Both the position numbers and the translations under genes were made by a program. Below, piece after piece: positions 1 to 64,000 of a stretch of DNA of 64,000 bases (its first letter is position 1; each line of letters opens with the position of its first letter). The DNA is from Psychrobacter sp. JB385. GTDB taxonomy: Bacteria > Pseudomonadota > Gammaproteobacteria > Pseudomonadales > Moraxellaceae. Where the stretch lies: the NCBI RefSeq assembly GCF_900163785.1, contig NZ_FUKN01000001.1, positions 248,001-312,000 on the forward strand, in the 5' to 3' direction. The notes under the pieces are model-generated. The model saw only the letters and a program-made list of their open reading frames with translations, was not told the origin of the DNA and searched no databases.

Positions 1-22
1 TAAATGGTAAACCATATTTGGT

Positions 23-649
23 TTATTCGGCTGCTTCATCGCTGAGCAGGCTAGCAATGGTGCGATGATAGCGCTGCTGTTGGCGCTTAAGGGTTTGTCT
101 ATCCGCCACGATAATGGCTTTCAGTTCAGCTAAGGCCACCTCAAAGTTATCATTGATAACCACATAATCGGCATTTACGTATTGTGCCATTTCAGTGACT
201 GCGCCAGCAAGGCGTTGCTCGATTACTTCTACGCTATCTTGTCCGCGAGTTGAGAGACGTTGACGTAGTGTCGTCAGGCTAGGCGGTAAAATAAAAACCA
301 TGATGGCATCGGCAAACATGTTTCTGATCTGCGTCGCCCCTTGCCAATCAATCTCCAAAATCACATCAATGCCTGCGGCAAGCTGGGTGCGGACGCTTTG
401 CTCAGATGTGCCGTAATAATTGCCAAATACCTCAGCATGCTCCAAGAATTGGCCTGCATTGATACCGTTGGTGAAGCTGTCGACATCAGTGAAATGATAG
501 TGCTGACCATCAATCTCGCCAGGACGCGGTGCGCGAGTGGTATGTGAAACACTGACGGTCAAGTCATTGGTGGTGGCAAGCAGTTGTTTTACCAATGAGG
601 TCTTGCCTGTACCCGAGGCAGCGGTGATAATAAATAATGAACCTGTCAT
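23..649 (-). CDS. gmk: Guanylate kinase
   Basis: Cytosolic enzyme that phosphorylates GMP (and dGMP) to GDP with ATP, an essential step of purine nucleotide supply. The 208-residue length is normal for the family. The P-loop is at residues 12-18 (SGTGKTS), close to the N-terminus. The GMP-binding region follows, with [11 protein letters not shown] near residue 35 and DGQHYHF near 47, then the LEIDWQGA segment near residue 98. The start is the ATG at 649. Upstream on the same strand is a terminator-like hairpin (711-734). No rpoZ or spoT follows inside the window, because the gene ends at the window edge. Confidence 0.97.
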
Positions 650-710
650 ACAATATGTCCTAGTAAACAGCTAAAAAATGTCCTAGCGAAGGGCGAGAGG
701 CTGGTAAAAA

Positions 711-734
711 TAAAAAACGCCATCATGTATGGCG
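711..734 (-). terminator. Terminator-like hairpin in the gmk 5' region
   Basis: Read on the minus strand, a 6-bp GC-rich stem (CGCCAT/ATGGCG) with a 5-nt loop is followed directly by six T residues. This is the form of an intrinsic terminator. It lies about 60 bp upstream of the gmk start and in the same orientation, with no minus-strand gene before it. It could be an attenuator in the gmk leader, or the end of a short RNA from the gmk-ispH gap. The rest of the gap (735-953) is AT-rich, with a TATAAT-like minus-strand element at 763-758. No ORF is recognised in it. Confidence 0.5.
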
Positions 735-968
735 ATAAGAATTAAAATCGATGCGTTATTATAAAGTGCTTTTGTGACTTTTATTTTAATAAAGCCGACC
801 TGATCAACCCAGTATCCCTATACTGACTTTTGACGATAGAGTATGGGTATTTTCAAAGGCAATAAAAGCAAATTATGATAAAGTAGAGCATTGCTTTTAT
901 TCCAACTTTTACATTGAAGCGGTTTAAAATACGCTTTAACTATAAATTATCTAATGATAGGCCTGTTT

Positions 969-1925
969 ATGCAAATTTATCTTGCCAACCCTCGTGGATT
1001 TTGTGCTGGTGTGGATCGTGCGATTGCGATTGTGAATGAAGCATTGACGCGTTTTGAGCCACCCATTTATGTTCGCCATGAGGTAGTACATAATAAATTT
1101 GTTGTCTCTGATTTGGCAAATCGCGGTGCCGTATTTGTGGAAGAGCTTGACGAAGTACCAGATGGGTCAATTGTTATTTTTTCGGCGCATGGCGTGTCAA
1201 AAGCCGTTGAAGATGAGGCGGAGCGTCGCGATTTGACAGTATTTGATGCCACTTGTCCGCTAGTCACCAAAGTGCATATTGAGGTTGCAAAGTTTGCGCA
1301 AGAAGGTATGGATGCGGTACTGATTGGCCATGCTGGACATCCTGAAGTTGAAGGCACGATGGGCCGCTTTAACCGTCGCCACGGTGGCCAGATTCATCTG
1401 GTCGAAAATGAAAGCGATGTCGAAGCACTCAGCGTACAAAATCCTGAGCGCTTAGCGTTTGTTACCCAAACCACGTTGTCGATGGACGACACAGCGCGCG
1501 TTATCGATGCTTTACGTGGTAAGTTTCCTAGTATTCAAGGGCCGCGCAAAGACGATATTTGTTATGCCACCCAAAACCGCCAAGATGCGGTAAAAGATTT
1601 GGCCAGTCGCTGCGAAGTGGTCTTGGTGGTGGGTTCACCAAACTCTTCAAACTCCAATCGTCTGCGTGAGTTGGCTGAGCGTATGAATTGCCAAGCTTAC
1701 TTAATTGACAATGCTAGTGAGATGAATAGCAGCTGGTTGGATGGTGTACAAAGTGTTGGTGTGACCGCTGGGGCTTCAGCGCCTGAGGTGCTTATTCAAG
1801 AAGTCCTACAGCAGCTGCAAGATTGGGGTGGCGATTTGCCAAGTGAGTTGTCAGGTATCGAAGAAAACGTAATATTTAGCTTACCAAAGGCGCTACGTAT
1901 TCCTGTTACGCAGGTAGGTAAATAA
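969..1925 (+). CDS. ispH: 4-hydroxy-3-methylbut-2-enyl diphosphate reductase
   Basis: Last enzyme of the MEP isoprenoid pathway: an iron-sulfur protein that reduces HMBPP to IPP and DMAPP. The three cluster-binding cysteines are visible at residues 12 (NPRGFCAG), 96 (FDATCP) and 198 ([11 protein letters not shown]), counted from the ATG at 969. That start gives the canonical [12 protein letters not shown] terminus and 318 residues. An in-frame ATG 15 nt upstream (954) would add an atypical MIGLF. The gene stands alone. Its isoprenoid products feed UbiA and UppP substrates encoded later in the window. Confidence 0.97.
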
Positions 1926-2019
1926 GGTAAAAGCCTACGTGCGTTAGCGTCTGAGTATCAATCATTTGATAATTTTTGATGCGCCTTGATTAAAAGTCAC
2001 CTGCTATGGATAAGGTAGA

Positions 2020-2271
2020 ATGAAAAAACAAAAAACCAAGTTTGTATTGGCTGAAGCCACTCTTGAAGAGGTGAACAAACAGTTAAAAATAAATATGTTT
2101 GTTATTGTCCTAGTTGCCTTGATACTTCTCCTAAATATCGCAAATTTTATGCAAAATTATAGTGTTTTCTATGGCTTGCTCGTTGTGATTATGATTTTTT
2201 TCTTATTCATTATTATAAAAAGTCGCCAGATTCTTGAGATGAGAAAAAAAGCGCTAACGAGAGTTGAGTAG
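2020..2271 (+). CDS. Small two-helix membrane protein, unknown function
   Basis: 83 residues. A charged N-terminal stretch of about 25 residues is followed by two hydrophobic helices (roughly 27-45 and 51-68) and a basic C-terminal tail. GGTAGAA shortly before the ATG may serve as a weak ribosome-binding site. No family was recognised. It follows ispH by 94 bp in the same direction and may be read with it. The pattern fits a small inner-membrane protein, but no function can be assigned. Confidence 0.6.
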   Translation: MKKQKTKFVLAEATLEEVNKQLKINMFVIVLVALILLLNIANFMQNYSVFYGLLVVIMIFFLFIIIKSRQILEMRKKALTRVE

Positions 2272-2428
2272 ACTGGCCTCTCAAACGTAAATAGTCAGTC
2301 CAGTACAGCAAACAAAACGTCTGATTTTTATGGATAAAAAATGACGATACTTTTCCCAATAATAGATTTTCATGTCATTGAATAGCGAAGATACATGAGA
2401 AAGCTTTGGTACAAGAACAAGGATGATC

Positions 2429-3244
2429 ATGCCAGCTTATTACACTTTTATTAAACGTGAACAGCAAGAAGACGGCGTCAGTGTGGCGCATTACCAGCCA
2501 ACCAAGCATGCGCAGGGCGCCTGGAATGAGCATGAACAGCACATGGCGCCAGCGACTGGGGTACTCACTGCTGAACTAAATGGCTATGCGCCGCAAGACA
2601 ATATGCGTATCGCTCGCGTTAGTCTTGATATCTTAGGCCTGATACCGCTTGATGACTTTACCATTACCACGCGCTGTATTCGACCTGGCAAAACCATTGA
2701 ATTGATTGAAGCGGTTATGAGTAGTCGCGGCCGTGATGCGATCATCGCACGAGCATGGCGATTGATGACGCAAGACACCAGTGAGATTGCCGGACTTGAA
2801 GATCAACCAGCAAAATATAAACCTGAAGCGTTGCCAGTTTGGGAAGATATGAAAGGTTGGCCGGGCGGCTTTATTGAGAGCGTACGTCTGGTGGCGACAG
2901 AGGATCGTCGTCCCGGACGCGGTATGATATGGATCACCAATGATGTCGAGATGGTCGATGGTGTGCCCACGGATGATTTGGTGCATCTATTAGGTATGGT
3001 CGATACGGCCAATGGTGTCGTACCACGGCTTGGTCTTGGCTTATCTAAGTTAGAATGGATGTTTCCCAATACGGATTTGCAAATTCATATGCACCGTAAA
3101 CCTCAAGGTCGCTGGCTTGGTATCGAGGCTGTGCAGCAATATGGCGATGATGGTATTGGATTGACCAGTGCCATACTGCACGACACGCAAGGTCCGTTTG
3201 GTCGTAGCGAGCAAATCCTGACCATTCGCCCGATGCCGCGCTAA
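2429..3244 (+). CDS. Thioesterase family protein (double hotdog, TesB-like)
   Basis: About 271 residues, resembling acyl-CoA thioesterase-like proteins with two tandem hotdog domains. The N-terminal half carries a VARVSLDILG-like hotdog core (here IARVSLDILGLIPLDDF) and a following RTxxxIEL-type strand (RPGKTIELIEA). The C-terminal half ends with the second hotdog (WLGIEAVQQYGDDGIGLTSA, then LHDTQGPFGRSEQ). It probably hydrolyses acyl-CoA thioesters, with unknown substrate. AAGG at 2419-2422 is well spaced for the ATG at 2429, so I prefer it to the ATG at 2423. It has no operon partner. Confidence 0.8.
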   Translation: MPAYYTFIKREQQEDGVSVAHYQPTKHAQGAWNEHEQHMAPATGVLTAELNGYAPQDNMRIARVSLDILGLIPLDDFTITTRCIRPGKTIELIEAVMSSRGRDAIIARAWRLMTQDTSEIAGLEDQPAKYKPEALPVWEDMKGWPGGFIESVRLVATEDRRPGRGMIWITNDVEMVDGVPTDDLVHLLGMVDTANGVVPRLGLGLSKLEWMFPNTDLQIHMHRKPQGRWLGIEAVQQYGDDGIGLTSAILHDTQGPFGRSEQILTIRPMPR

Positions 3245-3361
3245 ACATTCTATGGTTTTAAAAAACGGGACGATATGATGCGATTAGTTAATTATACAAA
3301 TGAATGAAAATGGGCTTTAATAGCAGCTAACAAGATGATATTAATCGATAGAGAGGTTGCT

Positions 3362-3436
3362 ATGAAAAAACATACTCATTTTTCAAAAAAATTGACCGCT
3401 ATCTGGGAATTATTGATTAAGGTTTATTCAGAATAG
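3362..3436 (+). CDS. Possible 24-residue small protein
   Basis: A 24-codon ORF with an AGAGG ribosome-binding site about 5 nt before its ATG. The peptide starts with basic and polar residues (MKKHTHFSKK) and continues into a short amphipathic or hydrophobic stretch ending in VYSE. A terminator-like hairpin follows at 3522-3554, so the stretch between the thioesterase gene and htpG may be a small independent transcription unit. It may be a real small protein or chance. Conservation in relatives would decide. Confidence 0.3.
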   Translation: MKKHTHFSKKLTAIWELLIKVYSE

Positions 3437-3521
3437 TGTTTAGCGTCATCGTTCTTAGTATCTGCGCTTGAATGTTCATCTTTTGAATGGTTCTATGAGA
3501 AAAGTACTCATCTAAGAAAAG

Positions 3522-3554
3522 CACTGCCTTGACAAATACGGGCGGTGTTTTTTT
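3522..3554 (+). terminator. Intrinsic terminator upstream of htpG
   Basis: CACTGCC pairs with GGCGGTG (one G-T wobble) across a 12-nt loop, followed by seven T residues. It separates the preceding short transcription unit from the htpG promoter. Confidence 0.7.
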
Positions 3555-3573
3555 ATGGGATAAAGCTTCTGTG

Positions 3574-3600
3574 CTTGAATTTTTTCTCAATGCCCCTATT
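3574..3600 (+). promoter_or_regulatory. Sigma32-type heat-shock promoter of htpG
   Basis: CTTGAA at 3574-3579 and CCCCTATT at 3593-3600, separated by 13 nt, closely match the RpoH (sigma32) consensus CTTGAAA-N13-15-CCCCATNT. The start of transcription would be near 3607, giving a leader of about 110 nt before the htpG ATG at 3717. The position directly upstream of a classic heat-shock gene makes the match credible. Confidence 0.75.
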
Positions 3601-3716
3601 AGTATAGACAGTTTAACGGTATCACATACGGCAGGTTCTCTAACATTATGAGAGCATCTTTAGTGAGTGTATCGTTATCTGATAATAGGTCTTTCATAGA
3701 ATTTAAAGGAGTTTTT

Positions 3717-5678
3717 ATGAGTGAAGCAACTCAAGCTGAAGGTCTGAATCCAGAATTAAAAAAACACACGTTTGAAGCGGAAGTGGCGCAGTTGCTGCAT
3801 TTGGTGACACATTCACTATATTCTAATGCGGATATTTTCGTCCGTGAGCTCGTCTCTAACGCCTCTGATGCCTGTGATAAATTGCGTTTTGAAGCCACCA
3901 ACGACGATAGCCTATATGAAAACGACGGTGAGCTGCGCATACGTATTGCCATTGATGAGGACGCTAAGACGATCACCTTTACCGATAACGGTATTGGTAT
4001 GAATGAAGCGGATGCCATCGAAAACTTGGGTACGATTGCAAAATCAGGCACTAAAGCATTTTTGGACAAATTGTCTGAATCACAAAAACAAGACGGTCAG
4101 TTGATTGGACAGTTTGGTGTTGGTTTTTACTCAGGATTTATCGTGGCTGATACCATCAGCGTTGAATCACGTAAAGCGGGCGAGCCTGCGGATAAAGGCG
4201 TGCGCTGGGTATCAGATGGGACAGGTAGCTTTACGGTTGAGACGATTACCAAAGATACGCGCGGTACAGCGATTACTTTGCATCTAAAAGAAGAATACTC
4301 TGAGGGCGAAGATAACTACTTAGATCGCAGCAAAATTAAACGTTTGGTGAATAAGTACTCTGACCATATCAGCTTGCCCATTCAGATGCGTAAAGAAGTT
4401 TGGCAAGAAGATGTAAAAGAAGACGAGAACGACGACACGCCAGCTGGCGGTGAGATGGTACTGACTGACGAGTGGGAAACCATTAACAAAGCCAGTGCAT
4501 TATGGACTCGCTCAAGCTCTGAGATTGAAGATGATGAGTATGTCGATTTCTACAAAAACATCACTTATGACATGGATGAGCCACTTGCTTGGACGCATAA
4601 CCGTGTCGAAGGCCGCGTTCAGTACACGCAATTATTGTATATCCCGAAAAAAGCGCCAGTTGATTTGTATACTCGTGAGCAGCAGCATGGCTTGAAGCTG
4701 TACGTCAAACGTGTGTTTATCATGGACGAAGCTGAGCAGCTGTTACCGATGTATCTACGCTTTGTGAAAGGCGTCATCGATTCAGCAGACTTGCCATTAA
4801 ACGTGAGTCGTGAGCTGCTACAAGAGTCGCGCGATGTCAAATCGATTCGTGATGGTAATGCGCGCCGTATTTTGACCTTGCTATCAAGTTTGGCCAATAG
4901 CGAAGACAGCGACAAACAAGAAAAATTTGCGCAGTTCTACGCAGAGTTTGGTGATGTGATCAAAGAAGGTCTTGGCGAAGACATGGGCAATCAAGAGCGT
5001 ATTGCCAAACTGCTTCGCTATGCGACCAGCACACAAGACGGTCTTGAGACCAGCTTTGAAGACTATAAAGCGCGTATGAAGGAAGGCCAAAAAGCCATCT
5101 ATTATCTAACGGCTGATAATTTGGCAGCAGCAAAAAACAGCCCGCAACTTGAGTTGTTTAAGAAAAAAGGCATCGAAGTTATTTTGATGACCAGCCGTGT
5201 TGATGAATGGGCAATGAATTTCTTAACTTCATTCGATGAAACACCGCTACAGAACATTGCCAAAGGCGCGGTAGATTTGGGCGACTTGCAAGACGAAGCT
5301 GAAAAAGCAGAAGCTGAAAAAGCCCAAGAAACATTAAAGCCTGTGGTTGATAAGCTAAAAACGGCTTTAGGCAGCCGTGCTAAAGATGTGAAAGTATCAA
5401 CACGTCTGGTAGATAGCCCAGCTTGTTTGGTGGTTGGAGAAGGTGAGTTGTCACCGCAAATGATCCAGATGCTTAAGCAAATGGGGCAGGATGTACCAGC
5501 AAGCAAACCAACGCTTGAAGTGAATCCTGATCACCCACTGATTAAAAAGCTAGAAAGCAGCGAGCAGTTTGATGATCTCGCTCAAGTCATCTTCGATCAA
5601 GCTTTATTAGCAGATGGCGGTCAGTTAGAAGATCCAGCCGCTTATCTAAAGCGCGTTAATGAGCTATTGATGAGATAA
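3717..5678 (+). CDS. htpG: Chaperone protein HtpG (Hsp90)
   Basis: ATP-dependent cytosolic Hsp90 chaperone that refolds stress-damaged clients. From the ATG at 3717 it has 653 residues, slightly longer than the E. coli protein. The GHKL ATPase motifs are at [10 protein letters not shown] (about 48-57), DNGIGM (about 90-95) and [11 protein letters not shown] (about 131-141). The middle domain (with [11 protein letters not shown]) and the C-terminal dimerisation domain follow. An upstream in-frame ATG (3648) is rejected, because AAAGGAG sits just before 3717. A sigma32-like promoter and a downstream terminator frame the gene as monocistronic. Confidence 0.97.
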
Positions 5679-5695
5679 TGTCTGGTAATTGAGGT

Positions 5696-5727
5696 AAAAG
5701 GAGGTCTTGTCTGCAAGGCCTCCTTTT
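5696..5727 (+). terminator. Intrinsic terminator of htpG
   Basis: A 14-bp stem (5696-5709 with 5714-5727, one T-G wobble) around a TCTG loop, ending in a T-run. It lies 18 bp after the htpG stop codon. The remaining 5728-5997 stretch before the peptidase gene is AT-rich, with no gene recognised. Confidence 0.9.
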
Positions 5728-5997
5728 TTATTGAGATTTATGGCCATATTTGAATGAATTTTACAAATCATCCTTATCCTCTTGACCGACAATCCGTTAC
5801 AATCGCGATAGATTAGCGAGCTAAAATAAAAGTTTGTGTTGTTCGCTATTTGTCACTATTTCCTAGTGAATTCAATATGAAATTAATGTCTACCAACTAT
5901 GCAAAAGTTATCAATCAATAACTTTATAAAGTGGCTATATTAAAGGCATTTATAATTGACTCACTGTATCTTCTTGACTGGCTAGAGGTCTAAGTCT

Positions 5998-7479
5998 TTG
6001 TCACTTGCGTCGTTAAAAACCGTATCACTTCAGCGTTTTTCGCTCAATTTCGCTGCCAATATTATTGCAACGTTGTGGATGCTGGTCGGGTCGACACGGG
6101 CGTTCTCTTGGGTAAAACCCACCTTTATTCAGTTTGCGGTGTTTGCCCTATTGGCACTTGGCAGCAATGTGCTTTTTTCGTGGTTGGCAGCTGAAAGCGG
6201 TAGTCTCTTTAATGAGCAAGGGTTGGTCAGTTATCTGATCTGGCCGATGATTATTCTATTGGGCGGTATCATTTTGGCACGCCGCGCAGGCAATCAGTCG
6301 CTGGTTTTTGTGCCAGTGATTTTGTGGCTGGTTGCGGATACTTTATCAGCACTTTTACAGAGCCTAATGCAGCTCTTGGGCAGTTATGGCTGGTTACCCA
6401 ATTGGAGTTACTCGTTTTTACCTATTTTGTTTTTGGTGCTGTTTTTATGGCAAACGCTTGCCTTATTATGGATTTTTTCTCGTCGCTTACGTATACCGTG
6501 GTGGGAGCGAATCATTGTACTGGTAGGCGCTGTTGCGCTCTTGACGATTTGGCAGCGCAATGTCGCTGATCAGCCTATATTTAAACAGACGCCGGTGACA
6601 CCTGTCTTAGAAGAAGCGGCGTTTTATGAGCAGCCCCGACTACTACAACAAGCATTAAACAGTATTGATGCGGGCGTATTGGGCAGAACCGATTGGTACT
6701 TTATGGGCGTTGCAGGCTTCTCTGAACAAGATGTTTTTCGTTCTGAGATCAATAAAGTGCGGGAATTGTTTGATGTGCGTTTTGGTACCAGTGGCCATTC
6801 GTTGGCGTTGATCAATAACACTTATAGTTGGTTGGATGAGCCAATCGCAACCAAGACCAGTATTTTACGCGGCTTAAAAAAAATTGGTCAGCAGATGAAT
6901 GCAGATGAAGACGTGTTGTTTCTCACTTTATCTTCACATGGTAATCAAGACATCATTCAACTGGCCAACCCGCCACTTGTGATGGAGAACCTAGACGCTG
7001 CATGGCTGCGTGAGGCGCTTGATGACTCTGGCATTCGTTGGCGCGTGATTGTCGTATCTGCCTGTTACTCAGGCTCGTTCATTGATGAGTTGGCGTCTCC
7101 AACCACTGTGGTGATTACGGCATCAGCCGCTGATAGACCGTCATTTGGTTGTACCAACACCGCTGAGATGACGTATTTTGGGCAAGCGTTCTTTGCTGAG
7201 AGTCTACGCAGCAACACCAGTTTTGAAGCTGCATTTAAGGACGCAAGAGTACGTGTACATGAGCGTGAGGAAGTGATGGGGTTTGAACCATCAGAGCCGC
7301 AGATGGCTGTTGGTAGTCTGATGGAAACAGCGCTGCCTGCCTTCGAGCAAGTGTTATTTGATAAAACAAGACCACCTGTGGCAAGCGTGATTAGTAATGA
7401 GGCAGCTACGCTTAATGTATTGCCTAAAAGCGCTTCTTCTCAGTCAGCGGATACGGTGGTAGCTACAGCTGACAAATGA
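5998..7479 (+). CDS. Membrane-anchored C13 family (legumain-like) cysteine peptidase
   Basis: 493 residues with a TTG start. The N-terminal part (about 1-180) is hydrophobic, with five or so membrane segments. The soluble C-terminal half carries the clan CD dyad: His314 in LSSHGNQD and Cys356 in VVSACYSGSF. This arrangement is that of peptidase family C13, relatives of legumain and the GPI transamidase subunit, which cleave or transpeptidate after Asn or Asp. Bacterial members are poorly characterised and the substrate is unknown. The active domain would lie on one face of the inner membrane. The gene is monocistronic by spacing, with a 90-bp gap to the next gene. Confidence 0.85.
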   Translation: MSLASLKTVSLQRFSLNFAANIIATLWMLVGSTRAFSWVKPTFIQFAVFALLALGSNVLFSWLAAESGSLFNEQGLVSYLIWPMIILLGGIILARRAGNQSLVFVPVILWLVADTLSALLQSLMQLLGSYGWLPNWSYSFLPILFLVLFLWQTLALLWIFSRRLRIPWWERIIVLVGAVALLTIWQRNVADQPIFKQTPVTPVLEEAAFYEQPRLLQQALNSIDAGVLGRTDWYFMGVAGFSEQDVFRSEINKVRELFDVRFGTSGHSLALINNTYSWLDEPIATKTSILRGLKKIGQQMNADEDVLFLTLSSHGNQDIIQLANPPLVMENLDAAWLREALDDSGIRWRVIVVSACYSGSFIDELASPTTVVITASAADRPSFGCTNTAEMTYFGQAFFAESLRSNTSFEAAFKDARVRVHEREEVMGFEPSEPQMAVGSLMETALPAFEQVLFDKTRPPVASVISNEAATLNVLPKSASSQSADTVVATADK

Positions 7480-7577
7480 TTCAATAATTTCTAAAATATT
7501 AACGTTGTCGGTATTATCTTATAAGTGCTTCTTATAAGTCATTGTGTATTTTACTTTGGATAAAAAGGATGTCACTC

Positions 7578-8486
7578 ATGAAAAAATCTTATAGTCATCG
7601 CCTGTCTGCCAATAGCCAACTCACACAACAAAGTGTGAATCGCTGCTTTAATGGTGAACAGCATTATTATAGTCATCAATCAACTGCTACCAAGACAACG
7701 ATGACGTTCAGTATTTATTTGCCTGATGAAGCACTCACAGGCCAGCGCTGTCCTGCTATTTTATATTTGTCAGGTCTGACGTGTAATGCTGATAACGTCA
7801 CTCACAAAGCGCATTTTCAACAAAGATGTAGCGAGCTTGGCATGATCTTTATTGCACCTGATACCTCTCCGCGTAGCTTGTCAGTCTCAGACGATGCGAA
7901 CAGTGCCGAAGTGCCTAATGATGAACGCTATTTTGTTGGTCAAGGTGCTGGGTATTATGTCGATGCGACACAGCTACCTTGGTCAGACCATTTCAACATG
8001 GAAAGTTATATCGTTGAAGAGCTGTATGATTTATTACGTTCAGAGTTTCCCATTGATACGATTGGCATCACAGGGCACTCAATGGGTGGTCATGGGGCAC
8101 TATTACTAGGATTTAAGTTTCCGAGCAAATTTGTTAGCGTGTCAGCGCTATCGCCTGTCTGTGCTGCTAGTGAGTCAGCTTGGGGACAAGCAGCTTATAC
8201 CGAATACTTTGGTGATGATAAGTCATTATGGGCGCAAGCGGATGCTTCAAAGATGATTGAAAAAGTCGGTCGGCAGTATGCGAGTATCTTGGTCGATCAA
8301 GGGGCAGCTGATAACTTTTTAGCAGAAGGTCAATTGAAAACATCTACGCTACAAGATGCTTGCGAAAAAGCCAAGCAACCCTTAACTCTGCGTTATCAAG
8401 GTGGTCATGACCACAGTTATTATTTTATTCAAACTGTGATCAACGACCATATCGATCATCATTGGCGTATGGCGCAGCTTCGCTAG
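7578..8486 (+). CDS. fghA: S-formylglutathione hydrolase
   Basis: Cytosolic serine esterase that hydrolyses S-formylglutathione to formate and glutathione, the second step of glutathione-dependent formaldehyde detoxification. An alpha/beta-hydrolase core is visible: the nucleophile elbow GHSMGGHG, YLSGLTCNADN around the oxyanion region, DQGAADNFL with the acid, and GGHDHSYYF with the catalytic His. AAGG at 7565-7568 fits the ATG at 7578, giving 302 residues, better than the upstream starts at 7542 and 7569. No adhC-type formaldehyde dehydrogenase lies beside it. Confidence 0.93.
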   Translation: MKKSYSHRLSANSQLTQQSVNRCFNGEQHYYSHQSTATKTTMTFSIYLPDEALTGQRCPAILYLSGLTCNADNVTHKAHFQQRCSELGMIFIAPDTSPRSLSVSDDANSAEVPNDERYFVGQGAGYYVDATQLPWSDHFNMESYIVEELYDLLRSEFPIDTIGITGHSMGGHGALLLGFKFPSKFVSVSALSPVCAASESAWGQAAYTEYFGDDKSLWAQADASKMIEKVGRQYASILVDQGAADNFLAEGQLKTSTLQDACEKAKQPLTLRYQGGHDHSYYFIQTVINDHIDHHWRMAQLR

Positions 8487-8553
8487 AGCTTCAGTGAAGT
8501 CTTAATATGATGTTTTTTTTGTTGTATCGTTTGATTTAAAAAAGGTAAGTCTT

Positions 8554-9027
8554 ATGGCAAGTTATCAAGATTTGGCCGCAGTCGGTTTAAAAGATCAGTC
8601 ATCAGATTCTAGTGCTCCTGAATCTACGCTCGCTACCATGCAGGCGGATATGGACGCAGCTTTGAAAGACAAACAGCATACCAGCATGGGTGCTGATACT
8701 CATTCCAGCGAGAAGGTAGCAAGCTCAGTACAATCAAGTGATATGATTGAGCAGTCAACCAATAAGTATGGGGATAGAGTGCTGGATGAGGTTCAAGTCT
8801 CACGAGTGATAGAGATGGCGTGGGAAGACAGAACGCCGTTTGGCGCCATTGAGCATAGCTATGGTCTTAGTGAGCCTGATGTGATTAAGCTCATGCGCCA
8901 AGAGCTCAAGCCGTCGTCCTTTCGCTTGTGGCGTCAACGAGTGAGTAACCGTGCGACCAAGCACGAGGCAAAGCGCTCTTTTGACGTTGGTCGTGCTTAT
9001 TGTAAGACCCAATATAAGCCACGCTAG
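8554..9027 (+). CDS. TIGR03643 family protein (DUF2805-like)
   Basis: 157 residues. The N-terminal half (about 1-75) is polar and low-complexity. The C-terminal half matches the conserved TIGR03643-type domain: RVIEMAWEDRTPFGAIE, GLSEPDVIKLMR, then FRLWRQRVSNRATKHE. It looks like a small helix-turn-helix-like basic domain, but its function is unknown. The extended N-terminus is longer than in minimal members, which are about 80-90 residues. RBS-like AAAAGG precedes the ATG. Confidence 0.8.
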   Translation: MASYQDLAAVGLKDQSSDSSAPESTLATMQADMDAALKDKQHTSMGADTHSSEKVASSVQSSDMIEQSTNKYGDRVLDEVQVSRVIEMAWEDRTPFGAIEHSYGLSEPDVIKLMRQELKPSSFRLWRQRVSNRATKHEAKRSFDVGRAYCKTQYKPR

Positions 9028-9150
9028 TCATTTAAGCATAAAATGGTTCGTATTTTTGATATGATTTTAATATCAAAAGCACTTACGTCCGTTATAACAT
9101 TTTCTATATTTCGCTCGTCTTTTATTTAAACATGAATTAGGTAGCTCCTT

Positions 9151-9843
9151 ATGATCAGTTCTTCTAAACCTTATCTTATCGCACCCTCCATACTGTCAGC
9201 CGATTTTGCACGGTTGGGCGAAGAAGTTGAAAAAGTACTGGAGTCGGGCGCTGATGTGATTCATTTCGATGTCATGGACAACCATTACGTGCCGAACCTG
9301 ACGTTTGGTAGTATGATTTGTAAAGCACTACGTGATTACGGCGTTGATGCGCCTATTGATGTGCATCTTATGGTCTCGCCTGTTGATAGCATGATTGAGC
9401 AGTTCTTAGAAGCAGGCGCGAGCATTATTACCTTTCATCCAGAAGCCAGTATGCATGTTGATCGCTCTTTACAGCTGATTAAAGATGGTGGGGCAGAATG
9501 TGGTTTGGTGCTCAATCCAGCAACGCCATTACATCATTTGGATCACGTGATGGATAAGGTCGATCAAATCCTACTCATGAGCGTCAATCCTGGCTATGGT
9601 GGGCAGTCATTTATCGAGAGCACTTTGGATAAAGTTCGACAAGTTCGTCAACGTATTGTGACTAGCGGTAGAGAGATTAGATTGGAAGTCGATGGTGGCA
9701 TCAAAGCCAGTAATATTCGTGCGGTTGCTGAAGCAGGTGCGGATATGTTTGTCGCTGGTTCTGCAATCTTCAATCAAGAAGATTATAAAGCGGCTATCGA
9801 TGCGATGCGTGAAGAGTTGGCGCTGGTTAGAGACGGCCAGTAA
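9151..9843 (+). CDS. rpe: Ribulose-phosphate 3-epimerase
   Basis: Metal-dependent TIM-barrel enzyme of the pentose phosphate pathway that interconverts ribulose 5-phosphate and xylulose 5-phosphate. At 230 residues it is full length. Signature segments are [15 protein letters not shown] at the N-terminus, [22 protein letters not shown], the flexible-loop NPGYGGQSF, and the second catalytic segment EVDGGIK. Metal ligands would be the His and Asp of these motifs. It is followed 71 bp later by a small membrane-protein gene. Confidence 0.97.
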
Positions 9844-9914
9844 CGTCCATATGGTTAACATGGGCAGTATCGCTGGTCATTGGCACGATGGTAAGTTATG
9901 TATAAAGGTAAACT

Positions 9915-10271
9915 ATGGACACCAAAACCCCCGCTCACTCGTCTGTAAGCTCTGAGACAATGAGAGAGACTAAGCCGCCTCGTAGTCTCGTGCCAAAAGG
10001 GATTACGATTGGATTGGCTGTTTTTGCGCTTGTGCTCAGTCTGGCAGGCTATGGTTTTCGCTTAATGATTGGCGATGACGTTGGGGTAGTATTGCGTCAT
10101 GCAGCCGTAATTGTACCTACCTTTGTGATTGGCATACCATTGTTTTTTTGGCTTGGTTCACGAATGGTCAACAAGGTCAAAGGCCTACATATTGAGACCA
10201 GAAATGCGCTGACGCTTGGCTGGTTGACTGCTTGTGTGGCTATGCTGTGGTTGATGGGGAGTTATAGTTAA
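9915..10271 (+). CDS. Small integral membrane protein, unknown
   Basis: 118 residues. A polar N-terminus of about 30 residues is followed by three hydrophobic segments (approximately 33-52, 64-84 and 97-116). A GGTAAACT sequence precedes the ATG. No family was recognised. It lies downstream of rpe, in the same direction as the next small membrane-protein gene. Confidence 0.6.
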   Translation: MDTKTPAHSSVSSETMRETKPPRSLVPKGITIGLAVFALVLSLAGYGFRLMIGDDVGVVLRHAAVIVPTFVIGIPLFFWLGSRMVNKVKGLHIETRNALTLGWLTACVAMLWLMGSYS

Positions 10272-10393
10272 CGCCACGAGTCGCAAAAACAATGTTCATG
10301 CATAACTATAGCGTTGCGATCTTTTTATAAACCATTTTTTATAGTTTTTTTTAATCATTGAGCCATGCCTGACAAGTATGGCTGGAATTTTAT

Positions 10394-10705
10394 ATGAGAA
10401 TCGTACCAACTAGTATTGCCAACATCATTTATCCAAAAGACTTACCTAACGGCTTGTTTACTAGTTTGATCATAGCTTGCCTATTCATGGGCTTAGCATC
10501 GCTGCGTCATGGTACAAGTTTTCAAGACTGGCTAAATGTGATTGAAAATTGGCTCCTCATGCTACTGATATTTCCTACTGCTACTGCCACCGTGGCATTA
10601 CCCTTCAAATATCGTGATCCAACCTTTGAGTTAAAGTTGACATATTATCTTGGCATGTTTGTCGCATTTTTATTCACGATAGCCAAACTAAGATACTGGC
10701 GTTAA
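10394..10705 (+). CDS. Small membrane protein, unknown
   Basis: 103 residues with three likely membrane segments (roughly 20-38, 52-68 and 83-98). No recognisable motif. It may form a group of small genes with its neighbours, but the spacing of about 120 bp on the upstream side does not require an operon. Confidence 0.5.
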   Translation: MRIVPTSIANIIYPKDLPNGLFTSLIIACLFMGLASLRHGTSFQDWLNVIENWLLMLLIFPTATATVALPFKYRDPTFELKLTYYLGMFVAFLFTIAKLRYWR

Positions 10706-10933
10706 GTTCAAATATCCTCGCAAATCTACCATTTAGAGAGCAGACTTGTATGACAACCCTTGAAATCCAAAGTCAAAGCGTCCATTGTATGAGTAAGACA
10801 GTTTTACCCGCGTTACTAAAAGACGAAAGATTTAAGACGAAAGCTTTGTTGAATGGATTTTTTGTAGTGAATAGCTTCTTTGCAATGACCAGTTCGTTTA
10901 CAAGTATCAGACGGGACAATAAGGAACAAATGA

Positions 10934-11245
10934 ATGCCATACGATATCGATAATGATATAGAAGTAGACAACGAGAATACCGATCAATTCGCAGGATTTG
11001 CTAAAGAAACCACCCTTGAGCTGGTAGAAGCTGAGGATGGTAAGTTGCTGTTGCGTGATGCTGAACAAGATGAGGCACCGCTGATGACTATTGATTTTTC
11101 CGACAAGCTCAAAGAGCTACTTGGTAGCGATACGCAAGCCATTGGTCAACATATGATTCATGCGGCGATTCAGGTCATCATGCAAAAACAGATGAGTAAA
11201 TGGCACGCTCACGTCTATGATAAAGAGCCAACACACTACAGCTGA
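10934..11245 (+). CDS. Hypothetical acidic protein
   Basis: 103 residues, strongly acidic at the N-terminus (MPYDIDNDIEVDNENTD), then a folded-looking region with alternating hydrophobic residues. AAGGA at 10921-10925 is ideally placed 8 nt before the ATG at 10934, which supports it over the overlapping reading frame that starts at 10750. No family was recognised. It ends just before a strong hairpin terminator. Confidence 0.65.
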   Translation: MPYDIDNDIEVDNENTDQFAGFAKETTLELVEAEDGKLLLRDAEQDEAPLMTIDFSDKLKELLGSDTQAIGQHMIHAAIQVIMQKQMSKWHAHVYDKEPTHYS

Positions 11246-11290
11246 TCTTTAGTTTATTAGCAAGCTGAAGATAGCTAAACATACAAGCAT

Positions 11291-11326
11291 AAAAAAAGGG
11301 TTTATCGATTGATAAACCCTTTTTTT
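11291..11326 (+). terminator. Bidirectional terminator between the hypothetical gene and rpmG
   Basis: A perfect 16-bp inverted repeat (11291-11306 with 11311-11326) with a GATT loop has A7 on one side and T7 on the other. It can terminate the plus-strand gene that ends at 11245 and the minus-strand rpmB-rpmG transcript that ends at 11386. Confidence 0.9.
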
Positions 11327-11385
11327 GTTCAAATAACTTTTTTATAGAAAGTATTTATAGAAATGCCTTCTACAAATGATGGCAG

Positions 11386-11541
11386 TTATTTGATTTTAGC
11401 TTCTTTAAAGATCACATGCTGGCGTACTTTTGGATCAAATTTTTTGATTTCCATTTTGCCAGGCATAGTGCGCTTGTTTTTAGTAGTGGTGTAGTAATAC
11501 CCAGTACCCGCTGTTGATACTAATTTGATTTTATCTCTCAT
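11386..11541 (-). CDS. rpmG: 50S ribosomal protein L33
   Basis: 51-residue large-subunit ribosomal protein starting at [14 protein letters not shown], the normal L33 N-terminus. An in-frame start at 11592 would add 17 residues unlike L33 and is rejected. The core [11 protein letters not shown] and the basic C-terminus (FKEAKIK) are typical. The zinc-binding cysteines of C+ forms are absent, so this is the zinc-free type. It lies downstream of rpmB in the usual rpmB-rpmG operon. Confidence 0.97.
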
Positions 11542-11675
11542 GATAGCTTTCCTGTAAATGAGGGGTCTTAAAACGATAGGTATGCGTCTCAAGTAATAAG
11601 TTGCTACTCATGTGGTAGCAGAAAAGCAGCTTTAATAACGAAAATTATCATTATTTATAAGCTGCTAATAGTCAC

Positions 11676-11912
11676 TTAAACTTTTTGACCTTGTGCGCGT
11701 AGATCCGCTAACACTTTATCGATACCTAGTTTGTCAATGATGCGCATACCTTTGGTAGACACACGTAGACGTACAAAACGATTTTCAGACTCTACCCAAA
11801 AACGATGGTTGTGTAGGTTTGGTAGAAAGCGACGACGGGTTTTGTTGTTTGCGTGCGAAACATTATTACCCACCATAGGGCGCTTTCCAGTCACTTGGCA
11901 AACTCGAGACAT
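11676..11912 (-). CDS. rpmB: 50S ribosomal protein L28
   Basis: 78-residue large-subunit protein. It starts [23 protein letters not shown], which is canonical for L28, followed by the basic core and [19 protein letters not shown]. It is co-transcribed with rpmG, 134 bp downstream. A good promoter candidate on the same strand lies about 190 bp upstream, which implies an unusually long leader for this operon. Confidence 0.97.
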
Positions 11913-12100
11913 GGCGAACTCCTAATCTATGAGGTATGAGTTTTTCTCATACCAGTCTGGGCAAGTTGCACGTTTTTGCGGCATGGACACAGCAAGCGGC
12001 AGCTTTGCACCAAACAAAACTATATGAAGGTTGAGCTGATATGACTGTTATCTAAAGGCAAATAACAGGCTAACCAATTCAGAAAATTTTAAAGCCGACA

Positions 12101-12129
12101 TTTATACCATAAAACAGATGAATACTCAA
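12101..12129 (-). promoter_or_regulatory. Predicted promoter of rpmB-rpmG
   Basis: On the minus strand, TTGAGT (12129-12124) and TATAAA (12106-12101) are separated by exactly 17 nt, and TGG before the -10 makes it an extended -10. Predicted transcription would start near 12094, leaving a leader of about 180 nt before rpmB. A second TATAAT lies at 12171-12166, with a poor -35. The rest of 11913-12395 holds no gene I recognise and must also contain the promoter for the Ig-like lipoprotein gene. Confidence 0.5.
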
Positions 12130-12395
12130 ATATTTTTATAATTACTGCCGATCTAAAGGATGGCTATTATACCCTGAAATAACCGCTCTATGTTGTTGAT
12201 TGTTTAATAGTAACCATTAATTTTTAGTTGTAAGTTATAACAAAAGTCAGTAAAGTTGCTGTTATATATTTAATACAATCTGTTAATACATCCAGCAGCA
12301 ATGTAAACCTATGTATCATTACCAGTCTGTTCTGATTCTGCGTAATGGTTTTTGCCTATTTACACTAAAAATTACTGCTCATGCGGAGTCTAAAA

Positions 12396-14504
12396 ATGTC
12401 ATATAGCTCATTACCTGCTTCCAAGCTGTTTCAGCTGACTGCACTAACCTTATCACTTGCTTTGGCTGGATGCGGCGGTGGCGATGGTACTGATACGATC
12501 GCGCCCGAGCCTGATACTGGTGTAACTCAACCTGGGACAGGGAATGGCGGTTCTACTATTGATACTCTCAATATAGCGACTAGTAATCTGGTTGATATAA
12601 ATAGTAATCCAGTTACTTCAATCGGTTTAGATGGTGCTTACTATGAGGTTTTAATAACTAACGAAAAAAATGAACCTATCGCAGGGGCTAAAGTGAGCTT
12701 TGCTATTGATGCTACAGGGGTGGTGTTATCACAAACCACATCAGGCTCGGTACTAACAGATAGTGAAGGTTTCGCTCGTATATTCTTAAAGCCAACTGGA
12801 ACTGAAGTATCAGGAGCTTATACTATTTCTGCGACCGCGACCTTTGCAGGTAATACGGCAACTGTAGATAAAACTTTTTCAGTTCAATCGACCAAGGTTA
12901 GTCTAAGTGCGTTTTCTGTTGAGAGTGCCAATCTATCATCAGGTGCTCAGACTGCATTGTCTTTGATTGTCTCTGATGCAGAAGGAAATACATTGAATGG
13001 TGTGTCAGTTAATCTTAATGCGAGTTGTGGACAGATTCCAGCACAAATAACTTCTGATGCTAATGGTATGGTAGAGGTGGTTTATAAGTCGATTAACGAT
13101 GATGATACGCTCTGTAGTGGTCCTGTGACAATATCTGCAAGCGTAGGTAGTTCAGTACGATCTACCAATATTACTGTGCAAGCTCCTGAGGCAACCTCAA
13201 TTGTATATACTTCTAATCCATTAACACTTGGCATTGCAAATAGTGGCTCTTCTGCGACAGGAGAGGTTGAATTTACGGTTTATTCTAATAAAACGCCTCT
13301 TGCCAATGCCGATGTGGTTTTATCCTTGGAAAAATCACCACTGGGTCTATCCTTTGGCGTATTGGGTAATCGTTCTGACATTCCTGCTAGAACTGATGAA
13401 AATGGTAATGTGTCTGTCAATATTTATCCTGGTTCTACACCAGGGCCTGTGGAAATTAAAGCTTCGCTTTCTCGAGATGGTCGTATCAATGCATTATCTA
13501 AAGGTATATCGATCGCTAGCTCGCGTGTGACGCAAGATGGTTTAAGTATCTCACAAGGCAAAAACGTTTTAGATTGGAGTATGGATGGCGACAGCACTAA
13601 CATCACTATTAGAATGGTAGATCGCAATGGGAACTCAGTACCAGATGGTACAGTGGTCAATTTAACGGCTGAAGGTGGTAAAGTCTCTCCTGCTAGCTGT
13701 ACCACTACTGATGGCGTTTGTGATGTGACTTTCTCAACTCAAAACCCAAGACCAGGTGATGGACGTGTTAGTATTTTAGCTGTAGCAGAAGGCGAAAAAG
13801 CTTATATTGATAACAATGCTAACAACGCATGGGATGAGGGAGTAGATACCTTTGTTCATAATATTGGTGATACCTTCCGTGATGACAATGAAAATGGTAC
13901 ATTTGAAGCTGGTGAATTTACGTATCCACTGACTACACAAGCAAGCGGTATGTGTGAAAACAATTTAGATCGATTTATACAACTTAAATTTCCAACATAC
14001 AGTCAATCAAAAAAAGACAGTTTTGAGCAGAGTTTTATTTCAAATTTTGTATCGCCAAATAAAGCCAATACTTGTAACTCAGGATTGGATGCTATTGTAC
14101 GTTATCAAACCATTCAGCTATTATCTGACGGTAGTAATGCGCGTTTTACCTTATTAAACAATCTAGGTAATATGCTAACGACACAAGTGATCAGCAGCTC
14201 AGCAACGATGGTTAATGTTCGTACGAACAGCGGTGGTTTCTATGATCTAAATCCAATGCCTTCTGGTACGACTATTGCTGCAACCGCTGTTGACAGAACA
14301 GATAGTAATGATAAAAGTTGTACAGTAGAGCAGGTTGGAGGTTTCAGTAAAGTACCTGCTTTGGTGAACACAGGCGCTCTCGGCCAAAACTTAGGAACCA
14401 TCAGCAACTATACGTTGGATGGTTGTGCAGCAGGGGATTACTTTAGAATCTCTGCTACTGCACCGAACAGTAATGTCACGACTAAGACTTATATTATTCA
14501 ATAA
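12396..14504 (+). CDS. Large Ig-like (invasin-type) lipoprotein
   Basis: 702 residues from the ATG at 12396 (GGAG 8 nt upstream); the ATG at 12381 is an alternative. A signal peptide ends in the lipobox LALAGC, so the mature protein is lipid-anchored at Cys26. Repeated beta-sandwich segments follow, with the recurring pattern of bacterial Ig-like group 1 domains (NEPIAGAKVSFAI, DSEGFARIFLKP, NGVSVNLNA, DGTVVNLTAEGG). Around residues 472-507 are two acidic Asp/Asn-rich loops (DNNANNAWDEG and DDNENGTFEAGE) resembling calcium-binding loops. The C-terminal part contains several cysteines. It is probably a surface-exposed adhesin-like protein; the ligand is unknown. Confidence 0.8.
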   Translation: MSYSSLPASKLFQLTALTLSLALAGCGGGDGTDTIAPEPDTGVTQPGTGNGGSTIDTLNIATSNLVDINSNPVTSIGLDGAYYEVLITNEKNEPIAGAKVSFAIDATGVVLSQTTSGSVLTDSEGFARIFLKPTGTEVSGAYTISATATFAGNTATVDKTFSVQSTKVSLSAFSVESANLSSGAQTALSLIVSDAEGNTLNGVSVNLNASCGQIPAQITSDANGMVEVVYKSINDDDTLCSGPVTISASVGSSVRSTNITVQAPEATSIVYTSNPLTLGIANSGSSATGEVEFTVYSNKTPLANADVVLSLEKSPLGLSFGVLGNRSDIPARTDENGNVSVNIYPGSTPGPVEIKASLSRDGRINALSKGISIASSRVTQDGLSISQGKNVLDWSMDGDSTNITIRMVDRNGNSVPDGTVVNLTAEGGKVSPASCTTTDGVCDVTFSTQNPRPGDGRVSILAVAEGEKAYIDNNANNAWDEGVDTFVHNIGDTFRDDNENGTFEAGEFTYPLTTQASGMCENNLDRFIQLKFPTYSQSKKDSFEQSFISNFVSPNKANTCNSGLDAIVRYQTIQLLSDGSNARFTLLNNLGNMLTTQVISSSATMVNVRTNSGGFYDLNPMPSGTTIAATAVDRTDSNDKSCTVEQVGGFSKVPALVNTGALGQNLGTISNYTLDGCAAGDYFRISATAPNSNVTTKTYIIQ

Positions 14505-14539
14505 GTTCACATAGTAACCTTAACCAGTCAGTAGCAAAA

Positions 14540-14565
14540 CCCCCAACCCCACGTTGGGGGTTTTT
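14540..14565 (+). terminator. Intrinsic terminator of the Ig-like lipoprotein gene
   Basis: CCCCCAAC (14540-14547) pairs with GTTGGGGG (14553-14560) around a 5-nt loop, followed by five T residues. It lies 35 bp after the stop codon. Confidence 0.92.
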
Positions 14566-14714
14566 GATTATCATGTCAAATAACTAAATCAATCTAAATA
14601 ACCAAAAACAACCAACACGCTCAGCAAAACATTGCAAAAAAGATTAAAATAATCGGTTTACTACGCTGATAATAGTTTTTCAGCGATCAGTCATCATTTT
14701 TAATTGGGCGTATT

Positions 14715-15647
14715 ATGTCAGACACTATCAAGACGGTTCCCTCATCGGATATCGAGTCAAACACCATCTCGAGTGCTTCACCTACCACTGATGCGAGCGA
14801 TACGGCGACACTGTTGATCAAATGCAAAGATCAAGCGGGTATCGTACAAGCGGTTTCTGAGTTTATTCATCGCTATGGTGCGAATATTATTACGCTTGAT
14901 CAGTATTCAACGGCGCATGAGGGCGGTCAGTACTTTATGCGTTTGGAATTTGCTTTGGCAGGATTGAGCGAGATTATTGACAATTTTGAGGTCAGCTTTG
15001 GACATACGGTTGCCAAACGCCACAACATGGATTGGCGTCTTCATAACAATGCGATTAAGACCAAAGTGGGTATTTTGGTGTCCAAGTTCGATCATGCATT
15101 GCTAGATTTACTATGGCGTCATCAGCGCGGTTTGCTGGATTGCGAGATTACTTGTGTGGTGAGTAACCATCCTGATTTACGTCAAGCAGTCAAAAATTTT
15201 GGTATCACATTTCACCATGTGGCTGTCAATAAAAACAATAAAGAGCAGGCAGAAGAGCAGATTCATAAACTGATGGAAGGTAATGATTTGCTTGTATTAG
15301 CGCGTTATATGCAAATACTGTCACCTGATTTTGTGAAGCGTTGGCCGATGCAGGTGATCAATATTCATCATTCCTTCTTGCCAGCTTTTGTGGGGGCAGA
15401 TCCTTATCGTCAAGCGTATGACAAAGGCGTGAAGCTGATTGGGGCGACCGCGCATTATGTTACCGCTGAGCTTGATCAAGGGCCTATCATTGAGCAAGAC
15501 GTCCACCGCGTGACGCATCGTCAAGGGGTGACAGAATTGCGAGCCATTGGTCGTGATATCGAGCGCAACGTATTGGCGCGTGCTGTGAACTGGCATGTGC
15601 AAAATCGAGTGATTGTCGCTGGTAATAAGACGGTGGTTTTTAATTAA
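14715..15647 (+). CDS. purU: Formyltetrahydrofolate deformylase
   Basis: Hydrolyses 10-formyl-THF to THF and formate, balancing one-carbon pools and feeding formate to PurT. The N-terminal ACT domain (about 30-110) contains KDQAGIVQAVSEF. The C-terminal formyltransferase domain has the signature NIHHSFLPAFVGADPYRQA with the catalytic His, then GATAHYVTAELDQGPIIEQD with the catalytic Asp. At 310 residues it carries an N-terminal extension of about 30 Ser/Thr-rich residues relative to usual members. Confidence 0.95.
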   Translation: MSDTIKTVPSSDIESNTISSASPTTDASDTATLLIKCKDQAGIVQAVSEFIHRYGANIITLDQYSTAHEGGQYFMRLEFALAGLSEIIDNFEVSFGHTVAKRHNMDWRLHNNAIKTKVGILVSKFDHALLDLLWRHQRGLLDCEITCVVSNHPDLRQAVKNFGITFHHVAVNKNNKEQAEEQIHKLMEGNDLLVLARYMQILSPDFVKRWPMQVINIHHSFLPAFVGADPYRQAYDKGVKLIGATAHYVTAELDQGPIIEQDVHRVTHRQGVTELRAIGRDIERNVLARAVNWHVQNRVIVAGNKTVVFN

Positions 15648-15706
15648 AGAAGCACTTTAGTAAAAGAAGATCTATAAGATCTCATCTAATTGTTGAGTAT
15701 TATCCC

Positions 15707-15750
15707 AGCGGCAGTCAATTGCATCTCATGCAATTGACTGTCGCTTTTTT
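15707..15750. terminator. Long bidirectional terminator between purU and the ypjD-like gene
   Basis: An 18-bp inverted repeat (15707-15724 with 15728-15745) with a CTC loop and a T6 tail on the plus strand sits between two convergent genes. The tail slightly overlaps the end of the minus-strand gene. Confidence 0.8.
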
Positions 15751-16552
15751 ATTGGCCAACGCCTAGCAATAGCTCTAACACAAACTTGCTACCGACGAAC
15801 CCAATCGCCAATAAAATAAACGCATAAATGGTGATATTAGCTGCACGCTTGCCACGCCAGCCCGCCCGCCAATTGCCAACCAGTAGCGTACCGAACAATA
15901 ACCAAGACAACAGGCTAAAGACAGTCTTGTGTACGATGTGCTGCGCCATCAGATCGTCTACATAAATAAAACCAATGCCCAATGCAATACTCAGTAAAAC
16001 AAACCCTACCAAGAGCATATCAAATAATAAACCCTCCATACTTTGCAGGGATGGCAGTTTATTGACCCAAAATCGATGAATGGTATGATGCTTGAGCTCG
16101 CGTATTTGTAGGCGCAAAAACAGCGCTTGTATTGCTGCCATGAGCAGAACACAGTAAGCCGCGAAAGACAGTAATATATGGGCTTCTAGCCCTGCACTGA
16201 TATTGATTATTGGTTGATAGGGCGCGCGTCCAATGTAGCCAATGGTCATACCTAGAAGTGCTGTTGGTGCCGCTAAGATACCCAAGCTGATAATGGGTCG
16301 GTACAGAGAAAACAAGACGTAAAAGAACAAAAAAAACAAACTGATCAGGCTGATGACGTTGAATAAATTAAAATTCAAACCATAAAGCGTAACAACGTAG
16401 GGATAGAGCAGCAGCGCATGTGCGACCATACCGACCATCAGTAACCCCAAACCAATGCCTTTACGAACAGGTTTGTCCTGAGTCAGCGCCCAACCAAGGT
16501 AAACACTGACTAAGATATAAGCTAGACTAGCAAGTAAGAATGCAAAGTGCAC
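15749..16552 (-). CDS. CcsA/YpjD-type inner membrane protein
   Basis: 267 residues with eight likely membrane helices. It resembles the cytochrome c assembly (CcsA/CcmC) superfamily members of YpjD type, which have a characteristic SFAAYCVLLMAAIQAL helix, a conserved His near the C-terminal third (HKTVFSLLSWLLFG) and a WRGKR loop. YpjD homologues commonly sit divergently beside ffh, exactly as here. In E. coli the family member has been linked to metal resistance (CorE). The function in this organism is not established. Confidence 0.85.
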   Translation of the reverse strand: MHFAFLLASLAYILVSVYLGWALTQDKPVRKGIGLGLLMVGMVAHALLLYPYVVTLYGLNFNLFNVISLISLFFLFFYVLFSLYRPIISLGILAAPTALLGMTIGYIGRAPYQPIINISAGLEAHILLSFAAYCVLLMAAIQALFLRLQIRELKHHTIHRFWVNKLPSLQSMEGLLFDMLLVGFVLLSIALGIGFIYVDDLMAQHIVHKTVFSLLSWLLFGTLLVGNWRAGWRGKRAANITIYAFILLAIGFVGSKFVLELLLGVGQ

Positions 16553-16965
16553 AGATATAAAGCCTCATCTCATATTGAGCGCACAATGGCTGCTCAATGC
16601 AATGCGAAAGTGGTATTATCGGAATGATTAGAATAATTGTCCAATTTATCATAAAATGGGGATCAATTGAGTACCATCTTATGACGTATTCCTTATAAAT
16701 GCTGAGCGACGTCCATCTGAACCCAGCCCAGTAGGCGATAGTGACCGCTCAAATGCTCAAGCCTTTGACAAAACGATGGTAATTTTTAGATCATCTTAAT
16801 GCTATAGTGTTGATAATAGACTGTTTTTTATAATGTCGTATCTAGAAACCCAATCTAAAATATTATGATGCATGCCCTTATATTATTGGTAAGCCATTTG
16901 ATTGGTTTTACTAAAATCGATTTCAACAAAGAATTATTTTAACTGATTTTAACTGAGAGTTATTT
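16553..16965. other. Divergent intergenic region between the ypjD-like gene and ffh
   Basis: 413 bp holding promoters for both genes but no ORF I can support. TATAAT occurs at 16829-16834, but TTGATA upstream is only 13 nt away, so I do not call a definite promoter. Confidence 0.4.
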
Positions 16966-18510
16966 ATGTTTGATACCTTAACAGAACGTTTATCGTCGAG
17001 TCTCCGCAATATCGTGGGCACTGGACAACTGACTGAAGACAATATCAAAGACACCTTGCGTGAAGTACGTATGGCATTGTTAGAAGCTGACGTGGCGTTA
17101 CCTGTCACGCGTGACTTTGTTAAGCGTGTCAAAGAGCAAGCGCTTGGTGCAGAGGTGTTAAAAGAGCTGGCACCAGGACAAGCGTTTGTCAAAATTGTCC
17201 ATGACGAGCTGACCGAAATGATGGGCAGCGCCAACCAGCAGTTAGAGATGACGGGTAAACCCCCTGTCGTCTATCTACTGGCAGGTTTGCAAGGGGCTGG
17301 TAAAACGACCACCGCTGGTAAATTGGCAAAATTCTTACAAGAACGTCATAAGAAAAAAGTCATGTTGGTATCTGCGGACGTCTATCGCCCAGCCGCTATT
17401 AAGCAGCTTGAGCAAGTCGCCGGTCAGGTGAATGCCAAGTTTGTGAATTCAAGCACGGATGAAAATCCAATCGATATTGCCAAGCGTGCTATCGAAGAAG
17501 CTAAAATCCAGTATCAAGATATTTTGATTATCGATACGGCAGGTCGCTTGCATATCGATGACAACATGATGGATGAGATCAAAGCGCTAACGGCGGCGGT
17601 CAATCCTTCTGAAACCTTGTTTGTCGTCGATGCCATGACTGGTCAAGATGCAGCCAATACTGCCAAAGCGTTCAATGATGCCTTGCCATTGACTGGTGTT
17701 ATCTTAACCAAGACTGACGGCGATGCTCGCGGCGGTGCAGCACTTTCTGTGCGCGCCATCACAGGTAAGCCAATCAAATTCTTGGGTCGCGGCGAAAAGT
17801 TGGATGCCTTAGAGCTGTTCCATCCTGAGCGTATTGCCCAGCGTATTCTTGGTATGGGTGATGTACTGAGTTTGGTCGAAGAAGTTGAACAAAAAATCGA
17901 CCGTGATAAAGCCGAAAAAATGGCGAAAAAGATGCAGAAGGGTGGTGATTTTGACCTTGAAGATCTATTGACCCAGTTCCAGCAAATGAAGAGCATGGGC
18001 GGTATGGCAGGTTTCTTAGATAAAATGCCAGGTATGGGCGGCTCTGATATGCAAAAAGCGGTCGAAGATGCCAAACCAGAAGAAAAAGTGCGTGAAATGG
18101 AAGCGTTGATTAATTCTATGACGCCATTTGAGCGTAAGAACCCTGATAAAATCAATCCAAGCCGGAAGCGCCGTATTGCTGCGGGTTCAGGTCGTGAGAT
18201 TCAAGACGTCAATCGTTTGCTCAAGCAGCACAAGCAAATGGCAAAAATGATGAAGATGATCTCAAAACCTGAAGGCATCAGTAAAATGATGAAGTCTATG
18301 CAAGGATTAATGGGCGGCGGCAGCGCTGGCGGCGGTGGCGGTCCTCTATTTGGTGGCGGTCAGCAAGGCGGCGCTAAAGATGTGAATCCAGAGCAAATGG
18401 CAAAACAAATGGGACTTGACCCTAACAATATGCCAAGCACTGAAGAGATGCAAAAGCAAATCCAGGACATGCAAAACCAAGCACCCAAGAAGTTTAAAAC
18501 CCGTTTTTAA
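16966..18510 (+). CDS. ffh: Signal recognition particle protein Ffh
   Basis: SRP54-type GTPase. With 4.5S RNA it binds signal sequences of nascent inner-membrane proteins and delivers them to FtsY at the membrane. The N domain occupies the first ~90 residues. The G domain has the P-loop LQGAGKTTTAGKLA near residue 105, DTAGRL near 190 and TKTDGDARGG near 247. The methionine-rich M domain follows from about residue 325, with a glycine-rich stretch (near 450) before the basic tail. At 514 residues it is longer than the E. coli protein because of this Gly/Met-rich C-terminus. Confidence 0.97.
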   Translation: MFDTLTERLSSSLRNIVGTGQLTEDNIKDTLREVRMALLEADVALPVTRDFVKRVKEQALGAEVLKELAPGQAFVKIVHDELTEMMGSANQQLEMTGKPPVVYLLAGLQGAGKTTTAGKLAKFLQERHKKKVMLVSADVYRPAAIKQLEQVAGQVNAKFVNSSTDENPIDIAKRAIEEAKIQYQDILIIDTAGRLHIDDNMMDEIKALTAAVNPSETLFVVDAMTGQDAANTAKAFNDALPLTGVILTKTDGDARGGAALSVRAITGKPIKFLGRGEKLDALELFHPERIAQRILGMGDVLSLVEEVEQKIDRDKAEKMAKKMQKGGDFDLEDLLTQFQQMKSMGGMAGFLDKMPGMGGSDMQKAVEDAKPEEKVREMEALINSMTPFERKNPDKINPSRKRRIAAGSGREIQDVNRLLKQHKQMAKMMKMISKPEGISKMMKSMQGLMGGGSAGGGGGPLFGGGQQGGAKDVNPEQMAKQMGLDPNNMPSTEEMQKQIQDMQNQAPKKFKTRF

Positions 18511-18564
18511 TCCTTTAATGGGTAATATCTGCATTTAAGTCTTTTGATCCTTATTTCTAATAAA

Positions 18565-18597
18565 AACCTCAAAGCGGAGACCGTTTTGAGGTTTTTT
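18565..18597 (+). terminator. Intrinsic terminator of ffh
   Basis: AACCTCAAA (18565-18573) pairs with TTTGAGGTT (18585-18593) and runs into a T-rich tail, about 55 bp after the ffh stop codon. Confidence 0.85.
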
Positions 18598-18801
18598 TAC
18601 GTTTGTCTAATTTGAAAAGGTTCTCATGGATAAAGTATGAAAAAAGTAGAAAGTGATAAAAATAGCCTGCCCTAAATGCTATGATAGGCGCTGTTTTACC
18701 CTGTCAGTATTTTTGCAGTAAAGCAATTCACAATGAGTATAAATAATTAGCAATAGCTGACAAACCCATTTAGAACGCCAAAAGTAAAAGCCGAGGTTGT
18801 G

Positions 18802-19503
18802 ATGTTTTTAGCAATGGATACCGTGTTCGATCAGTGCTCGGTCGCAGTTTTAGATTCGAATGGTCACGTACTGGCGAGTCATACCGAAACGGGCAAACGC
18901 CAACAAACCCAGCAAATCCTTCCTATGATTGATGCTGCGCTATCAGAAGCTCAGGTAAAGCTTGCCGATATCACTGCCCTTATATTTAACCGAGGACCTG
19001 GTGCCTTTAGTGGTATACGTATCAATACCGCCGTGGTGCAAGCGTTGTCGGTAGCGCATGATATTCCTTGCGTGGGCGTCTCAAGTTTACAAGCGATAGC
19101 GCAGCGAGCCTATCAGCAATATGGATTGAGCGAGGTATATAGCGCTCTTGATGCGCGTATGCAGCAGGTTTATTTTGGTCACTATAAAATAGATGACAAC
19201 AGCCAAACAAGCCAAGCTGTCATGCAACCTGTGCCCATTGACGCTAGCGACAGCAATGAGCAACTACTCGATTATGACAGTCAGACAGCACTTAATCTGC
19301 CTATCGTTGGCAACGGCTCGATGCTACTAAACGCTCAGAGCGAACAGATATGTCATGAAGAGGTCTGGCCAGATGCAGTGGTTATAGGTCAGCTGGGTAT
19401 TGCTCAATTTATTATTTCGGGTGGTACGGATGCAGCCAATGCACTGCCCAAGTATTTGCGCAATCAAGCATGGAAAACGTTAAAAGAGCAAGGCAAGGCT
19501 TAA
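18802..19503 (+). CDS. tsaB: tRNA threonylcarbamoyladenosine biosynthesis protein TsaB
   Basis: ASKHA-fold partner of TsaD and TsaE in the transfer step that makes t6A37 on ANN-decoding tRNAs. It starts MFLAMDTVFDQCSVAVLD, the family's phosphate-binding strand. It continues with the GxGPGAFSGIRI-like motif NRGPGAFSGIRINTAVVQ and GVSSLQAIAQ. The ATG at 18802 is chosen over the GTG one codon upstream. At 233 residues it is the normal length. tcdA at 58.9 kb later modifies the same base. Confidence 0.92.
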   Translation: MFLAMDTVFDQCSVAVLDSNGHVLASHTETGKRQQTQQILPMIDAALSEAQVKLADITALIFNRGPGAFSGIRINTAVVQALSVAHDIPCVGVSSLQAIAQRAYQQYGLSEVYSALDARMQQVYFGHYKIDDNSQTSQAVMQPVPIDASDSNEQLLDYDSQTALNLPIVGNGSMLLNAQSEQICHEEVWPDAVVIGQLGIAQFIISGGTDAANALPKYLRNQAWKTLKEQGKA

Positions 19504-19587
19504 TCATTGTCATTGCCCCTCAAAAATATTAGAACATACTAAAAACTATACTGAACCATCGGTATATCTTTGTCTAGGAAAGCCATC

Positions 19588-20430
19588 GTGGATATTATTT
19601 TATTAATTCAAGCTGTCATCATGGGTATCGTTGAAGGTATCACTGAGTTTTTACCCATCTCAAGTACCGGTTATTTGATTCTATCAGCAGATGTGATGGG
19701 CTTTTGGACCAAAGAAAAAGTGGATCTGTTTGTCGTCGTGGTACAGCTTGGTGCTATTTTGGCAGTGATATATGACTATTGGGGCAGACTGTGGCAAGCG
19801 TTGATGGGCCTCATAACAGGTAAAGCAGAAGGCATGGCCAATCCAAGACAGCTTGGGCTGAGCTTAATTGTAGCGACGATTCCTGTTATGATCGTAGGCT
19901 TTACCTTTGCTGATGAGATCAAAGCCTATTTGTTCAATCCGATTGTGGTTGCCATCATGCTCATTATTGGGGGGCTATTGATATTTTATGTTGAGAAACG
20001 ACCTAAAGAAATCATTGCGCAAGAAGCGGAAGATGTCAGTTTAAAAACAGCGCTGCTTATCGGTTTGTTTCAATGTATTGCCTTAATACCAGGCACGTCG
20101 CGCTCAGGTTCCACTATTATTGGTGCTCTATGGCTTGGCGTATCGCGCAAGGCATCCGCAGAATTTTCTTTCTTTTTGGGTATACCTGTCATTGTGGGTG
20201 CCGCGCTACTCGACTTACTCAAACACGGCGACGTGCTGAGCAGTAGTGAGGATTGGACAGTGTTAGCAATAGGAACGATAGTGTCTTTTGTGGTCGCACT
20301 ATTATGTATTCGCTTATTGGTCGCCTGGGTGAGTCGCCGTGATTTTACCATCTTTGCGTGGTTGCGCATTATCACGGGTGTTATCGTCTTAATCGCCGCT
20401 TGGGGATTTGGGTATCAAATGACAGGTTAG
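19588..20430 (+). CDS. uppP: Undecaprenyl-diphosphatase
   Basis: Integral membrane BacA-type phosphatase that recycles undecaprenyl pyrophosphate to the monophosphate carrier for peptidoglycan synthesis. Both catalytic motifs are present: EGITEFLPISSTGYLI near the N-terminus and PGTSRSGSTIIGALWLG in the middle. It has about eight hydrophobic helices. AGGA at 19576-19579 sits 8 nt before the GTG at 19588, which gives 280 residues. A TTG at 19570 is less likely. Confidence 0.95.
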   Translation: MDIILLIQAVIMGIVEGITEFLPISSTGYLILSADVMGFWTKEKVDLFVVVVQLGAILAVIYDYWGRLWQALMGLITGKAEGMANPRQLGLSLIVATIPVMIVGFTFADEIKAYLFNPIVVAIMLIIGGLLIFYVEKRPKEIIAQEAEDVSLKTALLIGLFQCIALIPGTSRSGSTIIGALWLGVSRKASAEFSFFLGIPVIVGAALLDLLKHGDVLSSSEDWTVLAIGTIVSFVVALLCIRLLVAWVSRRDFTIFAWLRIITGVIVLIAAWGFGYQMTG

Positions 20431-20637
20431 GTTGTCAGTGTCTTATTTTTCTATGATTCATGTGAAATAGAGTTGATGTATGAATCGTAAATCGTAGCCA
20501 TATGGATAACAACGTGCTACTGGTATGAATTTTCTTTGCTCATGATGTGTCTTGCACATCAGAAGTAATGAAAATTGACGCCAGTGGCACTGTTTTTTTG
20601 AGTGTTTTTATTGTCCGTCGAAAAAGAGGTGGCTATC

Positions 20638-21531
20638 ATGACCAATTTACAACCAGAATCACGCGTCTTTATGTGCTGTCAACTCGTCTACGCCAACGAA
20701 TCGCAGCAAATACAGATTGAAAATCTCAAAGCCCTGATAGCAGAACACAAATTACCCATCGTTTTGGAGACGGAGCCGTCCATAGAAAAACTGACTCAAA
20801 AACGTCGTCAGCAATTGAGTCAGACGTCGACTCAGCCCATACTAATACTGGATGATAAAAACGCATTGTCATGGCTCAGTAATGGGCTAAGCGTGGCACC
20901 TGAGTGGGATAAGTTACAAAGGCGTGTGGTAAGCGCGGGTCGCAAATCAGAATTATTGTTGCAAGCTGCCAAAATCACCTCGGATAGCAAGGTCATCGAT
21001 GCTACTGCTGGTTTTGGACACGACAGCTTGATATTGGCCAGTACGGGTGCGCAAGTAGTGATGCTTGAGCAGCAACCATTGATGGCGTTGCTACTGTTAG
21101 TAGAGCAGCAGCGCATGAGTGCGGTAGCAAATTGGCAAAAACTTATGTCACGTTTGCAGATTATACATACCGATGCCCTCAGTTATTTTGCAAGTGTGAA
21201 CAGCGTGCCCATCTCTGAGAGTAATCGGGCAGTCGATGTGGTATATTTAGATCCTATGTTTCCAGAAGACAGCTATCAAGATAGCAAGACAGGAAAGGGT
21301 GCTAAAGTTGGCAAACACATGCAAGCCTTGCATCAACTGGCGCGTCCACCCACTTCAGATGAGGAGCAGCAATTGCTACAAAGTGCGCTTGCTGTGGTCA
21401 GTCATCATGAGCAACCATCGGGTCGAGTGGTAGTCAAGCGTCCCCAGTTTGCGCCGCAACTTGCTCACCAAGCGCCAAGTGAGTGTTGGCACAACGAAGC
21501 GGTGCGTTTTGATGGCTATTTTGTCTCATAG
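20638..21531 (+). CDS. rsmJ: 16S rRNA (guanine1516-N2)-methyltransferase
   Basis: SAM-dependent methyltransferase that makes m2G1516 in 16S rRNA. The motif I region is DATAGFGHDSLILASTGAQV, with the acidic residue MLEQQP following. The catalytic-region motif is DVVYLDPMFPE, and VVKRPQFAP is near the C-terminus. The ATG at 20638 follows an AGAGGTGG sequence. An upstream ATG (20602) would add 12 residues. The protein is about 297 residues, longer than E. coli RsmJ because of its N-terminal region. Confidence 0.93.
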   Translation: MTNLQPESRVFMCCQLVYANESQQIQIENLKALIAEHKLPIVLETEPSIEKLTQKRRQQLSQTSTQPILILDDKNALSWLSNGLSVAPEWDKLQRRVVSAGRKSELLLQAAKITSDSKVIDATAGFGHDSLILASTGAQVVMLEQQPLMALLLLVEQQRMSAVANWQKLMSRLQIIHTDALSYFASVNSVPISESNRAVDVVYLDPMFPEDSYQDSKTGKGAKVGKHMQALHQLARPPTSDEEQQLLQSALAVVSHHEQPSGRVVVKRPQFAPQLAHQAPSECWHNEAVRFDGYFVS

Positions 21532-21611
21532 CCATTTTGTATAATGGCGGTTTTGCTTTAACACAATAAATGGATGTATTGGATACGCCTACGTTAATTT
21601 AGGAGTAAAAA

Positions 21612-21851
21612 ATGTCAGCGCTGATTATTTGGGTGATGGGTGCCGTTTTATTGGTCATCAATATTATGCTGCGTACTCGAATTCTTCGGCTAGAAGCGCG
21701 TCTAAAAGCGCTGAGTAATCCGCAAGAGCAACTGGCATTTTTGCGTCAACAAGCCGCCAAAAAAGAAAAAATTGCCGCCATCAAATCATTGCGCAGACAA
21801 TATCCTGAAATATCACTGATAGAAGCAAATCGCTTATGGCAGAAAATATAG
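21612..21851 (+). CDS. Small single-pass membrane protein, unknown
   Basis: 79 residues. A hydrophobic helix at about 4-20 is followed by a basic, coiled-coil-like helical region, then [26 protein letters not shown] lies 7 nt before the ATG. It sits 13 bp before ubiA and is probably co-transcribed. The C-terminal helix-turn-helix-like phrase resembles short conserved proteins of this family group, but I cannot assign a function. Confidence 0.7.
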
Positions 21852-21864
21852 GGACCAGCACACA

Positions 21865-22803
21865 ATGATACAAGATTCTTCATCTATGACGCTCACCGAT
21901 AAGCTCTACGCTTATATGCAGCTGACACGTTTTGATAAACCTGTCGGTATTGAGCTATTGCTGTGGCCAACGCTATGGGGAGTCATGCTAGCGGCAATGG
22001 GTAAAGCGCAGCAGCAAGCGATGCCAGCAGGTCTACCCACGCTTAAAATCTTTATATTATTTGCACTGGGTGCAGTATTTATGCGAGCAGCAGGCTGCGC
22101 CATCAATGATTTTGCTGATCGCAAAGTTGATGGTCATGTGACCCGCACAAAAAATCGACCATTGGCCGATGGTCGTTTGTCCGCAAAAGAAGCCATTGCT
22201 GCCTTTTTGGTATTGGTTATCCTAAGCGTCAGTCTGTTGTTATTTTTGCCTATTGAAGTGTTCTATTGGTCGTTTGGTGCCATTATACTGGCCTTTATTT
22301 ATCCCTTTATGAAACGCTATACCCAGTTGCCACAAGTATTTTTGGCAGCGGCGTTTGGGTGGGCGATACCGATGGCATATGTGGCGGTACAAGGCACACC
22401 AGATATTTGGTGCTGGTTATTATTCTTTGCTTATATGTGCTGGACAGTGGCGTATGACACTCAATATGCAATGGCTGACCGCGATGATGATTTAAAAATC
22501 GGTATCAAATCGACAGCGATATTGTTTGGTCGTTATGATGTGATTATCATTTCTATCTTACAGATGTTGTTCTTACTCATCATGGGCGCAGTACTGTGGC
22601 ATTACTTTGAGCCAACCAGCTTGAGTATGATTCCGATATTTGGCTTGGGATTGATAGCGATGATGTTTGCTAAGCAAAATAGTGCTTGTGCCAGTCGCCA
22701 GCCCATCCCATGCTTCAAGGCATTTTTGGCCAATATTTGGGTAGGGCGTTATGCCTTTGCCATTATCGCTATTGCCTGCATGTGGACCACGTTTAATGGA
22801 TAG
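21865..22803 (+). CDS. ubiA: 4-hydroxybenzoate polyprenyltransferase
   Basis: Membrane prenyltransferase that joins the polyprenyl tail to 4-hydroxybenzoate in ubiquinone synthesis. Two Asp-rich Mg/diphosphate motifs are visible: [21 protein letters not shown] and, later, [13 protein letters not shown]. It has about eight to nine helices. At 312 residues it is slightly longer than usual, with a short hydrophilic N-terminal extension. It overlaps the next gene by 8 bp, a sign of coupled translation. Confidence 0.95.
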
Positions 22804-23455
22804 GTTCTCAAAGCTAAAGAGGACAAGAGCGCCGCGCGCAGGCATGTCTACTGCTGATTATGAGGCGAAATTGGCGGCGCAAGGACTGACACGTCAACAA
22901 GTCATCGCAACTGAACGTAAACTGGCAAAGTTTGCCAATATCATGGATTCGCTAATACGAGTCCCTTTTACCAAGCAAGGAATAGGGGCTGATTCTGCGC
23001 TTTCTACCATTCCATTGGCAGGTGACTTGGCAGGATTGGTGTTGACCAGTTATGCGTTTATATTGGGTCGGCAGCTGGGTGTGCCTGCACACAAAATGAC
23101 CCCTGCTGTTAGGTTAGCCCTTATTGATATGGTTGTTGGCATTGTGCCTGGCATTGGCACGCTATTAGACATCTTCATTCGCCCTAGTCGTAAGACCTTG
23201 GACATCGTCCATCAACATTTACAAGATGAGTATGGTATTACGGATGTGATGCATATGGATCGACCGTTTTTGCATCAGTCGTTAGAAGACAAACAGCAGC
23301 AAGCTGGCTTTTGGCGCAATCCACTCGTTGCTTGGCTATACTTGCATATCCCCGATATTCTTGGGCTCATATTTATTGTAATAATCGGCTGGGGTCTGTG
23401 GGCTGGTATCAGCTGGCTTGTGGGTTTGTTTGGAACCACCACTGGATTTGGTTAA
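22796..23455 (+). CDS. DUF4112 domain membrane protein
   Basis: 219 residues from the ATG at 22796, which overlaps the end of ubiA. The DUF4112 signature is visible in the middle: a short soluble region ([18 protein letters not shown]), then the conserved PLAGDLAGL helix and a second helix containing [19 protein letters not shown]-terminal hydrophobic helix follows (about 185-210). The function is unknown. Position directly behind ubiA suggests co-expression only. An earlier in-frame start (22751) lies within ubiA and is less likely. Confidence 0.8.
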
Positions 23456-23503
23456 TCGTAGTTGAAATATGGTCGGTTCATTCTATCCAATATCATAGTA
23501 AAG

Positions 23504-23535
23504 GCAGCCACGTTACCGACGTGTGCTGCTTTTTT
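23504..23535 (+). terminator. Terminator of the ubiA-DUF4112 unit
   Basis: Ten base pairs (GCAGCCACGT with ACGTG plus GCTGC, one bulged T) around a TACCG loop, followed by six T residues. It lies just after the DUF4112 stop and upstream of the convergent lipoprotein gene. Confidence 0.75.
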
Positions 23536-23585
23536 ACATAATAGCTGGACTGGATAAGCGTTGGTATCAAGGCGTTTTATTCCTA

Positions 23586-24212
23586 TCATTCCGCAACAAC
23601 TTCAGCATCAGCACTGACAGCATCAAAACTTGTGATTTTATTGTTTTGAATGAGATCAATTGTGCCACCACCTGCATGACTGACCAGCTGAGTATTGCCA
23701 TCGCTTGAGCGATAGGTAGGATTGTTGCCTTGACCTTCAGGTGCTGTGAGTGTCATTTTTGGTTTGTTTGGCAGGGTAACAATGGCATTGAGCAAGCCTG
23801 CTGCTGACGTCTCAAATACGACAGATAATGACTCTCCTGCAGCACTTTTATAACGCACGTCAGTAATCTGGGCGCCTTTGATTGCTTGTTCAGGACTTGG
23901 TGCTGCGCTTGCATTCGTTGATGAAGCATCCGTAGCCTCAAGATTGTCTTCTAACTGGGTTAGGCTGACATCGCGCTCTGGGTCTGCTGACGAAGCAGTA
24001 TCCTCATTTGCATTATCATCGTTAGGATCAGCGACATTGATATTGGTCGTCACAGGTGTTGTCTGGTCTGTTGTTTCTACTGGCGTCTCTTCAGCTGCTT
24101 CAGGCTCTGGCGTTTTTTGGCAGGCTGTGAGGATTAGTGCACTTAAAAAAACCGCAGGCACTATTTGATAGTAACGTTTGAGTTTTGAAGTATTGGAAGC
24201 GTGAATCTTCAT
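23586..24212 (-). CDS. Putative lipoprotein with possible MliC-like C-terminal domain
   Basis: About 208 residues from the ATG at 24212. A signal peptide ends in LILTAC, so Cys is the lipidated residue. A long Thr/Asp/Glu-rich linker follows. The C-terminal ~90 residues (YKSAAGESLSVVFET, then YRSSDGNTQLVSHAGGGTIDL) loosely resemble membrane-bound lysozyme-inhibitor (MliC) domains, but without the usual cysteine pair. That assignment is tentative. The longer frame to 24362 would place 50 residues before the signal peptide and is rejected. Confidence 0.65.
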   Translation of the reverse strand: MKIHASNTSKLKRYYQIVPAVFLSALILTACQKTPEPEAAEETPVETTDQTTPVTTNINVADPNDDNANEDTASSADPERDVSLTQLEDNLEATDASSTNASAAPSPEQAIKGAQITDVRYKSAAGESLSVVFETSAAGLLNAIVTLPNKPKMTLTAPEGQGNNPTYRSSDGNTQLVSHAGGGTIDLIQNNKITSFDAVSADAEVVAE

Positions 24213-24294
24213 GATAATGTGTTGTCCATTGAGTGCTTTAGAAAATAATGAGATAAATGGCGTTTGGTCATCTGTTGAATCTGGGTATATCTTA

Positions 24295-24720
24295 TTAGGT
24301 ATTGATGGTAACGATGAGTCTTCGCTGGCCGCCATCGTGTCTATGCTCGCATAAATAAACACCTTGCCACATGCCTAAACCCAACCTGCCATTGATAAGC
24401 GGTACTGTTAAACTGACGCCAAGCATCATACTTTTGAAATGGGCAGGTAAGTCGTCTGAGCCTTCTAATGTATGGCGATACTCTGGTTGATCGGCTGGCG
24501 CGATTTTGTGTAGCCAGTCCTCGGTATCCAGTCTGACATCAGGATCCGCATTTTCATTGATAGCAAGGCTGGCTGAGGTGTGCTGTAAAAATAGATGTAC
24601 CAAACCAGCACAAGAAGCATCAGGTATTAGCGTGTCAATTCCTTGTTCAATTATTGGTGTAATGATATGAATACCGCGTGTATGGGCAGGCAAAGTAAGG
24701 GTGGTTTGATGGTAGGGCAT
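24295..24720 (-). CDS. yjbQ: YjbQ family protein (secondary thiamine-phosphate synthase-type)
   Basis: 141 residues from the ATG at 24720, next to the canonical MPYHQTTLTLPAHTRG start. The UPF0047 core motif HLFLQHTSASLAINENADPDV and the HRHDGGQRRLIVTI end are present. Family members show weak thiamine-phosphate synthase activity in vitro, and their in vivo role is unclear. It follows mnmC in the same direction and precedes the lipoprotein gene by 82 bp. Confidence 0.85.
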   Translation of the reverse strand: MPYHQTTLTLPAHTRGIHIITPIIEQGIDTLIPDASCAGLVHLFLQHTSASLAINENADPDVRLDTEDWLHKIAPADQPEYRHTLEGSDDLPAHFKSMMLGVSLTVPLINGRLGLGMWQGVYLCEHRHDGGQRRLIVTINT

Positions 24721-24802
24721 GTAGCTTCTCATTATTATCAACGGCTTTACAATGAATACTACAAGATAGTCACCGCGGTTGAAAGCGATGACTCAACTCA
24801 AT

Positions 24803-26866
24803 CTAAACGAGTGGCGTCTGCAAACGGGTACGGGTTGGCGAAAGCCGTGCAAGCATGGCCTCTGATAAAGGGGCAAACGTGCCTGTCATCATATCTACCA
24901 GTGCATCGGCACATATGGGTGCCAAAGCATAACCTTTCGCGCCCATCGCGCTCATGACCCACATCCGTTTGCTGTCGTTCAATCGTCCGACAATGGGATG
25001 ATAATCAGGCGTTTGCGTACGAACGCCCGCGCGCCCTTGCCACAAACTGGTATCCGTTGGAATGATAGCGCTCATCTCAGGAATAGCGGTAACGAGCTTG
25101 TCGCGGCTAATCTGGTGCTCTTCATGACGAATTTGAGTATCGGTATCATTGCGTATAAAGCTGGCGCCCAATAAAAATTGAGGCTGGTGAGCTGCCCCAT
25201 TATTGAAGGAATTGTCGCTTGTTTGCGCGGTAAATAATGTACAGTAACCACTGTATTTGAGCGGTATTTTGGGTAAATCAGCGAGTTGTTCTGCCGTAGG
25301 CGTAAACCAAGAGAGCTGCCCACGAATCTTGCGGCAATCAAAAATACGCTCATCAATATCATGACTCTCAAAAGCGGCGCAAATCACGACATTATCGGCG
25401 TTGATAGTAAGGGCAGACTTGTTTTTGTCTACGCCACGAATCGAGACCTGAGTTTCTGTTTCATCAATACTGTCGACATGCAACTGCTGAAAACGGATAA
25501 GCGGATGCAGCAATATAATCTGCTTTAAGGTTTGTGGATTGACCAAGCCTGCGTGTGGTAAATACAAGTTTGTCGCCAAATCCTGTTCTTTTAAGCCACT
25601 GAGATTGCGTGCCTCCTCAGGTGATAACGTTGTTGCCATATCGTTAGGATAATCAGCGATTTGTTCTATGCCGATATTGGCTTTCATGAGCAAATCCAGA
25701 GTGCCCGTCGATTCAATGATTGGCGATATGTTTGCTACTTTGGCCATGTCATTAAACTGTCGGTATACTCTACTGCTATAGAGATAACAGATAGTGTGCA
25801 GATGCTCATCGACATGATGAATAGGCGTCATTTTGGGCGCAAGTAAGGCACGAGGGTTGCCTGATGCGCCTGCTAAAGGTGCAGATTTATCTACTAGCGT
25901 GACTTGAATGCCGCGATTGGCCAGCGACCAAGCGGCGAATAATCCTGAGACACCAGCCCCAATGACAACGATGTGGGACTCAGATAGAATGGCGCGATCA
26001 CTACTATCAACTCCTATGGCATCAGAAGCTATATCTGGTTTGCTTCTATTATTCTCTGAGCAGGTAGCATTTGTCATGACTGCTGTGAGCATTTCACGCT
26101 TTCGACCAAACCCTTTAACCTTGCTAATCTCAAAACCAGATGCACGTAGGGCGCGCTTGACCACGCCTGCACAGCTATAAGTTGCAGCAGTTGTGCTTGG
26201 GCGCGACAAACGTTGCACTTGCGCAAAGATATTCTTAGCCCATAGCGTGCTGTTACACGAAGGAGCAAAGCCATCCAAAAACCAAGCATCCACAAAAGGC
26301 GCAGGCTCGCTTGATTTGTCTAAAAATAGCTTGGTCAAGCTAGAAGCGGCATCGCCAAACCACAGATCAACCGTTAAATTATCAGCGAAAAAATTCAGAC
26401 GATGACAGCCTGCGACAAGAGGCGGATAAGCGTCTAAAAATGGCGTAATCAGTTCTGTCAGCTCAGGCGCGCGCTGTGCCCATAGAGCAAGTATTTTTGC
26501 CAGGTCTGTAAGCGGTATTGGGTGTTTTTCAGTGGTGATAAAGTGCAATCGAGCAGTGGCTAAATGCGGGTGCATGCGGCGTAACTGACGCCAAAGCAGC
26601 CAAGTTGCCAACAAATTCAGCCCTGTCCCAAAACCCAGTTCGGCAATCGTAAAGCTTTGCTGCGGCGCAAGCTTTGATAATCGTTCTGGTAATTGGTTGT
26701 GCGTTAAAAATACGTGACGTGTTTCTGCCAGACCATCGGCGTGCGAGAAGTACACATCCCCAAACTCACCTGATACAGGTACCTTATTGCCCGTATCATC
26801 CGTTTGCCAGTCGATATTGGCTGGCGTAATGACGCTCAATGTTTCATCGGTTTGAGTAGTAGGCAT
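24803..26866 (-). CDS. mnmC: Bifunctional tRNA mnm5s2U biosynthesis protein MnmC
   Basis: Two-domain enzyme that completes mnm5s2U34 in tRNAs. The N-terminal methyltransferase has [15 protein letters not shown] near residue 75 (SAM site) and [17 protein letters not shown]. The C-terminal FAD-dependent demodification domain has the dinucleotide site [20 protein letters not shown] around residue 300, and the end segment [17 protein letters not shown]. At 687 residues it is full length. It removes the carboxymethyl group and then methylates. Confidence 0.95.
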
Positions 26867-26997
26867 GGCAAGTTTCTTAGCGGTATGAGGCGTTAAAAAA
26901 GAAGAGTACGTTTTATAAAGTGGTAGGTTTTCGCGTGTCGGTTGTTTTATGAAAAGCGATCCATATCACCAGCAATCTACATCACTAACAATCAGGA

Positions 26998-27444
26998 CTA
27001 CCAACGGTCACGGCGTATAAACACCAACCAAGAGATAAAAATACCAACCAATAAGCTGATCAAAACAGTAAAGGCACCATATAAAAACAGTTGTCCTTTG
27101 CTCTCATAAACCAAAACATTGGCCTGAGTTTGCAGGTCATTCACTTCGCGCTGAAGCTGGGCATTGCGGCTTAAAAGCGCTTGGTTGGCATCAGAAAGTG
27201 ATTGGGTAGACGGCTGTAGCTGTGCGGCTAACAACGTATTACTAGTACCAGCCACCGTATTAGCAGTTGTTGCTTGTTGTTCAGCTGGTACTGGCGTCGT
27301 TGATGCTGAAGTTGGCGCAGTGGCGTCAACAGCGTTCGTCGTCGGAGCAGCATTGACTGATACGGCCATAAATAGCATGACGCTTGTCATACCAGTTTTA
27401 TAAACAGTAAGATAAGCGCGAGGGTTTAGTAGCCATTGACTCAC
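26998..27444 (-). CDS. Membrane protein with N-terminal signal and C-terminal anchor
   Basis: 148 residues, GTG start overlapping the end of the yciI-like gene by 4 nt (coupled translation). A signal-like hydrophobic stretch (about 14-32) is followed by an Ala/Thr-rich linker. A coiled-coil region (SRNAQLQREVNDLQTQ) and a membrane helix near 117-140 follow, ending in the basic RRDRW. The coiled-coil plus C-terminal anchor resembles the tail of the YgiM-type SH3-domain membrane proteins, but no SH3 domain is present. Function unknown. Confidence 0.6.
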   Translation of the reverse strand: MSQWLLNPRAYLTVYKTGMTSVMLFMAVSVNAAPTTNAVDATAPTSASTTPVPAEQQATTANTVAGTSNTLLAAQLQPSTQSLSDANQALLSRNAQLQREVNDLQTQANVLVYESKGQLFLYGAFTVLISLLVGIFISWLVFIRRDRW

Positions 27445-27782
27445 GACGCCGCTACCTTTGCTGATGACGCATTATCAGTCGCATCATGGGGTGCTGGCAG
27501 GGTTTGCACAAACGGCTTAACATCGACATGACTATATACGCCATCACGTAAGTAAGGCTCAGCGCCTGCCCATTTTTTTGCGGCCTCAAGCGACTCAAAG
27601 TCGGCGATGATTAGGCTGCCTGACATCTCGCTTTTACCATGCTCAATGGGTGTTGGGCCAGCAATAATAAGGCGCTGCTCGCGACCCAATGCTTGCAAAC
27701 GCTCGACATGCTCGGCACGTGTTATTTGACGCTGCGCACTACTGTTTGCAACGTCATGACCAATAATGGCAAATAAGGCCAT
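27441..27782 (-). CDS. YciI family protein
   Basis: 113 residues of YciI/DGPF fold. It starts MALFAIIGHDVANSSAQR, with RAEHVERLQAL and the acidic core IIADFESLEAAKKWAGAEPYLRDGVY. YciI proteins are small ferredoxin-like enzymes, mostly uncharacterised. It is followed by the anchored protein above and, in reverse order, yciB. The neighbourhood matches the yciI-yciB arrangement seen in enterobacteria. Confidence 0.88.
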   Translation of the reverse strand: MALFAIIGHDVANSSAQRQITRAEHVERLQALGREQRLIIAGPTPIEHGKSEMSGSLIIADFESLEAAKKWAGAEPYLRDGVYSHVDVKPFVQTLPAPHDATDNASSAKVAAS

Positions 27783-27907
27783 AGTATTTCCTCAGTAGAT
27801 AATGAAAGTAACGCGCCATTTCTTTTAGTAATATTTGCAATCAATATTCGTGATTAATCATTGTCACTTTTAGAATTTAGAAATAACGAATTATTATAAG
27901 ATAATAA

Positions 27908-28459
27908 TTATTTGGTGGTCTTATCAGTCAATGCTGGGTTGAGGTGTTTTTTCAATACCAAAAATTGGGCAATGACAAACACCAGCATAATGGGAACCCA
28001 GCCATAGGTTTTGAAGTTAATCCACGCCTCATCAGACATCATAAATGCTGTGATATAATGCAATACGCCCATAAAGGCGAAAAATACAGCCCAAGCAACG
28101 GTCAGCTTTTTCCAGCCACTTAAGGTGAGTGTAAACACTTCTTTCATTGCAAGCTGCATCAAAGGTTTGTTGATAGCTGCACTGACGAAGAGGGTAAAAG
28201 CGAAAATGCCGTTAATGATGGGTGATTTCCAACGCAGATAGATATCGTCGCGCAAGAGCAACGTACCACCGCAGAACAAAATGGTGAGTAGCAAGACAAC
28301 CCATTGCTGCTTATCGAATTTGCCTTTTTGGCGCACAAAATGGATAGCATAGATGACAATAGTGGCGATAAGTAATGCACCAGCTGCCGCTAAAATACCG
28401 CTATGACGAGCGGCAATGAAAAAAGCAATTAAAGGAATGAAGTCTAGTAAGGCTTTCAT
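27908..28459 (-). CDS. yciB: Inner membrane intracellular septation protein YciB
   Basis: 183 residues from the ATG at 28459 (MKALLDFIPLIAFF), or 190 from the ATG at 28480. It has about five membrane helices with the family core LDFIPLIAFF, LLLRDDIYLRWKSPIINGIFAF and NKPLMQLAMK. YciB (IspZ) is a conserved integral membrane protein affecting cell-envelope integrity and division. It is separated from the YciI-family gene by about 125 bp. Confidence 0.9.
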   Translation of the reverse strand: MKALLDFIPLIAFFIAARHSGILAAAGALLIATIVIYAIHFVRQKGKFDKQQWVVLLLTILFCGGTLLLRDDIYLRWKSPIINGIFAFTLFVSAAINKPLMQLAMKEVFTLTLSGWKKLTVAWAVFFAFMGVLHYITAFMMSDEAWINFKTYGWVPIMLVFVIAQFLVLKKHLNPALTDKTTK

Positions 28460-28648
28460 AACAGATAGGATGTCCAACAAAAACGTATGGGGTAGTTTAC
28501 ACGTCTACTGCGCCAAAAAAAAGCAATCAACACTATAATCATCTTATATGCTGTGCCTTAGCCGCCTATCATGTACTTTAATGATAATATATTCATTATT
28601 AACATCTATTTAGATTGACACTATCTTCAAAATTTTAAGGCCAGCTTT

Positions 28649-29530
28649 ATGAAAATCGATTTACATTGTCACAGTACTTGCTCTGATGGTACCTATGCAC
28701 CAGCAGAAGTGGTACAGCGTGCCCACGCAGCTGGCGTCAATGTATTGGCATTGACTGACCATGATACGCTAGCAGGTATTGATGAGGCGAGCGAGACGGC
28801 AAAAGCCTGCAACATACAGCTTATCAACGGCGTTGAAATAAGCTGTGAGCATACACTGATTGGTGGTTATGGTAAAAATAAATCCACCAATAAAATCATC
28901 CATGTGCTTGGGCTTGATTTTACCGATCGCGAAAAAATGCATCAAACTTTGCAGCAGCTGCAAGATAGCCGAGCATCGCGTGGACAGAAGATGACAGAGA
29001 AGCTCAGTGCACTATTGGCGGTCGATTATAATGAGCTGTGGCAAGCGATACTCGATAAAGCAGGTGGCAATCCACAAGCGGTAGGTCGTGCTCATATCGG
29101 TCAAGTACTCTTCGAACACGGTCATGTCAAAACAGTGCAAAAGGCTTTTGATAAGTATTTGGCTGATAATAAATCTGCCTATGTCGCTATCGAAGCACTG
29201 ACCATGGAGCATGGTATTGAATTGATACATGCGTGTGGTGGAAAAGCTGTGCTGGCGCATCCAACGCGTTATCAACTTTCAGCGACCAGAGTACGTAAGC
29301 TTATTGAAGAGTTTGCGCAGCTTGGCGGTGATGGTTGTGAGTTACCCGCCAGTAGTGAGCCTGTCAGTACCCGCAAAATGGTCGATCGTAGTATCGCTGA
29401 ACATAACTTAGTTGCCTCTATTGGTAGTGACTTTCATGGAAGCAACATGCCATGGCGACGGTTGGGTGATGTGCCAAAACTTAACCCAGAACAGCAGGGT
29501 ATCTGGCAGTCGTTCGCCGCCTTGTCTTAG
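28649..29530 (+). CDS. PHP-domain nucleoside bisphosphate phosphatase / RNase AM (YciV/TrpH type)
   Basis: 293-residue PHP superfamily enzyme. The metal-site motifs are IDLHCHSTCSDG at the N-terminus, LTDHDTLAG, and EISCEH. Later metal-site residues occur near LAHPTRY, GDGCELPAS and SIGSDFHG at the C-terminus. E. coli YciV hydrolyses 3',5'-nucleoside bisphosphates and trims 5' ends of RNA (RNase AM). Divergent from yciB, as in related genomes. Substrate in this organism is inferred from the family. Confidence 0.9.
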   Translation: MKIDLHCHSTCSDGTYAPAEVVQRAHAAGVNVLALTDHDTLAGIDEASETAKACNIQLINGVEISCEHTLIGGYGKNKSTNKIIHVLGLDFTDREKMHQTLQQLQDSRASRGQKMTEKLSALLAVDYNELWQAILDKAGGNPQAVGRAHIGQVLFEHGHVKTVQKAFDKYLADNKSAYVAIEALTMEHGIELIHACGGKAVLAHPTRYQLSATRVRKLIEEFAQLGGDGCELPASSEPVSTRKMVDRSIAEHNLVASIGSDFHGSNMPWRRLGDVPKLNPEQQGIWQSFAALS

Positions 29531-29707
29531 CCAAAGCGATAGCACGACAGGCTGTTTTTATTCCCAAACGTCGCATCCTTTAACGCAGGCTGTCATGCAT
29601 TGGCGCACCCATCAATCAAATGAAGAGTTGGCTTAAATCTATATAAGTCTTATTCTTAATCTACAGTATTAATCGTAGGTTGTTTTTCACGGTCCGCGGT
29701 ATCCTTT

Positions 29708-31164
29708 ATGGCTATATCAATATCTCATCTAGGCTACAAAAAACTCTCGCGAGTGATTTTTGAGTGGCAAGCTGCTGATAGGGCGTCGCTACTGGCACTG
29801 TTTGTCTTAATGGAAGTCTTTTCACATTGGCTTTGGTGTTTGTTTGGTGGCAGCGCGATGTTTATGTGTCTTCTGTGGACATGGATCTGCTTTATCCTTC
29901 ATGGATCGGGGTGACCCTGACAGGTCTCTTCTTTTTTTGGATGGCAAGCCGTTGGTCACCCTTAAGAAAAGACGGCCATTCGCTACATAAATGGCAAGCT
30001 GTTTTGGTAGCGGTCTACAGTATTTATATTGCTGTGGTTATTTTAGTCATGGGTCATAGTAGCTTGGTGTCAGGCGTATCACTGGTTGGCGGAGCGATGC
30101 TTGCGATGATGCTCATACGCCGGCGCTATGTATGGAAAGCGTTTTTAGGTCATATCGTCTTGATTGTGGTATTTACTGTTTTTCCTTACTTTGGATTTGT
30201 ATTGCCCACGTTGCGTCAGACAGCCACTAACGCTAATGCGTTTCCTGTCGTGACCTATACTTATATGGGCTATAGCGCAGTCACGTCAGTTGAAAGTAAT
30301 ATTTATAATTCTATTTTGCAAAACAGTAAGTTAAGCTGGGACGCGTTGAGTCAATTGCGTTTTTCTTCTGCATTTTTTTGGCGTGCCACTCACCTTTATA
30401 TGGCATTGCCCAAAGCTATTTTTATTGTTTATACCTTTCGTACCTTACTGCTGATATTGGATGCCAGTAAAAAAGAGATACTGCAGCATGCCAATCAAGA
30501 TGAGCTGACACAGCTCCAAAGTCGCCGCTATGGTTTGATACAAATGAAAGAAGCCTTGATCGCTATAGAAGATCAGCAAGACTTTAGCGTCATTTTATTG
30601 GATTTAGATTGGTTTAAAGAAATCAATGATAAGTATGGCCACGAAGTGGGTGACCGTGTTTTAGCGGAAGTGGCACAAGCACTATTGCAGTCATTAGATG
30701 AGGAAACGATTATTAGCCGTTATGGCGGTGAAGAGTTTTTGATTGTGTTACCCGATACAAAACATGACAGCGCAATGATTATAGCTGAACAGCTACGGCT
30801 GAGCATTGCTAAGCGCGTCATCATGATTCAGTACGATATGGCTTTTAGTGTGACTGCCAGCTTTGGTGTATACACGCTAGCTCACGATGAGCACCAACGT
30901 ATCAAGCGATTATATGAAGCAAAAGTTCGAAGAGAAGAGAAAAATCCATTTATAAAATCACAGAAAGCCAAGTCGAGCATGAGCAAAACAAATGACAGCA
31001 AGACGCCAATCAAGCAGCTTCCTGACGATATTTGTCAGCGTCTCATTTGTGCAGCAGACAAGGCACTCTATGAAGCCAAAGATCGTGGTCGCAACCAAGT
31101 GGTCAGTGCCAATGAGATGTGTGCCGCAAAAGAAGGAGTAACAACCTCTTTATATGGCACATAA
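29708..31164 (+). pseudogene. GGDEF diguanylate cyclase with an apparent one-base frameshift
   Basis: A membrane GGDEF protein encoded in two frames. Codons from the ATG at 29708 give a sensible cytoplasmic start and half of helix 1 (LLALFVLMEVF), then lose their match. The frame from 29827 continues smoothly (LALVFVWWQRD) through about six helices to the catalytic domain, which has RYGGEEF and the end motif ADKALYEAKDRGRNQVV. A missing base in the TTTT run at 29819-29822 would join both frames into one 485-residue protein. The TTG at 29827 could otherwise start a shorter form (445 residues). The catalytic domain lacks an RxxD inhibitory site and has a Lys-rich insert of about 50 residues. 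Confidence 0.75.
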
Positions 31165-31330
31165 TCCGACACTATATAGAGTCGATTCTAAATAGAACAG
31201 ATATCTTGTATGCTAATGCTGCTGTCTCTTCGTAGACAGATACTGCAAAATTTCTCGTTTAAAGAGAAGCATTCCAGTCACGCTGACTCGCTTTTATATT
31301 GAACTCATTACACAATAGCCTTGATGATTT

Positions 31331-32572
31331 TTAGGTGGTTAGTTGCTGTACCACGCTTGCTAAAACGCTGGTTGCAAAGCTACCGGTCGTCAGCGTAAAA
31401 CTCAGAACCAAGGTCTCCTCGTCATCCCAGCGCCAAGATAGTGCCTCGATAGGCAATCGCAGCGCGCGTCGTTGCGCCTTTACCTCGCGTTTATCTAAGC
31501 CTATTGCCAGTTGCAATAGTAGTGGATTGTTTTGGACAGTGCTGTTTTCGATAATAGCTGCTGCTGCGCTGACCTTATTATTATCCGTACCCCACAAGAC
31601 GCCCGTTGGATGAATATCACCGCTGTTAAGACGGGCACGTAACGTGTCATCTACCTCTTCGCTAGTAAATATTGACCCTGACCCATCTAAGTTAAATACT
31701 TCACCTGCTAGACCTGCGTTCCAACTGCCATCACGGACTCGCGCTGCCAATATCTCATTAAATATCAAGCTACGCGCGGCAGACAGCTCCATCGTGTTCT
31801 GCTCACGTGGTACGCGCTTGCGTTTGCTCTTTTTCGGTTGCGGCATAGCGTCGCGTGGTGGACGCGCAAACAGTGCCAACGCCTCTCTCACGTTATTACC
31901 TTCACGACCGAAACGCTGCGGCCCAAAGTAATTGGGAACGCCAGTTTCGCTAATAGTTTTTAAATGCTGTTCGAGATGCTGCTTAGCAAGGTGTGTTTGC
32001 TCAGACGTATTCTCCAAACCTGCTTCATATCGAACGTTGCGTAACGTAATAATAAATTCATTGGCTTTATGTGTGCCGCGGTTCAGTTTTTTATTGTGCC
32101 AATGCTGAGCGAGAATGGTGACTGATTCATTGTCGCCGATATCTATAGGGGCAAATTCAGTCGTGGGCAGCTGCTTTTTTGGTATTCGTAGGCTAAACCA
32201 CTGCGTTGTCACCGCATGACGGTCTTTGAGCCCTGAATAGCCCACATCACGTAATGGAATGTCAGCCCACTCTGACAATAGTTTGGCCAGATAAGCGGTA
32301 TTTACGCCAGATTTTTGAATGTGTAGCCACAAATGCTCACCATTATTCGTAAATTCTAACGGCAATATCTCATTGACGATAAAGTCTGTGGCGTGGGTTT
32401 TGTAGCTCGCTTGGGCTAACGGTGGTTTGACTGGCTGCGGTAATTGTGCGGTGTCGGTGGCAGCTGTGATATTTATATTTGAGACATCCATATTTGAGCT
32501 ATTGGATGCAGCCTCTGGGAAAGTGGAGGGAGAGTTGGTTGTCACGTGTGTGGTGTCATCTTGAGAAATCAT
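31331..32572 (-). CDS. truD: tRNA pseudouridine synthase D
   Basis: Makes pseudouridine-13 in certain tRNAs. The catalytic aspartate is D117 in GYSGLKDRHA. The TRUD-insertion domain follows, with FGPQRFGREGNN. The protein is 413 residues. It has an N-terminal extension of about 35-40 Ser/Thr/Asn-rich residues before the family core (VNEILPLEFTNNGEHLW), compared with E. coli TruD, whose catalytic Asp is residue 80. The extension looks disordered. Confidence 0.95.
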   Translation of the reverse strand: MISQDDTTHVTTNSPSTFPEAASNSSNMDVSNINITAATDTAQLPQPVKPPLAQASYKTHATDFIVNEILPLEFTNNGEHLWLHIQKSGVNTAYLAKLLSEWADIPLRDVGYSGLKDRHAVTTQWFSLRIPKKQLPTTEFAPIDIGDNESVTILAQHWHNKKLNRGTHKANEFIITLRNVRYEAGLENTSEQTHLAKQHLEQHLKTISETGVPNYFGPQRFGREGNNVREALALFARPPRDAMPQPKKSKRKRVPREQNTMELSAARSLIFNEILAARVRDGSWNAGLAGEVFNLDGSGSIFTSEEVDDTLRARLNSGDIHPTGVLWGTDNNKVSAAAAIIENSTVQNNPLLLQLAIGLDKREVKAQRRALRLPIEALSWRWDDEETLVLSFTLTTGSFATSVLASVVQQLTT

Positions 32573-32805
32573 AATAAGGTCTTTTAATTTGAGTATGTTT
32601 TTATTGGATTATATGTTTTGAGAGAGTGAGTAAACCGCGACATATTACGTTTTGCAACGCAGCAAGTATACAAAAAAACATGGTTGACTTGCGGATATTG
32701 TTATTATCGATAACGATACTGTTTTGGATTTGAAGGTGGCTCATTTGACACGACCGTCCTTAACATAGGCTTATCGATTATAACTATAACCATTAAGGAA
32801 AAACC

Positions 32806-34413
32806 ATGAGCACGACAACGATTCCGACAGTCACCATCAGTAAAGCCGACATCCCAAATGGTGGGATGAAGTCTTACAAACAAGATGACGATAGTATCAT
32901 TTTAATCACTCATAACGAGAATGAGTTTAGCGCGTTTGACGGTAAATGTCCGCATGCAGGTGCAGACTTAGGTGACGGGCTACGCTGCGGCAATCGTGTG
33001 GTGTGCCCATGGCATCATGGTACTTTTGACAGTCGAGATGGCACGCTACTCGAGCCAGTAGCGATGGAAGGCCTGACTCAGTATAAGCTAACAGAGAATA
33101 GCGACAATTTGATTGTAGACACCTCATCAATAATAAACAAGCAAATCAATAATGACCAATTGACCGACACCCAGACTATTATTGTGGGCAGTGGCGGTGC
33201 TGGATTTATGACAGCGGATCAATTACGTAAAATGGGCTATGGCGGTAAAATTACGGTAATTAGTGCTGATGACACCGCACCTTATAATCGTCCTTTATTA
33301 TCCAAAGCGTTTTTGGCAGGCAAGATGGGTGAAGACAAGCTCCTGTTGGGCGGTGCGGATTGGGCCAGCAAAAATAATATTGAGCTGCGTTTAAATCAAG
33401 TCGTCAGTGAGGTATTGCCGAATGAGTGCAGCATCGTGATGACAGACAATGACGGCAATAGCGAGCAACAGACGGGTGACTTTCTAGTAGTAGCGACAGG
33501 CGCAGAACCTAAGAAACCTGCCTTTAAAGGGGCGGAGCTTGACGGCGTATATACCCTGCGCAGTATGGATGACGCAAAGACCATCAAAACTGCTAGTGAT
33601 GGCAAGCATGTGGTGATCGTTGGGACAGGATTTATCGGCATGGAGACGGCTTCGGCATTGATACAAGCAGGTAATGCCGCTTCTGTCACCATCGTGGGCC
33701 GCAGTCGCCGCGTGATGGGTAACATTGTCTCTGAAGCGGTCAGCAATGCTTTAATCAATCTGCACGAGGAAAAAGGCGTTAAATTTGCGTTTGGCGCTGG
33801 GGTTGAGACGATTGATGATGATAGTGGCTCAGTCAGTGGTGTCACGTTATCAGATGGTAGTACGCTTACAGCCGATATCGTCATCCTAGGTACTGGAGTC
33901 TCGCCACGTACTGAGCTGTTGGATGCGGTTAATGCGCCTGATGGCGTACAAGTTGATGGTCATTTGCAATTGCGTGATGGCGTCTATGCGTTAGGGGATA
34001 TCGCTAAAGCGCCCACTCAGATGGGACGTATGCGTATTGAGCATTGGCGCGTGGCATTGCAGCATGGCTTGGTAACGGCAGCTGTGATATTGAACGATGA
34101 GACTGTCGACTCACTCGAAGGTCGCATTCCTTTCTTTTGGACGGCGCAATATGGCAAAAGCCTACGCTATAGTGGTCATGCGGCAACGCCAGACAAAGGT
34201 ATCTTACTGGGCGCACCGAATGATCTTGATTACATCGAATACTATTTTGATGATGAAGGCGCGGACACACGCGCCAGTGCAGCAAGCTCACTTGGACGTG
34301 ATAAAGAATTGGTTGCTTTCTCTGAGCTGCTCCGCCGTGGTCATGCACCCACGCGCGCACAAATCAATGCTGGATTCGATATCATTGAGCAAGCGAATGC
34401 CTTGTTGTCCTAG
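32806..34413 (+). CDS. Rieske-FAD reductase (AIFM3-like NAD(P)H-dependent ferredoxin reductase)
   Basis: 535 residues. The N-terminal Rieske 2Fe-2S domain has CxH at C48/H50 (GKCPHAGADLG) and CxxH at C67/H70 (VVCPWHHGTF). It is fused to a FAD/NAD(P)-binding reductase with two dinucleotide folds: IIVGSGGAGFMTADQLRKMG near 125 and VVIVGTGFIGMETASALI near 271. The C-terminal domain is that of the AIF-like/putidaredoxin-reductase group. The fusion is typical of this family, but the electron acceptor is unknown. A TTGACT element and repeated TTATCGAT sites lie upstream. Confidence 0.9.
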   Translation: MSTTTIPTVTISKADIPNGGMKSYKQDDDSIILITHNENEFSAFDGKCPHAGADLGDGLRCGNRVVCPWHHGTFDSRDGTLLEPVAMEGLTQYKLTENSDNLIVDTSSIINKQINNDQLTDTQTIIVGSGGAGFMTADQLRKMGYGGKITVISADDTAPYNRPLLSKAFLAGKMGEDKLLLGGADWASKNNIELRLNQVVSEVLPNECSIVMTDNDGNSEQQTGDFLVVATGAEPKKPAFKGAELDGVYTLRSMDDAKTIKTASDGKHVVIVGTGFIGMETASALIQAGNAASVTIVGRSRRVMGNIVSEAVSNALINLHEEKGVKFAFGAGVETIDDDSGSVSGVTLSDGSTLTADIVILGTGVSPRTELLDAVNAPDGVQVDGHLQLRDGVYALGDIAKAPTQMGRMRIEHWRVALQHGLVTAAVILNDETVDSLEGRIPFFWTAQYGKSLRYSGHAATPDKGILLGAPNDLDYIEYYFDDEGADTRASAASSLGRDKELVAFSELLRRGHAPTRAQINAGFDIIEQANALLS

Positions 34414-34441
34414 TATTTGACAGACAATGTATATTACTATG

Positions 34442-34476
34442 AAGGCTGACCTGATAACTTAGGTCAGCCTTTTTAA
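34442..34476 (+). terminator. Intrinsic terminator of the Rieske reductase gene
   Basis: AAGGCTGACCT (34442-34452) pairs perfectly with AGGTCAGCCTT (34461-34471) around an 8-nt loop, followed by T residues. It stands between the reductase and the GNAT gene. Confidence 0.9.
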
Positions 34477-34505
34477 TAAGTAAAGAATAAAGGGATAAAA
34501 ATAAT

Positions 34506-35114
34506 ATGAATAAAGACACTGTGTTTTTGCGTCAAGCAAAAGCAGATGATATCGACGCTCTTGAGACATTGCTTAATCGCTGTTACCGGCAGACAGAAGG
34601 CTGGACCAATGAAGCTGATTTAATTGGCGGCATTCGCATTACCCCCAATGAGCTGGCAAGCACCATTACTAATCCCAAACACTATCTTTTTGTGTATCCA
34701 AAGACGACGACAGGCGAGCGGGATGCAGAGGAAACAGGGGAGCTGCTTGGCTGCATTGCAGTAGATATGAAAGTCGATGACCAATCCAATAAAAGCGCCT
34801 ATATCGGTATGTTTGCCGTCCATCCTGAGCTGCAAGGACAGGGCGTTGGCCATCAAATATTGCAAGCGGCAGAGACATTTGCAGAGCGCCATTTGCAGTC
34901 GGGCACGCAATTGACGCATGAAAACCCCGCGCGTCTGACCATGTCTATCTTGAGTCATCGCCCTGAGCTATTGGCTTATTATCAGCGCCGTGGCTACAAG
35001 CTTAATGGTCATAAAATGCCGTTTCCTAATGATGGCAATAACGGCGAGCCAAAGCGTCAAGATTTAGAGTTATTAGAATTAGAAAAAATGGTGAGCGAGT
35101 CATCCTATCGCTGA
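34506..35114 (+). CDS. GNAT family N-acetyltransferase
   Basis: 202 residues with the GNAT acetyl-CoA motif A (IGMFAVHPELQGQGVGHQIL, near 100-120). The substrate is unknown. The start region VFLRQAKADDIDALETLLNRCYRQTEGW matches GNAT acetyltransferases with a short N-terminal strand. Separated from the reductase by a terminator, so probably an independent unit. Confidence 0.88.
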   Translation: MNKDTVFLRQAKADDIDALETLLNRCYRQTEGWTNEADLIGGIRITPNELASTITNPKHYLFVYPKTTTGERDAEETGELLGCIAVDMKVDDQSNKSAYIGMFAVHPELQGQGVGHQILQAAETFAERHLQSGTQLTHENPARLTMSILSHRPELLAYYQRRGYKLNGHKMPFPNDGNNGEPKRQDLELLELEKMVSESSYR

Positions 35115-35245
35115 TGTTCTATAAAAGACACATATTACTGGGATATATTTTACGCACTCCCTGTCACCGAAGGCACAGCAAGCAAGAAAAATGTATATCA
35201 GTAGCACATTGTCATGTGTGTTTTTATATAAAACAGGTTATATCT

Positions 35246-35455
35246 TTATCGACCCCAAAAATACCCAAAGGTCATAAATAACCCAATACTCAGTAAAATA
35301 AATGCCACGATGATTAAGCGCTTGAACCAGTTAAACGCTGGCAAGCGCGTGGCATTGTCATCCGACATGAGGTAGGCAAACAGAAACAACAAGCTTGCTG
35401 CCAGCGTCATGATACCAAGGCCAATCGGCAATATAAAAAGGTAGACCTGCCACAC
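35246..35455 (-). CDS. Small two-helix membrane protein, unknown
   Basis: 69 residues: a first helix at about 5-28, a polar loop containing MSDDNATRLPAF, and a second helix at about 45-65. No family recognised. It is convergent with the GNAT gene. The start ATG at 35455 is followed by a typical inner-membrane sequence. Function unknown. Confidence 0.6.
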   Translation of the reverse strand: MWQVYLFILPIGLGIMTLAASLLFLFAYLMSDDNATRLPAFNWFKRLIIVAFILLSIGLFMTFGYFWGR

Positions 35456-35670
35456 AATTATCTCTCAACCGTCATTGTTAAACGCATCATAGCAGTAATA
35501 GGATTGCGCTGTCAGTATAGTCACGCCACTATAAAATGTTATGGCATTTGCCTCATAACACTTTCAAATTGAATCGACGATACGAGTAGTTTTTAAACCT
35601 GTCCTCAAACTAAAAAACGGGCAAGACTGCAAGCCAAACAAATAGCTTGAAATTAGATTGGGTTTTGAGC

Positions 35671-35695
35671 GTTAATTATATATAGTTCAATTAAC
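35671..35695. promoter_or_regulatory. Inverted repeat upstream of the lipoprotein gene
   Basis: GTTAATT (35671-35677) and AATTAAC (35689-35695) form a perfect 7-bp inverted repeat with an 11-nt AT-rich centre, 24 bp before the GTG at 35719. It may be an operator or promoter-proximal hairpin; no regulator is known. Confidence 0.3.
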
Positions 35696-35718
35696 TTTAT
35701 AACCATAGTGAAAGTGAC

Positions 35719-36087
35719 GTGAAGCAGGTAAAAAAACTGACCGTGATAGCGTTATTGATTTCACTATCTACGGCATGTTCGAGTCCGCCTTCTGAAAGTA
35801 TCGTTGAGGGGCTCATCATCGCTCAATATAAGCAAGGCGATCAGATAGTGAGTGAGGCTGTGGCAAATGCAGGCAATGATAAAACAGCAATAGCCATGAG
35901 CAGTATGATGGCGCGCATGATGCCAAAACTTGAACGCATCGAAAATATCAATTGTGATACGACAGAAGGCTGGAACACGTATATGTGTACAGCCGATATC
36001 ACACAGACGATTGCTGGTACTAGCCGAATCGATAAGACACGCTTTAAATTGTCTAAAGTAAATGGTGAGTGGGCCTTGGAGGATTAA
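35719..36087 (+). CDS. Small lipoprotein, unknown
   Basis: 122 residues with a GTG start. The signal peptide ends in SLSTAC, so Cys20 is lipidated. The mature part has alternating beta-like segments and a CDTTEGWNTYMCTADI pair of cysteines. It lies 57 bp before the next secreted-protein gene in the same direction, suggesting an operon. The function is unknown. Confidence 0.7.
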   Translation: MKQVKKLTVIALLISLSTACSSPPSESIVEGLIIAQYKQGDQIVSEAVANAGNDKTAIAMSSMMARMMPKLERIENINCDTTEGWNTYMCTADITQTIAGTSRIDKTRFKLSKVNGEWALED

Positions 36088-36143
36088 TAATATACTCGTG
36101 TGATCTGTCGCTTTTTAATTTTCTTATATTGTTAAGGATATCT

Positions 36144-37211
36144 ATGACTCTCTCTTTTATCCCTAAAAAATTATTTAAGGCATCCGCTTTACCAGCCGCA
36201 TTTCTTTTTTTACCTTGTCTAATCTGTCCTGCCGTGGCGCAAACGTATCAAATCCAAGGTTTTTCGGATGATTATGATGCCGTTATTAAGCCTATAAACG
36301 ATGAAGACAGCGAAGCAAATAGTGTCATCAATATTATCGATACCAAGACCAAAAAAATCTTAATAAGCCAACCTGCCGACATTGACATAGATTATGAGCT
36401 AGATAACAGTCAAGAGCGTCAGCTGGGTAAAAAAATCAGTGCCAATATTGTCAGTATCCCGTACGGAGAACACAGCGTATTGATTTATGAGGATTTTAAC
36501 TTTGATGGGCAAAAAGACTTGGCACTGAGAGATGGGCGCAATGGGTGCTACGGTGGGCCTTCTTATCAAGTGTATTTAAAGAAAGGCGCTACATTTGCTC
36601 ATAGCGAAGCCTTTACCGAATTGGCACAAGGATATTGCGGGTTTTTTGACGTTGATAAAGACAGCCAAACCTTGAGTACCATGACCAAAAGTGGGGCGGC
36701 GTGGCATCAATATTCAAAGTATAAAGTGATCAATAATAAACCCGTAGCTGTCCATATCATTGAGGAAAAGTATAACGATAGAGGATTGGTTTCTATCACT
36801 GAACAAACAAAAGTAAATGGCAAAATGCTGGTAGAGAACTATGAAATGCTACCACCGACTGATCACTCAGAAGAAAATGAGATATCTTCTTTTGTTTACA
36901 GGTTTGATTTGGAAAACGGTAAAAAAATGGTGCTAGACAGCAGTCATAGTAATGACACTGACGGCGAGCAGTTGTTTTATGTGTTTGCAGACAAACGCGG
37001 TAGAGTTGAGCTGTTTTATAATGGTCGGTTCGACTATGATGCATCAACGCAAACGCTTAGTTTTATCAACAAGCCCGTGCGTTATCAAATCAACCAAAAA
37101 GGCATCACAGTAAAACAGTCTAATAAAACCACTTTGTTAAAATCGCAGCCTAGAAGTCAGCATGGCAGCTTGGACAATCTTGCTCAGTTTAAGAACGTCA
37201 GAGTTCGATAA
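36144..37211 (+). CDS. Secreted XAC2610-related protein
   Basis: 355 residues from the ATG at 36144, with AAGGA placed for it; the longer frame from 36069 overlaps the preceding gene and is rejected. A signal peptide ends in PAVAQ near residue 32. The FNFDGQKDLALRDGRNGCYGGPSYQVYL segment resembles the XAC2610-related family, with a following GYCGFFDVD-like phrase and Asp/Asn-rich loops. Probably a periplasmic or secreted protein of unknown role, paired with the lipoprotein before it. Confidence 0.7.
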   Translation: MTLSFIPKKLFKASALPAAFLFLPCLICPAVAQTYQIQGFSDDYDAVIKPINDEDSEANSVINIIDTKTKKILISQPADIDIDYELDNSQERQLGKKISANIVSIPYGEHSVLIYEDFNFDGQKDLALRDGRNGCYGGPSYQVYLKKGATFAHSEAFTELAQGYCGFFDVDKDSQTLSTMTKSGAAWHQYSKYKVINNKPVAVHIIEEKYNDRGLVSITEQTKVNGKMLVENYEMLPPTDHSEENEISSFVYRFDLENGKKMVLDSSHSNDTDGEQLFYVFADKRGRVELFYNGRFDYDASTQTLSFINKPVRYQINQKGITVKQSNKTTLLKSQPRSQHGSLDNLAQFKNVRVR

Positions 37212-37244
37212 GCGTAATCGAGTAGATGACAGCCATTCTGCCAT

Positions 37245-37697
37245 TTATACAATCGCACGGCGTCTATAAAATAACAGTCCAGGAATAGACAAGCCAAGCA
37301 CCAAACCAGACGTCACAAACAATGCCTCAAACAAATACACCATCATTTGACTAAATAACTCGTCCGAAAAACCAAAATAGCCAATCTGCACCATACTGAC
37401 CATTGCCTTATAAGCGGCAATACCAGGCATCATACAGATGACGCTGGGTGAGATGAGTGCTTTGGGCGGTAGGGTATATTTCTTAGAAAAATACACGCCC
37501 AAGAAGCTGGCAAGCATCGCCCCAAAAAAGCTGGCAATCACCAGATGGACATGCTGATAAACAAGCGCTGTTTTTAACCCAAACCCAAAAGCCGTCATGA
37601 GCAAACACGGCAAAATATAGCGTTTGGGAACGCTAAACATCAGCGTCCAACCAAGCGTAATGATACAGGCAAGCACAACCGTCTCAATGAACCACAT
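37245..37697 (-). CDS. Threonine/serine exporter family protein, small subunit (ThrE2-like, DUF3815)
   Basis: 150 residues, five likely membrane helices. The segment MMPGIAAYKAMVSMVQIG and the C-terminal helix resemble the DUF3815 half of split ThrE exporters. It lies one base after the larger half and on the same strand, so they form an operon that probably encodes one exporter complex. Confidence 0.85.
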   Translation of the reverse strand: MWFIETVVLACIITLGWTLMFSVPKRYILPCLLMTAFGFGLKTALVYQHVHLVIASFFGAMLASFLGVYFSKKYTLPPKALISPSVICMMPGIAAYKAMVSMVQIGYFGFSDELFSQMMVYLFEALFVTSGLVLGLSIPGLLFYRRRAIV

Positions 37698-37698
37698 C

Positions 37699-38487
37699 TC
37701 AAAACCCCCAGTGCTGTATGCGCAGTAATACCAGCGCCATCACGATGCCAACGCACGCTGACAAGGTTAGCATATAGGTAAACACCGCACGACCAATACC
37801 AATATTGACATAGCCTTTTAAAATATCTGAGAAAGAGTTGATCAAAGGAAAGCTCGGTATCAGTAGCAATACGCTAGAAGCCACGGCAATGTCAGCATTA
37901 TTGCCAATATCAAAATAATAGGTCGTCGCGCCAATGAGCGAGGCGATAAAAGCGGTCACAATGACGGTGATAAAGGGGTTAAAGTGGTGTTTGGCCAGAT
38001 AGATACGGGTGAACATCGCCACCATACCCGCTATAAAGGTCACCGCCGTAATCGACCAACTACCGCCATTTAAATAAGCAAACGCGGCACAAGAGGCGCC
38101 AACAAAGATGCTCACCAGCCACGTTGGATACACAGTTTTATCCAACTCATCAAACGCAAGGGTCGTGCGGTCAATCAAGTCGGTATTATCTACGGTGGCT
38201 TCGGTTTTATTGATGATTTGCTGGATTTGCACCAATAAATTTACATTTATGCTTTGGTTGATCGTGTCTCTGGTGGTAGTGATACAACGTTCATCACAGA
38301 TGGTGGTCAGGGTAATGGCGTTGAAGTTCAGCGAACATTCGACGCTATTCATACCCAAGGCAAGCCCCAAGCGTTTGGATAAGTCCACCACCACGGCAGA
38401 CTCAGCGCCATACTGCATGAGGAGTAAGCCGCAGCGTACGCATAGTCGAGTAATGCGCTGCTGCTTGACGTAGCTGATAGAGGTCAT
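37699..38487 (-). CDS. Threonine/serine exporter family protein, large subunit (ThrE1-like, DUF1212)
   Basis: About 262 residues from the ATG at 38487; the frame from 38568 would overlap the divergent DUF503 unit. The N-terminal DUF1212 soluble region contains the YGAESAVVVDLSKRLGLALG segment, followed by about five helices. With its small partner it makes up the complete ThrE-type exporter. Bacterial ThrE proteins export threonine and serine; the substrate here is inferred. Confidence 0.85.
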   Translation of the reverse strand: MTSISYVKQQRITRLCVRCGLLLMQYGAESAVVVDLSKRLGLALGMNSVECSLNFNAITLTTICDERCITTTRDTINQSINVNLLVQIQQIINKTEATVDNTDLIDRTTLAFDELDKTVYPTWLVSIFVGASCAAFAYLNGGSWSITAVTFIAGMVAMFTRIYLAKHHFNPFITVIVTAFIASLIGATTYYFDIGNNADIAVASSVLLLIPSFPLINSFSDILKGYVNIGIGRAVFTYMLTLSACVGIVMALVLLRIQHWGF

Positions 38488-38621
38488 GGGTGAGATACGC
38501 AAATTGGTTGGCGATTGATACGCTATTATAAAGGGTATGCATGCTGACGCGCAGACAATATCAGACATTACTGAATATTATATTGGCTGCTATTATAAGC
38601 TTTTTTGGTAAGGAGCTTAAA

Positions 38622-38903
38622 ATGCATATCGCTATTTTGACATTGACGTTTTCATTGCCCGGCTGTGGCTCACTAAAAGAAAAGCGCCAACGTATGGGCG
38701 GCTTGCATGCGCGCTTTGGCAATACGCCAAGCGTCGCCGTCTGTGAAAGCGGCGGCCGCGCGCGCCATGACGCCAGCGAATGGACGTTTGTGATCGTCGG
38801 ATTGTCCAAACGTGAGGTTGAGTCGCAGTGTAGTCAAATTGAAGAGAAGCTAGAACGGATAGTGGATGCGCGGGTGATGAATGTGGAGAGGGAGTTTATT
38901 TAG
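38622..38903 (+). CDS. DUF503 family protein (YlxP-like)
   Basis: 93 residues, MHIAILTLTFSLPGCGSLKEKRQRM at the N-terminus, which is the DUF503 signature (SLKEKR). TAAGGAG sits just before the ATG at 38622, so the longer frame from 38541 is rejected. Family members are small ferredoxin-like proteins, often beside infB or rbfA, with poorly known function. A 24-bp stretch inside its 3' half (38816-38839) recurs at 42753 (see the repeat entry). Confidence 0.85.
   Translation: MHIAILTLTFSLPGCGSLKEKRQRMGGLHARFGNTPSVAVCESGGRARHDASEWTFVIVGLSKREVESQCSQIEEKLERIVDARVMNVEREFI
38816..38839 (+). repeat. 24-bp direct repeat, copy 1
   Basis: Lies in the 3' half of the DUF503 gene and matches 42753-42776 at 23 of 24 positions in the same orientation. 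The pair brackets a 3.9-kb AT-rich accessory block. A chance match this long within 64 kb is very unlikely. Confidence 0.7.
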
Positions 38904-39274
38904 GAAGTGGCATTTATAGAAAACTAACACCTAATCTGCCATTTTAATCACGACCAAGTTATGCCCCGTGACCATGATGTGACTACTTTTGATCTATTGG
39001 CATCACCTGAGCCTAATAAAAAATACATTTCTGAAATAACATAAGAAAATATCGATAAATTATGTTGAGTTTTAAGAAAATAATCTGTATTGTATCGTAA
39101 CAAAATTTATACATTATAGTTCAAGTAAAGAGATCGCATTAGACGTTTATAGCTTATAAATCAAGCGTCAAGCTAGTAATGAGTTATGTAGTCTAAGATT
39201 TGATTTCTCTATGATAAACCACAATGGCATTAAAATTTTGTCAGTCAGGTCAACTTTATTATTAGAGAAATATT
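38904..39274. other. AT-rich intergenic region
   Basis: About 370 bp between the DUF503 gene and the DUF2846 lipoprotein gene. I find no ORF, hairpin or recognisable element beyond AT-rich promoter-like sequence. Confidence 0.4.
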
Positions 39275-39736
39275 ATGCTAAAAAAAATCGCTTTTTTAAC
39301 CATGACTTCAGTCCTATTTGCTGGTTGTGCTTCTATTCCTACAGAACAAGCGCAAGTATCTGATTTATTAAAGCAGGTTCAACCGCCTGCGAACGATAAA
39401 GCAGGATTGTATATTTATCGTTCTAACAGTGTCGTGGGTGCCAGTTTGAAGAAAGACGTTTGGATTGATGATGAGTGTGTGGGTGAGACAGCGCGCGGAA
39501 CATTTTTTCATCAAGAAGTGCAAGGAAATACGACACATAAAGTCTCTACTGAGTCCGAATTTTCTCCAAACGATTTGATGGTAAATACTACTGCGGGTCA
39601 AAACTATTTTATTAAGCAATACATTAAGCCAGGTGTGTTTGTCGGCGGGGCTGGACTAAAATTGGTTTCAGAAGCTGAAGGTAAAGAAGCGATATCAGAG
39701 CTTAAGCTAGGCGTAAAAGGTAAATGTAGCAAATAA
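39275..39736 (+). CDS. DUF2846 domain lipoprotein
   Basis: 153 residues. Signal peptide ending in the lipobox LFAGC (Cys18). The mature part matches the DUF2846 pattern: GLYIYRSNSVVGASLKKDVWIDDE, GETARGTFFHQEV, and later AGQNYFIKQYIKPGVFVGG. The family's function is unknown. It ends before a perfect 12-bp hairpin terminator. Confidence 0.85.
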   Translation: MLKKIAFLTMTSVLFAGCASIPTEQAQVSDLLKQVQPPANDKAGLYIYRSNSVVGASLKKDVWIDDECVGETARGTFFHQEVQGNTTHKVSTESEFSPNDLMVNTTAGQNYFIKQYIKPGVFVGGAGLKLVSEAEGKEAISELKLGVKGKCSK

Positions 39737-39790
39737 TAGGCTTTATTCTATTATGAGCTAAACTATCATAAGTCATTGTTAACGTCTCAA

Positions 39791-39822
39791 AAAAGCATCA
39801 GCTTAATTGCTGATGCTTTTTT
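39791..39822 (+). terminator. Terminator of the DUF2846 lipoprotein gene
   Basis: AAAAGCATCAGC pairs perfectly with GCTGATGCTTTT around a 6-nt loop, with T residues following. It stands 55 bp after the stop and can serve both this gene and the convergent minus-strand gene that ends at 39847. Confidence 0.9.
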
Positions 39823-39846
39823 AATGGTTCAAAACAAAATAGCTTT

Positions 39847-40383
39847 TTAATTTGACTGACTATTACTGTTAATCCACTCACTAATATGAGGCAACTGATT
39901 CTCCAAATCTTGTTTTAAGTGAGGCGCATTGCTATTTGTCCACGTCTCATCACACCAATCACAACTACTGTATAAATTGCCAAGCCAACAAGGGTAGTAT
40001 GCAACGTTATTAGGTAAATGTCTCGGAGCGTTCATGAAACCATAATCAATATTGTTAATCACTCTACAGATATCTAGAGGAGTAATTTCATCATTTAAAT
40101 ATCTTTTAATTAAATTGATCAGGTATTTAGCCGCTAATATTTCCGCACTCAATGATTGCGGTGAAAAATCTGGTTCAGCTGCTACAGTTAGTCTAAAAAG
40201 AATATCTTCAAAATGGTGTTTAGGTGCATAAAAAATTTCAAACACTTCCTCAGGAATATGGTCGTTATTTTTAACGAATGTATCAGCCCATTGAGTAATT
40301 GACTCTATGTCTGTTTTGTCATACCAACACTGTACTAATATTTCTTGATGAGATTTTATAGGGTTGCTCAGCATATGATTCAC
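39847..40383 (-). CDS. Unknown protein, second gene of a two-gene unit
   Basis: 178 residues, acidic, with no signal peptide or membrane segment. The start overlaps the last base of the preceding gene, so the two are translationally coupled. The N-terminal peptide SNPIKSHQEILVQCWYDKT is also found in a relic at 41062-41011 (about 87% DNA identity), showing that copies of this gene have been duplicated and lost here. The C-terminus has a CDWCDETW cluster. No family recognised. Small acidic proteins in duplicated pairs can be immunity proteins, but nothing here proves that. Confidence 0.6.
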   Translation of the reverse strand: MNHMLSNPIKSHQEILVQCWYDKTDIESITQWADTFVKNNDHIPEEVFEIFYAPKHHFEDILFRLTVAAEPDFSPQSLSAEILAAKYLINLIKRYLNDEITPLDICRVINNIDYGFMNAPRHLPNNVAYYPCWLGNLYSSCDWCDETWTNSNAPHLKQDLENQLPHISEWINSNSQSN

Positions 40384-40877
40384 TAATATAAATTATTAAC
40401 TACAACGACTCCATGTAAATCTGAAACCAAGGCGATACCAAATCGAGGTTCAGCACAAATATCCATAGCTCTATCAAGATACTCAATACAGCCAAATACA
40501 CTTTCCTTGAAGACTAGATTTGTATTCTTATCTTTGTAATAGTAGAACTGACCTTGCGTGCTACAGAGGTCATCTTCCTGCCAATAGGTAAATAACTTTT
40601 CACAGGTATCCAACAATATGTTTCCAAAGGTTGTTCTACTAGAATCATATTTATTCCATGATTTTTGAGTGTCAACGACTGCATGCCTTGTCATTGGAAT
40701 TTCTGAATAATCGGTACTTTGTAGCTCATCAATCCAAAAATTGAAATTATTTGTCTCCAATAAAGAAGATACGTTTTTGAGAATAATAATAAACTCACCA
40801 ATCAATATTGATTTGTCACTACTGAGAGCGCTAATAACAGCCAATTTATTTCTTTCTAAATGTGTATTGAAATTCAT
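40383..40877 (-). CDS. Unknown protein, first gene of a two-gene unit
   Basis: 164 residues, soluble, mainly acidic or neutral, with no recognisable motif. Its stop overlaps the start of the next gene by one base. It lies between that gene and the relic of a related gene copy upstream (41011-41062). Function not recognised. The pair, the overlap and the copy-number history hint at co-functioning proteins. Confidence 0.6.
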   Translation of the reverse strand: MNFNTHLERNKLAVISALSSDKSILIGEFIIILKNVSSLLETNNFNFWIDELQSTDYSEIPMTRHAVVDTQKSWNKYDSSRTTFGNILLDTCEKLFTYWQEDDLCSTQGQFYYYKDKNTNLVFKESVFGCIEYLDRAMDICAEPRFGIALVSDLHGVVVVNNLY

Positions 40878-41010
40878 AAGACTATAGACTCATTGTTAAT
40901 TATTTGAATCGCGACAGTTTAGGAAAGCTCGTTATCTATAGCTGCTGTGCTAAGTTAGGCTCACTCTCTTTTATGATGCATAAGCATTAGCCATACGGCA
41001 CCAATTTTTC

Positions 41011-41062
41011 CATACCAACATTCTACTAATATTTCTTGATGAGATTTCATGATGTTACTCAG
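41011..41062 (-). repeat. Relic of the 5' end of the 39847-40383 gene
   Basis: On the minus strand the sequence encodes LSNIMKSHQEILVECWYGK, matching the N-terminus of the gene at 40383 (SNPIKSHQEILVQCWYDKT). DNA identity to 40320-40371 is 45 of 52 positions. The frame continues for a few codons and stops. It is a truncated paralogue left by duplication, and explains part of the 40878-41203 gap. The rest of the gap holds no gene. Confidence 0.75.
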
Positions 41063-41203
41063 AATAATGATGCTCTAGTCTAGGTAATACTATGCTCATA
41101 AGTAATTTGAGCCTATAAATATTCTAAAACAATCATACTAAACTAGAAATATGTTTAATCAATCAATTATACTTAAGGATTAATAGAGACATAAAGGATC
41201 GTC

Positions 41204-41833
41204 ATGACCATCACCACCATCCAGCTATTTACTTTCATCATTGCTGTATTCATATTTATCATGACGCCGGGTCCTGGTGTATTTGCCACGATTGCCAAAG
41301 CCATGACACAAGGCTCTTGGGCGGCGCTGCCCTTAATTATTGGCCTTGCCGCAGGGGATACTATTTATATGGTATTCTCAGCTTATGGACTGAGCGCATT
41401 GGCAAGCAATTTCAATACCTTGTTTACTATCGTTAAGTTTGTAGGGGCAGGTTATTTATTTTACTTGGCGTACAAGATGTGGACGACGGTACCAAGTGAA
41501 ATTATCACTGGAAATATCACGTTAAAGAATAAGAATGAAGGATTAAAAAGTGTGATGTCAGGCTTTTTGGTGTCCATTAGCAATCCAAAGGTTATTTTAT
41601 TCTACATCAGCTTGTTACCGAGCTTTTTTCCAGTAACTAGCCTGACAGGGGTAGATATTACGATTCTATGTCTGGTGATTTTTGGCTGCGCCATTATTGC
41701 CATGATGATGTATGCGTTTATGGCGAGTTACGCGCAAAAACGTCTAAAAAGCCCTAAAGCCCGTCAGAAATTTAACCGAGTAGGGTCTTCATTTATGGGA
41801 TTGGCTGGTACATGGTTGATAGCGAAGGGTTAA
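41204..41833 (+). CDS. LysE family amino-acid exporter
   Basis: 209 residues with about six membrane helices. The LysE/RhtB signature is present at the start (FIMTPGPGVFATIAKAMTQG), along with the second-helix segment SAYGLSALASNFNTLFTIVKFVGAGYLFYLAYKMW and NPKVILFYISLLPSFF. It probably exports an amino acid or related small molecule; the substrate is unknown. It has no operon partner. Confidence 0.9.
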   Translation: MTITTIQLFTFIIAVFIFIMTPGPGVFATIAKAMTQGSWAALPLIIGLAAGDTIYMVFSAYGLSALASNFNTLFTIVKFVGAGYLFYLAYKMWTTVPSEIITGNITLKNKNEGLKSVMSGFLVSISNPKVILFYISLLPSFFPVTSLTGVDITILCLVIFGCAIIAMMMYAFMASYAQKRLKSPKARQKFNRVGSSFMGLAGTWLIAKG

Positions 41834-42062
41834 GTTTATAATACAAGGGTGGATAAATAGCTCATTAGCCAGTCGTTTGCCCAAATTGATAAAAGCTGCT
41901 AAAACTCGTGAGCAAGTTTTGAAAGCAATTGCGGTTTTGAAAGTTAGTTACAGTGAGGTGTAGAGTGGTGTTGAGGTGCGATACTTAGTGAGATAATCGT
42001 ACATAATATTGAATTATTGGATTTTCTTTATCATCCTAGCCTGCGGCCTAAAATTGATAAAC
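41834..42062 (+). other. Gene-fragment-like sequence
   Basis: A short frame from about 41867 to 41963 reads LPKLIKAAKTREQVLKAI, then a stop, looking like the 3' remnant of a coding region. It has no start nearby. No product can be named. Confidence 0.3.
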
Positions 42063-42530
42063 TTATCTCCTCGTTAATTGAGAGAGTTGACCATGCCTCT
42101 TATCTTTTTTGAGTTTGGACTCGAAATGGTAATACCAGTTCCACATAAATTTGGGTAAAAATCCGCTTTCATCTCTAACCTTATTCATCATAATAAATAT
42201 TCTAACTTTGGCTTCATCACAAATATACAGCGGTGATCTGGTTCTTATAGCAACTAAGTCTCTTAAAATGACTGTGTAATCGGTTCCAAATGATTGAAAG
42301 TAAAATGATAATATCTCATTATCTTGATCAGACAAATGTCCTTTATAAAAAGTATACTTTCCAGCGTAAAGGAGGTCTTCGTTTGCAACATATAAACCCG
42401 CAAGCTTCTCACAGATGAAAGGATGACCGTAATATAGTCCCATATATCCTTGAAGCCTATTAATGGCTGTATCAATATTATTGTCACAAATAATTTTGCT
42501 AATACGATCTCTCATTGCGATTTCATTCAT
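42063..42530 (-). CDS. Unknown protein, possibly DUF6584-like
   Basis: 155 residues, soluble and helical, starting MNEIAMRDRISKIIC. The repeated A-x-x-x-L, AGKYTFYKGHLSDQDNEI pattern resembles TPR-like or DUF6584-type proteins. The assignment is uncertain. It has no operon partner. The AT-rich composition fits the surrounding accessory block. Confidence 0.5.
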   Translation of the reverse strand: MNEIAMRDRISKIICDNNIDTAINRLQGYMGLYYGHPFICEKLAGLYVANEDLLYAGKYTFYKGHLSDQDNEILSFYFQSFGTDYTVILRDLVAIRTRSPLYICDEAKVRIFIMMNKVRDESGFLPKFMWNWYYHFESKLKKDKRHGQLSQLTRR

Positions 42531-42616
42531 CCCGTGTGTCCTTTACCGTAAGATATTTAGATTTCTTACTTCTACCAAGCTAATTTTTAAGCACATATAG
42601 GAGCTAGAATAGCACT

Positions 42617-42814
42617 ATGAGCGAAAAAAGATTTAAGGAAAACGAAGAAAATAGGCTGTCTATTAGTACGCCTACCAATGGTGATTCCACACTGGTGTAT
42701 TGTCCGAAATGTCGATCTAAAGCTGTTATTACCTTACACAATGATGAGGCTCGGTTGAGTTGCAGTGTAGTCAAATCTATATTGTTAATTTTGATTAACA
42801 AAATTTTTTACTAA
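42617..42814 (+). pseudogene. Truncated zinc-ribbon ORF
   Basis: 65 codons. The N-terminal part (MSEKRFKENEENRLS) and CPKCRSKAVITLHNDEARLSC look like the first half of a zinc-ribbon protein. The second CxxC is missing: at residue 50 the frame runs into unrelated sequence (VVKSILLILINKIF). The junction coincides with the second copy of the 24-bp repeat (42753-42776). It is best read as a gene broken by recombination. Confidence 0.5.
42753..42776 (+). repeat. 24-bp direct repeat, copy 2
   Basis: Same orientation as copy 1 (38816-38839) with one mismatch. In another frame it still reads V-E-L-Q-C-S-Q-I, matching the DUF503 reading VESQCSQI, so it may be a displaced piece of that gene. It lies where the zinc-ribbon ORF is broken. 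Confidence 0.7.
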
Positions 42815-42915
42815 AATATAGAAATGGTTATAAGAATTATTAAAGGCAATGGATGTATTTAGTTGTTACTATGCGAGATGTACTCTACATTTACATATTA
42901 TTTGATGTGAATAAG

Positions 42916-44745
42916 TCAAAGATTCCGGAGGTTGTCGGTATCATTCAGCCATATTTTTATGGGGGCTACTAAATGAGATGAGCTTTCCTCTATACTTTCT
43001 TGTAATATTTCTACTACCAATTGCCTTATTTCATCTTTTCTCTCAGCAAGTAGTGGGTGAGATATAATAGATTTGATGAAAGGTTTACGATACCTATGAT
43101 TATTATCGATATTTAACCAAATAACTTTTTCTAATATGGATTTATCAATTGATAGTAGAGTTGTTTTATCATCATCATTCCAACCGCCACGTTCATAATG
43201 TCGTAAAAATATTTCAGCAATAGTATCAAAGCTAACATTATTAGTACGATGATTGTTTATGGCTTCGGCAGTAAAATCATAAAAGCGATCGTAAGGCTCT
43301 TTACCAAATGAATACCAGTCATCAATAGATAGCTGTGATTTAGAAGCACTTATTTTGCCCTGAATAAATAGTTTAATATGGCTTTCCAGTCGATCAGATA
43401 GATCAGATTTATTAGAAGCTTTAAGTACATCACAGTAGAAACTCAAATTGTTTAAATCTTCTACTTCAAATCTACTACAAGCCATGTAATAAAGCTCCTC
43501 TGGGAATTTAGGGTTTATTCTAAAGTCGGGATAATCATCCATTAACTGCTTATGTAGTGTATTAATTTTTGAATTATTATTTTCAATATCATCTTTTTTT
43601 GCAACTTTTGCAGTGAGCTCTGAATTAAACTCTAGGTCTCTTAATAATGAAGTTATGATCCTCTCTCTTTCTGAAATAATGAAGTTATTATAGAAAGGCT
43701 TCAGCGTTTCTTTAATTGATTGAGACTTTCTTGCTTGATTTAAAGATAATTGGTCAATACTATCTGACAAATCCTCATGCGACATTTCTGCAACAGCGAA
43801 CTCATCAGAATGAATAATATTATTTTCATCAAAAATTTTGACAAAAATGTCAAAGCTTGTATAACCATTCTTATCCAAGAAATAGGGCATATCATGTGCA
43901 AGCATAATAATAAGAAGTGACTCAAGCACCTTTTCTTTGGTTGCAAAGGATAAATTATGTTCTGGTCTAGTAGTAATAATTAAGAACATTTTTTGAACAC
44001 GTTTATAGAATCGTATGTTTTTAACTTGTAGTTCTTGATAAAACTTCTTATATATTGGGAAAAGCTGCTCATCATCAATGAGTTTTTGAATGATATTCAA
44101 AGACTCATTTAAAATTAATACTTCATCAAAAACTTTTTCTTTGTGTTTGTCAAAATAATTTCTATCTTCTGATTCTTCATCATGTAATATTACCACAACT
44201 TGGCACTTACGCTCATTTTTAAGGTAATTTACTAAGCCCATAACTTCTGACATAGGTAAGCTGTCAGATTTTCTCTCAATATCATCTAAGCAAACCAAAG
44301 TATTTTTAAGATGAGACATTATTATGTTAGTAACAAGCTTATTACTAATATTCATTCCAAAACGCATATCGCCATTGGAACCACTCGTACTGCCCCCACC
44401 TATGAAACCAAGAAATTTTTTAGCATATTTTGAAACGTCGACATTTAGAGCTGAGTTATCAATAGCAGATGTTTGTACTTCCATAGCTATCGCTAACTTC
44501 AAACTGTCCAAAGAGTCTAGACCAAATAACGATATATAAGCATATCTCTTAGCGATAAAATCTTCTTCAATATTTTCGAAATTTTTTTTCTTCTGATTTA
44601 TAAAATTATTTTTATTGTCTTCGTAAAATTCTTCCCAAAGACGTGTTTTACCAACTCCCCATTCACCAGATAATACTAGTGCAAGAGGGATATTATTTCT
44701 AATTGTCTCTAAAAGCTTTTCTTTAATATTTGCTACATTTGCCAT
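42916..44745 (-). CDS. KAP-like P-loop NTPase
   Basis: 609 residues, AT-rich codon use. Walker A GEWGVGKT at residues 27-34, followed by the family's ISLFGLDSLDSLKLAI segment (about 71-86). Walker B LVCLDDIER (D154, D155), like the DD-x-[DE]-R of KAP ATPases. The C-terminal ~400 residues are helical, with no recognised nuclease, membrane or sensor motif. KAP members include phage-exclusion protein PifA. No partner gene stands next to it. The start ATG at 44745 lies beside an AGGCGATG sequence. A defence role is inference. Confidence 0.75.
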   Translation of the reverse strand: MANVANIKEKLLETIRNNIPLALVLSGEWGVGKTRLWEEFYEDNKNNFINQKKKNFENIEEDFIAKRYAYISLFGLDSLDSLKLAIAMEVQTSAIDNSALNVDVSKYAKKFLGFIGGGSTSGSNGDMRFGMNISNKLVTNIIMSHLKNTLVCLDDIERKSDSLPMSEVMGLVNYLKNERKCQVVVILHDEESEDRNYFDKHKEKVFDEVLILNESLNIIQKLIDDEQLFPIYKKFYQELQVKNIRFYKRVQKMFLIITTRPEHNLSFATKEKVLESLLIIMLAHDMPYFLDKNGYTSFDIFVKIFDENNIIHSDEFAVAEMSHEDLSDSIDQLSLNQARKSQSIKETLKPFYNNFIISERERIITSLLRDLEFNSELTAKVAKKDDIENNNSKINTLHKQLMDDYPDFRINPKFPEELYYMACSRFEVEDLNNLSFYCDVLKASNKSDLSDRLESHIKLFIQGKISASKSQLSIDDWYSFGKEPYDRFYDFTAEAINNHRTNNVSFDTIAEIFLRHYERGGWNDDDKTTLLSIDKSILEKVIWLNIDNNHRYRKPFIKSIISHPLLAERKDEIRQLVVEILQESIEESSSHLVAPIKIWLNDTDNLRNL

Positions 44746-44817
44746 CGTTCATCGCCTTACAGATGTTCTTAGAGTAAAAATTATATTAACACTAAAATCA
44801 AACCCCTAAATAACAAA

Positions 44818-44847
44818 AAAAGGCCACTCCCGAAAGAGTAGCCTTTT
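44818..44847 (-). terminator. Terminator of uvrA
   Basis: On the minus strand a 12-bp stem (one G-T wobble) with a TTTCGG loop is followed by a T-run (RNA view). It lies 23 bp after the uvrA stop. Confidence 0.9.
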
Positions 44848-44869
44848 ATCAATTACTAACCAACTTGTC

Positions 44870-47776
44870 TTAGCTGACGTCCTTCAACCCTTGCTCCAGC
44901 ATTGGCTTTAAGAACTCACCCGTATATGAGCCTTTCACTTCTGCCACTTCCTCAGGTGTGCCTTCAGCGATGATGAGTCCGCCACCTTTACCGCCTTCAG
45001 GGCCAAGATCAATCACCCAATCTGCCGTTTTGATGACATCGAGGTTATGCTCGATGACCACGATGGTATTGCCCTTATCGCGTAGGGTATGCAGGATATG
45101 CAGCAGCTTATAGATATCATGGAAGTGCAAGCCGGTGGTTGGCTCATCTAAGATATAGAGCGTCTGTCCCGTATCGCGCTTGGCAAGCTCACGTGCCAGT
45201 TTGACCCGCTGCGCTTCACCGCCAGAGAGCGTGGGTGCTGACTGACCCAAACGAATATAACCAAGACCGACATCCATCAACGCCTGCAGACGACGATAGA
45301 TCGCAGGTATCGCTGAGAAGAACTCGACCGCATCTTCCACGGTCATCTCTAACACTTCTGCGATGCTTTTGCCCTTATAGTGGATCTCAAGCGTCTCACG
45401 GTTATAGCGTTTGCCTTCACAGGTATCGCATGGCACATACATATCTGGTAAGAAATGCATTTCAACCTTGATCAGACCATCACCTTGGCACATCTCACAG
45501 CGACCGCCTTTGACATTGAAGCTAAAGCGACCGGGCTTGTAGCCACGAGCGCGCGCTTCTTGCGTCTGGGCAAACATCTCACGCACAGGGGTAAATACGC
45601 CTGTATACGTCGCTGGGTTTGAGCGCGGCGTACGACCGATGGGGCTTTGATCGATATCGACCATTTTGTCCAAATGCTCAAGACCGCTGATGCTTTCATG
45701 CTTGTCTGCGATAAGCGTCGACGCATTGTTTAACTGCGTCGCTGCCAATGGCATAAGCGTACGGTTAATCAGGGTCGATTTACCTGAACCGGAGACACCC
45801 GTCACACAAGTCATGACACCAACGGGGATGGTCAAATCGACATCATGCAAGTTATTGCCTGATGCGCCTTTTAGCTCGATGGTCATTGGTATTTTTTTGG
45901 CTTTGGCCTTACCTTTGACTTCGACGTCCATCGTTTTGGCTTTATGACGAACAGCTGGAATCTCGATGCGCTTTTTGCCAGACATGTATTGTCCAGTGAG
46001 CGATTCTTTATTTGCCATGATGTCATCGACCGTACCTTGAGCGATCACATGACCACCGTGTACGCCTGCGCCGATACCGATGTCGATCACGTGATCGGCT
46101 TGGCGAATAGCATCTTCGTCATGCTCAACAACCAGTACGGTATTGCCCAGATCACGTAAGCGTGTGAGGGTCTTTAGCAGGCGATCATTGTCACGTTGAT
46201 GTAGACCGATGGATGGTTCATCAAGTACATACATGACACCCATGAGACCTGCACCGATTTGGCTCGCAAGTCTAATACGCTGTGCTTCACCGCCCGATAG
46301 CGTTTCGGCAGAGCGTGCTAAGGTGAGATAATCCAGACCAACGCTCACGAGGAAGTTTAAACGCTCGTTAATCTCTTTAAAGATTTTTTCTGCGACTTCG
46401 CCTTTGTGACCACCAATTTTTAGCGTTTTATAATAGTCCGCAGAGTCGCCAATAGAGAGCTTAACGATATCAGCGATGGTTTGGTCATCGACACGCACAT
46501 TGCGTGAAATCTCGTTTAAACGCGCACCATCACAGACATTACAGGTGGTATCAGCCAGATACTTGGCCAGTTCATCACGCACAAGGTTACTTTGCGTTTT
46601 AGCATAACGACGCTCTAGATAAGGAAGCACGCCTTCGAACGGCACGGTCTTATTCGTCTTACGACCGCGCTCATCGGTAAAGTTAAAGGTCAGCTTTTCT
46701 TTGCCAGAGCCATGCATGATGATGTCTTGATGCTTTTTGCTGAGGTCTTGCCATGGCATATCCATATCGATTTTGAAATGCTGACAGACCGTGCTCAGCA
46801 AACCAAAATAATAGGCATGACGCTTGTCCCAACCATTGATTGCACCTTGGTTAAGTGACTTTTCATGGTGAGTGATGAGCTTTTCAGCCGCGAAGTATTG
46901 ACGTTTACCAAGACCATCACAGCTTGGACACGCACCGTATGGGTTGTTAAAACTGAACATACGTGGTTCAAGCTCAGGTACCGCACGATCACAGATAGGG
47001 CATGAATGCTTGGCTGACATGACTTGATTGTCGTCACCGCCTTCTTTTGGATTACCATCCATAAAGTGTAGCGTGACCAGTCCTTGACCCAAACGCAGCG
47101 CCGTCTCTAAGCTCTCCGCGACACGGTTGCCCAAGTCATCACGGACTTTAAAGCGATCGACCACCACTTCGATGGTGTGTTTTTTCTTTTTATCAAGGGT
47201 CGGTAGCTCATCGGTGTCATAGACATCACCATCGACGCGCACACGCACAAAGCCTTGTCCAATCAGCTGTTCAAGTAACACGGTATGCTCACCTTTACGC
47301 TCGCGAATCACGGGTGCCAAGATCATAATCTTGGTGTCATCTGGTAGCGCCATGACTTGATCGACCATCTCGGTGACCGACTGCGCGACCATCGGCTCGC
47401 CGTGCTCAGGGCAGTAGGGCGTACCAATACGGGCGTATAGTAGACGCAGATAGTCGTAAATCTCGGTAATTGTACCGACGGTCGAGCGTGGGTTATGGTT
47501 GGTCGATTTTTGCTCAATAGCGATTGCAGGAGATAACCCTTCGATACTATCGACCTCAGGCTTTTCCATTTGCGAGAGGAATTGGCGCGCATAAGCGGAC
47601 AAACTCTCGACATAACGACGTTGCCCTTCAGCATAAAGCGTATCAAATGCTAGTGAAGATTTGCCTGAACCAGATAGGCCAGTGATTACTACAAATTTGT
47701 CGCGAGGAATGTCTAAGTCGATATTTTTTAGATTGTGGGTGCGTGCACCACGTATTGCGATATGGTCATGTGCCAT
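44870..47776 (-). CDS. uvrA: Excinuclease ABC subunit A
   Basis: 968-residue DNA-damage sensor of nucleotide excision repair; forms UvrA2 and loads UvrB. First Walker A GLSGSGKS at residues 33-40, second GVSGSGKST near 660. Zinc-binding CxxC pairs occur in [14 protein letters not shown] and [12 protein letters not shown], then CEMCQGDG and CDTCEGKRY. Two ABC signatures LSGGEAQR are present. Full length. No SOS box was identified by eye upstream, and Moraxellaceae often lack LexA. Confidence 0.98.
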
Positions 47777-48310
47777 CGTTTATAGGTTTCCTATTTGCTA
47801 AAATGGTATGTAAAAAGCTGTCGAAAATATAAAAGGGTCAATGAAGATACATTCATTGATGAATCAAAAGCATGAATGGTTGTTTTTATTTTAATTTTAC
47901 TAAGCGAATTTAAATCAAATACGGGTTAAGTAACAGGAGGTGTTTGTTATAGATTTAAACAAACATTGTCATTTTATCGGGGTATTTGTCATGGGCAGTA
48001 TTTGGCAATAATGCTTACGACGCCTTACTTTATGGTCATGATGGGTGCATTATTCAAGGTGTGATGACGCACCAAAGGTACTTGGTAACAAAATTATTCT
48101 GTTACGTTTATGGTTTGGCATAAGGCTAACCGCGGGGGTGGCATTGTGCATGGTACAAAGACAAAAGTCTCGGCAACATGACGTTGAATACCTTATACTA
48201 GGGAGCTTGATTTTTAGGGTAATGCCTTGATAAAGCAGCAGTGCCAGTGTTAAACCAGCAATGTTAAGCCCGCAGTGTTAAACCAGCAATGATCAATCAG
48301 TGAGGCAAGT
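47777..48310. other. Intergenic region between uvrA and the MFS gene
   Basis: About 530 bp holding divergent promoters. A weak reading frame (48045-48230) lacks support. A tandem direct repeat occurs at 48245-48291. No tRNA or known RNA found. Confidence 0.4.
48245..48291 (+). repeat. Tandem 19-bp direct repeat (28-bp period)
   Basis: CAGTGTTAAACCAGCAATG occurs at 48245-48263 and again at 48273-48291. It lies 20 bp before the MFS transporter start and could be a regulator site or leader repeat. Confidence 0.7.
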
Positions 48311-49675
48311 ATGAATAGCGTAGAAAAGCGAGCAATCCTCGGGGTCGGCGGTATTTTTGCCTTGCGGATGATTGGCTTGTTTATGATTGTGCCCGTGTTT
48401 TCTGTTTATGGTAATAATTATGCGCACGCCACACCGTTTTTGATTGGCTTAGCAGTTGGTATTTATGGTCTAGGACAAGCGATTTTTCAGATACCAATGA
48501 GTCTGGCCGCTGACAAATTTCCGCGTAAACCTATTATATTTTTGGGATTAATCTTGTTCGCTGTCGGCGGCATGATTGCGGCAAACGCGACGGATATCTA
48601 TGAAGTGATTATCGGTCGAGCGCTGGCAGGTAGTGGCGCGGTCTCTGCTGTGTTAATGGCGCTATTGGCAGATGTGACACGTGAAGAGATGCGTACCAAA
48701 GCAATGGCGACAATGGGTTTGACCATTGGAACGTCCATCATGCTTGCTTTTGCTTTTGGCCCTTTATTGGTCGGTACGCTTGGTATCTCAGGATTGTTTT
48801 GGCTGACGGCAGGTTTTGCTGTTTTAGCTATGCTGCTATTGCTGATGGTGCCCACACCTTTACGTGTACTCAAGCATAATCTGGACAACAAATCGATTCG
48901 CGAGCAGTTAGCGACCGTCCTGAAAGTAGGGGATTTGAATCGCTTACACATTGGTGTCTTTGCACTACATCTAACGATGACCGCCATATTCGTCATACTA
49001 CCGCACCAGCTCAAAGATGTTATGGGTTTGTCGGTGAGTCAGCAAGGCATGGTTTATTTGCCGCTCTTGTTTGTTGGTTTTGCAGTTGCGATTCCCTTTA
49101 TCATCATTGCCGAAAAGAAACGTAAAATGCGCCAAGTCTTTTTGAGCGCCATTGCCGTAATGACCGCCGCCTTGGCATTTCTTGCCTTTGGTAGTCAGGT
49201 TGGTGTTGGTATTATTTTTGGATTGCTACTGTATTTTATGGGGTTTAATCTGCTTGAGGCCACGATTCCTTCGTGGATCTCTAAGCGTGCACCAGTCGCC
49301 AATAAAGCCACCGCGATGGGGCTTAACTCATCGAGTCAGTTTTTAGGTGCGTTCGTTGGCGGTGCGATGGGCGGGCTGCTATTGAATCAGTCTAATTTGC
49401 TGGCATGGGGGCTGTTGGCACTTGTCATGGGCATCGCATTGCTGCTGATTATACCCATTGCTCAGCCACCTTATTTATCAAGTACGACAGTCACAATTCC
49501 CAAAAATATCAATATCCAAGATTGGTCACGTCAAATGCTGGCAGTAGAGGGCGTGGATGAGCTGGTCGTGATGGCAAAAGAACAGGTCGCTTATCTAAAG
49601 TTAGATAAGACCCAAATAACAGATGAGTCACGACAGGCGCTATCGCATTTGGCACAAAGTCCGCTAGATATTTAA
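48311..49675 (+). CDS. MFS transporter with C-terminal YAM-type domain (YajR-like)
   Basis: 454 residues. Twelve membrane helices. Conserved loop-2 phrase QIPMSLAADKFPRKP (motif A-type) occurs in the first half. The end of the protein (about 395-454) is a soluble domain (NIQDWSRQMLAVEGVDELVVMAKEQVAYLKLD) similar to the YAM ferredoxin-like domain of YajR. It is likely a proton-driven efflux pump; substrate unknown. Separated from ssb by over 400 bp. Confidence 0.85.
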   Translation: MNSVEKRAILGVGGIFALRMIGLFMIVPVFSVYGNNYAHATPFLIGLAVGIYGLGQAIFQIPMSLAADKFPRKPIIFLGLILFAVGGMIAANATDIYEVIIGRALAGSGAVSAVLMALLADVTREEMRTKAMATMGLTIGTSIMLAFAFGPLLVGTLGISGLFWLTAGFAVLAMLLLLMVPTPLRVLKHNLDNKSIREQLATVLKVGDLNRLHIGVFALHLTMTAIFVILPHQLKDVMGLSVSQQGMVYLPLLFVGFAVAIPFIIIAEKKRKMRQVFLSAIAVMTAALAFLAFGSQVGVGIIFGLLLYFMGFNLLEATIPSWISKRAPVANKATAMGLNSSSQFLGAFVGGAMGGLLLNQSNLLAWGLLALVMGIALLLIIPIAQPPYLSSTTVTIPKNINIQDWSRQMLAVEGVDELVVMAKEQVAYLKLDKTQITDESRQALSHLAQSPLDI

Positions 49676-50109
49676 TATGCTATATAGGCAATTTATCTTA
49701 TGGGCAATACATTACATTGGGACTATATATTAAATCTGCCAGTAATAAAGATGTCATGCTCAATCGCTCAGTCATGAAAAAATTTGGCATAGAGTTGGCA
49801 GTGTGACTCTAAGTATGCATCGCAAGAATCCTGACACAAAATAACGTAGCCATTGAGATTCTACTTAAAAATGATAAAGGTTGATGGTGTTCATTAATCG
49901 CTTAAAATGGCAAAATAGTGACACTCCTATTTTTTAGCCTTTAAATATAATGATACTTGTGTCTAAGCGACATAGAATGTCGTCTTCAGCTGACAGACTG
50001 TAGATATTTGAACAAAAATTGGTTAAAGTAATGTCATATCATTAATAGGGTTTGCGGATTCTATTAAATAATATTTGAGTAAATTATTCATAAATAAAAG
50101 GACGGTATC
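49676..50109. other. Intergenic region before ssb
   Basis: About 430 bp, AT-rich, with no ORF, clear terminator or RNA recognised. It must hold the ssb promoter. Confidence 0.4.
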
Positions 50110-50724
50110 ATGCGCGGAGTTAATAAAGTTATCATCATCGGTAACCTTGGAGCAGATCCTGAGGCACGTCAATTTAATAATGGCGGTAGCGTGACCAATA
50201 TCTCGGTTGCAACGTCAGAGCAATGGACAGACAAACAAAGTGGCGAAAAAAGAGAAGCGACAGAATGGCATCGCATCTCACTGTTTAATCGTTTAGGCGA
50301 AATCGCCGCACAGTATTTGCGTAAAGGCAGTAAAGTCTATATCGAAGGCAGTTTGCGTACCCGTAAATACCAAGATCAAAACGGCCAAGATCGTTATATT
50401 ACCGAAATTCGTGCTGAGCAAATGCAGATGTTAGACGGTCAAAGTGGCGGTCAAGACAATAGCAATTTCGGTGGTCAGAGCTCAAATGGCTATGGAAACC
50501 AAGGCGGTCAAAGCAACCAAAACAGCTTTGGTCAACAAGCCAATAATCAGCAAGGCGGCTACAATCAAGCGGTTGGTATGGGTCAAGGTGGACAAAATAA
50601 CTTTAATAACCAAAATGCGCCAGCTCAGCAAAACCAGTTTAACCAACCAGCTCAGCAGCGTCCTGCACAGTCGAAGCCTACAGCGATGCCAGATGGTCCT
50701 GTAGATGACGATATTCCGTTCTGA
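50110..50724 (+). CDS. ssb: Single-stranded DNA-binding protein
   Basis: 204 residues. N-terminal OB fold (residues 1-110) with [19 protein letters not shown] and [17 protein letters not shown] long Gln/Gly/Asn-rich linker follows, then the conserved acidic tip DDDIPF that binds repair and replication partners. A GGACGG ribosome-binding site precedes the ATG. Confidence 0.97.
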
Positions 50725-50760
50725 TGATGATAAGAGATAGAATGTAAAATATATGTTCTA

Positions 50761-50790
50761 GAAAACCCGCCACTAGCGGGTTTTCTTTTA
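50761..50790 (+). terminator. Intrinsic terminator of ssb
   Basis: GAAAACCCGC pairs with GCGGGTTTTC around a CACTA loop and is followed by a T-rich run. Confidence 0.9.
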
Positions 50791-50994
50791 TCTATTTAGA
50801 GAGAATAAGACTCTGCTATTGCAGAGTTTTTTAATGCCTAATAATAAACAATACAAAAAGACTTATCTTTAAAAGAACATTAAAAGAAGTAAATTTATGT
50901 ATTTATTAAAGCGACTAATTTTTAAGACATTTGTTTAATTTAATATGATTGACTATCGTTTACATAATATACGTAATTAATATTCATAAAATGT

Positions 50995-51234
50995 ATGACA
51001 GTATCAAAAGATAGAAAAGTATTTTATATTATAAAAATGATAAATATTGCATCATTATTTTTAATAAATTTTGTCTTGAAATTTGTTAAAGATACCTTTC
51101 ATACGCTATATCAACCGTCTATTCCATTGGTTTTGATTAATACTAGTAGTTTATTAAAAGTGGTTGTTATAATCCTTATAAATGAAGATATTAGAAAACA
51201 TACAGACAGTTATTTTTCTAAAAATATTTTTTAG
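50995..51234 (+). CDS. Possible AT-rich small membrane protein
   Basis: 79 codons in very AT-rich DNA. Hydrophobic segments (about 12-30 and 42-62) with lysine-rich ends, no recognised family and no clear ribosome-binding site. It may be chance. Confidence 0.3.
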   Translation: MTVSKDRKVFYIIKMINIASLFLINFVLKFVKDTFHTLYQPSIPLVLINTSSLLKVVVIILINEDIRKHTDSYFSKNIF

Positions 51235-51346
51235 GATTAATTAGAATACACGGCTTTACTGTTTACTGCTAGAAACGTAAAAATTATTGGGCGAGAGGTT
51301 TACGATAAAGCGATACTCTCTTTATCGTTATAGGTAGGGATGAGGT

Positions 51347-51934
51347 ATGAATAGTCATGATGTGTTTGTGAAGACGGACTTGGGAAGAGATGAAATAAAA
51401 TCTCAAGGTATGGGAACAGTACCGCGAGAAGCAAGAACATTACTCATTATGATTGATGGTAAACGAGATTATCAAAGCTACCTCGATGCACTTGATCAAC
51501 GCAAGATGTTTGCAGACTTTGGAGGTATAACTTCGTTACTTGAGCTGCTATTAACGCTTGAATATATTGAGATAGTCAGTGCCAATAGCATATCAATAAC
51601 TACTCAAGCTCAATCAACAAACCTATCTTCTGATATGAAAACCGAGTCTGCCATTGACCGTACTTTCAACCATAAACCTCCCAAACGAATGAAAGCCATT
51701 GGCAGTATTTTTAAAACCAAATTATCTGCCGCCAGATATGAAAACATAAAATCAGATTTGGCGGTTTATATAGAAAAAAATGCTTCTGCAGCAGAGGCTT
51801 GGGGCTATCTACTCTTGCTAGAGCAATGTGTCAATAACTCGCAACTGCTGATTTTAGCACGAGAAATACAACGTAAAAACCATGGCGATCTATCGCTTGG
51901 CATGACCGATTTTATAGAGCGTATTGAGCAATGA
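51347..51934 (+). CDS. Unknown protein with N-terminal helical domain
   Basis: 195 residues. The first ~85 residues, with KTDLGRDEIKSQ and ARTLLIMIDGKRDYQSYLDAL then LLELLLTLEYIEIV, resemble short winged-helix-like domains found in uncharacterised proteobacterial proteins. The C-terminal half is helical. A GGGATGAGG sequence precedes the ATG. No assigned function. Confidence 0.6.
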   Translation: MNSHDVFVKTDLGRDEIKSQGMGTVPREARTLLIMIDGKRDYQSYLDALDQRKMFADFGGITSLLELLLTLEYIEIVSANSISITTQAQSTNLSSDMKTESAIDRTFNHKPPKRMKAIGSIFKTKLSAARYENIKSDLAVYIEKNASAAEAWGYLLLLEQCVNNSQLLILAREIQRKNHGDLSLGMTDFIERIEQ

Positions 51935-52397
51935 TATAAGATTTGTTTCAATCTCAGCGCCACAGTATATTTAGCAAATTTCATGATAACCATAAGCGGC
52001 CAAAAGGCACTTTATAATCAAAAATGAGAGTTGCTATCCTTGGTTTAATTAAGGTTTTTTTTACAGATTTATGTTTATTTATAAGAAAATATTATTTATA
52101 CGTAGAGAAATATTTTGATTACCAACTATCATTTATAAAGTATATTTAATTGACTTATGTTCGCTTTTTTTTATTTTTTATAATATGACAATGATAGCTG
52201 TCTATTGATTTATCATAATATTTTGTTTATATTGACGAGCATTATAAAAATGATAACTAATAATTTTTTTATATATTTAATATTGTAGTGGTTTATTCAT
52301 TCTTTTATAAATGAGTGAATAATTATTTTTCAGCGCTTAATGGGTATTAATATATCTATTAAGTTGATCTTTATTTTATCTTACAATTGGATTTATT
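51935..52397. other. Very AT-rich leader region of the H-NS-family gene
   Basis: About 460 bp with long A/T runs, no ORF recognised. It lies directly before the H-NS-family gene and resembles the sort of DNA that such proteins bind, so autoregulation is possible. Confidence 0.5.
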
Positions 52398-52721
52398 ATG
52401 AGCAAGAATAACGTAATCGATTTAGACAACCTAAACGTAGATGAACTACGCGCCATCACTGAAAACGCTCAGCAACTTATTGCTAAGAAGCAACACCAGC
52501 GTTTGTATGATGCTTATATGCAGTTCGAGAAAATTTCAGAAGACAGTAATGCGACTATCGAAGAGATTTTGAAAGCTGGCGAAAAACTAGAGAAAAAACG
52601 CAGTATCAAATATCGTAACGCAGATAATAACGAAGAAACGTGGACAGGACGTGGCCGTAAGCCAACTTGGTTGGTTGAAGCGTTAACAGCAGGTCGTGAC
52701 CTTGAAGATTTTGCAGTGTAA
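52398..52721 (+). CDS. H-NS family nucleoid-associated protein
   Basis: 107 residues. N-terminal coiled-coil oligomerisation part (about 1-70), then the C-terminal DNA-binding motif TWTGRGRKPTWLVEAL typical of H-NS/StpA-type proteins, which binds AT-rich DNA. It sits in the most AT-rich part of the window. It may silence AT-rich accessory DNA such as that between 38.9 and 44.8 kb. Confidence 0.9.
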   Translation: MSKNNVIDLDNLNVDELRAITENAQQLIAKKQHQRLYDAYMQFEKISEDSNATIEEILKAGEKLEKKRSIKYRNADNNEETWTGRGRKPTWLVEALTAGRDLEDFAV

Positions 52722-52986
52722 TAGACAGTATTTATGTTATCCCTTAGATGACCATCTGTTTAATCCTAAATAAAAAATGTATAGCAATGATAGTGTACTG
52801 CCAACCATATATGTTCGTAGGCTCTGTCTGTTAGTGCACGGCAAGCTAGAAAATATGATGTCGGCAGCCCTGTATTGCTTTTATATTGGATTAACTATAG
52901 ATGACGCTCTTTATGAAATTGATTGACTCAATATATGAGTGACCAATAAACGTTATAGTACTAAGTGATAGTGTTTATAGCAGACG

Positions 52987-53040
52987 AAGCCAGTATTTTT
53001 ATTGCCAGTATTTTGGCAAAAAAGATACTGGCTTTTTTTC
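52987..53040 (+). terminator. Composite hairpin terminator upstream of gspN
   Basis: AAGCCAGTAT (52987-52996) pairs with ATACTGGCTT (53025-53034), enclosing a smaller TTGCC/GGCAA hairpin, and ends in seven T residues. It ends the H-NS-family or an unseen transcript. The remaining 52722-53106 contains no gene I recognise. Confidence 0.75.
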
Positions 53041-53106
53041 TGTCATCTGTATGCCATTGTTTGTTATGATAATGACGTTTTCGTCTCATAGAAGAGTTAT
53101 GCCACT

Positions 53107-53931
53107 GTGCCCCAAGTTTCTGCATCGTCTCATAAGCGTCCTCGCAAGCTATGGTGGCTGGTTGGGTTTATACTGTTTGCGCTGTTTGCCATATTGCAGA
53201 TGCCAGCATCGTGGCTACTAGAAAAGTATGCGCCTGATACGCCTTATGTACAGCACGTATCTGGTAACTTATGGCAAGGCTCAGCCATTTGGCAAATACC
53301 TGTGTCAGCGATACCGCTCACAGGGACGGCAGAGTGGTCATGGCAGCCATGGTATCTATTATTAGGTAAGCTTGGGGCTGATGTTGATATTCAAGCAGAC
53401 CAAACCCGCTTAAACGGACAAGTAAAAATAGGGCTCAACTCGTGGCAAGTTGACAATATGAGCGGTAAAATCGCACCTGAAACACTAGCCAGTGTAGTGG
53501 ATTGGCAGCTGCCTAATACACCCATTCAGGTCAATAACGTATCATTGCAACGTCAGTCTGGCTCAAGTGCAGCAGACAATGAGTCTAATAAGACACAAGC
53601 TGGATTTACTCAAGCAGATGGTCAGCTAACATGGGTTGGCGGTGAAGTTGGCTATCCGAGCGGTGGTAAGGTTTTTTATATTACCATGCCAGTGATGCGA
53701 GCTGAGCTGAGTGCAGAGCAAAAAAACAATCAAAACCTGCTGCATATCAATTTGCTCAACAATCAAGATAAGCGTTTGGGTGACTTGTATATTGATGGCG
53801 ATATGATGTTAGATGTGAGTTTGACCCAGCGTCTGTTAGAAAACATGCCTGAATATAAAGGGCAAGCACCGCAAGATGCATCAGTCGTTAGCGTACGCCA
53901 GCCATTGTCGGCTGGATTGGGGATGCCCTAA
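53107..53931 (+). CDS. gspN: Type II secretion system protein N
   Basis: 274 residues, GTG start. An N-terminal basic stretch and one membrane helix (about 15-32) are followed by a periplasmic beta-rich region (PDTPYVQHVSGNLWQGSAIWQ). GspN is an accessory inner-membrane component of type II secretion in some bacteria. It is immediately followed by gspC with no gap. Confidence 0.88.
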   Translation: MPQVSASSHKRPRKLWWLVGFILFALFAILQMPASWLLEKYAPDTPYVQHVSGNLWQGSAIWQIPVSAIPLTGTAEWSWQPWYLLLGKLGADVDIQADQTRLNGQVKIGLNSWQVDNMSGKIAPETLASVVDWQLPNTPIQVNNVSLQRQSGSSAADNESNKTQAGFTQADGQLTWVGGEVGYPSGGKVFYITMPVMRAELSAEQKNNQNLLHINLLNNQDKRLGDLYIDGDMMLDVSLTQRLLENMPEYKGQAPQDASVVSVRQPLSAGLGMP

Positions 53932-54825
53932 ATGATGAATGTGTCTGCGAACCTCAAACCTATTATTAAAACCCTCAATCGCTTCTCAGGTTGGCTGCTA
54001 TTATTGACCATCATCTGGTTGTGCTGGACAGCAGCGCGATTATTGTGGTTGTTATTAGCGCCGCCATTGGCGCCCGCACTGCCGTTAGCGACCTTACAAA
54101 ACACATCTAGCGCCAACACCGATTCTGGTAGCGTATTTGCTATTTTTGCTGAGCCTGATCCCATTGCTGCTGCCGTACAACCACCACCCAATATCGGTTT
54201 GAAAGGGGTATTGCTGGCCATACCAGAGAGTTTGTCTTCAGCGATGCTGGATGTCAATGGTGAAGTAAAGAACTATCGCATTGGTGATCGCTTAAAAGAC
54301 AGTGACTATACCTTGATTGCAGTTGACTGGAATGAGATTGTCATTGCCGATGCTAATGAAAAACAAACCGTCATTCAGATGCCAGAAGCCATGCCATTAG
54401 ACCAAAGCGATATGATAGCAGGCGGTATTAGCAATCAGCGTTTGCCAAATAACATGTTGCCTACCACGCCTCAGCCTACAGAAACTATGCCGCCGCAAAC
54501 TCCCGAAACAGGTGAGACAACCAGTCCGCAATCTGCGATAGAAGAAGCTGTTACGGCATTACAGGATAATCCTGCCAGTTATCTGAGCAGAATGGGTGTC
54601 ATGGCCTCGGGTGAAAGCTATCAAGTGACGGCAGCGATGCCTGCTAAATTGCGTAATCGCCTAGGGCTTGAGCCGGGCGATCAGGTATTAACGGTCAATG
54701 GTCAAAACGTGGGCAACAATCCTACGCAGGATGCTGGTGTGCTCCAACAGATACAGCAATCGGGTGAGGCGCAGATAGAAGTGCGACGGGGCGAGCAAGT
54801 AATTACGATTCGTCAGCAGTTTTAG
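53932..54825 (+). CDS. gspC: Type II secretion system protein C
   Basis: 297 residues. Membrane helix at about 20-45, then the HR domain (residues ~60-150, with NIGLKGVLLAIPESLSSAMLDVNG) that contacts the secretin. A Pro/Thr-rich linker follows, then a C-terminal PDZ domain (LEPGDQVLTVNGQNVG). It links the inner-membrane platform to GspD. It starts one base after the gspN stop. Confidence 0.92.
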   Translation: MMNVSANLKPIIKTLNRFSGWLLLLTIIWLCWTAARLLWLLLAPPLAPALPLATLQNTSSANTDSGSVFAIFAEPDPIAAAVQPPPNIGLKGVLLAIPESLSSAMLDVNGEVKNYRIGDRLKDSDYTLIAVDWNEIVIADANEKQTVIQMPEAMPLDQSDMIAGGISNQRLPNNMLPTTPQPTETMPPQTPETGETTSPQSAIEEAVTALQDNPASYLSRMGVMASGESYQVTAAMPAKLRNRLGLEPGDQVLTVNGQNVGNNPTQDAGVLQQIQQSGEAQIEVRRGEQVITIRQQF

Positions 54826-54968
54826 AAAAATGCAATGAGATTAAGTGTCCTATTTAAAAGAAACAAGACGTTGATTAATGCTATTGTAAGCCACCTGCCA
54901 ATGGATTATTTTTAGTACACAATAAGGTTAGTAACTCCTAAGCGACATCATTTTAGGTAAACATAAAT

Positions 54969-57215
54969 ATGGTAAGTTCTCGTAATTTTTCAGTCACGCC
55001 TTTGCACCATATCTTACAGCGTTTGATGCGCCTGTGTCGTCCACTTTGCATCGCAGTGCCACTCTGGGCTGCTGGTACTGGCCTTGCAAGTGCTGAAAGC
55101 TGGAAGGTCAACTTACAAGATGCCGATATCAAAGCTTTTATCAATGAAGTTGCGACCATCACCGACCAGAACTTTGTGCTTGATCCACGTATCAATGGTA
55201 ATGTGACAGTGATCTCTAACAAAGCCTTATCACGTGATGAGATTTATCAGCTGTTTTTGAGTGTGATGCAAGTAAATGGAGTGGCCGCAATTGATTCGGG
55301 TACGACCATCAAGCTGGTACCAGACAATGTCGCCAAACAATCTGGCGTGGCTGTGGATTTGCGTGGCAATAGTGTGGGTGAGACGCTAGCAACACGCGTT
55401 ATTTATTTGACCAACACACAAGCAGCAGAAGTGCTGGGTGTTATTCGACCATTAATGCCACAGTCTGCCCATGCAGCTGCCGTACCTGGCGTCAATGCTT
55501 TGGTCTTGTCCGATCGTGCTGACAGTCTCAACCAATTGACAGCGCTTATTCGCGATTTAGACAGCAACGTCAATGACAGTTTGCGCGTGATACCACTGCG
55601 CCATGTCGATGCCGAGCGCATGATGGACTTAATCAGCTCGCTGGTGATGACGACGGGTGGTGGACAAGCACAGGGCGGTAGCAACCAGCTTAAAGTCATT
55701 GCTGATGCGTCAAGTGACCGACTGTTGGTTAAAGGCAGTCCTGAGATGATTGCTAAAGTACAAGAAATGGTCAATCAGTTGGATACCACACCCTCAAGGC
55801 GCTTGAGTGGTTTACGAGTTTTCCGATTAAAGTACGCCAGTGCGTCTCATATTGCAGACATGCTACGCGGGTTACTTGCTAACCAATCCATCAATAGTGC
55901 TGGTGCAACTTCTTCATTAGAATCAGCATCCTTGAATGATACGCCTAGCACAGGCGCTGCATTAGCTGGCGAGACGAGTGGTATCAATACCAGTGCGGCC
56001 GCCTCAATCGCTGCTAGTCCAAGCTCAAGTGGCGGCAGTGGGTCAGATGTGGGTGGTCGCCCCTTTAGCATCATCGCGGATGAAACTCAAAACGCGGTCA
56101 TCGTTAATGCAGCACCTGAGCTGATGTTTGAAATTGAAGACGCTGTCAACCAGCTAGACAATCGCCGTGCCCAAGTGTTGATTCAAGCTGCTATCGTAGA
56201 AGTGTCTGGTGATGATGCGACTCAGCTTGGAGTACAGTGGGCGCTTGGCAACGCTAATAGTGGTTATGGTGTGGTTAACTTCAACAATGTGGGCGCAAGT
56301 GCTGCTTCACTAGCTGCTGCAGCCTTAGGTGGCAGTACAGCGGGTATTAGTGCAGCCGCAAGCTCTATAGCGGGTGCTTTGATTGGGATTGGCGATAGCA
56401 GAAAAGACAGCAGTGGCAATACCCAATTTTATGGGGCTATCTTACAAGCGCTGGATTCCTCAACCAGTGCTAACCTGTTGTCTATGCCCTCAATTTTGAC
56501 ATTGGACAATGAAAAGGCGAGTATCTTAGTTGGTCAAAACGTGCCGTTTGTAACAGGTTCTTTTACTACCAGCGGCAATAACTCAAACAATCCTTTCCAG
56601 ACCATTGATCGCCAAGACATTGGTATCAACCTCAACGTTATTCCACACATTGGTGACAATGGTACGGTACGCTTGGAAGTCTCTCAAGAGGTTTCGTCAG
56701 TGGTACCAGGCAGCACAGGCAACGCCAGTGGTTTGATTACCAACAAGAGCCTCATCAATACAACCATCTTAGCCGATGATCAACAGACCATTGCGCTGGG
56801 AGGACTGATGCGTGATAACACCACCACACGTCAGCAAAAAGTACCAGGCTTGGGTAATGTACCAGTCATCGGTCGATTGTTTCGATCAGACAATGATTCC
56901 ACCCAAAAGAGCAATTTGATCATATTTTTACAGCCAACCATTCTTCGTGATGGCGGTGCGGTCGCTAGCGTTACCGAACGTAAGTTCAATCAGATGCGCG
57001 TCTTACAACTAGTCATTGATAAGAACGGTACCATCAAGCAATTACCGTTGAGCGGTACGGAAGGATGGAATGGTGATGTCAGTGCAGATTATGAGTTAAT
57101 GCCACTGAATCCGCTTATTCCCAAGCGAGACCAAACACCGCGAGCAGCGCCTCAAGGGTTCACTAAGGTAGATGCGCCAAGCACGGGCATAACGACCTAT
57201 CCTCTAAATAGATAA
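54969..57215 (+). CDS. gspD: Type II secretion system secretin GspD
   Basis: 748-residue outer-membrane secretin channel. Signal peptide near residues 15-35. N0-N3 periplasmic domains (WKVNLQDADIKAFINEVATI, then repeats of LRVIPLRHVDAERM). A Ser/Gly/Ala-rich insertion around 300-355, and the C-terminal secretin domain with VGQNVPFVTGSFT and IALGGLMRDNTT. No gspE-M genes follow inside the window, so the system is split on the chromosome. Confidence 0.95.
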   Translation: MVSSRNFSVTPLHHILQRLMRLCRPLCIAVPLWAAGTGLASAESWKVNLQDADIKAFINEVATITDQNFVLDPRINGNVTVISNKALSRDEIYQLFLSVMQVNGVAAIDSGTTIKLVPDNVAKQSGVAVDLRGNSVGETLATRVIYLTNTQAAEVLGVIRPLMPQSAHAAAVPGVNALVLSDRADSLNQLTALIRDLDSNVNDSLRVIPLRHVDAERMMDLISSLVMTTGGGQAQGGSNQLKVIADASSDRLLVKGSPEMIAKVQEMVNQLDTTPSRRLSGLRVFRLKYASASHIADMLRGLLANQSINSAGATSSLESASLNDTPSTGAALAGETSGINTSAAASIAASPSSSGGSGSDVGGRPFSIIADETQNAVIVNAAPELMFEIEDAVNQLDNRRAQVLIQAAIVEVSGDDATQLGVQWALGNANSGYGVVNFNNVGASAASLAAAALGGSTAGISAAASSIAGALIGIGDSRKDSSGNTQFYGAILQALDSSTSANLLSMPSILTLDNEKASILVGQNVPFVTGSFTTSGNNSNNPFQTIDRQDIGINLNVIPHIGDNGTVRLEVSQEVSSVVPGSTGNASGLITNKSLINTTILADDQQTIALGGLMRDNTTTRQQKVPGLGNVPVIGRLFRSDNDSTQKSNLIIFLQPTILRDGGAVASVTERKFNQMRVLQLVIDKNGTIKQLPLSGTEGWNGDVSADYELMPLNPLIPKRDQTPRAAPQGFTKVDAPSTGITTYPLNR

Positions 57216-57450
57216 ACATGCACCATACGGTTTTTCATGACACGTATATAAAATAACAATGTCTTCATTTTATCTCTCAAATGTACGGCTTATTTGACCC
57301 ATGTCATTCCGTACATTAGCTTGCGTATTCATAACATAGAAAAACATAGTGAATCTTATATCTTAGTATACTAAATATTATTTAAATACTTAGTATAAAT
57401 AGCTATGGATAAAGTTTATGGCTTATGATAAATATATAAAGGCTTAGATA
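57216..57450. other. AT-rich intergenic stretch after gspD
   Basis: Contains no clear terminator or gene. A small gene follows at 57451. Confidence 0.35.
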
Positions 57451-57606
57451 ATGAAGAATAGAAAGGTAAAAAAGTGGGTGTTGCTAATGAGTACTGCGGC
57501 AGCGTTATTGTTTATCCCAAGACGCAGTAGTCAGAAGGCTAGTACAAAGCCTTATAGTAAAACTACTGAAAGGAAAAACGATAAAAAAATTGCCGAACAT
57601 GATTAA
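57451..57606 (+). CDS. Possible 51-residue small membrane protein
   Basis: AAAGG lies 8 nt before the ATG. The peptide is MKNRKVKKWVLLMSTAAALL, then FIPRR and a strongly basic, polar C-terminus. A hydrophobic stretch (about 9-22) fits a signal anchor. A weak hairpin with a T tail (57626-57649) follows, in the form of a terminator. Function unknown. Confidence 0.45.
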   Translation: MKNRKVKKWVLLMSTAAALLFIPRRSSQKASTKPYSKTTERKNDKKIAEHD

Positions 57607-57625
57607 ATACTTACGATATACTAAT

Positions 57626-57650
57626 AAAAATGAGTGATTGCTCATTTTTA
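57626..57650 (+). terminator. Weak hairpin terminator
   Basis: AAAAATGAG pairs with CTCATTTTT around a TGATTG loop. AT-rich stem, so only a moderate terminator for the small gene. Confidence 0.45.
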
Positions 57651-57770
57651 ACTGTACAAATATATTGTTTTTATAATTAAGTAGATGGTTGTATGTAATT
57701 CTTTTGTTTGATGTTTTAAAAAATAAATAATTAGATGTTGGATTAAAAAATAAAAATTTGGAGTCTATGA

Positions 57771-58787
57771 ATGACGTCTGTAGATTTTTCTACTATGTCT
57801 AAAGTGAACCAATCTAGTATCTATCCATTAATCGATACGCATACACACTTTGATGCGCCAGTATTTGATGACGATAGGGCGGTACTCATACAAAAAGCTT
57901 ATGAAAATGGCGTCCAGCATTTGGTATTAGTTGGTTACTTGCATCGGCATTTTGGACGTATGTACAAGATTAGACAACGCTATAGTAAGCAGTCGAACAA
58001 TAAAGCGCATTTCAAAGTGCCATCACTGCCTTCTGTGGAGCAAGACGTTAATCAAGAAGAAGCAAATACCAATATTTATGTTGCTTTGGGCTTGCATCCT
58101 TTTTATATTGAGCAGCATAGCGATGCCCACCTTGAAGATATGGCAAAAATAATTGCCAACAATCGCCCAATCGCGATTGGAGAAATTGGGCTAGACACAT
58201 TTACCGCTGCCATGAAAGTACCAGAAGTGTTTGCTAAACAAGAACGGTTTTTTAAGACGCAATTAGACATTGCAGTAGTACATCAGTTACCAGTCATGCT
58301 GCATATTCGTAAGGCCCACGCAGAAGCATTGGCGATATTGAAGGCGCATGATTATGACGCGCACAAGCTTGGCGGCATTGCTCACAGTTTTAGTGGCGGT
58401 GTACAAGAGGCAATAGCATTTGTAAAGCTTGGCTTTAAGCTTGGTGTGACAGGTCAGATTACCAACCCCAATGCTAAAAAACTGCGCTTAGCGATTCAAG
58501 CCGCCGTTAAAGAATATGGCATTGAGTGTCTGGTGATTGAGACAGATTGTCCAGATATGATACCAGTTATGTGCCGGACGACGCCAGAAGACTCATCAGT
58601 GCTTGGGCAAGATATAGAGCAAAAAGACAGTATGGCACCTGTACATAATAGAAATGTACCAAGCAATCTACCATGGGTATTAAACAGCCTGAGCGAGTTG
58701 TTGGAAGTTTCCTCTGATGTACTCGCTGAGCAGTTATGGTATAACAGTTGCGCGGCTTTACAAACCACATGGAATTATCCAAAATGA
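57771..58787 (+). CDS. TatD family metal-dependent hydrolase
   Basis: 338 residues. The TIM-barrel metal motifs are IDTHTHFDAP near the start, the Glu of IGEIGLDTF, the His pair around LPVMLHIRKAH and IAHSFSGG, and the final Asp in VIETDCPDM. It is longer than the E. coli 260-residue TatD because of loop insertions (for example after PSLPSVEQDVNQEE). TatD enzymes act as DNases or deoxyribonucleases. GGAG lies 7 nt before the ATG at 57771. Confidence 0.88.
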   Translation: MTSVDFSTMSKVNQSSIYPLIDTHTHFDAPVFDDDRAVLIQKAYENGVQHLVLVGYLHRHFGRMYKIRQRYSKQSNNKAHFKVPSLPSVEQDVNQEEANTNIYVALGLHPFYIEQHSDAHLEDMAKIIANNRPIAIGEIGLDTFTAAMKVPEVFAKQERFFKTQLDIAVVHQLPVMLHIRKAHAEALAILKAHDYDAHKLGGIAHSFSGGVQEAIAFVKLGFKLGVTGQITNPNAKKLRLAIQAAVKEYGIECLVIETDCPDMIPVMCRTTPEDSSVLGQDIEQKDSMAPVHNRNVPSNLPWVLNSLSELLEVSSDVLAEQLWYNSCAALQTTWNYPK

Positions 58788-58872
58788 GTAGTAGTCCCAT
58801 TGGTGGTTGTCATCAATTGTTAAAGTAATTGTAAAGAACAGCTACGCTAATATAAGAGAGTATATAATTGGT

Positions 58873-59754
58873 ATGAATGAAACACGACAATTTGAGCCAT
58901 CACTGACAGAGTCTGTCGTTAGTGAAAATACTATTATAGAAGAAGTTGGTGAAGCCAATCATGATCAATATGATCGTCGTTTTCAGGGAACAAAAACGCT
59001 TTATGGACAGTCATCAGTTGATGTCTTTGCCGCCTCCCACGTTTATATTATTGGTGTAGGTGGCGTTGGTACTTGGGCGGCAGAAGCCTTGGCGCGAACG
59101 GCAGTGGGTACGATTACTCTCATTGATTTGGATGTATTGGTCGCCTCAAACGTTAATCGACAGCTGCCAGCCTTGGACAGTACTTTTGGTCAAAGTAAAA
59201 TTGCAGCAATGGCGTCGCGTATGCGTGAGATCAATCCTAAAGTCACGTTGAATTTAATAGATGATTTTTTGACAGCAGATAATGTAGAGGCGTTATTGCC
59301 AAGCCGTCAAGATGCAAAATTAGCTGCTGCTCAGGGTAAGCCTATTGTGGTACTGGACTGTGTAGACGATATGAATGCTAAGCTTGCTATCGCTCTTCAT
59401 TGCCGTTTTAATAAGCTCAAACTGGTTTGTGCAGGCGGGGCAGGTGGCAAGATTGACCCTAGTCAAATCAGAGTTAGCGATTTGCGTGAGAGTTACCAAG
59501 ATCCATTACTGGCCAAACTACGCAATAAGCTCCGTCACGAAAAAGGTATCAATAGTACGCTCAAAGAAAAATTCGGTATCAAATGTGTTTATTCCACAGA
59601 GCCTCCTCGTGTGGATAAAAGCTGTCAAACAGGTGGGCTGCACTGCGGTGGTTACGGTTCAGCCGTCGTTGTGACATCGGTGGTGGCCATGATAATGGTA
59701 AGCGAAGCATTACAGTTGCTGATAACGCAGGCAAACATAAAAATGGGTGTCTGA
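58873..59754 (+). CDS. tcdA: tRNA threonylcarbamoyladenosine dehydratase (TcdA/CsdL)
   Basis: 293 residues from the ATG at 58873; a TTG at 58807 would add 22 atypical residues. E1-like ATP-binding GVGGVG near residue 61, with LIDLDVLVASNVNRQ. The catalytic/second-half segment includes KSCQTGGLHCGGYGSA. It cyclises t6A37 of tRNAs to ct6A after adenylation. TsaB, an earlier enzyme of the same base modification, is at 18.8 kb. Confidence 0.9.
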   Translation: MNETRQFEPSLTESVVSENTIIEEVGEANHDQYDRRFQGTKTLYGQSSVDVFAASHVYIIGVGGVGTWAAEALARTAVGTITLIDLDVLVASNVNRQLPALDSTFGQSKIAAMASRMREINPKVTLNLIDDFLTADNVEALLPSRQDAKLAAAQGKPIVVLDCVDDMNAKLAIALHCRFNKLKLVCAGGAGGKIDPSQIRVSDLRESYQDPLLAKLRNKLRHEKGINSTLKEKFGIKCVYSTEPPRVDKSCQTGGLHCGGYGSAVVVTSVVAMIMVSEALQLLITQANIKMGV

Positions 59755-59775
59755 TATTACTTAAGGGAGTCTATC

Positions 59776-61515
59776 TTGTCTATAATTAACTCACCTAAAT
59801 ACAGTTACCCAGTGGCGGTAGATGAGGCAGAGCGTATCAACAAGCTGAAAAAATACCAAGTGCTCAATGACAATGATGAGCCGGCATTTAGGCGCCTTAT
59901 TGATCTTGCAGGGCTGTTTTTTGATATGCCCATCATTACTATCGCCTTTATGGATGAGGAAACGCAGTATCTAAAATCAGCTAAAGGGCTTGGGAATCTT
60001 TGCCGAACACCGCGTGAATTATCTATTTGTAACTATACGGTGTTGTCTGATGAGGTTTTTATTGTGCCAGACTTGGCTGAAGACAGTCGTTTTACCCAAA
60101 ACCCATTGGTGACAGAACCGCCTTATTTACGGTTTTATGCTGGCGCACCCATTATTTTGCATGAAGATGATATTATCTATCGTTTGGGCTCTTTATGTGT
60201 GATGGATACGAAGCCTAATTATAGCTTTAACGAACAACAGGCAAAGATATTGGCTCAATTTGCAATGATAGCTGCAGATGCCTTGCAACTACAGGACAAG
60301 CAACGTGATGCCAAACGTGCCAATGAGATGAAATCAGATTTCTTGGCCAATATGAGCCATGAAATCCGTACACCGATGAACGGTATTATCGGTATGGTAG
60401 AAATGCTAGGGGACACGGATCTTAGCAGTGAACAGCAGGAATATATCAATAATATCAAAGTGTCTAATGAACACTTGATGTCCATTATTAACGGCATCCT
60501 AGACTTATCAAAGGTCGAGTCTGGAAAAATGACCATTGATTCTATTCCCATCAATTTATCAGCTTTATGCAATGAAGTTGTCAGTCTCTTTGCGATCAAA
60601 GCACGTCAACGCGGATTGGTGTTAGATTATCATTACACCGAGTCGTTATCGCCTTATATAAAAGGCGATCCTGTTCGTCTGAAACAAATTTTGGCGAATC
60701 TGGTTAATAACGCGATCAAGTTTACGCGTGAAGGCGGGCGAGTGAGTATCGACGTTAAGCATTTGCCAAACTGCCATTACAAAGATACAGATACGAGTTC
60801 TGGCGACGTCATGACACTGTGTATTGAAGTCAGAGACACAGGCGTCGGTATTAAAGCGGATTCGTTAGAGGCGATATTTGATGCCTATGATCAAGCAAAT
60901 AAGTTCACACATCGTCTTTATGGTGGAACAGGTCTCGGACTCTCTGTCTGTAAGTCTTTAGTCGGCTTGATGGGTGGTTACATCGACGTAGATAGTGAAG
61001 TTGGTGTGGGTACTACGTTTAGTGTCTTTCTTCCTTTAACGACCATAAGTGCAAACCAATATGAGACGTGGCAAGCGTCAAATGATTTCACTCTGATTGA
61101 GCCCAGTCATGAGCGGGCTGGTCATATTTTATTGGTCGAAGATGATACGGTGAATGCTATTATCGCCAAAAAAGCTTTGACCAATAGCGGGCATACGGTC
61201 ACACATGTCACGGATGGGCAGCAAGCCATTGATATGTTTTCTCTATTCCCTAACCGTTACGATGTGATTTTGATGGATCACCATATGCCTATCTTGGATG
61301 GTGTACAGGCCACCATCAAACTGCATGAGCTGTATGATCCTAAATCCTTGCCGCCTATCATTGCATTGACGGCCAATGCGATGGATGGTGAACGCGAAAA
61401 GTACTTAAAGGTCGGTATGCAAGATTACTGTACCAAACCTTTTAAACAGGAACAGCTTAATGCGCTGGTCCAGTATTGGCTCATCCAAAAACAGCTAGAC
61501 GAAGACGAAGAATAA
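59776..61515 (+). CDS. Hybrid sensor histidine kinase (GAF-HisKA-HATPase-REC)
   Basis: 579 residues, TTG start with AAGGGAG 6 nt upstream. N-terminal GAF domain (about 30-170). HisKA with His195 in [13 protein letters not shown]. HATPase with [16 protein letters not shown] and [10 protein letters not shown]-terminal receiver domain with Asp501 in [12 protein letters not shown] and the conserved TKPF lysine. No transmembrane segment, so it senses a cytoplasmic signal. No downstream response regulator or HPt gene is seen within the window. Confidence 0.93.
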
Positions 61516-61645
61516 CGCGTTTTAACATTGGCTAATAATGAGAGCTGCAACCATATATCATGAAATGACTTTGGTGAGTTTTATTTTAGTGCCTTCTAGG
61601 AAGTATTTATAGACACAGCAGTGATAGTCATAATGACAAAGACAA

Positions 61646-61682
61646 AAAAGCTGAACCGCTTTATATGGGGTTCAGCTTTTTT
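61646..61682 (+). terminator. Terminator after the hybrid kinase gene
   Basis: AAAAGCTGAACC pairs with GGTTCAGCTTTT around an 11-nt loop. It lies 130 bp after the stop. A second, longer inverted repeat (61718-61727 with 61767-61776) follows before efp; the rest of the gap holds no gene. Confidence 0.85.
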
Positions 61683-61839
61683 ATGGAAGAATAGATAATG
61701 GTAGTTGTGCAGAAAGTCATGGTTTTGGAGCAGTGCTCTTGAAACGTACTTTTAAAATAACACTCTCAAAACCATGTTTTGGCCACTATCTGTTCTTTTG
61801 TAGATATTAAGCTTTATAGAAGATGGGCTTTATAAATAC

Positions 61840-62412
61840 TTAGTTAACGCGAGTTTGGTAGTCGCCAGTACGGGTATCAACACGCACCACTTCGCCTTGT
61901 TGCACAAACAATGGTACACGTACCACAGCACCAGTTTCTAACTTAGCAGGTTTACCGCCACCGCCTGAGGTATCACCGCGTACACCAGGATCGGTTTCAG
62001 TGATTTGTAGCTCAACAAAGTTAGGCGGTGTGACTGACAAAGGCGCGCCATTAAACAACGTAATGGTGCATAAAGCATTACTGTTCTCTTTTAGCCATTG
62101 CGGGGCATCGCCGATTGCGCTTTTATCCGCTTGGATTTGCTCAAAGCTTTCAGGGTGCATAAAATGCCAAAACTCACCATCGTTATATAGATAGTTCATT
62201 TCCGTATCCATCACATCAGCAGCTTCTAAGCTGTCACCTGATTTAAACGTTTGCTCCAACACTTTACCACTACGAAGATTACGCAACTTGACGCGGTTAA
62301 AGGCTTGGCCTTTACCAGGTTTGACAAACTCGTTTTCAAGAATGGCGCACGGATTGCCATCGAGCATAACTTTTAGACCAGCTTTAAATTCATTAGTAGA
62401 AAAACTTGCCAC
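61840..62412 (-). CDS. efp: Elongation factor P
   Basis: 190 residues. Rescues ribosomes stalled at polyproline. The modified lysine is Lys34 in [10 protein letters not shown]. The three-domain structure is complete. The divergent epmB supplies the beta-lysine used to modify this lysine. Confidence 0.97.
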
Positions 62413-62508
62413 AAGAGACTCCTAGGGGTTGTAAATATGATGATAAGTAGCGCTTACTGTACAAAAAGCTGCTGTTACGCCAAGTGCTTAAAGGGTAACG
62501 GGTATACT

Positions 62509-62538
62509 TTGATAGGGTACACCTTAAGGGCGTATAAT
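62509..62538 (+). promoter_or_regulatory. Predicted sigma70 promoter of epmB
   Basis: TTGATA (62509-62514) and TATAAT (62533-62538) separated by 18 nt, with predicted start near 62545, 25 nt before the epmB ATG. Confidence 0.7.
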
Positions 62539-62569
62539 ACCGCCTTTTAGGCACAGATAGTAGGCTGTC

Positions 62570-63577
62570 ATGATAAACCATTTAATCACACAAAAAAACT
62601 GGCAAACGCAATTATCCGAAGCCATTACTTCCATAGACGAGCTATTGCATATTTTAAAGCTCGAGTCATTACGTGCAGATGTCTATGTGCCTAAGCATTT
62701 TGAGCTGCGCGTGCCACGTGATTTTGTCGCAAAAATGACTGTGGGTGATCGCAATGACCCTTTATTAAAACAAGTATTGCCAGACAAGCAGGAGCAAATC
62801 CAAGTAACAGGCTATGTGGCTGACCCATTAAGTGAAAATACACAAAACCCAGTCAAAGGTATGCTCCACAAATACCAGTCTAGGGTGTTATTGACCATTA
62901 CGGGTGCTTGTGCCATTCATTGCCGCTATTGCTTTCGCCAACATTTTGACTATAGTGCCAATATGCCCACAGCGGATGCAAAAGAAAACATCGTTAACTA
63001 TATCACGGCGCATCCTGACATTAATGAGGTAATCTTGAGTGGTGGAGATCCATTAAACGTCACAAACAGGCGTTTGTTCGCTTGGTTAGATACGCTAGAG
63101 TCCATACCGCAATTGACTACCATTCGGCTACATACTCGCTTACCGTTGGTGATTCCAGCTCGCCTAGATGAAGCATTACTAGAGAGACTGTCTCAAAGTC
63201 GCTGCCATATTGTGATGGTGATTCATTGTAACCATGCCAATGAAATTGATGCATTCACCTCAGCGCAGCTACAACGTGCTCGTAGCGCGGGAATCACGTT
63301 ATTGAATCAAGCTGTCTTGCTGGCAGGGATTAATGATAGTCTCGACGTACAAAAAAAATTAAGTCAACGTTTGTTTTCTGCAGGTGTTTTGCCTTATTAT
63401 CTGCATGTATTAGACAAAGTTGCTGGCGCGGCTCATTTTGATAGTGATGAGCAGACGGCAGTTGAGCTTTACTGGTCGCTATTAGCAGCGCTGCCAGGTT
63501 ATCTGGTACCAAAACTGGTCAGAGAGCTACCAAATAGACGTTTTAAGGTGCCAATTGATATTTACAGTAAATCGTAA
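62570..63577 (+). CDS. epmB: EF-P beta-lysylation protein EpmB
   Basis: 335-residue radical-SAM lysine 2,3-aminomutase homologue that makes (R)-beta-lysine for EF-P. The cluster motif is CAIHCRYC at C114, C118 and C121. It continues with GGDPLNVTNRRL and later HVLDKVAGAAHF. It is divergent to efp, its pathway partner. Confidence 0.95.
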   Translation: MINHLITQKNWQTQLSEAITSIDELLHILKLESLRADVYVPKHFELRVPRDFVAKMTVGDRNDPLLKQVLPDKQEQIQVTGYVADPLSENTQNPVKGMLHKYQSRVLLTITGACAIHCRYCFRQHFDYSANMPTADAKENIVNYITAHPDINEVILSGGDPLNVTNRRLFAWLDTLESIPQLTTIRLHTRLPLVIPARLDEALLERLSQSRCHIVMVIHCNHANEIDAFTSAQLQRARSAGITLLNQAVLLAGINDSLDVQKKLSQRLFSAGVLPYYLHVLDKVAGAAHFDSDEQTAVELYWSLLAALPGYLVPKLVRELPNRRFKVPIDIYSKS

Positions 63578-63914
63578 TATAAACACGGTAGTTTATGAAA
63601 AAACGCATAAAAAAATAATGATTGTGGTAGCGTAGGAGAGTCGTTGTTTTCTAATGCATTTTCTATATTAACTATCAGTTTTATGAAGGTTGGCTGGCAA
63701 ATATTTTTGATGGTTTTAACATAGGATGTTTGGGGACTGGTCAGATATAGATACTCATTTTAGCCAGCCAAAATCAGCTTGGTTTTTGAACAGTAAAATA
63801 GTGTTAGGCATTGGATGACATGCAGATGTTGTCTGCGCTCCTATTGAGGTTTGATTAAAATCTGTCTTATTTTGTGGAAAAAATAAGGCCATACCCTAGT
63901 TCTTAGGAATACCG
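63578..63914. other. Intergenic region after epmB
   Basis: About 340 bp, AT-rich, with no recognised gene or hairpin terminator. It probably holds the promoter of the next gene. Confidence 0.35.
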
Positions 63915-64000
63915 ATGATAACTTTGTCAACGTTTCAAGAATATCTGTCTTCTAAAAAGTCCCTTTCTCAAGCGCAGCCACCTTCTATGAGTCGATCGGC
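63915..64000 (+). CDS. Start of a truncated gene, possibly epmA
   Basis: 28 codons plus two bases before the window ends. The ATG has AGGA 6 nt upstream. The peptide begins MITLSTFQEYLSSKKSLSQ and is too short to classify. The EF-P context (efp, epmB) makes an EF-P lysine-ligase gene (epmA) plausible, but this is inference from position only. Confidence 0.4.
   Translation, partial: MITLSTFQEYLSSKKSLSQAQPPSMSRS

Follow-up and report, generated by a model that had tools for sequence, protein, structure and literature searches.

Behind the 3' end of uvrA, Psychrobacter sp. JB385 carries a single-gene unit for a KAP-like P-loop NTPase, which is probably (at roughly 0.7) a stand-alone anti-phage NTPase belonging to a membrane-less branch of the KAP family. 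The best reading of the data is that of an ATP-switched receptor that stays at one hotspot and has its specificity reshuffled there, the case for defence being drawn from genomic context. The gene lies in a stretch of 64,000 nucleotides of the JB385 genome, here termed the window, and the features of the window that matter to the argument are these:

37699..38568, minus strand: ThrE-type exporter gene (Pfam, 176.7 bits), the right slot boundary where DUF503 is absent
38541..38903, plus strand: DUF503-like gene (conserved marker; presumably DUF503), the right slot boundary in most genomes read
42063..42530, minus strand: DUF6584 gene, slot cargo (Pfam, 27.8 bits; cut-off 27)
42617..42814, plus strand: probable remnant of a 153-157-aa slot gene, truncated after its first 49 residues (identity to slot ORFs)
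42916..44745, minus strand: KAP-like P-loop NTPase gene, a single-gene unit (ORF, Pfam PF07693, PADLOC, PHROG, model)
44131..44745, minus strand: module 1, RecA/AAA+-like NTPase core, residues 1 to about 205, boundary approximate (invariant residues, model, MaxChi)
43591..44130, minus strand: module 2, helical lid and middle region, residues about 206-385, boundaries approximate (DNA identity, model)
42919..43590, minus strand: module 3, all-helical C-terminal region and probable sensor, residues about 386-609, boundary approximate (model, identity profiles)
44746..44809, minus strand: conserved 64-nt KAP leader, with an AT-rich promoter-like stretch and an AAGG ribosome-binding-like site (putative function)
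44817..44846, minus strand: intrinsic-terminator-like hairpin and T run behind uvrA, the left slot boundary (sequence)
44870..47776, minus strand: uvrA, the core gene bounding the slot (Pfam; in 105/105 genomes)

The KAP gene starts with ATG and encodes 609 aa, in which GEWGVGKT (Walker A), ISLFGL and DDIER (Walker B) are all intact, exactly as the preliminary description had it. The AT-richness reported there is likewise real, with a G+C content of 0.31-0.34 in the three 1-kb steps at 42-45 kb vs 0.38-0.51 across most of the window. A second low-G+C stretch (0.31-0.38) occupies positions 50001-53000 and starts at a single-strand-binding protein gene. The same description placed the gene beside broken neighbours, and this holds for one of the two: the 65-aa ORF at 42617-42814, with 71-76% identity over 49-51 aa to the starts of ORFs in loci L045, L089, L093, L036 and L099, is probably a truncated copy of a slot gene, but the DUF6584 gene, at 155 aa, has the full length of its slot homologues (155-157 aa in L042, L045 and L075). 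At the family level, Pfam KAP_NTPase (PF07693) matches residues 6-187 at 21.8 bits, a marginal pass of the gathering score of 20, and the PADLOC candidate PDC-S49 matches at 5.3e-18 over the NTPase part only (residues 19-216), whereas PHROG 4740 covers nearly the full protein (residues 6-589) at 4.9e-33. The PDC-S49 and PHROG 4740 entries both carry no function annotation, and a search of a limited literature collection returned nothing on PDC-S49. NCBIfam offered no family up to an E value of 0.1, and no STAND Pfam model scored above its cut-off. A single-sequence scan of the genome contigs yielded no relative, and a profile scan of them yielded 85, of which 80 were kept.

A role of KAP NTPases in phage defence has long been suspected, and to our knowledge few of their mechanisms have been worked out. 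The title of the founding KAP paper reportedly names transmembrane segments inserted in the NTPase domain, but such segments are not universal among these NTPases. The window protein shares the Walker A and the DD-x-E-R Walker B with PF07693 and matches it in its NTPase part only; no membrane helix is predicted in it (highest 19-residue mean hydropathy, 1.23), and it is hence classed with the family through its NTPase domain only, as a membrane-less relative. Among 55 relatives, three reach a 19-residue mean hydropathy of at least 1.6. PifA, a KAP-type anti-phage protein, had been offered as a parallel; compared by description, the parallel is weak, since the window protein lacks a membrane segment and matches no solved NTPase of the kind in sequence. 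A KAP-type NTPase defence gene, Tmn, is described in a passage of PMC11846954 as having two transmembrane domains. The window protein has none and, on this comparison by description, a membrane mechanism is unlikely for it.

Conservation is concentrated in the NTPase. In an alignment of 55 sequences (the window protein and 54 relatives, a few being shorter ORFs), 17 residues are invariant and all fall within the first 245, namely G27, E28, W29, G30, G32, K33, T34, Y70, S72, G75, D154, E157, R158, G170, K204, N243 and R245; D155 is conserved at 90% or more. Because of these 17 residues, the gene is more than a chance ORF. An AlphaFold2 model built from the 55 sequences (pLDDT 83.8, pTM 0.71) has an alpha/beta NTPase core at the very N-terminus, beginning at residue 4 and running to about residue 215, followed by helices, with Walker A at residues 27-34 and Walker B around residues 150-158 of module 1. 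The structural matches are AAA+ proteins, with ORC/Cdc6, TnsC and MuB high in the lists, and they include the heptameric RdrA (Z 12.4, rmsd 4.6, 233 aligned) and Avs4 (Foldseek E 9.5e-4); query-length TM values are low (at most 0.29), and the matches point to a common AAA+ arrangement and give no indication of function. A viral structure library returned only similarly weak AAA+-like rows, and sequence searches of solved structures, by single protein or by profile, returned nothing useful.

In RADAR, rdrA adjoins the gene for the RdrB deaminase, whereas the window KAP, for all its similar AAA+ core, has no partner gene in the five slots that hold KAP only. Avs4 and other AAA+/STAND immune ATPases likewise have a similar core and join the NTPase to a variable helical part, and the layout and variability of the window protein appear to resemble their combination of a switch ATPase with a variable C-terminal recognition part; they differ in the N-terminal effector that precedes the NTPase of STAND/Avs proteins, for which the window protein, with Walker A at residue 27, has no counterpart. 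It had been suggested that an effector might be hidden in the C-terminal ~400 residues, and this candidate was rejected as lacking support. Modelled alone, residues 292-609 are all helical (pLDDT 84.3, pTM 0.59) and have no convincing match among solved structures, the best rows (a designed repeat protein at Foldseek E 0.01; Z 6.7, rmsd 3.4, 102 aligned) being only at the level of common helical repeats, although an absent match is no proof of a new fold. Moreover, no residue of the region reaches 90% conservation among 51 sequences. Given the lack of both a structural match and a 90%-conserved residue, the helical C-terminus looks like a variable sensor rather than a hidden enzyme. Within the 12 Psychrobacter copies, invariant C-terminal residues do occur, e.g. 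D385, N433, W543, R553 and H563, leaving room for a genus-specific function of this region.

Across the genus, the position of the gene is constant and its presence is not. UvrA is encoded in 105/105 Psychrobacter genomes and KAP homologues in 16 of them. All 16 share the strand of uvrA and follow it, ahead of the gene for the DUF503-like protein or that for the ThrE exporter. Examination of the region behind uvrA covered 96 genomes, 16 of them with KAP and 80 without, and several of the remaining nine have a split uvrA or a uvrA at a contig end. The right flank was reached in 80 loci, 64 of them KAP-less. Of these 64 complete slots, 61 contain one or more ORFs with a length of at least 150 aa. 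Such ORFs of the KAP-less slots form 66 sequence clusters, 35 of them confined to one locus; with ORFs called mechanically, some of the 66 clusters may be spurious. Homologues in conserved core, non-defence loci across the genus would have spoken against a defence role; in fact, the gene occurs in only 16 of 105 genomes and in a highly variable slot, so that its locus is not a core one despite its fixed place by a core gene. In five loci (L022, L023, L024, L025 and L030), KAP is the sole ORF of at least 60 aa kept between uvrA and DUF503, which bears out the earlier statement that it has no partner gene. Broken KAP copies occur in four of the 16 genomes: those of L034 (scanned) and L033 (by similarity) are interrupted by an insertion with DDE_Tnp_4-type pieces, that of L026 is split, and that of L031 is broken in a low-completeness assembly in which uvrA is broken too, possibly through a sequencing fault.

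The hairpin behind uvrA would separate KAP from uvrA transcription, and an operon of the two, considered for Psychrobacter, is unlikely with a terminator-like hairpin between the genes. The 64 nt upstream of the KAP start codon resemble one another across 15 compared copies, and a profile made from these 15 leaders matches 16/16 KAP loci and 1/80 KAP-less loci. The one KAP-less match, in L078 (genome G099), has an E value of 1.4e-4 and lies directly behind uvrA at oriented positions 354-404 with no ORF downstream on the same strand; it is likely to be the scar of a lost or replaced KAP copy. Between uvrA and KAP, five of the 16 loci have a short reading frame of 82-91 aa. Flanking this frame in L020, L021, L027, L028 and L032, the terminator-like hairpin of uvrA occurs a second time, and the duplicated hairpin is a possible repeat that could promote exchange.

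The same arrangement recurs in a second genus. Family-wide, a match was present in 41/348 genomes, comprising 16 Psychrobacter, 22 of one further genus and one each in three other genera. The gene order of the A. baumannii record CP040042 is the same, for which reason the further genus is taken to be Acinetobacter and is so called below. Of its 22 homologues, 21 lie on the same contig as uvrA and beside the uvrA 3' end, with match edges no more than 1.6 kb away, and the exception (G253) has KAP ~645 kb from uvrA; the homologues of the three remaining genera are on contigs other than that of uvrA, where adjacency is undecidable. Seven loci of the second genus were examined in full, and in each KAP faces uvrA and is the next gene to it; in six of the seven, a conserved gene of ~573 aa follows KAP, corresponding by place to the GGDEF gene of CP040042. 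In loci L271-L297, a second, compact variable slot is seen between uvrA and the ~573-aa gene. Among 20 KAP-less slots of this genus, six are empty, with the ~573-aa gene directly behind uvrA, five carry one and the same cluster, and the rest hold other genes; a 289-aa member of the recurrent cluster matches PDC-S32 at 2.3e-117. A limited literature search found no paper on a uvrA-linked defence hotspot in Acinetobacter, none joining a KAP P-loop with phage defence and none on a P-loop NTPase fold protein with phage; on defence hotspots with conserved flanks or in Psychrobacter, it gave a single paper, on Salmonella.

Placement beside uvrA is stricter for KAP than for other cargo. Among control cargoes, a 723-aa protein is in the slot in three of six genomes, with two copies elsewhere and one (G059) unplaceable because it is split over contig ends, and, with 105 genomes searched for each, a PD-(D/E)XK protein is in the slot in five of 10 genomes and an AbiH protein in three of 14. 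The difference (16/16 for KAP vs 11/29 placed controls) gives a Fisher p of 2.2e-5, a value that shared descent of the rows overstates. One explanation is that the NTPase is a partner or guard of UvrA, working with nucleotide excision repair or monitoring it, and therefore stays beside uvrA. The adjacency in 16/16 Psychrobacter and 21/22 Acinetobacter homologues, set against 11/29 for the other cargoes, is what such a partnership would predict, but the two genes run in the same direction in Psychrobacter and convergently in Acinetobacter, a terminator-like hairpin stands between them, and 89 of the 105 genomes with uvrA have no KAP. Likewise, UvrA was not seen in the DNA stretches examined at 69 non-Psychrobacter loci (L125, L127-L194), one of which (L128) is of the same family and has a sequence that ends near the KAP gene, and KAP diverges strongly where UvrA does not. 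A partnership with UvrA is thus very unlikely. The preferred reading of the strict linkage is recombination through shared flanks, which returns the gene to the same slot. In a tree, the Psychrobacter and Acinetobacter proteins form one group with 100/100 support, within which G253 and G290 (adjacency to uvrA not shown) and an Aggregatibacter protein also fall; with mosaic genes, any single KAP tree is approximate.

Sequence comparison between strains shows how far KAP versions have been replaced at this site. In L020, L021, L027 and L032, UvrA is 99-100% and the neighbouring transporter 97-100% identical, but KAP only 37-64%. Over the 12 intact copies, KAP identity is uncorrelated with that of UvrA (r = 0.03, Mantel p = 0.40) and with that of the transporter (r = 0.17, p = 0.22). 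Profiles of DNA identity in 50-residue windows reveal that divergence is also uneven along the gene. For L032 and L028, identity is 81-96% in windows to residue ~200 (96% at residues 126-200), drops to 48-59% in windows starting at 226-351 (48-50% at 251-325) and returns to 92-97% at 401-475 (97% at 401-450), and over the middle part where this pair drops, L032 and L023 are 83-90% identical. Similarly, L032 and L025 share 76-88% up to about residue 200 and 39-56% beyond about 226, and L028 and L030 share 77-87% over the first ~175 residues and 93-99% for most of the remainder. Pieces of the NTPase part, the middle and the C-terminus thus change relatives separately, and the gene is mosaic.

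MaxChi, which assumes even rates along the gene and was applied to triplets that are not independent, gave the smallest possible p (0.0005) in seven of eight named triplets and p = 0.10 in the eighth; in a shorter version of the test, 349 of 660 triplets were at the smallest possible p. The best breakpoints of the seven significant triplets scatter (106, 139, 201, 201, 211, 457 and 551), that of the non-significant triplet being 397, and three of them (201, 201 and 211) coincide with the point where the modelled NTPase core ends. With this scatter, a clean cut into three modules is not proven; the main basis for borders near 205 and 385 is the profiles of L032 vs L028 and L023. The three-part division used in the feature list is a working scheme, firmest at ~205.

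Relatives of the protein are found in phages and plasmids. A viral scan identified 44 contigs with a relative, and in 25 of them, many being near copies, the P2 gene A lies on one side of KAP and the portal gene on the other. In L198, L202, L213 and L233, the KAP gene adjoins the portal gene directly; PHROG matches bear out the portal gene in all four and gene A in L198, L202 and L233. In P2, the interval between these genes carries old and tin and is a hotspot of anti-phage genes, according to a section of PMC9122126. In Campylobacter CJIE4 prophages, a KAP gene lies in a variable stretch and superinfection immunity has been proposed for it; two versions are 39% identical, and pseudogenes are noted to form often in the family (PMC3995785, in the portions bearing on these prophages). 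The CJIE4-2 protein, at 592 aa, is also the product of a single gene, located in a variable stretch of a prophage where the window gene occupies a chromosomal slot, and the CJIE1/CJIE4 KAP proteins share 25.6% identity with the window protein over residues 9-225 only. The prophage ATPase treated in PMC12724215 is a different, ParA-like one. On an E. coli 110-kb plasmid (L240, NZ_CP027358.1), an NTPase relative lies near DnaB-like helicase and primase genes. Plasmid records of similar ~110-kb size with a match are common, including in Klebsiella, and one E. coli record of this sort is catalogued as a phage.

Such a distribution raises the possibility that the window gene is of prophage origin, a superinfection-exclusion or lysogeny-maintenance gene now stranded in the chromosome. 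That relatives occur in prophages, both P2-like and of Campylobacter, as well as in ~110-kb plasmid records is in keeping with this, as is the superinfection immunity proposed for the CJIE4 homologue. However, the Psychrobacter, Acinetobacter, G253, G290 and Aggregatibacter proteins stand apart from the 10 viral rows of the tree with 100/100 support, and the five KAP-only loci hold no other slot ORF, which together make a stranded prophage gene unlikely.

The company that KAP keeps in the slot is mixed. Pfam was run singly on 30 slot ORFs which, minus two transposase pieces that interrupt KAP, represent 28 cargo proteins, picked mostly by size from 92 cluster representatives of at least 120 aa; three of the 28 (L035, L105 and L114) come from loci where the right flank was not reached. 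By these single scans, seven of the 28 are of defence or conflict types: NACHT (L058), GmrSD with both domains (L037), AIPR (L097), AbiH (L072), PDDEXK_4 (L043), RelA_SpoT (L087) and PRTase-CE (L065). Here, NACHT, AIPR, PDDEXK_4, RelA_SpoT and PRTase-CE are taken by us to be defence or conflict types. The other 21 are without assignment or of other kinds, e.g. peptidase M48, oxidoreductases, Sel1 repeats, LprI, PAAR, an IS4 transposase, a radical SAM protein and glycerate kinase. Single genes without assignment are many in the slots of the L035-L114 series, e.g. those for proteins of 442, 457 and 369 aa that neither Pfam nor PADLOC matches and for a 723-aa protein whose sole feature is a SEC-C motif. 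A PADLOC tally does not tell cargo from core genes (50 families in 55 cargo proteins vs 37 families in 35 core window proteins), and it is unusable as a test of defence enrichment because the core window genes also match so many families. Among these 35 core proteins, mad3 (1.9e-104) and mad8 (5e-39) are each matched by one window protein. Run singly on 10 further slot proteins (six from Psychrobacter, four from Acinetobacter), PADLOC gave one strong match (PDC-S32), two weak ones and seven without any.

The slot behind uvrA is therefore variable and carries defence genes but other genes too; KAP lies in it between conserved genes, with defence-type genes in the same slot of other genomes. With several slot cargoes metabolic or without assignment, it is conceivable that the slot is a general-purpose one and that KAP is a regulated accessory ATPase serving stress or competition rather than defence. 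The exchange of parts, the divergence of versions far above that of neighbouring genes, the broken copies in 4/16 genomes and the P2 old/tin position of relatives all fit conflict better, and a non-defence ATPase is accordingly quite unlikely. A stand-alone anti-phage NTPase remains the preferred interpretation, and the original proposal of a stand-alone NTPase and defence candidate gains from three observations: the uvrA slot with its defence genes, the P2 old/tin locus of the relatives and the PADLOC candidate model.

As a mechanism for this preferred reading, the helical parts would recognise an infection product, upon which the NTPase would bind ATP, oligomerise and so become active, and in this assembled form would halt phage growth or the cell. 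Since no enzyme-like module is conserved, the output would most likely come from the NTPase assembly itself. Recombination of the parts could then renew specificity and leave the leader unchanged. More tentatively, and at somewhat less than even odds, the locus may be a bacterial counterpart of a polymorphic immune-receptor locus, with a fixed site, one leader and ATPase switch, and a pool of interchangeable sensor parts recombined between strains with near-identical flanks. If that were true, the parts would set phage specificity, and the natural chimeras L032, L028, L023 and L025 would allow that specificity to be decoded. In broader terms, there is a hotspot behind uvrA in two genera, most of whose cargo is still without assignment, and KAP provides a testable system within it, with its numerous natural versions at a single site, its clean ATPase residues to mutate and its chimeras that should map specificity.
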